Below are positions 1-34,060 of a DNA stretch of 34,060 nt, one piece after another. Location of the stretch: NCBI GenBank assembly GCA_027061805.1, contig JAMOWA010000046.1, positions 1 through 34,060 on the forward strand. Reading direction: 5' to 3'. The notes beneath the pieces are model-generated. The model saw only the letters and a list, made by a program, of their open reading frames with translations. It was not told the origin of the DNA and did no database searches. The DNA comes from Thermoanaerobaculia bacterium (GTDB lineage: Bacteria > Acidobacteriota > Thermoanaerobaculia > Thermoanaerobaculales > Sulfomarinibacteraceae). A program made the position numbers and the translations under genes. Numbering within the stretch: the first letter of the stretch is position 1; the number at the start of each line of letters is the position of its first letter.

Positions 1-52
1 GCCGCCGCCTTCCGCCGCCGCCTTCCGCCGCCGCCTTCCGCCGCCGCCCTCC
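1..52. repeat. Four tandem copies of a 13-bp GC-rich unit
   Basis: Positions 1-13, 14-26 and 27-39 are identical copies of GCCGCCGCCTTCC, and 40-52 differs by one base. The unit is not a multiple of three, so it is unlikely to lie in a conserved reading frame. It sits just upstream of queF at the window edge, and its full extent to the left is unknown. Confidence 0.85.
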
Positions 53-116
53 GCCATCCGTTCCGGTGGTACCATCGCCTCCCGGCCCCACGTGGCCGGC
101 GCGAGGAGGATGCATC

Positions 117-521
117 ATGGTCGAGGCCGAGGGCCGGAGGTTTCCGTTCGACACACCCGAGGTGCTCCAGCCGGAGGTGCTGGAGACCTTTCCCTACGAG
201 TACGCGGGAAGGGACATCGTCGTCACCATCGAGACCGACGAGTTCACGGCGGTGTGTCCGTTCTCCGGGCTCCCGGACTTCGGGAGCCTCGTGGTGCGGT
301 ACGTCCCCACCGATGTCTGCGTGGAGCTCAAGTCCTTCAAGTACTACCTCCACGGGTTCCGCAACGTGGGGATCTACCAGGAGCACGCGGTCAACAGGAT
401 CCTGGACGACCTGGTGGCCTGTTGCAGGCCCAGATGGATGGAGGTCGAGCTGGACTACCGGATCCGCGGTGGTATCCACACGGTGGTGACCGCGGAGCAT
501 GGCACCCGCCCCGGTGGATGA
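117..521 (+). CDS. queF: NADPH-dependent 7-cyano-7-deazaguanine reductase QueF
   Basis: QueF reduces preQ0 to preQ1, the nitrile-to-amine step of queuosine biosynthesis, in the cytosol. The 134-residue product has the size of the short, unimodular QueF class. Cys47 in CPFSGLPD is the expected nucleophile that forms the thioimide, and Asp54 is the nearby acid. The signature ELKSFKYY lies at 70-77, and Glu89 follows in GIYQEH. The ATG at 117 is chosen because GAGGAGGA lies 6 nt upstream; an in-frame start at 66 would add residues unlike the family. No other queuosine gene is in the window, so preQ0 synthesis must be encoded elsewhere. The gene ends just before the candidate pyr promoter. Identification is firm from the motifs. 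Confidence 0.96.
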   Translation: MVEAEGRRFPFDTPEVLQPEVLETFPYEYAGRDIVVTIETDEFTAVCPFSGLPDFGSLVVRYVPTDVCVELKSFKYYLHGFRNVGIYQEHAVNRILDDLVACCRPRWMEVELDYRIRGGIHTVVTAEHGTRPGG

Positions 522-529
522 AGCTGCTG

Positions 530-538
530 TGATAGCAT
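530..538 (+). promoter_or_regulatory. Candidate extended -10 promoter of the pyr operon
   Basis: TGA followed by TAGCAT matches the TGn-extended -10 form seen before several other genes here. It lies 9 nt after the queF stop. Transcription would start near 545, giving pyrR a leader of about 84 nt. No clear -35 box is visible. Confidence 0.4.
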
Positions 539-574
539 GTGGGCGATGCGCGGCGCGGATCGAGCCAGGTGATC

Positions 575-606
575 ACGAGCTTCCCGGACGGGAAGCTCGT
601 TTCCCG
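575..606 (+). promoter_or_regulatory. pyr leader hairpins, candidate attenuator
   Basis: Bases 575-586 (ACGAGCTTCCCG) are perfectly complementary to 589-600, giving a 12-bp hairpin. The second arm begins CGGGAA (589-594), which can instead pair with TTCCCG at 601-606. The two structures exclude each other, as in an attenuator. The pyrR ribosome-binding site (AGGAGG, 617-622) lies 10 nt further on. There is no U-run, so control of translation or Rho-dependent termination fits better than an intrinsic terminator. The hairpin could also simply end queF transcripts. PyrR is known to bind pyr leader RNA in Firmicutes and actinobacteria, but I do not see its classical binding loop clearly. Confidence 0.5.
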
Positions 607-628
607 ATGGGGGTCAGGAGGCCTGAAC

Positions 629-1201
629 ATGACGAGGACCTCGAGTGGGGCCGGTCTCAAGCAGATCCTTGACGAGGCGGGGATGGGGCGGACCATCGCC
701 CGCATGGCGGCGGAGATCGTGGAGAGGGACGGCGGTGAGATCATCCTGGTGGGAATCCAGACCAGGGGGGTGCCCCTGGCGGAACGGCTCGCCCGGGCCA
801 TCGTGGCCTCCACGGGCCACAGCGTGGGCACCGGACGGCTGGACATCACGCTCTACCGCGACGACGTGGGCCCCTGGCGGCCCGCGCACGCCCAGCCGGT
901 CCTCAAGGAGACCGTGCTGCCCCCCTCCATCGACGGGGCCACGGTGTGGCTGGTGGACGACGTGCTCTTCACCGGGAGGACCGTGCGGGCGGCGCTGGAC
1001 ACGCTGATGGACTACGGCCGGCCACGAGCCGTACGGCTGGCGGTCCTGGTGGACCGGGGGCACCGGGAGCTGCCCGTGGCAGCGGACGTGGTGGGACGGA
1101 AGGTCCACACGTCGCGCGACGAGGACGTCCAGGTCCGCCTCAAGGAGGTGGACGGGGTGGACGGCGTCTGGATCGGAAAGGAGACCCCGAATGCCCGTTG
1201 A
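629..1201 (+). CDS. pyrR: PyrR, pyr operon regulator / uracil phosphoribosyltransferase
   Basis: PyrR is a type I phosphoribosyltransferase fold protein that binds pyr mRNA in response to UMP and often also converts uracil plus PRPP to UMP. The PRPP-binding motif [10 protein letters not shown] is at residues 109-118. The family motif [11 protein letters not shown] is followed by the conserved [10 protein letters not shown] stretch. The ATG at 629 is preferred because AGGAGG ends 6 nt before it; starting at 539 would put the leader hairpin inside the gene. At 190 residues it matches the usual length of about 180. It overlaps pyrB by 11 bp and heads the pyr cluster, the usual context for a regulator acting on its own leader. 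Confidence 0.95.
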
Positions 1202-2150
1202 GGCTGCAACCGCCCTTTCGGGAAAGGACCTGGTGGGGATCGCTCCACTCACGCCGGGTGAGATCCAGCTGATCCTGGACACGGCGGAGGAGCTCCTGGA
1301 GATCGCCAGGCGTCCCATCAAGAAGGTGCCGACCCTTCGCGGCCGGACCGTGGTCAACCTGTTCATGGAGCCCTCCACCAGGACGAGGTTCTCCTTCGAG
1401 GTGGCGGAGAAGCGGCTGTCCGCGGACACGCTGAACTTCTCGGCCTCGGGGACCTCGGTGAGCAAGGGCGAGACCCTGGTGGACACGGCCCGGAACCTCA
1501 TGGCCATGGCACCGGACTTCATCGTCATGCGCCACCCCAACTCCGGGGCACCCCACCGCCTGGCGAAGATGGTGAGCGCCTCCATCATCAACGCGGGGGA
1601 CGGAATCAACGAGCACCCCACCCAGGCCCTGCTCGATGCCTTCACCATGCGGCGTCACAGGGGCCGCCTGGAGGGTCTCACGGTGGTCATCGCAGGGGAC
1701 ATCCGGCACTCGCGGGTTGCCCGGTCCAACGCATTCCTGCTCAACAAGATGGGGGCCTCGGTCCGGTTCGCCGCGCCGGCGTCGCTCATGCCCGTGAGGG
1801 CGGAGGAGCTCGGCGTGGAGGTCCACCACCGGCTGGAACCCGCGCTCGAGGGCGCCGATGTGGTGATGATGCTCCGGATCCAGCGGGAACGGCAGGGCAA
1901 CAAGAACTTCCCGTCGTTGCGGGAGTACTTCGACTTCTTCGGGCTGACGCCCGGGCGGCTGGACCTGGCCAGCCCCGACGCGCTCGTGATGCACCCGGGT
2001 CCCATGAACCGCGGCGTGGAGATCGACTCCGCCGTGGCCGACGGACCCCGGTCGGTGATCCTGGACCAGGTGACCAACGGCGTCGCCATCCGCATGGCGA
2101 TCCTCTACCTGCTTTCTGGAGGTGAACGTGAGCCGTCTGCTGCTTCGTAA
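1191..2150 (+). CDS. pyrB: Aspartate carbamoyltransferase catalytic subunit
   Basis: PyrB condenses carbamoyl phosphate with aspartate to give carbamoyl aspartate, the first committed step of pyrimidine synthesis. The carbamoyl-phosphate loop STRTR is at residues 62-66, and the HPTQ motif lies in [10 protein letters not shown]. The product has 319 residues, normal for the catalytic chain. No pyrI regulatory gene follows, so feedback control by that subunit is not expected from this locus. The ATG at 1191 has AAAGGAGA upstream and lies inside the end of pyrR. The 3' end overlaps the start of pyrC, so the three genes are probably translationally coupled. Confidence 0.97.
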
Positions 2151-3426
2151 CGGCCGGGTGGTGGATCCCTCGCAGGGTCTGGACCAGGGCCTCGACGTGC
2201 TCCTGGAGGACGGTTTCGTGGCCCGGGTCGGGGAACGGCTGGATGTGCCTGCCGACACGCCCGTCCTGGACGCTGCCGGCCTGGTGGTGGCGCCGGGTTT
2301 CATCGACCTCCACGTGCACCTGCGGGAGCCGGGCTCCGAGTACAAGGAGACCATCGAGACCGGGTGCCGCGCTGCGGTGGCCGGCGGCTTCACCGCCGTG
2401 TGCGCCATGCCCAACACCAGCCCCATCAACGACGACCCCTCGGTGACCCGGTTCATCCGGGAGCGTGCGGAGGAGGTCGGCCTGTGCCGCGTGTACCCCA
2501 TCGGGGCGCTGTCCAAGGGTGAGAGGGGCGAGGAGCTGGCCGAGATTGGCGAGATGGTGCGGGAGGGGGCCGTGGCCATCTCCGACGACGGACGGCCCGT
2601 CATGAACGCCCAGCTCATGCGGCGGGCCCTGGAGTACGCGAAGAGCTTCGGCATTCCCATCGCGGCCCACGAGGAGGACGTGAACCTGGCCGATGGCGGG
2701 AGCATGCACGAGGGCGAGGTCTCCACCCGGATCGGCCTCAGGGGAATCCCGTCGGCAGCCGAGGACGTGATGGTGGCCCGGGACGTCCTCCTGGCCGAGC
2801 TCACGGGAGGCCGGCTCCACCTCTGCCACGTCTCCACGAGGGGCAGCCTGGACCTGGTCCGCATGGCGCGGCGCAAGGGCATCGAGGTCACCTGCGAGGT
2901 GACGCCGCACCACTTCACGCTCACCGACGAGGACCTGGCGGCCTCCAACTACGACCCCAACTGGAAGATGAACCCGCCCCTGAGGAGCCGGGACGACGTG
3001 GAGGCCGTGCGGCAGGCCATCTACGACGGGACGGTGGACGCCATCGTGACGGACCACGCGCCCCACCACGCCGACGAGAAGGAGCTGGACTTCGCCGATG
3101 CGCCCTTCGGCATCGTGGGCCTGGAGACGGTGGTGCCCCTGGCCCTGGACCGGCTGGTCCACGGCCGGGTGATCGGCCTGCTCCAGCTGGTCCGGCTTCT
3201 CTCCACGCGGCCCGCCGAGATCTTCGGGCTGCCCGGGGGAACGCTGGCGGAGGGGGCTCCCGCCGACGTGACACTGCTGGACATCAGGGCCCGGACAACG
3301 GTGGATCCCGGGCGCTTCCGGTCGAAGGCCCGGAACACGCCCTTCGCCGGCATGCGGCTCAAGGGCGCCCCGGTGGGGACCATCGTGGGCGGCCGGGTGG
3401 TCTGGCGCGCGGGCGAGGCGTCCTAG
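2128..3426 (+). CDS. pyrC: Dihydroorotase, long zinc-dependent class
   Basis: PyrC cyclises carbamoyl aspartate to dihydroorotate. The product is an amidohydrolase-fold protein of 432 residues, the length of the class I dihydroorotases. The metal-binding HxH is at 62 and 64 ([10 protein letters not shown]). Further ligand motifs are HLCHVSTRG and [11 protein letters not shown], the latter carrying the catalytic aspartate. I place the start at the GTG at 2128, because GGAGG (2118-2122) is 5 nt upstream; the GTG at 2122 overlaps that sequence. It overlaps pyrB by 23 bp. The rest of the pathway (carA/B, pyrD, pyrE, pyrF) is not in the window. Confidence 0.96.
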
Positions 3427-3430
3427 TTCC

Positions 3431-3793
3431 GTGCGGACCGTCGTCGTGGCCGCAGGCTCGCCCCGGCAGGCGGCCCGCTGGGAGCGCGTCATCGGAGCGC
3501 GGTTCGCGGGAAGGGCCGCTCCAAGGCTCGTGACCGCACCCGGCCAGCTGGAGGGGGCGGGGGGCGTGGCAGCCCTTCTGGTGGATCCCGGCATGGAGGG
3601 ACCTCCGGTCCCGCGCTGGCTGGAGGCCGCCATCGCAGCGGGGATACCGCCCTCCCGGACCCTCGTGGTGGCCGCCACCGGCTCTCCCGATGCCGGGGCC
3701 GGTCGGGGCTGCCTCCTGGTGGCCGACCCGGGGGATCCCGAGGCCACCACGGAGCTCATCCTGGCGCTGGAGCGGCTCGTGGGCGGCGGCTGA
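3431..3793 (+). CDS. Small protein of unknown function at the end of the pyr operon
   Basis: This is a 120-residue open frame starting at a GTG 4 nt after the pyrC stop. I do not recognise the family. It is rich in Ala, Gly and Pro, with hydrophobic stretches (RTVVVAAG, VAALLVDPG, TLVVAATG, GCLLVADPG) that alternate with predicted helices, like a small alpha/beta fold. There are no cysteines except one in GCLLVAD, no signal peptide and no membrane segment. Position and the hairpin right after its stop suggest co-transcription with pyrC. It has no good ribosome-binding site of its own, so coupling to pyrC is likely if it is translated. In GC-rich DNA such a frame could also be accidental. Confidence 0.5.
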   Translation: MRTVVVAAGSPRQAARWERVIGARFAGRAAPRLVTAPGQLEGAGGVAALLVDPGMEGPPVPRWLEAAIAAGIPPSRTLVVAATGSPDAGAGRGCLLVADPGDPEATTELILALERLVGGG

Positions 3794-3815
3794 GGGCGGG
3801 GACCTGAACCCGCCC
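3794..3815 (+). terminator. Hairpin after the pyr operon
   Basis: GGGCGGG (3794-3800) pairs perfectly with CCCGCCC (3809-3815) around an 8-nt loop, starting at the base after the stop codon of the small unknown gene. No T-run follows, so it is a weak or Rho-assisted terminator at best. Confidence 0.5.
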
Positions 3816-3867
3816 GCTGGCCGGTGGGCGATCCCATGGTGGTGTGCAGGGAGCTCGATCCGTTCTG

Positions 3868-3876
3868 TGCTATGCT
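3868..3876 (+). promoter_or_regulatory. Extended -10 promoter of rpsA
   Basis: TGC followed by TATGCT matches the extended -10 pattern of this window. The predicted start near 3883 gives rpsA a leader of about 40 nt. No recognisable -35 box lies 17 bp upstream. Confidence 0.5.
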
Positions 3877-3923
3877 TCCGCCCCCGTGGACCCCCGCGGG
3901 AAGCCAAGCCAGCGAGGCCTGTC

Positions 3924-5369
3924 ATGACTGACGAATCCCGTGAGCTGAACGAGTTCGAGAAGGCCCTCCAGGAGAACCTGGAGACCCAGGACATCTCGGT
4001 GGGTGCCGTGGTGGACGGCACCATCGCCGCGATCCACGGCGACGTGGCCCTGGTGGACATCGGCGGCAAGTCCGAGGCCGTCATGGACCGTGAGGAGCTG
4101 GACGAGCTGGGCACGGGCGACCCCGTGGAGGTCGTGGTGGTCTCCGCCGGCGACGAGATCAGGGTCTCCCGGAGGCAGGCCATCGAGATGCGCCTCAAGG
4201 AGAAGCTCGCGGAGGCCGTGGAGCGGAACGTCCCCATGGACGGGAAGGTGGTGGGGCGCCGCAAGGGCGGATTCGACGTGACCATCGCCGGGATCCGGGG
4301 CTTCTGCCCGGTGTCGCAGATCTCCGACGTCCGGTCCGATGACCTGGACCAGCACCTGGGGCAGACCTACACCTTCAGGATCCTGGAGTACGACCCCGAG
4401 AACCGGAAGCTCGTGGTGTCGCGTGCCGCGCTGCTGCGCGAGGAGAAGGAGAAGCTCCGCGCCGCCACCTGGGAGAAGCTCGAGGTCGGTGCCGTGCTGG
4501 AGGGGACCGTCCGCTCGCTGACCGACTTCGGTGCCTTCGTGGACCTCGGTGGCGTGGACGGGCTCGTCCACGTGACGGAGATCTCCCACCGGCGGATCGG
4601 CAACCCCCGGCACGCCCTGGAGGTGGGGCAGGCGGTGACCGTCAAGGTGCTCGAGGCCGACCGCGAGAAGGACCGCATCTCCCTGAGCATGAAGGCCCTG
4701 GAGCCCAATCCCTGGGAGGGGGCCGGGGAGCGCTACGCCGCCGGGACGAAGTTCAGCGGGACGGTGGTCCGCAAGGCGCCCTTCGGGATCTTCGTCAGGC
4801 TCGAGGAGGGGATCGACGGGCTGCTCCACGTGAGCCAGCTCCCGCCGGGCATGGACCTGGACTCCGAGGAGCTGGCCGAGGGCGCCACCGTCGAGGGCTG
4901 GATCCGGGAGTGCGATCCGGAGCACGAGAGGATCGGCCTCACCCTGCGTGAGGTGCCGGATCACGACCCCTGGGAGCGCATCGAGATGCACTACCAGGAG
5001 GGCCAGGTGGTGGAGGGTACCGTGGAGAACGGCGCCCCCTTCGGCGTCTTCGTTGAGGTGGAGCCGGGGCTCAGCGCCCTGATCCCCGCGTCCGAGCTGG
5101 GCATGGGGCGGGAGGTGGATCCGAAGACGGCCCTGGAGCCCGGCACGAAGGTCAGCGCGAAGGTGCTTTCCATCGACCCCGAGCGGCGGCGCATGAGCCT
5201 GTCCATCCGGGCCTTCAAGCGTGAGCAGGAGCGCCGCGAGTACCAGGGGCACATGGAATCCTCCGGCGATGCGGGCGCGCCGTCCCAGACGGCCTTCGGG
5301 GCGGCCCTCATGGCGGCCCTGGGGACGAAGCCCGAGGAGAAGAAGGCCTCGAAGACGAAGAAGAAGTAG
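3924..5369 (+). CDS. rpsA: 30S ribosomal protein S1, five S1 domains
   Basis: S1 binds mRNA and brings it to the 30S subunit. Five OB-fold S1 domains are visible at about residues 27-84, 104-167, 187-257, 274-342 and 360-429. Domains 3 to 5 carry the classical RNA-binding core pattern (DFGAFVDLG, PFGIFVRLE, PFGVFVEVE), while 1 and 2 are more divergent, as in the ribosome-docking domains of other S1 proteins. With 481 residues it has one domain fewer than the six-domain E. coli protein. The tail ends in a lysine-rich stretch (EEKKASKTKKK). The ATG at 3924 is chosen because homology-like sequence begins there. Its ribosome-binding site is weak, which is common for rpsA genes. Confidence 0.93.
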   Translation: MTDESRELNEFEKALQENLETQDISVGAVVDGTIAAIHGDVALVDIGGKSEAVMDREELDELGTGDPVEVVVVSAGDEIRVSRRQAIEMRLKEKLAEAVERNVPMDGKVVGRRKGGFDVTIAGIRGFCPVSQISDVRSDDLDQHLGQTYTFRILEYDPENRKLVVSRAALLREEKEKLRAATWEKLEVGAVLEGTVRSLTDFGAFVDLGGVDGLVHVTEISHRRIGNPRHALEVGQAVTVKVLEADREKDRISLSMKALEPNPWEGAGERYAAGTKFSGTVVRKAPFGIFVRLEEGIDGLLHVSQLPPGMDLDSEELAEGATVEGWIRECDPEHERIGLTLREVPDHDPWERIEMHYQEGQVVEGTVENGAPFGVFVEVEPGLSALIPASELGMGREVDPKTALEPGTKVSAKVLSIDPERRRMSLSIRAFKREQERREYQGHMESSGDAGAPSQTAFGAALMAALGTKPEEKKASKTKKK

Positions 5370-5398
5370 GGCCGGACTTCTCCGGGGGCGGAGCGGAC

Positions 5399-5407
5399 TG
5401 ATACCCT
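5399..5407 (+). promoter_or_regulatory. Extended -10 of dtd, possible leaderless start
   Basis: TGA followed by TACCCT ends 7 nt before the dtd ATG. That is the distance at which transcription would begin at the start codon itself. No ribosome-binding site is present between them. Confidence 0.4.
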
Positions 5408-5414
5408 CCCTGCC

Positions 5415-5855
5415 ATGAGGGTCGTGCTCCATCGCGTGGATCGTGCCGAGGCCACCAGGGACGGTGTCACCGTGGCCGGTATCGGCCCCGGTCTCGTGGC
5501 CCTGGTGGGTTTCGGCCGGGAGGACGATGCCGGGGTGGTCCGCCGGCTGGCCGGCAAGATCGCCCGTCTCCGCATGATGGAAGGGGGAGGATCGAAGTTC
5601 GGCGCCTCGGTGGTGGATGCCGGTGGTCAGGTCCTGACGCTCTCCCAGTTCACGCTCCTGGCCGACACGACCCGTGGGAGCAGGCCCAACTTCTCGCCCG
5701 CCGCGGATCCCGCTGTGGCCCGGGAGCTCTTCGGCGTCTTCGGCGAGGCCCTCCGTGCGGCGGGTGTGGCGGACGTGGTCCAGGGCCCCTTCGGTACCAC
5801 GCTCCGCGTGGAGATGGTCCACCGGGGCCCGTTCACCGTGGTGCTGGAGGGATAG
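5415..5855 (+). CDS. dtd: D-aminoacyl-tRNA deacylase
   Basis: DTD hydrolyses D-aminoacyl-tRNAs (and glycine mischarged on tRNA-Ala) and so keeps translation chirally clean. The 146-residue length is typical. The two family motifs are present: SQFTL at 77-81, and a C-terminal cross-subunit Gly-cisPro motif GPFT at 138-141. The usual asparagine before the glycine is not obvious here (VHRGPFT). The ATG at 5415 matches the family N-terminus (MRVVLHRV). There is no Shine-Dalgarno sequence, and a -10 box lies just upstream, so the transcript may be leaderless. It stands alone between rpsA and the rubrerythrin gene. Confidence 0.95.
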   Translation: MRVVLHRVDRAEATRDGVTVAGIGPGLVALVGFGREDDAGVVRRLAGKIARLRMMEGGGSKFGASVVDAGGQVLTLSQFTLLADTTRGSRPNFSPAADPAVARELFGVFGEALRAAGVADVVQGPFGTTLRVEMVHRGPFTVVLEG

Positions 5856-5898
5856 ACCTCCGTCCGGCCCGACGCCCGGGGATGTCGAGATGGCCGAG

Positions 5899-5959
5899 TT
5901 GAGACGTTGCTATGATATTCGATCTCAATGTTGACATGACCGCCGGGGTGTTGGACAAT
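5899..5959 (+). promoter_or_regulatory. Rubrerythrin promoter region with inverted repeat
   Basis: TTGACA (5931-5936) and GACAAT (5954-5959) are separated by 17 bp, the best sigma70-type promoter in the window, giving a leader of about 30 nt. Upstream lies a second extended -10, TGC-TATGAT (5908-5916). This is bracketed by an inverted repeat, TTGAGA (5899-5904) and TCTCAA (5923-5928). The repeat around the upstream -10 is a candidate operator, for example for a peroxide or iron sensor, but it does not match a known box closely. Confidence 0.6.
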
Positions 5960-5995
5960 CCCTGCCGACCGGAAACGACCACCTGGAGGTGACCC

Positions 5996-6511
5996 ATGCG
6001 ACCCATGACCGAGGAGTTCCTGAAGGCGGCCTTCGCGGGCGAGAGCCAGGCCCACATGAAGTACATGGCCTTCGCGTTCAAGGCCGAGAAGGAGGGCAAG
6101 CCGAAGATCGCCAACCTGTTCCGGGCCATCGCCTACGCCGAGCTGGTCCACGCCCACAACCACCTGGAGGCGCTGGGCGGGATCGGGACCACCGCGGAGA
6201 ACCTGGTGGCGGCCAAGGGCGGCGAGGACTTCGAGGTGGACGAGATGTACCCGGCCTACCTGGCGAACGCGAAGCTCCAGGACGAGAAGAAGGCCGAGCG
6301 GAGCTTCACCTACGCGGTGGAGGCCGAGAAGGTCCACTCGGAGCTCTACGCTGCGGCGAAGGCGGCCGTGGACGCCGGGGAGGACATCGCCGAGGCGAAG
6401 GTCTGGGTCTGCCCCGTGTGCGGCTGGACCACGACTGGCGAAGAGCTCCCCGAGCGATGCCCCGTCTGCCAGGCCCTGGCGAAGGTCTTCAAGGAGTTCG
6501 GTGTGGAGTGA
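5996..6511 (+). CDS. Rubrerythrin
   Basis: Rubrerythrin is a cytosolic non-heme iron peroxidase that reduces hydrogen peroxide with electrons from rubredoxin or NADH systems, mostly in anaerobes and microaerophiles. The ferritin-like four-helix domain (about residues 1-125) has ExxH motifs at 49-52 and 111-114, plus Glu16 for the diiron site. A C-terminal rubredoxin-type iron site is formed by Cys139, Cys142, Cys155 and Cys158 (two CPVC motifs). At 171 residues it is slightly shorter than the classical 190-residue protein. The start at 5996 has GGAGG 6 nt upstream; an ATG at 6005 is an alternative. It is monocistronic, with its own promoter and terminator, and suggests a need for oxidative-stress defence. 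Confidence 0.93.
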   Translation: MRPMTEEFLKAAFAGESQAHMKYMAFAFKAEKEGKPKIANLFRAIAYAELVHAHNHLEALGGIGTTAENLVAAKGGEDFEVDEMYPAYLANAKLQDEKKAERSFTYAVEAEKVHSELYAAAKAAVDAGEDIAEAKVWVCPVCGWTTTGEELPERCPVCQALAKVFKEFGVE

Positions 6512-6559
6512 GCCCGATCGGCCCCGACCAGCGGGGCCGGTGGAACTCCTGACATCCAG

Positions 6560-6587
6560 GGGCGGGAGCGGTGCCACGCTCCCGCCC
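6560..6587 (+). terminator. Rubrerythrin terminator hairpin
   Basis: GGGCGGGAGCG (6560-6570) pairs perfectly over 11 bp with 6577-6587 around a 6-nt loop. It lies about 50 nt after the rubrerythrin stop and is followed by a short pyrimidine stretch (TTCCTGT). Confidence 0.75.
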
Positions 6588-6646
6588 TTCCTGTGTTCCG
6601 GGATGCCCTGGTGCTCCGCGCAGGGGATCCGGACACCAACGGCCGC

Positions 6647-6775
6647 TCAACGTACCGCCAGGAAGACCACCAGTGCTGCGGACAGGACGGCCAGCAGTGG
6701 AGGGATCTCCCGCCAGCGGCCGGTGAACGCCCGGATCCCAACCCATGTGGCGGGGTACGAGAGATACGGTGGCAT
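6647..6775 (-). CDS. Possible 42-residue single-pass membrane protein
   Basis: A minus-strand frame starts at an ATG (complement of 6773-6775) and encodes a basic, aromatic N-terminal half followed by a hydrophobic helix (about residues 25-41, PPLLAVLSAALVVFLAV), with the charged end VR at the C-terminus. Third codon positions are mostly G or C, as in true genes here. Against it: no convincing ribosome-binding site or promoter is visible, and the frame stays open further upstream. No family is recognised. It is listed only because the stretch otherwise holds no gene and the hydrophobic segment is clean. Confidence 0.22.
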   Translation of the reverse strand: MPPYLSYPATWVGIRAFTGRWREIPPLLAVLSAALVVFLAVR

Positions 6776-6872
6776 CGGTGCGTGCCTTGTCCTGAAGTCG
6801 GAGGTCCGTCCACAACCCCTCCCTCCACGACCCGGGACAGGGCGAGGATGTACGAGGCCGCTATCCTGGAGC

Positions 6873-6888
6873 GCGGACTTCAGTCCGC
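6873..6888. repeat. 16-bp palindrome GCGGACTTCAGTCCGC
   Basis: A perfect palindrome (7-bp arms around TC) that resembles short palindromic repeats scattered between genes in many GC-rich bacteria. Only one copy is present in the window, so its dispersed nature is not shown here. Confidence 0.45.
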
Positions 6889-7011
6889 AGGGAATATCAT
6901 CCGTTCCCATCCTCCTGCGACCCGGGGGAATGCGGGCCGAGCTCGCGCTCCGTGGGTGCCGGCCCGAGGGCGGCAGACAGAGCAACGACTCCGCCGGTCC
7001 CTCGGCATCTC

Positions 7012-7041
7012 TTGGAGAAGGGTGCTTCCATATGGTAGAAT
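7012..7041 (+). promoter_or_regulatory. Promoter of the KamA-family gene
   Basis: TTGGAG (7012-7017), an 18-bp spacer, then TGG-TAGAAT (7033-7041), an extended -10 with five of six consensus bases. The predicted start near 7048 leaves a leader of about 98 nt. Confidence 0.6.
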
Positions 7042-7047
7042 GGCCCC

Positions 7048-7145
7048 GACGGGTTTCGCCCGAACGAGGCATATCCCCGGCGCAGGCGTCGTGTCACGCC
7101 GGCCGAGGGGTGGGTCTTTCACAACAGTCCGAAAGGGAGGTGTGG
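7048..7145 (+). promoter_or_regulatory. Structured 5' leader of the KamA-family gene
   Basis: The leader is long for this window and contains a small hairpin, CGGG-TTTCG-CCCG (about 7050-7062). A larger inverted repeat follows: CCGGCG at 7078-7083 pairs with CGCCGG about 14 nt later, with flanking CCCC and GGGG. It ends in GGGAGG (7135-7140) 5 nt before the ATG. No known riboswitch was recognised; the structure is seen, a regulatory role is inferred. Confidence 0.3.
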
Positions 7146-8537
7146 ATGCAGAAGATCGACGGTCTCCGGTACCGTGCGCTCGGACCTCAGCATCTCGACA
7201 GGATCGCCCGGGACGTGGGGCTTGACGGTGACCAGCTCACCGCGCTCAAGGCAGTGGCGGCAGTTCTGCCGTTCCGCGTCAACCGGTACGTCCTGGACGA
7301 GCTCATCGACTGGAACGACATTCCCTCCGATCCCATCTACCAGCTCACCTTCCCCCAGGCGGGGATGCTCGAACGGGGTGATTTCCTCCGCATGGTGGAT
7401 CTTCTGGGCAGGGGCGCCTCCGACGAGGAGGTCCGCAGGGAGGCCCGCCGCATCCGGATGCGGATGAACCCGCACCCCGCCGGCCAGCTGGATCTGAACG
7501 TTCCGGAGATCGATGGGGAACGCCTCCCGGGCGCCCAGCACAAGTACCGCGAGACCGTCCTCTTCTTCCCCTCCCAGGGCCAGACCTGTCATGCCTACTG
7601 CACGTACTGCTTCAGGTGGGCCCAGTTCGTGGGCATGGAGGAGTTGCGCTTCGCCAACCGTGAGGTCCAGACGCTCGTCCGGTACCTCACCACGCACACC
7701 GAGGTGAGCGACGTGCTCTTCACGGGTGGCGACCCGCTCGTCATGAGCACCAGTGTCCTCCGGCGCTACCTGGAGGCCCTCCTCGTGCCCGGACTCGAGC
7801 ATGTCACCAACATCAGGATCGGTACCAAGGCACTGGCCTACTGGCCGTTCCGATTCACCACGGATCGGGATGCCGACGACCTGCTGCGCCTCTTCGAGCA
7901 GGTGGGGCGGGCCGGGAAGCGGCTTGCGCTCATGGCCCACTTCAGCCACCCCAGGGAGCTCGGGACACCCGAGGTCCGGGAGGCCATGCAGAGGATCCTG
8001 GATACCGGGGCGGTGATCCGGTGCCAGGCGCCGCTGGTCCGCCACGTGAACGACAACGCCGAGGCGTGGGCCACCATGTGGAGGACGCAGGTTCGGCTGG
8101 GCGCCGTGCCCTACTACATGTTCGTGGAGCGCGACACGGGGCCCAAGCACTACTTCGAGGTTCCTCTGGCCCGGGCCCTCCGCATCTTCAGCCGTGCCTA
8201 CAACCAGGTCTCCGGACTGGCCCGCACCGTGCGAGGCCCCTCCATGTCCGCCACGCCGGGCAAGGTGGTGGTGGAGGGCGTGGCCGAGGTGGCGGGCGAG
8301 AAGGTCTTCGCCCTGAAGTTCCTCCAGGGCCGGGACCCGTCCTGGGCCAACCGGATCTTCTTCGCCCGCTTCGACGCCCAGGCCTCCTGGCTGGACGACC
8401 TGGAGCCCGCCTTCGGTGCGAAGGAGTTCTTCTTCGAGCCCACCCTGCACGCCATGGCCGAGGGGGCCTGGTTGCCCGAGTGGCGCCGGAAGGACGCTCC
8501 GAGGCTGGTGGGAGCTTCCCGCGAGGAGGCCTCGTAG
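7146..8537 (+). CDS. KamA-family radical SAM protein (lysine 2,3-aminomutase-like)
   Basis: KamA-family enzymes use a [4Fe-4S] cluster, S-adenosylmethionine and PLP to move an amino group between adjacent carbons; the group includes lysine and glutamate aminomutases and EpmB. The cluster motif CX3CX2C is at Cys148, Cys152 and Cys155. TGGDP at 193-197 is the SAM-binding glycine motif, and VRHVNDN at 298-304 matches the family. The glycine-rich PLP-lysine motif near the C-terminus of true lysine aminomutase is replaced by SATPGK (368-373), with Lys373 the likely PLP lysine. The aspartate that precedes this motif and helps bind lysine is missing, so the substrate is uncertain. A further ~90 residues follow. 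The ATG at 7146 has GGGAGG 5 nt upstream. It is monocistronic and convergent with an ArfB-like gene. Confidence 0.8.
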   Translation: MQKIDGLRYRALGPQHLDRIARDVGLDGDQLTALKAVAAVLPFRVNRYVLDELIDWNDIPSDPIYQLTFPQAGMLERGDFLRMVDLLGRGASDEEVRREARRIRMRMNPHPAGQLDLNVPEIDGERLPGAQHKYRETVLFFPSQGQTCHAYCTYCFRWAQFVGMEELRFANREVQTLVRYLTTHTEVSDVLFTGGDPLVMSTSVLRRYLEALLVPGLEHVTNIRIGTKALAYWPFRFTTDRDADDLLRLFEQVGRAGKRLALMAHFSHPRELGTPEVREAMQRILDTGAVIRCQAPLVRHVNDNAEAWATMWRTQVRLGAVPYYMFVERDTGPKHYFEVPLARALRIFSRAYNQVSGLARTVRGPSMSATPGKVVVEGVAEVAGEKVFALKFLQGRDPSWANRIFFARFDAQASWLDDLEPAFGAKEFFFEPTLHAMAEGAWLPEWRRKDAPRLVGASREEAS

Positions 8538-8713
8538 CCCGGATTGTTCACGAGGGTTCGTGGCGAGCGGTGCGAGGTGCCGTTGCCGGTGGTGGTCTCG
8601 CACGGCGGGGGAGCGAAGGCCTGCTTGCGGCACGTGGAGCGACCGGGTCGAGACAACGCCGCCGGGAATGGTGGATCGCACCGCGCGGTCGAAGCGTCAT
8701 GAAGGATCCGGGA
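8536..8713. mobile_element. MITE-like element, copy A, with terminal inverted repeats
   Basis: The left end reads AGCCCGGATTGTTCACGAGG, and the right end, read on the minus strand, begins CCCGGATCCTTCATGACG. These form imperfect terminal inverted repeats of about 25 bp. The left end overlaps the TAG stop codon of the KamA-family gene. The last ~58 bp are about four-fifths identical to the right end of copy B, including a shared core GGGAATGGTGGATCGC. No coding frame or transposase is present and no clear target-site duplication is seen. It lies between convergent genes. Confidence 0.75.
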
Positions 8714-8747
8714 CAGGCCTTCCACCGGCGCAGCCACGGTCCGTGTG

Positions 8748-8769
8748 GCGCCCGGGGACTCCCGGGCGC
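8748..8769 (-). terminator. Hairpin at the end of the ArfB-like gene
   Basis: GCGCCCGGG (8748-8756) pairs perfectly with 8761-8769 around the tetraloop GACT. The hairpin touches the stop codon (complement of 8769-8771) and lies between convergent genes, so it could act on either strand. There is no U-run. Confidence 0.5.
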
Positions 8770-9143
8770 TAGTCGTTGTCGGAGGGGCGTGCCCTGAGCT
8801 TCTTGATGCGGCTGCGGCGCCGCTTGGCCTCGAGCTCGCGCCTCCGGACGGAGCGGGACTTCCGGGTGGGGACCCTGGGCCGGCGGCGGCGGGCGCGGTC
8901 CGCCAGCCGCTTCTGCAGCCGCTGGAGCGCGATCCGCCTGTTCCGGATCTGCGAGCGCGTGTCGGCACAGGTCACCGTGACGCCCGTGGGGATGTGGCGC
9001 AGACGCACCGCCGAGTAGGTCCGGTTCCGGTGCTGGCCTCCCGGGCCCCCGGCCTGGTAGACCGTCACCTCCACCTCACGCTCCAGCTCCTCGAGGGTGG
9101 GGACCCGGCGTTCCTCCTCCCGGTTGCGGTCACCGTCGTCCAT
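8769..9143 (-). CDS. ArfB-like peptidyl-tRNA hydrolase (release-factor domain)
   Basis: The protein contains the catalytic domain of class I release factors without codon-recognition domains. GGQ at residues 35-37 (in AGGPGGQHRNR) is the motif that triggers peptidyl-tRNA hydrolysis. It is followed by SAVRLRHIPTGV, typical of this domain. The C-terminal ~45 residues are extremely rich in Arg and Lys, like the tail with which ArfB (YaeJ) senses an empty mRNA channel in stalled ribosomes. At 124 residues it is slightly shorter than E. coli ArfB, so another small release-factor-like subfamily is possible. The ATG (complement of 9141-9143) has no Shine-Dalgarno sequence; a -10 box ends 6 nt upstream, so the mRNA may be leaderless. 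Confidence 0.82.
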   Translation of the reverse strand: MDDGDRNREEERRVPTLEELEREVEVTVYQAGGPGGQHRNRTYSAVRLRHIPTGVTVTCADTRSQIRNRRIALQRLQKRLADRARRRRPRVPTRKSRSVRRRELEAKRRRSRIKKLRARPSDND

Positions 9144-9149
9144 GCAGAC

Positions 9150-9155
9150 ATCATA
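9150..9155 (-). promoter_or_regulatory. -10 box of the ArfB-like gene, leaderless arrangement
   Basis: On the minus strand TATGAT (five of six consensus bases) is followed by 6 nt and then the start ATG. Transcription would therefore begin at or next to the start codon. No clear -35 box is visible. Confidence 0.5.
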
Positions 9156-9368
9156 CGCGGCGGCGCGGACATCGGCCGGGGCTGCCGGTGCGGCGGTGGA
9201 CTCCGACAGCCGGATCGTGAAACGTGAAACGAATGAGATACGTACAGGCCGGGTATCGAGGGTTGCTCCAGAGGGTTGGGGAAACCAACTGGCCGGTTCC
9301 GGCTTCCCCTCTCCCCGGCTCCCCCGCACCCCTGCCCCTCCGGCTTCCACGCCGGGCGCTCCTCCTTC

Positions 9369-9387
9369 ACCTCTCCACGTCTTCACC
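9369..9387 (-). repeat. Low-complexity repeat upstream of leuS
   Basis: Read on the minus strand this is GTGAAGACGTGGAGAGGTG. It shares an 11-bp identical core and the final AGGTG with 12080-12100, on the other side of leuS and in inverted orientation. The surrounding 9144-9399 holds no gene: it has a short direct repeat (CGTGAAACGTGAAACG near 9218) and a pyrimidine-rich stretch. Confidence 0.6.
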
Positions 9388-9399
9388 CGCTCGCCCTCC

Positions 9400-9428
9400 T
9401 TCACAGATGCGTGCCGTGGTGCGACAAT
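9400..9428 (+). promoter_or_regulatory. leuS promoter
   Basis: TTCACA (9400-9405), a 17-bp spacer, then GACAAT (9423-9428). The -10 hexamer is the same as in the main rubrerythrin promoter. The predicted leader is about 30 nt. Confidence 0.55.
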
Positions 9429-9466
9429 GCGCGAACGTGGCGTGGCACTGAATGCTGGAGGGCACG

Positions 9467-12067
9467 ATGAGCGGGAGCGAGTACGACTTTTCCGGAATCG
9501 AGAGGAAGTGGCAGGGGCGGTGGGAGGAGACGGGCCTGTTCCGGGCCGACGAGTCCGATCCCAGGCCCAAGTGCTACGTGCTGAGCATGTACCCGTACCC
9601 CTCGGGCGTGCTCCACATGGGGCACGTGATCAACTACACCATCGGCGACGTGGTGGTGCGCTACAAGCTGCTCCGGGGCTTCAAGGTGCTCTCGCCCATG
9701 GGCTGGGACTCCTTCGGCCTGCCGGCGGAGAACGCGGCCATCCGGACGGGCGTCCATCCCCACGAGTTCACGGAGCGGAACATCGCCCGGATGACCGAGC
9801 AGATGCGGCGGGCTGGGTGGGGTTTCGACTGGTCCCGCGAGCTGGCCACCAGCCACCCGGACTACTACCGGTGGACCCAGTGGTTCTTCCTGAAGTTCCT
9901 GGAGGCCGGCCTGGCCTTCAAGAAGAAGGCCCCGGTGAACTGGTGCCCCTCCTGCCAGACGGTGCTGGCCAACGAGCAGGTGAAGGAGGGTTCCTGCGAG
10001 CGCTGTGGCACGGGTGTGGAGCAGCGGGACATGGACCAGTGGTTCTTCCGCATGAGCGCCTTCGCCCAGCGCCTGCTGGACAACCACGCGCAGCTGGAGG
10101 GGAAGTGGCCCGAGGCCGTGCTCAAGCTCCAGAAGGAGTGGATCGGGAGGTCCGAGGGAGCGCGCGTGGTGTTCCGCGTGGCGGAGACCGGGGACGAGGT
10201 CCCGGTCTTCACCACGAGGCCGGACACCCTCTGGGGCGTCACCTTCATGTCCCTGGCGCCCGAGCACCCCCTGGTGGAGAAGCTCGTCGTGGGCACGGAA
10301 CACGAGGAGCGTGTGATGGCGGCGGTCCGGGAGATGCGGGCCGCGGGGACCTCGGAGAAGGACCTGGCGGACCGGGAGAAGGTGGGTGTCTTCACGGGAT
10401 TCCACGTGGTGAACCCGGTCAACGGTGAGAAGGTCCAGCTCTGGGTGGCCAACTTCGCCCTCATGACCTACGGCACGGGGGCGGTGATGGCCGTTCCCGC
10501 CCACGACCAGCGTGACTTCGAGTTCGCCCGGAAGTACGGCCTGCCCATCCGGGTGGTGATCCGGCCCGAGGGGGAGACCCTGGACCCCGAGACCATGGAG
10601 GAGGCCCACGTGGACCCGGGCGTCATGGTGGACTCCGGGCCCTTCGACGGGCGGAACAACCTGGAGGCCATGTCCGACGTGATCCGCTGGCTGGAGGAGC
10701 AGGGTCACGGCCGGGGCGAGATCAACTACAAGCTCCGGGACTGGCTGATCTCACGCCAGCGCTACTGGGGGGCGCCCATCCCCGTGGTGTACTGCGACAC
10801 CTGTGGAATCGTCCCCGTACCCGAGGAGGAGCTGCCGGTGCTGCTGCCCACCGACGTCCAGTTCGTGGAGGGCGGGGGCAACCCCCTGGCCACCAGTGCC
10901 AGCTTCGTGGAGACCACCTGCCCGACCTGCGGTGCTCCGGCCCGACGCGAGACGGACACCATGGACACCTTCGTGGACTCCTCGTGGTACTTCCTCCGCT
11001 ACTGTGATCCCCACAACGGCGAGCGGGCCTTCGGCGAGGAGGCCGTCCGGCACTGGATGCCGGTGGACCAGTACATCGGTGGCATCGAGCACGCCACCAT
11101 GCACCTGATCTACGCCCGGTTCTTCACCATGGTGCTCCACGACCTTGGCCTGGTGGACTTCGACGAGCCCTTCGAGCGGCTCTTCTGCCAGGGGATGGTC
11201 TGCAAGACGGCCTACTACTGTCCGACCCACAAGTACCTGCGAGAGGACCAGGTGGTGGACGGCCGGAGGGAGGGCGACGCCATCGTGGACGGCAGGTGCG
11301 CGCTGTGCGGGGGGCCGGTCCAGGCGGAGATGACCAAGATCTCCAAGTCCAAGCTCAACATCGTGGATCCCGACGCCATGATGGATCGATACGGTGCGGA
11401 CACCGTGCGCCTCTACATGCTGTCCGACGCGCCGCCAGACCGGATGCAGATCTGGTCGGAGAACGGTATCGCGGGCGCCTGGCGGACCATCAACCGCCTG
11501 TGGTCGCTGGCCACCGAGGGCCTGGAGCGGATCGGGGAGGCCGGTGGGGAGATCCCCGGTGACCTGGACGAGGTCAACCGGGAGATCCGCCGGAAGACGC
11601 ACCAGGCCATCGGACGGGTCACCGACGCCATCGAGGGCGGCTTCCAGTTCAACACCGCCATCGCGAGGTGCAACGAGCTGCTCAACCTGCTCAGGTCCAA
11701 CCTCGACTCGGTTCACCCGGCGGTGCTTCGCGAGACGCTGGAGACGGTGCTCCGGGTGCTCAGCCCCATCGTGCCCCACCTGGCCGAGGAGCTCTGGGAG
11801 CGCCTCGGGCACACGGAGAGCATCTTCCTGGAGGGCTGGCCCGAGGCCGATCCCACGGTGGCCGCCGAGGAGCTCCTGGAGATCCCCGTCCAGGTCAACG
11901 GAAAGGTGCGCTCGAAGCTGCACGTGCCGCCCGACACCCCGAGGGAGGAGCTGGAGCGGCTCGCCCTGGCCGACGAGCGGGTCCGGAGGTTCGTCGGGGA
12001 CCAGGAGGTGGCCCGGGTCATCGTGGTTCCCGGCCGGCTGGTCAACGTGGCGGTGAAGAAGGCGTGA
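9467..12067 (+). CDS. leuS: Leucyl-tRNA synthetase
   Basis: LeuRS charges tRNA-Leu. This class I synthetase has its HIGH-type motif HMGH at residues 50-53 (YPYPSGVLHMGH) and its KMSKS-type loop as KISKS at 624-628. A four-cysteine zinc knuckle (WCPSCQ ... CERCG) lies before the editing domain, which has the TTRPDTLWG motif. Just before KISKS, in place of the leucine-specific insertion, is a segment with CPTH and CALC that looks like a second zinc site. The 866-residue length is normal. The ATG at 9467 is preferred over 9452 because GGAGGG lies 4 nt before it. The last two codons before the stop already belong to a short tandem repeat that continues downstream. Confidence 0.97.
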   Translation: MSGSEYDFSGIERKWQGRWEETGLFRADESDPRPKCYVLSMYPYPSGVLHMGHVINYTIGDVVVRYKLLRGFKVLSPMGWDSFGLPAENAAIRTGVHPHEFTERNIARMTEQMRRAGWGFDWSRELATSHPDYYRWTQWFFLKFLEAGLAFKKKAPVNWCPSCQTVLANEQVKEGSCERCGTGVEQRDMDQWFFRMSAFAQRLLDNHAQLEGKWPEAVLKLQKEWIGRSEGARVVFRVAETGDEVPVFTTRPDTLWGVTFMSLAPEHPLVEKLVVGTEHEERVMAAVREMRAAGTSEKDLADREKVGVFTGFHVVNPVNGEKVQLWVANFALMTYGTGAVMAVPAHDQRDFEFARKYGLPIRVVIRPEGETLDPETMEEAHVDPGVMVDSGPFDGRNNLEAMSDVIRWLEEQGHGRGEINYKLRDWLISRQRYWGAPIPVVYCDTCGIVPVPEEELPVLLPTDVQFVEGGGNPLATSASFVETTCPTCGAPARRETDTMDTFVDSSWYFLRYCDPHNGERAFGEEAVRHWMPVDQYIGGIEHATMHLIYARFFTMVLHDLGLVDFDEPFERLFCQGMVCKTAYYCPTHKYLREDQVVDGRREGDAIVDGRCALCGGPVQAEMTKISKSKLNIVDPDAMMDRYGADTVRLYMLSDAPPDRMQIWSENGIAGAWRTINRLWSLATEGLERIGEAGGEIPGDLDEVNREIRRKTHQAIGRVTDAIEGGFQFNTAIARCNELLNLLRSNLDSVHPAVLRETLETVLRVLSPIVPHLAEELWERLGHTESIFLEGWPEADPTVAAEELLEIPVQVNGKVRSKLHVPPDTPREELERLALADERVRRFVGDQEVARVIVVPGRLVNVAVKKA

Positions 12068-12100
12068 AGGCGTGAAGGCGTGAAGACGTGAGAAGAGGTG
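12059..12100 (+). repeat. 8-bp tandem repeat growing out of the leuS stop codon
   Basis: AAGGCGTG is repeated three times (12059-12082), followed by a one-base variant AAGACGTG (12083-12090) and AGAAGAGGTG. The first unit contains the last codons and stop of leuS, which suggests expansion by slippage from the gene's own end. Bases 12080-12100 match the inverted copy at 9369-9387. Confidence 0.8.
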
Positions 12101-12206
12101 GGGGGGCGGCCGTGGAGTCGCCGGCAGGCTGGAGGTGGCGGGGACCCACCGCTGGAGGGAACCGGCCCCCGACTTCTGCGTATGGCTCTCCCGAGTGCCG
12201 CTGCGC

Positions 12207-12212
12207 TACACT
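12207..12212 (+). promoter_or_regulatory. Candidate -10 box of sppA
   Basis: TACACT (four of six consensus bases) lies in the 217-bp gap after leuS, giving sppA a leader of about 66 nt. No convincing -35 box is visible, so the assignment is tentative. Confidence 0.3.
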
Positions 12213-12284
12213 CGCGGGCAATGACCGGCAGCCCGCCGCACAGTGCGTCGTGGTCCCGGGGGATCCGGCACAACGGAGGTCGAC

Positions 12285-14006
12285 ATGGCGAAGGCTCGTT
12301 CGTGGTTCCTGGGTGGATGTCTCGCGGTCATCGCGGGCATGGTGTTCATGTTCTTCATGGGTCGCTTCCTCATGGCGCCCCACGTTCCCGGCAGGGCCAT
12401 CCTCTCCCTGCGCTTCGATGGTCCCATCGCCGAGATCACCAGCGAGGATCCCTTCGCCGAGATCCTCGGGGAGCAGCCGTTGAGCCTGCGGGACCTGCGG
12501 CGGGCGCTGGTGGCCGCGGCGGATGACGATCGCATCGTCGGTGTCCGCGTCAGGATGGACAGCTTCGGTGGTGGGTTTGCAACGGCCCAGGAGGTGAGGG
12601 GTCTCCTCCGGAGCGTGAGCCGCGCGGGCAAGTGGACCGCCGCCTACATGGACACGGCGGGCGAGTTCACCCCGGGGAACATGGTCTACTACGTGGCCTC
12701 GGCCTGTGACGAGGTCTCCATGAACTCCATGGGTGACCTCAACCTCATCGGGCTCTCGGTCCGTTCGCCGTTCATCAGGGGGACACTGGACAGGCTGGAG
12801 ATCAGGCCCGAGTTTCCGGGGCGAGGCGCGTACAAGACGGCACGTTACCTGTACACCGAGCGCGACTTCACCCCCGAGCATCGCGAGATGATGGAGTGGC
12901 TCGTCGATTCGCTGATGGGTCAGATCACCAGGGACATCGCCGCGGCCCGGGACACCACCCCGGAGATGGTCCGGGAAATCATCGACCGTGCGCCGCTCCT
13001 GGGGAGCGGGGCCGTCGACGCGGGCCTGGTGGACAAGCTGGAGGACTGGACGGAGTTCAACAACCGGCTCAAGGAGAAGGACGACGCCGGGTTCGTGGGC
13101 CTGAAGCCCTACCTCCAGGGCCTGAGGAGACCCTCCCTGGGTCAGAAGATTGCCGTGGTCACCGCCACCGGCGCCATCATGCGGGGCAAGAACGGCCGGA
13201 ATCTCAACCCGCTCCTCGGAGGGGAGATCATGGGTTCGGAGACCATCTCGACGGCGTGGCGGAAGGTCCGGGAGACCCGTGGGATCAAGGCCGTGGTGTT
13301 CCGGATCGACTCCCCCGGCGGCAGCGCGGTGGCCTCGGAGATCATCCGGCGGGAGATGGCCAGGACGGCGGAGGATCTCCCCGTGGTGGTCTCCATGTCC
13401 AACCTCGCGGCCTCGGGCGGCTACTGGATCACCTGTGGTGCGAGGAAGATCGTGGCGGAGCCCGGAACGCTCACGGCGTCCATCGGGGTCTTCGGCGGTC
13501 ACCTGAACATGGACGGCTTCTGGAGGAACAAACTGGGCGTCACCTTCGGCCGGCTCGACGCCGGGAAGAACGCCAACATCTACGGTGGCCTGGAGGACTG
13601 GAACGACGGGCAGCGGGCCATCGTCGACAGGATGCTGGACCGGATCTACGACGAGTTCCTGGACAGGGTGGCAGCCAGCCGTGGGATGACCCGGGAACAG
13701 GTGGATGCCATGGCCCGTGGGAGGGTCTTCACCGGGGAACAGGCCCTGGAGAAGGGGCTCGTGGATGCCCTCGGTGGCCTGGACGTGGCCATCGCCCAGG
13801 CCAAGGAGCTGGCCGGCATCTCGCCGGAGACGGCGGTCACGCTGGTGGACTTCCCCAAGCCGGAGCCGTGGTGGAAGCGGATGATCGAGAAGGGACGGGA
13901 GGTCCGGGCGGGCACGAGCGCCGTGGAGGAGCTCCGGCAGTGGTGGGAGACGGGGGTGCTCCAGCCCCCCGGGGTGGTCTGGATGCCTCCCGTGTACATC
14001 CGGTGA
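12285..14006 (+). CDS. sppA: Signal peptide peptidase SppA, long form
   Basis: SppA is a membrane-anchored serine protease that degrades cleaved signal peptides on the outer face of the inner membrane. An N-terminal anchor spans about residues 7-29. Two tandem ClpP-fold domains follow. The catalytic dyad of the long (67K) form is visible: Lys184 in GAYKTAR of the first domain and Ser377 in AASGGYW of the second. The conserved DSPGGS is at 342-347. At 573 residues it is close to the E. coli form. The ATG at 12285 has CGGAGG upstream. A glycine-poor tail rich in Trp and Pro ends the protein. The next gene starts 22 nt downstream, so the two may share a transcript. Confidence 0.92.
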   Translation: MAKARSWFLGGCLAVIAGMVFMFFMGRFLMAPHVPGRAILSLRFDGPIAEITSEDPFAEILGEQPLSLRDLRRALVAAADDDRIVGVRVRMDSFGGGFATAQEVRGLLRSVSRAGKWTAAYMDTAGEFTPGNMVYYVASACDEVSMNSMGDLNLIGLSVRSPFIRGTLDRLEIRPEFPGRGAYKTARYLYTERDFTPEHREMMEWLVDSLMGQITRDIAAARDTTPEMVREIIDRAPLLGSGAVDAGLVDKLEDWTEFNNRLKEKDDAGFVGLKPYLQGLRRPSLGQKIAVVTATGAIMRGKNGRNLNPLLGGEIMGSETISTAWRKVRETRGIKAVVFRIDSPGGSAVASEIIRREMARTAEDLPVVVSMSNLAASGGYWITCGARKIVAEPGTLTASIGVFGGHLNMDGFWRNKLGVTFGRLDAGKNANIYGGLEDWNDGQRAIVDRMLDRIYDEFLDRVAASRGMTREQVDAMARGRVFTGEQALEKGLVDALGGLDVAIAQAKELAGISPETAVTLVDFPKPEPWWKRMIEKGREVRAGTSAVEELRQWWETGVLQPPGVVWMPPVYIR

Positions 14007-14028
14007 GCCTCCTGGAGGACCTCTCCCG

Positions 14029-14964
14029 GTGAGCTCCACCGGTCCGGTCCGGCACGAGACCGGAGGGTGGGGCGCCTGGATCGAGGGCGTCCGGGAAGTG
14101 GCCGCCGCGCTTTCCAGGCCGGGACCCGTCCTTCCGGACGGTCCACCGGGCAGGGACCTGGAGCGGTGCCCGTGGGACGGCGAGGGCAGGTCGGTGGTCC
14201 GGTGGGTCCGGACGGGGGCCGGGGATCCGGAGACCGCCGCCCGCACGCAAGTGGTGCTTGCCAATGCCGCCCCGGCGCTGGACCTGCTCCGGGAGAGGTC
14301 CATCGACTGCGTTCCCCTCCATGGAGCGCACCACCTGGGGGTGCTCTACCCTGGTCCCGGGGCGCGGCTCGTGGAATCGGTGGATCTCCTGGTCTCGCCC
14401 TGGGATGTCCCGCGGGCACGCCTGGTGCTGGCGTCCCGGGGCTTCCGGGCGGAGGAGCGTGGCTGGAAGCGTGTGGTCCTGGCATCACCCGAGGCGCGGA
14501 TCGTCCTCCACTGGGGTCTGGTGCCGCGTGGGTTCAGGGAGGCCCCGCTGGGACCCTTCCTGGAGGACGTGGAGCCCGCTTCCGGCGGTGCCGGACCACG
14601 GAGGATGCGGCGTGGGGCCGCCTGGGCGGCGCACAGGCTGCTCCTGGCCCGTGACCTGTGGCCGCCCGGGCCCCGGACGGCGCTCCACCTCGCAGAGGCC
14701 GCCGCCCTCGGTGCCGGGGTGCCTTCCGACGAGCGGGAGACCTGGGCCCACCGCACCGGGCTCTGGCGCCTCCGAAGTCTCTGGCAACGCTGTGACCGGA
14801 TGGAGGCGTGGGTCGAGGGCGGGGAGAGACCTCCCCGGGTCGACGACGCCCCCCCCCGTTCGGAGTGGGATGGCATCCGGCGGGTGATGGCACTCCAGGA
14901 TGGGGTGGCCGCCCGGGCCGAGGTGCCGCTCAGATGGTTCTGGGAGGGGTTTCGCGAGAGGTGA
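14029..14964 (+). CDS. Nucleotidyltransferase-like protein, probably degenerate
   Basis: The sequence resembles uncharacterised nucleotidyltransferases of the NTP_transf_5 type. In these, a KG motif and a DxD motif near RxxxDiDLLV form the active site, and a conserved H-W segment follows. Here the matching stretches are PLHGAHHLGVLY (96-107), RLVESVDLLV (113-122) and VLHWGLVP (159-166). The first lysine has become histidine and the first aspartate of the DxD pair has become serine, so catalysis is doubtful. The rest is rich in Arg and Pro. The GTG at 14029 lies 11 nt after GGAGG, a long spacing, and 22 nt after sppA. The assignment rests on one motif region and is moderate. Confidence 0.5.
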   Translation: MSSTGPVRHETGGWGAWIEGVREVAAALSRPGPVLPDGPPGRDLERCPWDGEGRSVVRWVRTGAGDPETAARTQVVLANAAPALDLLRERSIDCVPLHGAHHLGVLYPGPGARLVESVDLLVSPWDVPRARLVLASRGFRAEERGWKRVVLASPEARIVLHWGLVPRGFREAPLGPFLEDVEPASGGAGPRRMRRGAAWAAHRLLLARDLWPPGPRTALHLAEAAALGAGVPSDERETWAHRTGLWRLRSLWQRCDRMEAWVEGGERPPRVDDAPPRSEWDGIRRVMALQDGVAARAEVPLRWFWEGFRER

Positions 14965-14988
14965 TCACAGCGGGTGGGCCACCGGGGC

Positions 14989-17900
14989 TCAGCGCGGATC
15001 CGGGGGCGCCGTTGCAGGGAGGGCGGCGGAAAGCTTCTGGAGGTCCCGGGCGAGCAGGGGATTGAGCCGCAGGGCCTTCTCGAGCTCCTCCCGGGCCCGT
15101 GCCTCCGAGTCCCGTTTTCCTGCCGGTGATGCGGTGATCGCGGCCTTCAGGGACAGGAGCCGCGCCCGCTCCGCATGGGCCAGCGAGAGGTCTCCGCTCC
15201 GCTCGAGGGCCCGCCGTGCCCATTCCAGGCCCCGGTCGATCTCGGGGTCGGGCCTGCGTCCTCTCCGCAGCTCCCACTCCGCGGTGAGGCGGTGTAGCCT
15301 GGCCTGCTCCACCATGGCCTCCACGTACGTGGGGTTGAGGGAGAGGGAACGCCGGATGGCTGTCCTGGCGCGGTCGAGGGCATGGGAGGGATCGCCCCCG
15401 CGGTCCAGGGCCCACCGCGCCAGGACCAGGTGGGCCCGCGTCAGGATGTACCAGGTCTCCGCGTCCATGGGGTTGAGGGTGATGGCACGCCGCGCGGTCT
15501 CGATGGCGGCCCCTGCGCTCTTCTCGGGATCCTGCCCCGACCGCAGGTGATACTCTGCCAGGACCGCGTGGGCTCCGGCCATGTTGGTCCAGGTGGAGGC
15601 GTTTCTCGCGTTGAGCTCGCGTGCCCGGTCGAAGTCCTCGAAGGCGGGCTTCAGGAGAGGTTCAGGATCCCGTCCCTGGAGGGCGGCGAAACGGGCACGT
15701 TCGGCACGGGAGAGCCCCCGGTTGTTGTAGGCCACCCAGTCCTCCGGATACACGGAGATGGCCTGGCCGAGCACCGCCTCGGCCTGCCGGACGACGGTCT
15801 CCGGGTCCTGGCCGCTGTCCACGAGGATGTGGGCCTTGCCCCAGTACGCCGCACCGAGGTTGTCCAGGGCCACGAAGGCCCCCGGGCGCAGCTCGATGTA
15901 CCGCTCGAAGGTCTGGATGGCGTGATCGAGGGCCCCGCTCGCATCGAGACCCTTGCCCAGCTCCCAGAAGGCGCGCTCCAGCCAGACGAGGCCCAGCGAG
16001 TTCAGGGCCTGGGTGTGGGTGGGGTCGAGCTCGAGGGCCCGTTCCAGGCGTTCGGAGGCGCTCCGGAAGGACTCCAGGGGGTCCTTGCCCAGAGCCACGG
16101 CGGTCCTCGCCAGCTGCAGCTGGGCGAGGCCGGCGTAGGTGTTGAGGCCCGGATCGTCGGGGCGGATCCGGAGCCCCTTGTCCGCTGCCCGGACTGCCTC
16201 GTCGAGGACTGCCGAGGGGTTCGTCCCGTGGAGCATCTGGTACTCACCCCACTGGAGACAGACGAAGGCCAGGCCGGCGTAGGCGGGCACGAACCGGTCG
16301 TCGGCCTCGAGGGCCTGGGTGCACCGGTCCCGTGCCTCCTGGAAGACGGAGATCGGATCGGATCCGGCATCAACAAGGAGCATGGCCCGGAAGTTCAGGG
16401 TGTTGCACAGTCCCTCGTACCCCTTGGGATCGCTCGGGGCGATCCGGATCACCTCGGCGTAGGCGGCCCGCGCCCGCTCGAGGGCCTCCTCGGCCCGATG
16501 GACGTCGCCGTTCTCCCGTGCTGCAGAGAACCTCGCGATCTCCACGTCACCCTCGAGGGCCCTGGCCGCATGGAGCCACGGAATCCTGTCGATTGCCTGG
16601 TGGCACTTCGCGATGGCCGTGTCCATGTCATGCTCCAGGAAGGCGATCAGGGCCTCCCCGAACTCGGGGGCCTCCACGTCCACGGCGTGACCCTGGCGGA
16701 GCAGGCGTAGCGCGGGATCCCTGTAACGCTGGCCCGCCTCCCGCAGGAGCCGGCTCCGGGTCTCCCGGTCCCGCACGCGCTGGATGGTCTCGAGCTGCTG
16801 GCGGTAGAGGTTGGCCAGGACCATGCCCCACGTGAAGGCCACCTCCGGCTCGCGGTATCCCAGCTCCCAGGCCCGGGCCAGGTGCCGGTCGGCCACCTCG
16901 AAGTTCCCCAGCGCGAGATATCCACGGCCCAGGGCATACTCGCCGGGACCGCTGGCCGCACCACCCACATTCCGGACCGTGGACTCCAGCTCCTCCAGCC
17001 GGCTCCTGAGCTCCTGGATCTCCGGACCGATGGGATGGAGGGGCCGGGCGAGGATCATGCGGAGTCCGTTCTCGAGTCGCGCGGTCTCCTGCGTGAAACG
17101 ACGGGCGAACACGGCCTGTCGGCCGGCCTGCCAGGAGGTCCACGCAACCCAGGCTGCAGAGGCCACCACGGTGGTGATCAGTGCGCCGAGAGCGGCAGAG
17201 GCGACCCTGTTGCGCCGCATCCAGGACAGCCCCTGGGTCACCAGGGTGACCGGACGGGCGCGAACGGGCTCTCCCGCCAGCCACCGGTCCAGGTCCGCGG
17301 CAAGCTCGAGGGCGGTGGGGTACCGTGCCGAGGGCTCACGGCTCAGGCACTTCATGATGATGGCTTCCAGGTCGCGGGGGACGTCACTGGCGATGCGGCT
17401 CAACGGCGTCGGGTCCCGCTCGGCCTTCTGGACGATCACCTCGAGGGAGTTGCCCGTGTAGGGCGGCCGGCCGGCAAGGATGTCGTACAGGGTGGCGCCG
17501 AGGGCATAGACATCGGCGCGCCGGTCCACGGGGGTGTCCTCCGGCGTGCCCTGCTCCGGAGCCATGAAGGCCACGGTGCCGAGGACCGCGCCGCTCATGG
17601 TGACCCGGGGGGCGGCCATCTCGCGGGCCAGCCCGAAGTCCACCACGTAGGGCTTGTACTGGCCCGAAGGGAGACGCTCCACCAGGATGTTTCCGGGTTT
17701 CACGTCGCGATGGACGAGACCGTGCTCGTGGGCCGCGTGAAGGGCCAGGGCCACGTCCCTGGCGATCTCCACCTTTTCCCTCAGGGAGAGCTCCGGGGCC
17801 AGGTGCGAGAAGCTCCTGCCCTTGATGAGCTGCATGGCGATGTAGGGGCGGCCCTCCACCTCGCCGACCTCGAAGATGGGGCACACGTTGTCGTGCTCCA

Positions 17901-18399
17901 CACTGGCCTGGACCCGGGCCTCCTGGAGGAACCTCCGGACCATCTCCGGATCCTCGGTGTGGAGGAACTTCAGCGCGACCCACCGCTCCAGGCGGGGATC
18001 GAAGGCGCGATAGACCCTGCCCATTCCCCCCTCGCCCAGGAGATCGGTCACCCGGTACCGGCCCCAGTTCCGGGTGGCCTCCGGTGGCGAGGCGCCCGGC
18101 TGGAAGGCTGACTGCTCTCTGGAGATGAAGGTGGCGGGCGTGGTGTGGGTGGTGGGTATGGGGGCCGTGGGCGGCCTGGAGGGCGGATCCTTCAGGATCT
18201 CGTCCTCGAGCTTTTCCACCTGTTCCCTCCGGAGCACCCCCCAGCTGATCAGGAGGGCGATGCGCCAGCCCCATCGTCCCGGGGGCAGTGTGCGCTCCTC
18301 CTCCTCCGCCGACCGTTCCACGGACTCCAGGTCCTGCTCCGTCACCAGACCCCTGGTCATGGCGAGAGCGAGGATCTTGAGTTCGAGCTTCTGATCCAC
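14989..18399 (-). CDS. Ser/Thr protein kinase with 46-residue TPR-like repeats
   Basis: A Hanks-type kinase of 1136 residues. Residues 1-75 form a small helical region. The kinase domain runs from about 114 to 375, with the P-loop GEGGMGRVY (122-130), Lys144 in VALK, HRDVKPGN (230-237), DFG (254-256) and APEQ (280-283). All key catalytic residues are present. One membrane segment follows at about 398-420. The remainder, presumably outside the membrane, is helical, and from 679 on has repeats beginning GxDP with an exact 46-residue period. I choose the GTG start (complement of 18397-18399), because GGAGG lies 8 nt upstream and longer frames run into the repeat element beyond the promoter. The substrate and stimulus are unknown; an envelope-sensing role is inferred from the topology. 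Confidence 0.9.
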   Translation of the reverse strand: MDQKLELKILALAMTRGLVTEQDLESVERSAEEEERTLPPGRWGWRIALLISWGVLRREQVEKLEDEILKDPPSRPPTAPIPTTHTTPATFISREQSAFQPGASPPEATRNWGRYRVTDLLGEGGMGRVYRAFDPRLERWVALKFLHTEDPEMVRRFLQEARVQASVEHDNVCPIFEVGEVEGRPYIAMQLIKGRSFSHLAPELSLREKVEIARDVALALHAAHEHGLVHRDVKPGNILVERLPSGQYKPYVVDFGLAREMAAPRVTMSGAVLGTVAFMAPEQGTPEDTPVDRRADVYALGATLYDILAGRPPYTGNSLEVIVQKAERDPTPLSRIASDVPRDLEAIIMKCLSREPSARYPTALELAADLDRWLAGEPVRARPVTLVTQGLSWMRRNRVASAALGALITTVVASAAWVAWTSWQAGRQAVFARRFTQETARLENGLRMILARPLHPIGPEIQELRSRLEELESTVRNVGGAASGPGEYALGRGYLALGNFEVADRHLARAWELGYREPEVAFTWGMVLANLYRQQLETIQRVRDRETRSRLLREAGQRYRDPALRLLRQGHAVDVEAPEFGEALIAFLEHDMDTAIAKCHQAIDRIPWLHAARALEGDVEIARFSAARENGDVHRAEEALERARAAYAEVIRIAPSDPKGYEGLCNTLNFRAMLLVDAGSDPISVFQEARDRCTQALEADDRFVPAYAGLAFVCLQWGEYQMLHGTNPSAVLDEAVRAADKGLRIRPDDPGLNTYAGLAQLQLARTAVALGKDPLESFRSASERLERALELDPTHTQALNSLGLVWLERAFWELGKGLDASGALDHAIQTFERYIELRPGAFVALDNLGAAYWGKAHILVDSGQDPETVVRQAEAVLGQAISVYPEDWVAYNNRGLSRAERARFAALQGRDPEPLLKPAFEDFDRARELNARNASTWTNMAGAHAVLAEYHLRSGQDPEKSAGAAIETARRAITLNPMDAETWYILTRAHLVLARWALDRGGDPSHALDRARTAIRRSLSLNPTYVEAMVEQARLHRLTAEWELRRGRRPDPEIDRGLEWARRALERSGDLSLAHAERARLLSLKAAITASPAGKRDSEARAREELEKALRLNPLLARDLQKLSAALPATAPPDPR
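15121..16365 (-). repeat. Nine tandem 138-bp (46-residue) units inside the kinase gene
   Basis: Units begin at residues 679, 725, 771, 817, 863, 909, 955, 1001 and 1047 with GSDP, GTNP, GKDP, GLDA, GQDP, GRDP, GQDP, GGDP and GRRP. Each of the eight intervals is exactly 46 residues. Inside a unit are an Ala-rich helix with A/L at fixed places, a turn often written LxP, and a second helix with conserved Ala and Gly. A weaker unit precedes at 631 (48 residues long), and a partial one follows from 1094. Confidence 0.85.
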
Positions 18400-18422
18400 G
18401 AGAGGAGCCTCCTGATGGGCCG

Positions 18423-18444
18423 ATTCTACCGCAAGAATCATTCT
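18423..18444 (-). promoter_or_regulatory. Kinase promoter with palindrome
   Basis: On the minus strand CGG-TAGAAT (the -10 box is the complement of 18423-18428) gives a leader of about 18 nt before the GTG start. The perfect 11-bp palindrome AGAATCATTCT (18434-18444) sits in the spacer just upstream and is a candidate operator. Confidence 0.45.
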
Positions 18445-18491
18445 CATGTCCTGGTCGGGGTATGATACAGGCCCTCCCGGGGCAGGCCCCG

Positions 18492-18661
18492 GCCCGGATT
18501 CTTCACGGGGGTTCGTCGCGAGCCGCCGCCCGGGGTGGCGTTCCCTCAAGTGCGGATGAGAGGCGGCGCGCCCCGAGCACATCGGGCGACCGGACCGAGA
18601 CACCGCCTCCGGGAATGGTGGATCGCTCCGGGCAGTCGGAGCATCGTGAACAATCCGGGCT
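18492..18661. mobile_element. MITE-like element, copy B, with terminal inverted repeats
   Basis: The left end is GCCCGGATTCTTCACGGGGG, and the right end read on the minus strand is AGCCCGGATTGTTCACGATG, nearly the same as the left end of copy A. The element is in the same orientation as copy A on the plus strand. The middle diverges, but the inner right part (GAGACA-CGCC-CCGGGAATGG and following) is clearly shared. The right end overlaps the TAG stop codon of the thiolase gene (complement of 18660-18662). It has no coding frame. Confidence 0.75.
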
Positions 18662-19859
18662 AGGGCGCGGCCTCCAGGACCTCGCCGCTGCCGATGCCAC
18701 CGCCCACGCAACGGCTGGTCACGCCCAGGCGACCGCCGGCGCGGCGCAGCTGGTGCACCATGTCCACCACCTGGCGGGCGCCGGTGCAGCCCACGGGGTG
18801 CCCGAGGGAGATGCCGCTGCCCCAGAGGTTGGTCCTGTCCTCCGGGAGGCCGGGAAGGGAGTGGAATGCGGCGGCCAGCACCGCGGCGAAGGCCTCGTTG
18901 AGCTCGAACAGGTCCACGTCGGCCAGGGTGATCCCGGCACGCTCGAGGAGCGGGGGAATCACCTTGAATGCGCCCTCGCCCATGTAGGCCCGCTCGACAC
19001 CCATGTTCCAGAAGGCCCTCAACGTGGCCAGGGGCCGCAGGCCAAGACGTTCGGCCGCCTCCTGGCTGGCCAGCACGAGCGCGGCGGCAGCATCGTTCAT
19101 GGTGGAGGCATTGAGGGTCGTGATGGTGCCACCGTCCCGCTTGAAGTAGGGGCGTGCGGCCGCCAGCTCCTCGCGGGTCACGGGGCGTGGTCCCTCGTCC
19201 CGGTCGACCACCACGGGATCCTTCCGCTTCCGGGGGACCTCCACCGGCACCACGTAGCCGTCGAACCACCCCTTCTCCCACGCCTGAAGGGCGTTGTGGT
19301 GGCTCCGCCAGGCGATCTCGTCCTGCTCCTCCCGGGTGAGGCCGTGGCGCTCCACCAGCCGTTCGGTGAGGAGCCCCATGAGCTCTCCACCCTCCACGTG
19401 GGCGTCCGTGAGTGCTCCGAAGAGCCCGTCCACCAGCGTCATGTCACCGTAGAGCTGGCCCCGCGTGCGGCCGGTGAACAGGTACCGCGGCACGTTGCTC
19501 ATGGACTCCACTCCACCCGCCACACCGAGGTCGATCTCCCCGAGGAGGATCCGGCGGGCGATGCTGTGGATGGCGGCGCCGCCGGAGGCGCAGTTCTCGT
19601 GGAAGGTGGTGGCCGGCGAGGTGTGGGGGATCCCGGCCAGCTCGGCGGCGTTCCGGGCCACGTTCGGGGAGCGGGGGTCCTGCATGACGTTGCCCATGCA
19701 GGTGTACCGGACCTCCGCCGGGTCGAGGCCCGTCCGCTCCAGCACGGACCGGATGGCCAGGGTGGCCAGGTCCTCGGCCAGCAGGGGAGTGAGGCCTCCG
19801 CCGATGGCTCCGATGGGGGTTCTCACGGCACCGAGGATCACGACACGGGTCCGGGGCAT
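18660..19859 (-). CDS. Thiolase family acetyl-CoA acyltransferase
   Basis: Thiolases either cleave 3-ketoacyl-CoA (fatty acid oxidation) or condense two acetyl-CoA. The 399-residue product has the acyl-accepting nucleophile Cys90 in ENCASGG. It also has the NEAFAA motif, the catalytic histidine in GHPVGCTGAR, and the second active-site cysteine near 384 in CVGGGIG. This is a complete thiolase active site. Sequence alone does not decide between degradative and biosynthetic use. No other beta-oxidation gene is adjacent, so its pathway is open. The ATG (complement of 19857-19859) follows AAGGAGG by 6 nt. The stop codon TAG is shared with the end of repeat element B, so the last codon may have been set by that insertion. 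Confidence 0.93.
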   Translation of the reverse strand: MPRTRVVILGAVRTPIGAIGGGLTPLLAEDLATLAIRSVLERTGLDPAEVRYTCMGNVMQDPRSPNVARNAAELAGIPHTSPATTFHENCASGGAAIHSIARRILLGEIDLGVAGGVESMSNVPRYLFTGRTRGQLYGDMTLVDGLFGALTDAHVEGGELMGLLTERLVERHGLTREEQDEIAWRSHHNALQAWEKGWFDGYVVPVEVPRKRKDPVVVDRDEGPRPVTREELAAARPYFKRDGGTITTLNASTMNDAAAALVLASQEAAERLGLRPLATLRAFWNMGVERAYMGEGAFKVIPPLLERAGITLADVDLFELNEAFAAVLAAAFHSLPGLPEDRTNLWGSGISLGHPVGCTGARQVVDMVHQLRRAGGRLGVTSRCVGGGIGSGEVLEAAP

Positions 19860-19893
19860 CTGGGACCTCCTTGCATGCTCTCTCTCGCCCCCA

Positions 19894-19899
19894 AGTGTA
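19894..19899 (-). promoter_or_regulatory. Candidate -10 box of the thiolase gene
   Basis: On the minus strand CGG-TACACT lies 34 nt before the ATG. It matches four of six consensus bases and the TAnnnT form seen elsewhere here. No clear -35 box. Confidence 0.35.
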
Positions 19900-19969
19900 C
19901 CGGGGTCCACCCCCGCCGCGGAGCCGGGGTATCCTCTGGGCATGGCGGTCTGGCCCTGATCGGCGAGGT

Positions 19970-20015
19970 CCTGGAGTCCCGGGACGAGAGCCGGCTCGTC
20001 CCGGAATGGGCCAGG
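19970..20015 (+). other. Strong hairpin in the thiolase/glycosyltransferase gap
   Basis: CCGGGACGAG (19979-19988) pairs perfectly with 19995-20004 around AGCCGG. An outer 5-bp stem, CCTGG (19970-19974) with CCAGG (20011-20015), encloses it. No U-run follows. It lies between divergent genes, so it is not an obvious terminator of either. Confidence 0.5.
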
Positions 20016-20054
20016 GGATTGTGACCTGAGCCCCCCGGTCCCGGTGCCGCCCCG

Positions 20055-20063
20055 TGGTACAAC
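20055..20063 (+). promoter_or_regulatory. Extended -10 of the glycosyltransferase-like gene, leaderless arrangement
   Basis: TGG-TACAAC ends 6 nt before the ATG at 20070, so transcription should begin at or beside the start codon. GGGAGC directly before the ATG is too close to serve as a normal ribosome-binding site. Confidence 0.5.
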
Positions 20064-20069
20064 GGGAGC

Positions 20070-21959
20070 ATGGACGGTGATCCCGGAACCACGGTGAGCC
20101 CCTGGGGCATCGCCCTCGTGGTGCTGGTGACGGCTTCCCTGGCCGTGGCCATGGCCCTGGGGCCCGGCCGCGCGATGGAGCCGCCCGGGACCTTCCTGAA
20201 GTACGTGGATGCAGCCCGCAGCGGCGACGTGTCCCGCCTCCAGGACTACAGTCCTCTCTACCTGGAGTTCGTCCGCCTCCTGGAGCCGCGGGTGGGGGTG
20301 GCCGGCATCCGTGCCGTGCAGGTGGGCCTCTTCGCGCTCCTGAGCGTGGCCGTGGCGCTGGCGGTCCTCCTGGAATCGGGCGCCCGGGCCGCGCTCGCGG
20401 CGGGCCTCCTGGCGGCCACCTACCGGCCCTTCCTGGTGTACGTGCCCGTCCTGGAGCCCGAGACGCTGCTCCTGACGCTCCTCGCCCTCGTGCTCGGCGC
20501 GGGGTCGTGGGCCCGCCGTGGCGCGGAGCGGTACGGTGCGGGTTCGGGCGTGACGGCCGGGCTGACCCTGCTTGCGGCGGTGGCCGCGGGCCTGGCCGCC
20601 CTGGTCCGGCCCCAGTACCTGGTCCTGGTCCCGGGCGTGGCCCTCTGGATGGGATGGAGACCCCGGCGGGGCTTCCGCTGGGGGCAGGTCATCCCGGCCC
20701 TCGTGGTGGGCCTGCTCGTGGTGGCCCCGCCGGGCCTCCACCGTGCCGCCACCGCCGGGTCGATGACGGTCATGGGCCCCGGGACGGTGTTCTACGAGGG
20801 GAACGGGCCGCAGTCCCCCACGGGGAGGTACACCGTTCCCGAGATCGTGCGGGAGCTCCAGAGCCGGAGCCGGAGCGGCGCCGACACCGCCCACGTGTTC
20901 TACCGGGAGGTGGCGGCGGCCTCCACGGGTGGGGCGCCCGGAGCGGCAATGTCGAGCCGGTACTGGGCGGGCCTCGCCATCCAGGGCATGGCCGCTCGGC
21001 CGGGACGGGCGGTGCGGCGGTTCCTCTCCAAGGCGGTGCTGGCCCTGGCGCCCCACGAGTTCCACGACCTGCTCAACGCCGAGGACCTGGACCGGAGGTT
21101 GCGGGCGTTCCTGCCCTGGGGTTTCGGCGTGGTGCTGGCGCTGGCGATCTGGGTGGCCCCCGGCATCGCTGGCCGCCCCGGCCCCGCGGCCGGGGCCCTC
21201 CTGGTGCTGCTCCTTTCGCTGGCGGTCCAGGTGCTGTTCTACCCGTCGGCCCGCCAACGGCTGCCCCTGGCGCTGGCGCTCGCGGTGCTCTGGGGGATCG
21301 GGGTCGGTGTCCGGAGGAGGAGGGGAGGTCTCCGCGGCATGGCGCTGCCCCTGCTGGCCCTCGCCGTGTGGCCGGGGAGTGCCTGGCTGAGCGCTCCGGA
21401 CGCCAGCGACCACGCGGCCTGGCTGGGCACGAGGCTCGGTGCGGAGGAGCGGACCGTGGGTGGCAGCGTGGCGGCGGTCCTGGATGGAAGGGCACTGCGC
21501 CCGGCCTCCCGCCAGGCCGCCCTCGCGATGGAGCGGGCACAGGACCTCCTGGAGCGGGGGGTGGCGCCCCGGGTGCCCGCCGATCCCGCGCTGGTCCGGG
21601 CCGTCCTGGGGGATGGGGAGGTCCCGCGCTGGATCCGGGCACGGGCCGCCTGGCACGTGGCGCGGTCCCACGCCTTCGCGGGCGACGTGGGGGAGGCGCG
21701 CCGGTGGACGGGGAAGGCCACCCTCCTGGACCCGGATTTCCTCCCGGCGCTGGCCCTCCGCCATGCTCTGAAGTCCGCCGGTTGCCCTGCGGGATCGTCC
21801 CCGGCGCCACCGGGCTACGACCCGCTGGACGCCACCTTCGTCACCGCACGGGAGGCGGCCCTGGTCCACGGCAGCAGATGTGGCAGGGCCGCCGGACGGA
21901 AGGTGCTTCGGAGGTTCCCCACGCTCCGTGGAGCCCTCGTTCCCGCAGTCCGCAACTGA
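20070..21959 (+). CDS. Polytopic membrane protein, probable GT39/ArnT-like glycosyltransferase
   Basis: A 629-residue protein with many hydrophobic segments: about residues 12-30, 82-102, 108-142, 160-215 and 225-240, then a second group around 365-440. The stretch DYSPLYLEF after the first segment resembles the first periplasmic loop of GT39 and ArnT-type enzymes, which move sugars from a polyprenyl-phosphate donor to lipid or protein acceptors. RPQYL after the next segments also fits that fold. The C-terminal ~190 residues are soluble-looking, Ala/Arg-rich and helical, with one TPR-like segment (GEARRWTGKATLLDPDFLPAL). Donor and acceptor cannot be told. It is monocistronic, with a probably leaderless start. 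The fold assignment is moderate; the membrane topology is clear. Confidence 0.6.
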   Translation: MDGDPGTTVSPWGIALVVLVTASLAVAMALGPGRAMEPPGTFLKYVDAARSGDVSRLQDYSPLYLEFVRLLEPRVGVAGIRAVQVGLFALLSVAVALAVLLESGARAALAAGLLAATYRPFLVYVPVLEPETLLLTLLALVLGAGSWARRGAERYGAGSGVTAGLTLLAAVAAGLAALVRPQYLVLVPGVALWMGWRPRRGFRWGQVIPALVVGLLVVAPPGLHRAATAGSMTVMGPGTVFYEGNGPQSPTGRYTVPEIVRELQSRSRSGADTAHVFYREVAAASTGGAPGAAMSSRYWAGLAIQGMAARPGRAVRRFLSKAVLALAPHEFHDLLNAEDLDRRLRAFLPWGFGVVLALAIWVAPGIAGRPGPAAGALLVLLLSLAVQVLFYPSARQRLPLALALAVLWGIGVGVRRRRGGLRGMALPLLALAVWPGSAWLSAPDASDHAAWLGTRLGAEERTVGGSVAAVLDGRALRPASRQAALAMERAQDLLERGVAPRVPADPALVRAVLGDGEVPRWIRARAAWHVARSHAFAGDVGEARRWTGKATLLDPDFLPALALRHALKSAGCPAGSSPAPPGYDPLDATFVTAREAALVHGSRCGRAAGRKVLRRFPTLRGALVPAVRN

Positions 21960-21971
21960 TGCAGTATCTGC

Positions 21972-22000
21972 TTGCCATGCAATGAAATGTGCGCTAGGAT
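21972..22000 (+). promoter_or_regulatory. Promoter of the rluB-like gene
   Basis: TTGCCA (21972-21977), a 17-bp spacer and TAGGAT (21995-22000) form a good sigma70-type promoter, giving a leader of about 60 nt. Confidence 0.65.
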
Positions 22001-22012
22001 ACGAGACCTGCC

Positions 22013-22051
22013 CCGCCGGGAGGCGGAGCGTCCTGGTGCGGGAGACCGCAC
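22013..22051 (+). promoter_or_regulatory. Two tetraloop hairpins in the rluB-like leader
   Basis: CCGCC-GGGA-GGCGG (22013-22026) and GTGCGG-GAGA-CCGCAC (22036-22051) are perfect stems with GNRA-type loops, placed in tandem before the ribosome-binding site (GAGGAA). Both expose a GGA sequence in or beside the loop. Confidence 0.5.
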
Positions 22052-22066
22052 GGAAAGAGGAATGAC

Positions 22067-22912
22067 ATGGCCAGGGAACGACTCCAGAAGATCATCGCGA
22101 GAAGTGGACTCTGCTCACGGCGGGACGCCGAGGAGCTGATCCGGCAGGGGCTGGTGACGGTCAACGGCCGGGCGGCCACCCTCGGGATGAAGGTGGACCC
22201 GGAGGTCGATCACATCAAGGTGGAGGGCAGGCGTCTCCCACCCCTCGAGCCGCTCCGATACATCCTCCTCCACAAGCCCCGCGGCATCATGACCACCTGC
22301 GAGGACCCCGAGGAGCGCACCACCGTGGTGGACCTGCTGACGGGGAAGGTGCGGGAACGGGTCTATCCGGTGGGCCGGCTGGACTACCACTCCGAGGGGT
22401 TGCTGATCCTCACCAACGACGGCGAGCTGGCCGCGAGGGTGGCCCACCCCCGCTACGGTGTCGTCCGCGAGTACCTGGTGAAGGTCAAGGGCGACCTGAC
22501 ACCCCAGGAGGTGGCCCGGCTCAGGCGGGGCGCCCGCATCGACGGCGTGCCGGTGCGCCCACGGTCGGTGCGGAGGGAGCACCGGACCAGGAAGGCCGGG
22601 AACAGCTGGTGGACCATCGAGGTCACCGAGGGACGGACCCACGAGGTGCGGGAGCTGTTCTTCCGCGTGGGGCACCCCGTCCAGCGTCTCAAGAGGACGG
22701 CCATCGGCCCCATCCGCGACCGGGAGCTGCCGCCGGGCGCCTTCCGCGACCTGGAGCCGGGGGAGGTGGAGGCCCTCCGTCGCGCCGTCCGGACCCCCCG
22801 CCGGAGGGAGGGGGGAGCCCGGGGCCGAGGCAGGCCCGGGACAGGGCGGCCGCCGGCGCGCTCCCCGAAGCGCTCTCCCGGCCGTGGCGGGGGGAGCCGG
22901 TCGAAGGGATGA
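22067..22912 (+). CDS. rluB: RluB-type pseudouridine synthase
   Basis: The enzyme converts a specific uridine to pseudouridine, in the RluB/RsuA family most often in 23S rRNA helix 89. An S4 RNA-binding domain covers residues 1-60 (RLQKIIARSGLCSRRDAEELI at the N-terminus, given here only to place it). The catalytic aspartate is Asp106 in GRLDYHSEG. LLHKPRG (67-73) and the R-H-VRELF segment complete the family pattern. A ~45-residue tail rich in Arg, Gly and Pro, not needed for catalysis, follows the fold. The start at 22067 has AGAGGAA upstream. Distinguishing RluB from RluE, RluF or RsuA by motif alone is not certain. lysS begins 45 nt downstream but has its own promoter. Confidence 0.88.
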   Translation: MARERLQKIIARSGLCSRRDAEELIRQGLVTVNGRAATLGMKVDPEVDHIKVEGRRLPPLEPLRYILLHKPRGIMTTCEDPEERTTVVDLLTGKVRERVYPVGRLDYHSEGLLILTNDGELAARVAHPRYGVVREYLVKVKGDLTPQEVARLRRGARIDGVPVRPRSVRREHRTRKAGNSWWTIEVTEGRTHEVRELFFRVGHPVQRLKRTAIGPIRDRELPPGAFRDLEPGEVEALRRAVRTPRRREGGARGRGRPGTGRPPARSPKRSPGRGGGSRSKG

Positions 22913-22925
22913 CCTCCGGCCTCCG

Positions 22926-22934
22926 TGGTACAAT
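22926..22934 (+). promoter_or_regulatory. Extended -10 promoter of lysS and the downstream cluster
   Basis: TGG-TACAAT has five of six consensus bases plus the extension. It lies 13 nt after the rluB stop and gives a leader of about 17 nt containing GGAGG. No clear -35 box. Confidence 0.6.
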
Positions 22935-22957
22935 CGCGCGCCTTCTGGAGGTGCCTG

Positions 22958-24445
22958 GTGACCGTCGACAAGGCGCAGCAACCGCTCGAGCAGCTGATCG
23001 CGAATCGTCGAGCCAAATTGAACGAGCTCAAGGAGATGGGGATCGAACCCTATCCATCCCGGTTCCGGGTCGACGAGTCAGTGGGTGCCGTTCGCGAGCG
23101 ATTCGGCGAGGTTCCCGCCGAGGAGCTCGAGGAGAGGACGCCGGAGGTCCGGATCGCGGGAAGGCTCCAGGCCCTCCGCGGGCACGGCAAGGCGGCCTTC
23201 GCGGACCTCTCGGACGGCTCCGCCCGGATCCAGCTGCACCTGAAGAAGGACCGGCTCGGCGAGGAGCGCTGGAAGGTGTTCAAGCTCCTGGACCTCGGGG
23301 ACTTCATCGGGGTGGAGGGCGTGGTCTTCAGGACACGGACGGGAGAGCTGACCGTGGCCGTGGACGAGCTCACCGTCCTGGCCAAGTCCCTGCGCCCCAT
23401 GCCGGAGAAGTACCACGGGCTCACCGACCGTGAGGCCCGGGCCCGCCAGCGGTACCTGGACCTCCTGTCCAACCCGGAGTCCCGCTACGAGTTCGAGCTG
23501 CGGAGCCGCGTGGTCTCGGCGATCCGGAGGTTCCTGGAGTCCCACGGGTTCCTGGAGGTGGAGACGCCCATGATGCACCCGATCCCCGGGGGCGCAACCG
23601 CCAGGCCCTTCGTCACCCACCACAACGCCCTGGACCTGGAGCTCTACCTCAGGATCGCGCCGGAGCTCTACCTCAAGCGGCTGCTGGTGGGGGGGTTCGA
23701 GCGGGTCTTCGAGCTGAACCGGAACTTCCGGAACGAGGGGATCTCCACCCGCCACAACCCCGAGTTCACCATGCTGGAGTTCTACTGGGCCTACGCCGAC
23801 TACGAGCTCCTCATGGAGTTCACCGAGGAGCTGGTCACTTCCGTGGCCCTGGAGACGGTGGGGTCGCTGGACCTTCCCTGGGGCGAGGAGACCATCCACT
23901 TCGGGCGTCCGTGGCGGCGTCTGACGCTCCGGGACGCCATCCTGGAGTACTCCGACCTGGGGCCGGAGGACCTGTCCGACCGTCCACGGATGGAGGCCGC
24001 CGCACGGCGGCTGGGGGTGGAGAGGATCGAGGAGCGGTCCGACGGCAAGCTGCTGGCGGAGCTCTTCGAGGTGACGGCCGAGTCCAGGCTCATCGACCCC
24101 ACCTTCATCATGGACTTTCCCAGGGACATCTCCCCGCTGGCCAAGTCGGTGCCCGGGGACCCGGATACGGTGGAGCGGTTCGAGCTCTTCATCGGCGGGC
24201 TCGAGGTGGCCAACGCCTACACGGAGCTGAACGATCCCCTGGAGCAGCGGCGCAGGCTGGAGGAGCAGGTGAAGGCCGGCGGGGGAACGCTGGACGAGGA
24301 CTTCCTTCTCGCCCTGGAGCACGGCATGCCTCCCACCGGGGGCGAGGGCATCGGGATCGACCGGCTCGTGATGCTGCTCACCAGTCGTGCCTCCATCCGT
24401 GACGTGATCCTGTTCCCGTTGCTGCGGCCGCGTGACGGAGACTGA
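22958..24445 (+). CDS. lysS: Lysyl-tRNA synthetase, class II
   Basis: LysRS charges tRNA-Lys. The N-terminal OB-fold anticodon domain (about residues 60-150, RIAGRLQALRGHGKAAF) precedes the class II core. The three class II motifs are visible: motif 1 around FLEVETPMM, motif 2 in FRNEGISTRHNPEFTMLEFY (20 residues), and motif 3 in GEGIGIDRLVML near the C-terminus. The 495-residue length is standard. The GTG at 22958 is chosen because GGAGG (22947-22951) is 6 nt upstream; an upstream in-frame start would include the promoter. It is the first gene of a nine-gene overlapping cluster leading into outer-membrane biogenesis, and the lolC/E-like gene starts 3 nt after its stop. Confidence 0.97.
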   Translation: MTVDKAQQPLEQLIANRRAKLNELKEMGIEPYPSRFRVDESVGAVRERFGEVPAEELEERTPEVRIAGRLQALRGHGKAAFADLSDGSARIQLHLKKDRLGEERWKVFKLLDLGDFIGVEGVVFRTRTGELTVAVDELTVLAKSLRPMPEKYHGLTDREARARQRYLDLLSNPESRYEFELRSRVVSAIRRFLESHGFLEVETPMMHPIPGGATARPFVTHHNALDLELYLRIAPELYLKRLLVGGFERVFELNRNFRNEGISTRHNPEFTMLEFYWAYADYELLMEFTEELVTSVALETVGSLDLPWGEETIHFGRPWRRLTLRDAILEYSDLGPEDLSDRPRMEAAARRLGVERIEERSDGKLLAELFEVTAESRLIDPTFIMDFPRDISPLAKSVPGDPDTVERFELFIGGLEVANAYTELNDPLEQRRRLEEQVKAGGGTLDEDFLLALEHGMPPTGGEGIGIDRLVMLLTSRASIRDVILFPLLRPRDGD

Positions 24446-24448
24446 GGG

Positions 24449-25597
24449 GTGCGGGCCGAGCTCCACCTGGCACGCCGCTACCTCTTCGGCCTCCGCCGGA
24501 GGACCCACGTGGCCACGGTGTCGCTCATCTCCCTGGTGAGCCTCGCCCTGGGGGTGCTGGCCCTGGTGGTGACGCTCGCGCTCCTGGAGGGGTTCCAGTC
24601 CACGATCCGGGCCGAGCTGGTCAGCCGGTCGGCCCATTCGCGAATCCGGCCGGCCCGGGGGAGGGAGCTCGAGCACCCCGCGGCGCTGGTCCGGAGGGTC
24701 CGTGAGGCACTTCCCGGCGTCGAGCTGGTGGAGGTGCTCCGTGGGACCTGCCTGGTCCGGGGCCGGGGCGAGGCCGTCCCGGCGAACGTGGAGGGCCGGT
24801 CGGACGTCCAGACTCCCATGGTGGATGCCGTGCTGGCCGCCCGGCTCGGGGTGGCGCCCGGCGAGGAGTTGGAGGTGATCTCCCCGAGGCGCCGGCTCAC
24901 GCCCATGGGCCCCGTGCAGGTGAGGACCCGGCTGGAGCTCGGCGGCTACGTGCCCAGGGAACCCGGGCGGGAGGGTGGCACGCTGCTCCTGCCCCTGGCC
25001 GTGGCCCAGAAGCTTCTTCGGGGCAGGGCCGTGGTGGGCGCCGTGGACCTCCGCTCCGAGGAGGATCCGTGGCACCTGGACCGGAGGATCCGTGAGGCCC
25101 TCGGGCCGCTGGCGCAGGGGGTCGTGGTGGAGGGCGTGGAGGATCTCCACAGGCCGCTCCTGGTGGCGCTGGCCCTGGAGCGGGTGATGATCTTCGTGGC
25201 CGTGGGGCTGATGCTGGTGGTGGCGGCGCTGAACCTCCTGTGCAACGTGGCCATGGTGGCCGCCGAGAAGAGGACGGACCTGGCCGTGCTCGCGGGGCTC
25301 GGCCTTGGCCCCCGGGCGCTCCGCAGGCTCTTCGTCCTGCTGGGGCTCGGCATCGGGGTGCTGGGGGCGCTCCTGGGGGCCGTGGGGGGTGTGGTCCTCT
25401 CGGTGGTGCTGGACCGGACGCAGGCGCTGGGCCTGCCCCGCGGCGTCTTCATCGTGAACGCCGTACCCTTCCGGGTGGATCCGGTGATGGTCACGATCGT
25501 CGTGGGCTTCGCGCTGGTGCTCGCCGCGGCGGCCTCGTGGCTGCCGGCCCGCCTGGTCTCCCTGAGGGATCCGGCGGAGGGGCTCCGCTATGAGTGA
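24449..25597 (+). CDS. Lipoprotein-releasing permease LolC/LolE
   Basis: This is the FtsX-type membrane subunit of the ABC transporter that extracts mature lipoproteins from the inner membrane for LolA. The layout is typical: one membrane helix near residues 22-48 (VSLISLVSLALGVLALVV), a large periplasmic domain to about 240, then three helices at about 245-270, 290-325 and 350-372. The N-terminal LARRYLFGLRRR segment is the usual cytoplasmic start. At 382 residues it is slightly shorter than E. coli LolC. A single gene stands where LolC and LolE would be two, which suggests a homodimeric (LolF-like) transporter. The GTG start lies 3 nt after lysS, and it overlaps lolD by 8 bp. Confidence 0.88.
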   Translation: MRAELHLARRYLFGLRRRTHVATVSLISLVSLALGVLALVVTLALLEGFQSTIRAELVSRSAHSRIRPARGRELEHPAALVRRVREALPGVELVEVLRGTCLVRGRGEAVPANVEGRSDVQTPMVDAVLAARLGVAPGEELEVISPRRRLTPMGPVQVRTRLELGGYVPREPGREGGTLLLPLAVAQKLLRGRAVVGAVDLRSEEDPWHLDRRIREALGPLAQGVVVEGVEDLHRPLLVALALERVMIFVAVGLMLVVAALNLLCNVAMVAAEKRTDLAVLAGLGLGPRALRRLFVLLGLGIGVLGALLGAVGGVVLSVVLDRTQALGLPRGVFIVNAVPFRVDPVMVTIVVGFALVLAAAASWLPARLVSLRDPAEGLRYE

Positions 25598-26282
25598 GCG
25601 GGACGTGATCGTCCGCCTCCGCGGCATCTCCAAGGGTTACGGGGAGGGGGAGCGGCGTGTCCAGGTCCTCCGCGACCTGGACCTGGACGTCCACCGCGGG
25701 GAGCTCCTCGCCATCGTGGGTCCCTCCGGCGTGGGCAAGAGCACCCTGCTGCACCTGATGGGGCTCCTGGACCGTCCCGACGACGGCACCATCGAGCTCG
25801 AGGGGCGGGACGTCTCCGGGCTGGATCCCGAGGCCCGTGCGGGTCTGCGGAACCGGACCATCGGCTTCGTCTTCCAGTACCACTACCTGCTCGACGAGCT
25901 GGACGCCCGGGACAACGTGGCGCTCCCGCTCCGGATCGCCGGGCGGTCCGCGGGCGAGGCCAGGGGGCGCGCGGTGGAGCTTCTCGAGCGCGTGGGCCTG
26001 GCCGGGCGGCTCGACCACTTCCCGGATCAGCTCTCGGGAGGAGAGCAGCAGAGGGTCGCCGTGGCCCGCGCGCTCGCCATGGCCCCGGCCCTGCTCCTGG
26101 CCGACGAACCCACGGGAAACCTGGACCGGAAGAACGCCGAAAAGCTGTTCGCGCTGGTGCGGGAGCTTCATTTGAAGGAGGGTCTGACCTCGGTTATAGT
26201 GACGCACAACGAGGAGATGGCCGGCCGGTGCGATCGGGTCTTCCGGCTCGAGCCGGCAGGGACAGGTATGGACGATGTTTGA
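25590..26282 (+). CDS. lolD: Lipoprotein-releasing ABC transporter ATPase LolD
   Basis: LolD powers lipoprotein release by the partner permease encoded just upstream. The Walker A motif GPSGVGKS is at 44-51, the Q-loop lies in FVFQYHYLL (94-101), the signature LSGGEQQ is at 148-154, and Walker B with LLLADEP is at 168-174. The FQ-HLL region and the family-specific spacing fit the LolD/MacB group. At 230 residues it is normal. It overlaps the permease gene by 8 bp and clpC by 8 bp. A sigma70-type promoter lies within its 3' part and uses unusual codons, including an ATA isoleucine codon rarely seen elsewhere in the window. Confidence 0.93.
26172..26200 (+). promoter_or_regulatory. Internal promoter for clpC inside lolD
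   Basis: TTGAAG (26172-26177), a 17-bp spacer and TATAGT (26195-26200) lie inside the lolD coding frame. The -10 box has five of six consensus bases. Transcription would begin near 26207, about 68 nt before the clpC ATG. Confidence 0.6.
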
Positions 26283-28707
26283 GAAGTTCAACGAGCACGC
26301 TCGTCGCAGTCTTTTCTTCGCGCGGTACGAGGCCGGCCGTGCCCAGAGCCGTTCCATCGGCTCGGAGCACATGCTGCTGGGCCTGCTGCGCGAGGCTGGC
26401 GATGCCCTGACCGAGATCCTGGAGAGGATGGACCTGGACATCCAGGACCTCCGCGAGGAGCTCGTGGGGGACATCGTGCCGTTGCAGAAGGTGGGGAGCT
26501 CTCCCGACCTCCCCCTGGCCGAGGACACCAAGCGGGCGCTGGCCTACGCCGTGCACGAGGCCGATTCCATGGGCCACGAGGAGGTGGGTTCGGAGCACAT
26601 CCTGCTGGGGTTGTTGCGGGTCGAGGACAGCCTCGCGGCCCAGTACCTCACCGAGCACGGGCTCGAGGTGGGCCCGCTCCGGGACGAGATCCAGCGGATG
26701 GCCCGGGAGCAGGAGCTGGAGGCCAGCGCCCAGGCCATGCCCAACCTGAGCGAGTACTCGCGGGATCTCACGCTCCTGGCAGCGGAGGGTGTCTTCGACC
26801 CGTTGATCGGGCGGGACGCCGAGGTGGACCGCATCATCCAGGTTCTCTGCCGGCGGACCAAGAACAACCCGCTCCTCCTGGGCGAGGCCGGGGTGGGGAA
26901 GACGGCCATCGTCGAGGGACTGGCCACACGGATCGTGGAGGGCAGGGTCCCCGTGCAGCTGGCGGACCGGCGGATCCTCGCACTGGACCTGTCGCTCCTG
27001 GTGGCCGGGACCAAGTACAGGGGCCAGTTCGAGGAGCGGCTCAAGGGGTTGCTCAAGGAGCTGCAACAGCACCCCGAGGCCATCATCTTCATCGACGAGA
27101 TCCACTCCCTCATCGGGACGGGGTCCGCCGAGGGCTCGCTGGACGCCGCCAACATCCTCAAGCCGGCACTGTCCCGCGGCGAGATCACGTGCATCGGCGC
27201 CACCACGGTGCGGGAGTACCGCAAGTACGTGGAGAAGGACCGTGCCCTCTCCCGCCGGTTCCAGGCCATCACCATCCGGGAGCCCTCGGAGGAGGAGACC
27301 ATCGTGATCCTGCAGGGGATCAAGGACCGGTACGAGGAGTTCCACGGTGTCACCTACACGGATGACGCCATCGTGGCGGCGGCCACGCACTCCGGGCGGT
27401 ACCTTCCCGACAGGTCGTTTCCGGACAAGGCCATCGATGTCCTCGACGAGGCCGGGGCGCGGGTGAAGCTCCGTCAGGCCAGCTCCACCACCTCCCTCAG
27501 GAAGGTCCAGGGGGAGATGCAGCGGGTGGTGGCTGCCATGAAGGAGGCCATCTCCCGGAAGGAGTTCGAGAAGGCCGTGGAGCTGCGCGAGGAGGAGCTC
27601 CGGCTCCGCGAGGAGCTGAGCGTGCTCGAGCGCACGCAGGGCCAGCCAGCCTCCGTGGTGAACGTGGACCGCGACGACATCGAGGAGGTGGTGGCCTCCT
27701 GGACCGGCATCCCCATCACCTCCATCAAGGAGGACGAGGCGGAGCGCCTCCGCCGCATGGAGGAGATCCTGAGGCAGCGGGTGGTGGGGCAGGACAGCGC
27801 CATCGAGGCGCTGGCCCGGGCCATCCGGAGGAGCCGGCTGGGCCTCACGAACCCCGGCCGCCCCATCGGTTCCTTCATCTTCCTGGGGCCCTCCGGGGTG
27901 GGCAAGACCGAGGTGGCGCGGCAACTCGCGCGGTTCCTGTTCCAGGACCCCCGCCACCTCGTGCGCTTCGACATGTCCGAGTACATGGAGAAGCACACGG
28001 TCTCCCGCCTCATCGGCTCGCCCCCCGGCTACGTGGGCTTCGAGGAGGGGGGGCAACTCTCGGAGCAGGTCCGCCGGAACCCCTACTCCGTCGTGCTCCT
28101 GGACGAGATCGAGAAGGCCCACCCCGACATCTACAACCTCCTCCTCCAGGTGCTGGAGGACGGCCGGCTGACCGACAACTACGGGAACTCCGTGGACTTC
28201 ACCAACACCATCATCATCATGACATCGAATCTCGGAAGCCGGAACCTCGTGGTGGACGGGCGTGTGGGTTTCGCGGGCGAGGCCGACGGAATCGCCATCG
28301 CGGAGATGAACGAGATCATCGATCGCGAGCTCCGGCGGCATTTCCGGCCCGAGTTCCTCAACCGGCTGGACGACGTGATCGTGTTCCGGCCGCTGGGCGA
28401 GGACAGCCTGCTGGAGGTGGCGCGACTCCTCCTCCAGGAGACCCGGGAAAACCTCGCACGCCAGCAGGTGGAGCTGGAGTTCTCGGATGACCTCCCGGCG
28501 TGGCTCCTGGAGCGGGCCGGCGTGGATCCCCAGGCTGGAGCGAGACCCCTGAGGCGCCTGGTCCAGCGGTGGATCGAGGACGCCGTGGCAGATTTCCTGA
28601 TCGAGAATCGCTGTCACCCCTGTCCGGCGCTCCGCGTCGTGCTGAAGGACGACCTTCCCATGGTGGAGGTGGCCGAGCCCGTCGTCCAGGCGAAGGAGAA
28701 CTCGTGA
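26275..28707 (+). CDS. clpC: ATP-dependent Clp protease ATP-binding subunit ClpC
   Basis: ClpC is an AAA+ unfoldase that feeds proteins to ClpP. The N-terminal double Clp-N repeat (about residues 1-145, SEHMLLGLLR and SEHILLGLLR) binds adaptors and substrates. The first AAA+ module has Walker A GEAGVGKT (203-210). A UVR-type coiled-coil insertion lies near 418-450 and marks ClpC rather than ClpA or ClpB. The second AAA+ module has Walker A GPSGVGKT near 538. The loop VGF in GRVGFAGE is the ClpP-docking tripeptide. The 810-residue length is normal. The start overlaps lolD by 8 bp and the end overlaps bamA by 4 bp. No clpP or mcsA/mcsB gene is in the window. Its own internal promoter suggests separate control. 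Confidence 0.95.
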   Translation: MFEKFNEHARRSLFFARYEAGRAQSRSIGSEHMLLGLLREAGDALTEILERMDLDIQDLREELVGDIVPLQKVGSSPDLPLAEDTKRALAYAVHEADSMGHEEVGSEHILLGLLRVEDSLAAQYLTEHGLEVGPLRDEIQRMAREQELEASAQAMPNLSEYSRDLTLLAAEGVFDPLIGRDAEVDRIIQVLCRRTKNNPLLLGEAGVGKTAIVEGLATRIVEGRVPVQLADRRILALDLSLLVAGTKYRGQFEERLKGLLKELQQHPEAIIFIDEIHSLIGTGSAEGSLDAANILKPALSRGEITCIGATTVREYRKYVEKDRALSRRFQAITIREPSEEETIVILQGIKDRYEEFHGVTYTDDAIVAAATHSGRYLPDRSFPDKAIDVLDEAGARVKLRQASSTTSLRKVQGEMQRVVAAMKEAISRKEFEKAVELREEELRLREELSVLERTQGQPASVVNVDRDDIEEVVASWTGIPITSIKEDEAERLRRMEEILRQRVVGQDSAIEALARAIRRSRLGLTNPGRPIGSFIFLGPSGVGKTEVARQLARFLFQDPRHLVRFDMSEYMEKHTVSRLIGSPPGYVGFEEGGQLSEQVRRNPYSVVLLDEIEKAHPDIYNLLLQVLEDGRLTDNYGNSVDFTNTIIIMTSNLGSRNLVVDGRVGFAGEADGIAIAEMNEIIDRELRRHFRPEFLNRLDDVIVFRPLGEDSLLEVARLLLQETRENLARQQVELEFSDDLPAWLLERAGVDPQAGARPLRRLVQRWIEDAVADFLIENRCHPCPALRVVLKDDLPMVEVAEPVVQAKENS

Positions 28708-31127
28708 GGCACAATCGCAACTGGTTACTCGCCGGTGTCCTGGTGGTCCTGGTCGCGGCGGCGGTGGGATCGGCCGCTGCCCGGGACGAGGGGCCGGAGA
28801 TCGCCGACGTGGTGGTGGAGGGCGGCGTCACGCTGACCCAGGACACGGTCACCTACTACCTGGGGCTCGAACCCGGGGACCCGCTGGATCCCGAGATCCT
28901 GGACGAGGGTTTCCACAGGCTCTGGGATTCGGGGCTCTTCGAGGATCTCAGGATCGAGCAGGAGGACCTGCCGGACGGCCGCGTCAAGCTCTACGTGATC
29001 GTGAAGGAACGTCCCTTCGTCCTGGAGGTGGACTTCGAGGGGAACGACAAGCTCGGCACCTCCAAGCTCAAGGACGGACTGGACGAGCGCGGGATCGACG
29101 TGCCCCGGAACGTGCCCCTGAGGATGGCCCAGCTGGCCAGGATCCAGGCGGCGCTCAAGGAGATCTACAACGAGGCGGGGTACCGGTCGGCACAGATCGC
29201 CTTCACGGTGGAGGACATCTCCCAGAAAGAGAAGAAGGTGGTCTTCCACATCGTGGAGGGTGGCAAGGTCAAGATCGGTGACATCGAGTTCACGGGCAAC
29301 GAGGCCTTCTCCGACGGAAGGCTGAAGCGCGCGTTGAAGGAGCTGTCCAAGGGCGCCTGGTACAAGTTCTGGGCGGGCAAGAAGGCCATCTTCTCCCAGG
29401 AGGCGTGGGAGAACGCCAAGGAGAACCTCCGGAAGTTTTACCTCAACCACGGGTACAAGGACATCAAGATCGGGGAGCCCAGGCTGGAGCTGGTGGCACG
29501 GCATCCCGACGTGGCCGAGCTGAAGAAGCGGAAATACCGTCTCAAGATCGTCATCCCCGTCGAGGAGGGGGAGCAGTACACCCTCGGAGATCTCAAGATC
29601 ACGGGTGCCACGGTCTTCAAGCCAGAGCAGCTCAAGAAGGTGTTCGACATCAGGCCCGGCAAGATCTACAGGTTCAAGGACATCGACAAGGGCATGGAGA
29701 GCATCCGGAACGTCTACCAGAACCGGGGCTACGTGTACGCCTACACCAACCAGGTTCTTCAGAACAGGCCCGATGTGGACCGCGTGGTGGACGTGACCAT
29801 CGACGTGTTCGAGGGCGACCGGTTCCGCCTGAACCGGCTGGAGTTCAAGGGCAACACCACGACCCGTGACAACGTGCTGCGCCGGCAGTTCCGCATCGCC
29901 GAGGGGGACTGGATGGCCATGGGGGCGTTCCGGAGCTCGGTCTTCAAGGTCAACGCCCTGGGCTACTGGAAGCTCGACGACGATCCCCTGGAGTTCAACT
30001 TCGACAACGAGAACAGGCGGGTCGACGTGAACGTCAAGGGGCACGAGGTTGGCCGCAACGACCTCCAGTTCGGTGCCGGGTACTCCGAGCTGGATGGCCT
30101 GTTCGTCCAGGCCATGTTCAACACGCGGAACTTCCTGGGTCGCGGCGAGTCCCTTGGCCTGTCGGTCCAGCTGAGCCGGCGCTCCAACTACTACAACCTG
30201 AGCTACATCGATCCCTACTTCCTCGACCGCCGGATCATGGTGGGAGGGTCCATCTACAACACCGAGCTGGAGATCGCCGACTTCTACAGGCGGTCGAGGG
30301 GAATCACCCTGTCCATGGGGTTCGGCCTGGGGCCCTGGGACTCCTTCAGCGCCGTGTACGCCTACGACAACGTGGACTCCCGGTACGCCATCAGCCGGTT
30401 CGGGCTCCCGGGAGACGACACCGGCGGACACGTGCCCCCCGTCGTCCTGCCACCGATCGTTCCCGAGCCGCGTGAGGTGGCGTACGAGCACTTCAAGGGG
30501 ACCACCTCGTCCATCACGCCGGCGTACGTGTACGACTCCCGTGACGATCCCTTCGATCCCAATCGTGGCCGGCGGATGTCCGCACGGCTCAGGATGGCGG
30601 GTGGACTGCTGGGTGGCAACTTCAGCTACGTCCGTCCGGAGCTCCAGTTCAGCCTGTTCCGCCCACTGAGCAAGAAGCTGGTGCTGGCCGGAAACATCGA
30701 GGGTGGCCAGTTCTTCACCTACGACGACTCGGGCATCCCGATCTACGAACGGTATCGCCTGGGTGGTGACCGGTCGCTTCGCGGTATCCCGTACTACACC
30801 GTCGTTCCACGAACCGAGGATGACGGATATTTCTACTCTCCCGGCGGCGCCATCCTGGGTGGTGACCGGTACTGGCTGACCAACGTGGAGCTCCAGTTCC
30901 GCATCGGTGGTCCCGTGAAGGTCGTGGCGTTCCTGGACCTGGGAAACACGTATCACGAGAGACAGGGCTGGAAATTCGGACAGTTTCGCAAGACCACGGG
31001 GTTGGAGCTCAGGATCTTCCTGCCGATCTTCCAGGCCCCGCTCCGCTTCATTTACGGCATCAATCTGGATCCTTACCCCGAGGAGAACAGGACGGATTTC
31101 CAGTTCTCCATCGGGACCACATTCTGA
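28704..31127 (+). CDS. bamA: Outer membrane protein assembly factor BamA
   Basis: BamA inserts beta-barrel proteins into the outer membrane. A signal peptide covers residues 1-26 (hydrophobic LLAGVLVVLVAAAVG, cleavage near AAA). Five POTRA-like domains follow to about residue 420. The rest is a 16-strand-type barrel, with the conserved loop motif in SLRGIPYY (the VRGF-equivalent) and a terminal phenylalanine in FQFSIGTTF, the beta-signal. The 807-residue length matches BamA. One outer loop contains a proline-rich run (HVPPVVLPPIVPEP). The GTG start overlaps the clpC stop as GTGA, with AAGGAG 5 nt before it, so translation is coupled. skp begins 26 nt downstream, the usual order in diderm bacteria. 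Confidence 0.95.
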   Translation: MRHNRNWLLAGVLVVLVAAAVGSAAARDEGPEIADVVVEGGVTLTQDTVTYYLGLEPGDPLDPEILDEGFHRLWDSGLFEDLRIEQEDLPDGRVKLYVIVKERPFVLEVDFEGNDKLGTSKLKDGLDERGIDVPRNVPLRMAQLARIQAALKEIYNEAGYRSAQIAFTVEDISQKEKKVVFHIVEGGKVKIGDIEFTGNEAFSDGRLKRALKELSKGAWYKFWAGKKAIFSQEAWENAKENLRKFYLNHGYKDIKIGEPRLELVARHPDVAELKKRKYRLKIVIPVEEGEQYTLGDLKITGATVFKPEQLKKVFDIRPGKIYRFKDIDKGMESIRNVYQNRGYVYAYTNQVLQNRPDVDRVVDVTIDVFEGDRFRLNRLEFKGNTTTRDNVLRRQFRIAEGDWMAMGAFRSSVFKVNALGYWKLDDDPLEFNFDNENRRVDVNVKGHEVGRNDLQFGAGYSELDGLFVQAMFNTRNFLGRGESLGLSVQLSRRSNYYNLSYIDPYFLDRRIMVGGSIYNTELEIADFYRRSRGITLSMGFGLGPWDSFSAVYAYDNVDSRYAISRFGLPGDDTGGHVPPVVLPPIVPEPREVAYEHFKGTTSSITPAYVYDSRDDPFDPNRGRRMSARLRMAGGLLGGNFSYVRPELQFSLFRPLSKKLVLAGNIEGGQFFTYDDSGIPIYERYRLGGDRSLRGIPYYTVVPRTEDDGYFYSPGGAILGGDRYWLTNVELQFRIGGPVKVVAFLDLGNTYHERQGWKFGQFRKTTGLELRIFLPIFQAPLRFIYGINLDPYPEENRTDFQFSIGTTF

Positions 31128-31153
31128 CCATCACGTTTGGGAGGTTGAAGACC

Positions 31154-31678
31154 ATGTTCCGTACCTTTGCAGCAGCAGGATGTCTTGTGGCGGCCCTGGC
31201 CATGGTGGCTCCGGCCACGGCCCAGGCCCAGACCGGCAATGTGGCGGTGATCGACGTGCAGCGTGTCGTCACCGAGTCCGATCCCGGCAAGGAGGCGCTC
31301 GGGAAGCTCCAGACACTCCAGGAGCAGAAGATCGCCGAGGGCAAGAAACTCCAGGACGAGCTGGATGCGCTCCGCGAGCAGTTCAACAAGCAGCGGTTCA
31401 CGCTCTCCCAGGACAAGCTCGAGGCACTGCAGAAGCAGATCGAGGACAAGGCCATCGCGCTCAAGCGGTTCCAGGACGATGCCCAGCGTGAGCTGGACGA
31501 TGCCAGGAAGCGCTACCTCGGCCAGCTGGAGCAGCAGATCATGCCGATCATCGACCAGGTGGGCAAGGAGAAGAAGCTGGACCTGATCTTCAACAAGTTC
31601 CAGTCCGGCCTGGTCTTTGCCGCGGAGGCGGTGGACATCACGGACGAGATCATCCAGAGGTTCAACACCTCCAAGTGA
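31154..31678 (+). CDS. skp: Periplasmic chaperone Skp/OmpH
   Basis: Skp holds unfolded outer-membrane proteins in the periplasm on their way to BamA. A signal peptide covers residues 1-26 (hydrophobic CLVAALAMVAPATAQAQ, cleavage after AQA). The mature part is mostly alpha-helical with heptad-like charged repeats (about 60-140), the tentacle coiled coil, and short beta segments at both ends (VAVIDVQRVV; LIFNKF). At 174 residues it is typical. The ATG at 31154 is chosen because GGGAGG lies 9 nt upstream; a TTG at 31145 overlaps that site. It ends as GTGA overlapping lpxD. Confidence 0.93.
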   Translation: MFRTFAAAGCLVAALAMVAPATAQAQTGNVAVIDVQRVVTESDPGKEALGKLQTLQEQKIAEGKKLQDELDALREQFNKQRFTLSQDKLEALQKQIEDKAIALKRFQDDAQRELDDARKRYLGQLEQQIMPIIDQVGKEKKLDLIFNKFQSGLVFAAEAVDITDEIIQRFNTSK

Positions 31679-32730
31679 CGACCGGAAGGACCCTCGCCGA
31701 GCTCGGGAGACTCCTGGGTGCCGAGGTGGTGGGTGATCCCACCCTTGCCATCCTGGGCGTGGCACCGCTGGAGGAGGCGCGCCCGGACGAGCTTTCCTTC
31801 CTCCACAACCCCAAGTACGTCTCGGTGGCGAGGGCGAGCCGGGCCGGAGCGGTCATCGTCCCGGACCCGGCTCTCCTCCCGGGCCGGAACCTCCTGGTGC
31901 ACCCCCATCCCTATCTGGTCCACGCCAGGGCCCTGGCCCTGTTCTTCCCGGAGGCGGAGCCGGAGGAGGGCATCCACCCGACGGCCGTGGTGGATGCCAC
32001 GGCGGAGCTGGCCGAGGGGGTGTCCGTCGGTCCCTGGACCGTGGTGGGACCGGAATGCCGGATCGGAAGTGGCACGGTCCTCGGTGCGGGGGTGGTCCTT
32101 GGCCGGCAGGTGGAGATCGGCGACGAGTGCCGCCTGCATCCTCATGTTGTCGTTCTCGACCGGTGCCGGATCGGCAACCGGTGCATCCTGCAACCCGGCG
32201 TGGTCGTGGGGGGGGACGGGTTCGGCTATGCCACGGTGAATGGCGTGCACCACAAGGTTCCGCAGGTGGGCATCGCGGTGCTCGAGGACGATGTGGAGGT
32301 GGGTGCCAACACCTGCATCGACAGGGGTGCGCTCCGTGAGACGCGGATCGCACGCGGTACCAAGATCGACAACCTGGTCCAGGTGGCCCACAACGTCACC
32401 ATCGGGGAGGGCTCGCTGATCGTGGCCCTGGTTGGCCTTGGCGGTTCCACCAGGATCGGTGAACATGCAGTGCTGGGTGGCCAGGTAGGGACCGCGGGGC
32501 ACCTCACCATCGGGGACGGCGCCATCGTGTCTGGCAGGGCCGGTGTGATCAAGGACGTGCCCCCGGGGGCGTTCTACGGAGGGTTCCCCGCCCGGCCCCA
32601 CAGAGAGTGGCTGAAGGGCCTCGCCGAGCAGCGGAAGATCCCTGGACTCCTGGAACGGGTGGCCCGGCTCGAACACCGGCTGGCGGAACTCGAAGCACGA
32701 TCGGATGGTGGAGATGACGACAAACAATGA
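31675..32730 (+). CDS. lpxD: UDP-3-O-acylglucosamine N-acyltransferase LpxD
   Basis: LpxD adds the second acyl chain (N-linked) to UDP-3-O-acylglucosamine in lipid A synthesis, using acyl-ACP. The N-terminal uridine-binding domain covers about residues 1-100. The left-handed beta-helix then follows, with hexapeptide repeats. His239 in VAHN is the catalytic base and falls at the same number as in E. coli. GGDGFGY (179-185) is the conserved substrate loop. A short C-terminal helix ends the protein at residue 351. The GTG overlaps the skp stop as GTGA; the ribosome-binding site is weak, which points to coupled translation. It overlaps fabZ by 26 bp. Confidence 0.95.
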
Positions 32731-33154
32731 GGTTGAGAACATCCTGAAGGCGTTGCCGCACCGTTACCCCTTCCTGCTCGTGGACCGGGTGCTCGAGCAG
32801 ACCGGCACGACCATCACGGTCCTCAAGAACGTCACCATCAACGAGCCCTTCTTCCAGGGGCACTTTCCCGAGGCCCCGGTCATGCCCGGCGTTCTCATCG
32901 TGGAGGCCATGGCCCAGGCGGGTGGTTGCCTTCTGTTCTGCCACATCGGGGACCGCACCGACAAGCTGCTGTACTTCAGCGGCATCGACAACTGCCGTTT
33001 CCGCCGGCCCGTGGTCCCCGGGGACCAGCTGATCCTGGAGGTCGAGGTGAAGACCATCAAGCGGAACTTTGCCAAGCTTCACGGGCGGGCCACGGTGGAC
33101 GGGGAGCTCGCCTGCGAGGCCGACCTGATCTCGGCGGTGGTGGACCGGCCATGA
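32705..33154 (+). CDS. fabZ: 3-hydroxyacyl-ACP dehydratase FabZ
   Basis: FabZ dehydrates 3-hydroxyacyl-ACP in fatty acid elongation and competes with LpxA for the same substrate, which explains its usual place between lpxD and lpxA. The hot-dog fold signature [11 protein letters not shown] is at 19-29. His53 (in GHFP) and Glu67 (in VEAMAQ) form the active-site pair. At 149 residues it is typical. I list the ATG at 32705, but the ATG at 32714 (MTTNNE) is also possible; neither has an ideally spaced ribosome-binding site. The gene overlaps lpxD by up to 26 bp and lpxA by 4 bp. Confidence 0.95.
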
Positions 33155-33945
33155 GCGCGGCGACCATCCATCCCACGGCGATCGTGGATGAGGGAGCGAG
33201 CCTCGGTGCGGGGACCACCGTCGGGCCGTACACGGTCATCGAGGCCGGGGTCGAGGTGGGCGAGGGCTGCACCATCGGCCCCTTCTGCCGCTTCTCGGGC
33301 CCGACCCGGGTGGGGCCGGAGAACACGTTCGAGAGCCACTGCTCCATCGGCGCTCCACCCCAGGACCTCAAGTACGACGGCGAGCCCACCCGGCTCGAGA
33401 TCGGCAGCGGCAACGTGTTCCGCGAGTTCGTGACGATCCACCGGGGGACCTCCGGAGGCGGGGGACTCACCCGGATCGGCGATGGCAACCTCTTCATGGT
33501 CTACGCGCATGTGGCCCACGACTGCCTCGTCGGGTCCACCACCATCTTCGCCAACAACGCCACCCTGGCGGGGCACGTGGAGGTCGGAGACCACGCGGTC
33601 ATCGGTGCATTCTCCGCGGTGCACCAGTTCTGCCGGGTGGGGTCCCACGCCTTCCTGGGCGGGTTCACCGTGGCCACCAAGGACTGCCTTCCGTTCATGC
33701 GGACGGTGGGCTCCCGGCCCGCCCGCTGCTTCGGTCCGAACTCCATCGGCCTGGAAAGGAAGGGCTTCGACGAGGATCGACGGCGTGCCCTGAAGCGTGC
33801 CTGGAGGCACCTTCACAACCCGAAGATCCCCACGGCCGAGGCCATCGGGCTCATCGAGGAGGAGCTCGGTGACCGGCCCGACGTGAGGCTCCTTCTGGAC
33901 TTCCTGAAATCGGCGGAACGCGGCGCCATCCTGTCACGGGGGTAG
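33151..33945 (+). CDS. lpxA: UDP-N-acetylglucosamine 3-O-acyltransferase LpxA
   Basis: LpxA starts lipid A synthesis by moving a 3-hydroxyacyl chain from ACP to UDP-GlcNAc. The first ~190 residues are hexapeptide repeats of a left-handed beta-helix. His123 in AHVAHDC corresponds to the catalytic His125 of E. coli. The helical C-terminal domain (about 195-264) is complete. At 264 residues the length is standard. The ATG overlaps the fabZ stop as ATGA. It is the last gene of the cluster inside the window; the downstream 115 bp are low-complexity DNA, so lpxI or lpxB, if linked, would lie beyond the window end. Confidence 0.96.
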
Positions 33946-33966
33946 GGCCCCCGCCCGGTGGGGACG

Positions 33967-34056
33967 TTAGGGTGTCAGGGCGTCGGGGTGTTCCTGTCTG
34001 CGGGCTGGAGGGGGAGCAGAGACGCAGGGGAGCAGGGGGGCAGGGGAGCGGGGGAG
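33967..34056. repeat. Low-complexity G-rich intergenic repeat
   Basis: The stretch starts with phased GGGTGTC, GGGCGTC, GGGTGTT-like units (33969-33992). It continues with purine-rich units of the form GGGGAGC (about 34008-34056). It resembles the degenerate short repeats around leuS and looks non-coding. It continues to the window end. Confidence 0.6.
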
Positions 34057-34060
34057 AACG

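Follow-up and report, generated by a model that had tools for sequence, protein, structure and literature searches.

The kinase gene and its surroundings

The window, the whole 34,060-nucleotide stretch of Thermoanaerobaculia DNA that was analysed, includes an open reading frame of 1430 residues on the minus strand (positions 14989 to 19281). The likely start within this frame is a GTG codon at 18399, with the sequence AGGAGG 8 bases ahead of it at 18413-18408, and the gene defined in this way (14989 to 18399, minus strand) encodes a transmembrane Ser/Thr kinase of 1136 aa that carries a TPR array. The protein kinase domain (17320 to 18057, minus strand) was matched by Pfam PF00069 with an E-value of 8.4e-38, and the motifs VALK, HRDVKPGN, DFG and APE could be read in it. 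With the PF00069 match and the catalytic K, HRD and DFG all present, the protein is a Hanks-type (PknB-like) Ser/Thr kinase. A single membrane segment, VASAALGALITTVVASAAWVA, lies at 17143 to 17205 (minus strand), where hydropathy peaks at 1.86 over 21 residues, and the 696-residue region C-terminal to it yielded only fragmentary matches to Pfam TPR models.

Three parts can be distinguished in this region, all on the minus strand. The part nearest the membrane (16429 to 17079) is assigned 34-type, long and 48-type TPR units on the basis of weak Pfam TPR matches and of helices predicted for ectodomain residues 1-217. It includes the 34-residue TPR that adjoins the membrane (16849 to 16950), which bears the motif GPGEYALGRG, has invariant columns in alignments and is modelled as helices 40-56 and 60-72. 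Nine tandem 46-residue TPR units follow (15187 to 16428), and the array ends in a predicted C-terminal capping helix pair (15064 to 15186; model helices 632-648 and 652-672) that forms an imperfect tenth unit.

Genes for an S49 peptidase and a nucleotidyltransferase-like protein (NTP_transf_5) lie downstream at 12243-14964 on the plus strand, converging on the kinase gene. As this pair of neighbours is shared with only one relative (L036), no operon partner can be named, and the neighbouring genes do not suggest a partner for the kinase.

The 46-residue period and its constancy

Counted from the GTG at 18399, the turn motifs of the nine units start at residues 679, 725, 771, 817, 863, 909, 955, 1001 and 1047 and read, in order, GSDP, GTNP, GKDP, GLDA, GQDP, GRDP, GQDP, GGDP and GRRP. 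Only GLDA and GRRP depart from G-x-[DN]-P, and the interval from motif to motif is exactly 46 residues in all eight cases. An earlier note on this DNA, made from the sequence alone, had reported nine such motifs at exactly this spacing between residues 679 and 1047, and its numbering is exact with the GTG start. The array also lies where that note had placed it, at 15121-16365, but that range begins at the first turn motif, and the helical units, at 15187-16428, are shifted from it by about half a unit. Beyond the nine units, one further pair, with a spacing of 48, was found upstream.

When the protein was compared with itself (BLOSUM62), mean similarity was highest at lags of 46 (0.46), 92 (0.41) and 138 (0.09). 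The highest value reached at any lag in 100 shuffled controls was -0.44, and hence the period is not due to chance. The lag-46 signal of another locus, L148, was rejected, as it arose in the wrong frame and the unit profile described below found no units there.

The units differ greatly in sequence, with a mean identity between units of 23% (maximum 39%) in protein and 44% in DNA. In a comparison with the nearest relative (L035), they pair with their positional counterparts, all in order, at 43-65% identity, which argues that the array is old. The earlier note had held that the units are diverse and that their length is maintained by structure and not by recent duplication, and both views are supported. 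Even spacing left by recent tandem duplication, in the absence of any structural constraint, would suit the gain and loss of whole 46-residue units among relatives, but it is most improbable given the low identity between units and their match by position to those of the nearest relative.

The constancy of the period was assessed with a unit profile, for whose refinement 1068 units of related proteins were used. Such a search had been proposed in the earlier note, with freely varying unit lengths in related kinases named as an outcome that would speak against its reading. Across 108 related proteins, 728 of 955 spacings between units are exactly 46, a share of 80% when only spacings from 40 to 52 are counted, so that related kinases keep the length. 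Most of the remaining spacings are 45 and 44, and a spacing of 42 is rare (8 of 955). Deletions and insertions inside units of these proteins are confined to profile columns 13-27, near the place where helix A turns into helix B. Relatives also gain or lose whole units: set against this kinase, L008 carries an additional unit, and L010, L011, L014 and L015 each lack one.

The profile reads spacings of 46 in this kinase and in two paralogous kinases of the same genome, and spacings of 34 in a 34-type TPR protein of that genome used as a control. The two further kinases with 46-residue units lie on contigs C43 (about 34400-37500) and C13 (about 36100-38900). The same genome also encodes, on contig C45 (L121, about 120000-121900), a Ser/Thr kinase with a TPR array of the kinesin-light-chain type and a 42-residue period, in which the 46-unit profile found no unit. 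TPRs of 34, 42 and 46 residues thus all occur in one genome.

Predicted structure and relation to known TPR classes

An AlphaFold2 model of the ectodomain, built on a 49-sequence alignment and with a mean pLDDT of 95.4, has nine identical units, each consisting of helix A (20 residues), a loop of 5, helix B (17 residues) and a loop of 4. The A helices begin at ectodomain residues 218, 264 and so on to 586, i.e. every 46 residues. In the model of a homologue from Sorangium cellulosum (pLDDT 93.2), eight units have the same 20/17 helices. The two longer helices per unit that the earlier note had anticipated are therefore found in the prediction it had called for, and not ordinary 34-residue TPRs joined by random linkers, which it had named as a result that would count against it. 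The G-x-D-P motif, which the note had taken for a cap at the start of each unit, is a conserved turn, but the model places it in the five-residue turn joining helices A and B. There, D and P would directly precede helix B, a position consistent with an N-cap role.

Relation to the canonical TPR was judged from the unit profile. The TPR signature positions 4, 7, 8, 11, 20, 24, 27 and 32 correspond to profile columns 1, 4, 5, 8, 29, 33, 36 and 41, and the signature spacing is unchanged except for 12 additional residues between positions 11 and 20. All eight positions are kept. Among the 1068 units, column 1 is Y/W, column 4 is L in 61%, column 5 is G/A in 94% and column 8 is H/L/Y, while column 29 is A in 75%, column 33 is L/F, column 36 is A in 75% and column 41 is P in 94%. 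The insertion has conserved positions of its own, namely column 12 with a small residue (Ala/Gly), column 19 with G, columns 21-22 with D-P and column 26 with Leu. In phmmer alignments with designed TPR proteins, gaps of 12 residues were opened at the same site. Each unit is therefore a canonical TPR to which 12 residues have been added at the A-B turn, with both helices longer and the G-x-D-P turn joining them.

In the model, antiparallel helix pairs are stacked as a superhelix, with 34-type and 46-type units occupying one solenoid and the 34-type units at its membrane end. The TPR domain of OGT (PDB 1w3b) aligned end to end, with 388 of 388 residues matched to model residues 136-647 (Z 22.3, rmsd 3.2), and both OGT and SPINDLY ranked high in a Foldseek search with the ectodomain model. 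Given the eight signature positions with their fixed 12-residue insertion, the full-length match to OGT and the 34-type units in the same solenoid, the proposal in the earlier note of a solenoid distinct from TPR is not supported. As judged from profile and model together, the array is an OGT-like TPR superhelix and a length variant of TPR, to be placed as '46PR' beside 34PR and 42PR, and no new fold. Strict spacing free of insertions and deletions is usual in canonical TPR arrays too, and the unusual feature of this array is its unit length only.

If the region consisted of ordinary 34-residue TPRs whose linkers were 12 residues long by coincidence, this would account for the piecewise matches of Pfam TPR models to the array. 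It would also suit the separate matches of the start of helix A and the end of helix B to 34-residue TPRs. The extra residues, however, are mostly helical and predicted with high confidence, they are patterned throughout the 1068 units at the insertion columns given above, and the 20/17 helices recur in the Sorangium homologue, all of which leaves this explanation with very little credit.

The 42PR class was reportedly founded in a 2015 paper by Marold. TPR classes are named by unit length as nPR, 34PR and 42PR being the named examples (PMC5642895; reviewed in PMC11514114). All nine units of the kinase array are 46 residues long, which sets them apart from both of these, including the kinesin-light-chain type. 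With 34PR, represented by the OGT TPR domain and by designed CTPR arrays, the array shares the signature positions, the helix-turn-helix unit and the superhelix, and differs by the 12 residues added at the A-B turn, the helices of 20 and 17 residues and the G-x-D-P turn. The TPR of kinesin light chain likewise has both helices lengthened and a regular spacing, but adds 8 residues per unit (3 in helix A and 4 in helix B; PMC5642895) as against 12 here. The Sel1-like repeat is shorter (36-44 residues), and the Pfam Sel1 model had no match in the kinase protein and matched only one of 49 relatives.

Apart from generic TPR models, only that of plant TOM20 (PF06552) scored above its cut-off in the kinase protein, matched at 15876-16082 (minus strand) with 24.3 and 23.1 bits against a cut-off of 20.6 and over positions 45-113 of 187 only; against the 1430-residue frame the score fell below the cut-off, at 20.0 bits. 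This model matches 15 of 49 relatives. Its alignment places 69 residues on 68 profile positions, nearly free of gaps and across a unit boundary, which suggests that similarly stretched TPRs probably exist in eukaryotes. TOM20 itself is a short eukaryotic outer-membrane receptor, neither a kinase nor a long array, and the likeness, one of sequence profile, extends over some one and a half units. No TPR class of 46 residues came to light in a literature search to which most subscription papers were closed.

Distribution and proposed role of the ectodomain

The stretched repeat was found in about 1000 units of related kinases from soil bacteria, mostly Acidobacteriota (including Holophagae, Thermoanaerobaculia, Blastocatellia and Geothrix) and Myxococcota (Sorangium, Polyangium, Myxococcus, Corallococcus and Archangium), with further relatives in Fischerbacteria, Aminicenantes and one Gemmatimonadetes MAG. 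In a sample of the phylum, at least 52 of 297 genomes have a match at 1e-10, a lower bound, as few candidates were scored per genome. A search of viral contigs with a 16-sequence alignment returned no relative. Kinase motifs precede the array in 76 of 80 arrays from named genomes, with a membrane segment between the two in 73 of these 76, and none was found upstream of the other four (L044, L049, L069 and L076). The 46-residue repeat is thus a real and widespread length variant of TPR.

In Planctomycetota, transmembrane Ser/Thr kinases have been described whose kinase domain is cytoplasmic and whose C-terminal part consists of periplasmic TPR arrays or of WD40 repeats, and mention is made of such kinases in myxobacteria too (PMC11032199). 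Their order of kinase, membrane segment and TPR array is that found here. That paper is not known to mention a 46-residue unit for them.

Within the ectodomain, conservation is highest in the 34-residue TPR adjoining the membrane, above any 46-residue unit; this TPR is nearly invariant across phyla (GPGxYALGRGxLALG), although the loci from named genomes were picked in part by the GPGxYALGRG motif, and its near-universality among them is not independent evidence. It is a possible site of coupling or dimerisation. Given that the membrane segment has positive charges on either side, the topology is deduced from the requirement of the kinase for ATP, by which the kinase domain would be cytoplasmic and the superhelix periplasmic. 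The putative role of periplasmic sensor or scaffold suggested in the earlier note is plausible, and that of a receptor is likely. The protein is probably a single-pass Ser/Thr kinase in which a periplasmic superhelix of extended TPRs binds a partner and thereby switches the kinase. The concave face of the superhelix would bind a protein, a peptide or an envelope component, and binding would alter how the membrane-near TPR and the membrane segment associate or are oriented. The kinase domains may then phosphorylate each other and downstream targets.

TPR superhelices often serve as scaffolds. The TPR of PknG is an example (PMC8546545), and the array might similarly gather envelope proteins and position the kinase with no on/off switching. 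The number of units differs among relatives, which suits a spacer or scaffold, but the conservation of the membrane-near TPR above the rest of the ectodomain fits signal transfer somewhat better, and a pure scaffold is considered rather unlikely. There is about an even chance that '46PR' is a TPR class as yet unnamed and makes up the ectodomain in a large kinase family of Acidobacteriota and Myxococcota whose members span the membrane. Its wall would be wider than that of the 34- and 42-residue classes and its groove geometry distinct from theirs, and the kinases would tune their receptor by the gain and loss of whole units.

TPR arrays are among the commonest receptor and scaffold domains of bacteria. 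A third length class, constant over several phyla and about 1000 units, would yield, with the two named ones, a natural series of 34, 42 and 46 residues, in which it may be asked how helix length sets the shape of the superhelix and its binding groove. The specific unit profile would also make accessible a large group of transmembrane kinases, the arrays of which are at present seen by Pfam as fragments only.

Follow-up and report, generated by a model that had tools for sequence, protein, structure and literature searches.

Probable IS1380-type hairpin MITEs whose CTAG target often coincides with stop codons in a Thermoanaerobaculia genome

The DNA analysed here (the window, 34,060 nucleotides) is one whole contig of a Thermoanaerobaculia genome, and it carries two short hairpin elements, copy A and copy B, each of which meets the TAG stop codon of a neighbouring gene (Table 1). 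Copy A follows a gene for a radical SAM protein resembling the KamA family, while copy B lies against the end of a thiolase gene of the acetyl-CoA C-acyltransferase family. A preliminary description of the window had reported that copy B touches the thiolase stop through its right end, as copy A touches the KamA-like stop through its left end, and our analysis confirmed both contacts. The bounds given there for copy B (18492-18661) were off by one or two bases, the element itself spanning 18493-18659. The sequence TAGCCCGGATTGTTCACGA, which runs from the stop codon into the end of the element, has exactly two occurrences in the window, 8535-8553 (+) and 18644-18662 (-), and was absent from all of 100 shuffles. 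Both elements also have a second neighbour. Beyond the far end of copy A, at a distance of 56 bp, is the CTAG stop of a gene for a small RF-1-domain protein (release-factor or ArfB-like; window 8769-9404, -), and copy B adjoins a large gene (window 14989-18399, -) whose product combines a Ser/Thr kinase domain with many TPR repeats.

Table 1. Coordinates of copies A and B, their flanks and the genes that they meet in the window
Feature	Positions	Strand	Remarks
KamA-family-like radical SAM gene	7146..8537	+	TIGR00238 match below its cut-off
TAG stop of the KamA-like gene	8535..8537	+	Preceded by G (GTAG); met by the left end of copy A
Copy A	8538..8712	+	175-bp hairpin MITE
ACAG, outer flank of copy A	8713..8716	+	Probable decayed duplicate
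CCGG, outer flank of copy B	18489..18492	+	Probable decayed CTAG duplicate
Copy B	18493..18659	+	167-bp hairpin MITE, oriented as in alignment A1
Left terminal inverted repeat of copy B	18493..18508	+	CCCGGATTCTTCACGG
Right terminal inverted repeat of copy B	18644..18659	-	CCCGGATTGTTCACGA, read inward on the minus strand
CTAG target site beside copy B	18660..18663	-	Its TAG (18662-18660) is the thiolase stop codon
Thiolase gene	18660..19859	-	Acetyl-CoA C-acyltransferase family

The TAG touching copy B is the genuine stop codon of the thiolase. Thiolase profiles stop only three residues short of it, and the orthologous proteins of 11 relatives, which are 72-81% identical, have the same end point and no element end at their stops, which read CTGA, GTGA, GTAA, CTAG or GTAG. 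As these orthologues end at the same place without an element, the insertion of copy B left the protein unchanged, and with the stop kept in this way the earlier suggestion that such insertions leave the protein intact is borne out.

Copies A and B belong to a transposase-less family with many short copies scattered over this genome, which was searched in full (3.1 Mb, 68 contigs). BLAST with copy B as the query found 25 places. The end motif, with at most two mismatches allowed, gave 42 matches compared with none for the reversed pattern, and those matches that had no family sequence behind them were left out of the copy count. A sequence model built from 22 copies identified 41 distinct places, after opposite-strand matches of the same palindrome had been merged (55 rows into 41 places), and a further three are recognised by their ends only, so that about 44 places of the family are known in the genome. 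Full-length copies are mostly 175 bp long (about 160-180 bp in all), their consensus end is CCCGGATTnTTCAyGA, and at many ends the four bases immediately outside are CTAG, CTAA or TTAG. Identical flanks are kept in only 3 of the 22 two-ended copies, and 11 of the 33 copies in our first tabulation have one recognisable end only. The copies in this genome are older than those in its relatives.

CTAG is strongly avoided across the genome. It occurs at 0.29 of expectation in the 163 kb around the copies, and in 20 stretches picked without regard to copies, 400 kb in all, there were just 20 sites, of which 14 were intergenic, five were at stops and one was inside a predicted gene. The window holds four CTAG sites (3423, 8769, 18660 and 21994), three of which are stop codons. 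For Salmonella, many CTAG-containing sequences have been described as intergenic (PMC5337935).

The preliminary description had proposed that the distance from each copy to the nearest stop codon be tabulated, and we did so with gene ends from a codon-usage caller written for this analysis rather than from a curated annotation. The distances from copies to stops proved not to be random. In the first tabulation 13 of 33 copies are at distance 0 from a predicted stop, a position that a uniform choice of intergenic sites would give in 0.43% of cases (233/54,761; p ~1e-22). Two of 11 further places, one of them weak, do the same, for a total of 15/44, and 29 of the 44 places have no contact with a predicted stop. 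When the 13 of 33 copies are set against the non-genic CTAG background of this genome, 5/19 of which is at stops, there is no significant difference (p=0.38), and pooling this background with element-free CTAG sites near the copies (10/29 at stops) gives the same outcome (p=0.79). No stop preference beyond CTAG is thus detectable in this genome, and CTAG targeting alone suffices: the copies touch stops because CTAG hardly occurs anywhere but at stops and between genes. Among the 13 stop-touching copies the stop side still reads CTAG in 10, and the outer side does so in one of the 12 flanks that are known. This retention of CTAG on the stop side and its loss on the outside fits with selection for the stop codon and decay of the other duplicate.

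To look at the target site more widely, we used 139 loci fetched from relatives and other phyla, in which 91 end pairs were recognised. Of these, 52 are flanked by CTAG at both ends and one by TTAA at both. The patterns used to fetch these loci demanded the site at one end only, and the other end therefore provides an unforced test. The preliminary description had put forward a preference for TAG or CTAG at gene ends. Its CTAG component is supported by these end pairs and by the IS1380 ends described below, while gene ends as such are not detectably preferred in this genome, and elsewhere a modest excess is seen among young copies. Contact with a predicted stop is seen in 25 of these 52 young copies, and none of them falls within a predicted gene. 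Where neither flanking gene is more than 400 bp away, 20/29 young copies are at a stop compared with 31/79 background CTAG sites (p=0.009); for this comparison 15 element pairs with gaps of more than 400 bp and eight without context were dropped from the 52, and the background was reduced by 86 sites in long gaps, 48 sites that had no context and 146 genic sites. The difference is not significant within convergent pairs alone (p=0.37) or tandem pairs alone (p=0.08), and the excess may reflect the purging of promoter insertions, a true preference or gene-calling error.

The end motif was found in many bacterial phyla among the matches listed. Copies in the relatives are 176-179 or 297 bp long, and most have CTAG on both sides; the relative G034, for example, has two copies of 297 bp (L104 1523-1819; L106 1518-1814) with the same ends as the usual 179-bp form. 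In another relative, G046, it is TTAA that most often stands before the motif. Together with the insertion sequence at locus L289, these ends suggest that TTAA may replace CTAG in some lineages. A second end variant, CCCGCATTATTCATGA, has many occurrences in the relative G005 (e.g. L108, L111 and L113), often without a partner end nearby, and could stem from another, or a longer, family of elements.

Similar ends occur on several insertion sequences of the IS1380 family (NCBIfam NF033539, Pfam PF13701), where termini of the CCyGsATTnTTCAyGA type go together with duplication of a 4-bp site, CTAG or TTAA. Five of 25 transposase loci have such ends together with the site on both sides: L240, L286 and L088 (the last of these a broken locus) with CTAG/CTAG, L289 with TTAA/TTAA around an insertion sequence at 1285-2945, and L288 with CTAG/CTAA (read outward). 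On either side of the transposase genes at these five loci the 16-bp ends differ from the MITE consensus at one to five positions, and the three that were tested (L240, L286 and L289) belong to the IS1380 family by NF033539, with E values of 1e-109 to 1e-122. A search for a solved relative of the L289 transposase returned just two weak, chance-like matches. The remaining 20 of the 25 loci have such an end on one side or neither, which means that PF13701 taken overall is heterogeneous. The MITEs differ from the IS1380 insertion sequences in their size (~175 bp versus ~1.7 kb), in being without a transposase and in having a conserved hairpin interior that is not seen in the insertion sequences, and a comparison of the ends by eye found no likeness past the first ~16 bases, which leaves an origin of the MITEs through internal deletion no more than a possibility. 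PF13701 had no matches in the genome under study, and an autonomous partner was not found there. This partner may have been lost, and its absence bears on the mobility of the elements today rather than on their origin. PF13701 is present in 29/148 genomes of the class; among 59 relatives the ends were found in 16 genomes and PF13701 in seven, with both in only one, and the transposase occurs in 9/26 carrier genomes of other groups.

On this evidence, we consider it highly probable that copies A and B are non-autonomous hairpin MITEs with IS1380-type ends and target site, directed to CTAG and moved in trans. An IS1380 transposase that is now missing from the genome would have mobilised the element, which would insert at CTAG (sometimes CTAA, TTAG or TTAA) with duplication of the four bases. 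Where an in-frame TAG stop is part of the CTAG, the gene-facing side would retain the TAG and the protein would stay unchanged, and selection on the stop would then preserve the gene-side duplicate while the outer duplicate decays. With CTAG rare and almost absent from genes, an element directed to it would be expected to end up at stops or between genes. Several observations count against this model. Besides the missing PF13701 transposase and its rare co-occurrence with the ends, the transposase loci that do not have such ends on both sides, the dissimilar sequence past the ends and the small number of copies with identical flanks, they include the stop-side flank of copy A, which is GTAG rather than CTAG, and the young copies elsewhere, which are at stops more often than CTAG alone would predict.

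The mobiliser could instead be a different or domesticated transposase, with the likeness in ends and target site due to shared ancestry or convergence. Most carriers do not have PF13701, a tblastn search that used long ORFs from four IS1380 loci found an IS1380-like gene at 0/119 carrier loci of other phyla, and the interior and hairpin have been kept across phyla, which would not be expected of simple deletion derivatives. However, L240, L286, L289, L288 and L088 join IS1380 genes to the same kind of ends and site, and we regard a different mobiliser as unlikely. The elements are also reminiscent of REP/REPIN palindromes, which are moved by a RAYT (Y1) transposase and whose GTAG tags would supply the stops, as they are palindromic and intergenic and have TAG at the end. 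Their length of about 160-180 bp is nevertheless far from 20-40 bp, CTAG is duplicated on both sides, and similar ends are found on IS1380 transposase genes, so we give this origin almost no credence.

The preliminary description had further held that the outer ends could fold into a hairpin and act as a 3'-end structure of the mRNA. The hairpin itself was confirmed, as copies A and B fold better than shuffled sequences (z -5.65 and -3.0, respectively), and three members from other genomes do as well (z -11.2, -5.2 and -9.9). The interiors, compared without the 20 end bases, are alike across phyla, with z 14.5 for a copy from this genome against Nitrospira defluvii and z 13.4 for a Lysobacterales member against the relative G005; conserved stretches include TTCGTCGCGAGG near one end and GGCGTACT..AGTACGTCGAG at the hairpin tip. 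In an alignment of 11 members, which are not independent of one another, 18/45 predicted pairs have changes on both sides, the covariation is 0.321 compared with 0.143 in shuffles, and every measure is above all 500 shuffles (0/500 reach it). Little covariation was detected by RNAalifold in the 22 copies of this genome alone (6/36 pairs), and the signal required members from other genomes. The more stable strand is the same one in 11/11 aligned members. This strand bias goes beyond composition-matched shuffles in 10/11 (mean z -2.9), although part of it is composition, and it is weaker among the older copies of this genome (17/22, mean z -1.1). A skew of G-U over A-C mismatches is confined to the 11-member set (29:7, against 22:16 and 19:15 elsewhere). 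Arm-to-arm repair of the palindrome could be a simpler source of the covariation; by itself it would give no strand bias.

If the element were a 3'-end RNA structure, either a terminator or an mRNA-stabilising hairpin, it would be kept at stops for the benefit of the upstream gene, and both the folding of copies A and B and the excess of young copies at stops in short gaps agree with this. The proposed role in the mRNA did not hold up in other respects. We looked for a terminator-like U tract near copy B and found none. Either end of the element can meet the stop, with eight left and five right ends in this genome (p=0.58), and elsewhere there are 16 co-directional and 16 anti-directional copies relative to the touched gene, four of 36 stop-touching pairs being ambiguous. 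Because orientation is random in this way, the mRNA of the host gene is not the obvious user of the structure. The position of the copies is moreover accounted for by CTAG, and most of the known places are off any predicted stop, which together make a role of this kind very improbable. Membership in a known structured RNA family was also considered and rejected, as Rfam had no matches at gathering score in the window and four carrier loci.

It is intriguing to consider a broader scenario that we put forward tentatively and hold to be possible, if rather doubtful. The elements of the window's class, Nitrospirota and Gammaproteobacteria may belong to a single superfamily of mobile hairpins, either ancient or spread by wide transfer, in which the interior and the full hairpin would be selected as a single strand (either an RNA produced from the element or an ssDNA intermediate). 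The covariation and the strand bias of the 11-member set speak for this; the weaker bias in the older copies of this genome, the dependence among the 11 members, the possibility of repair between the arms and the restriction of the G-U skew to one set speak against it. An IS1380/piggyBac-like enzyme encoded elsewhere would act on them, and their entry at CTAG, and perhaps their exit, would be silent at stops.

Several known systems share some of these properties. MITEPsy1 of Pseudomonas syringae is likewise a small MITE that duplicates CTAG or YTAA, but it is 100 bp long, has unrelated ends and is ascribed to the IS5-like ISPsy2 (PMC3189936). The GTAG REPs are also palindromic, and their ends often give the neighbouring gene its TAG stop; they differ in being 20-40 bp long and associated with RAYT, and duplication of CTAG is not part of their description as drawn on here (PMC3733652). 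The eukaryotic transposon piggyBac duplicates a palindromic 4-bp site as well, which in its case is strictly TTAA (PMC7351741, PMC10140906), and it inserts at TTAA and exits without a scar (PMC7351741). IS1380 transposases serve as distant prokaryotic relatives of piggyBac (PMC10140906), and by analogy these MITEs might be capable of a similar, silent excision. A literature search, partly of titles and abstract openings, found none of the five family end sequences and no description of the family. MITEs that target CTAG or YTAA are already known, as are palindromic repeats that provide genes with TAG stops, while what is new here is a probable IS1380-type superfamily of MITEs in which the hairpin is conserved and the CTAG target frequently falls on a stop codon. 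Through this target, a repeat family positioned exactly on stop codons is given a concrete cause, as TAG is part of a target word that genes almost entirely lack, and silent transposon insertion becomes directly testable. A common mobile hairpin that has a conserved structure, and that usually occurs without a visible transposase, would matter both for genome annotation and for our understanding of how such elements persist.
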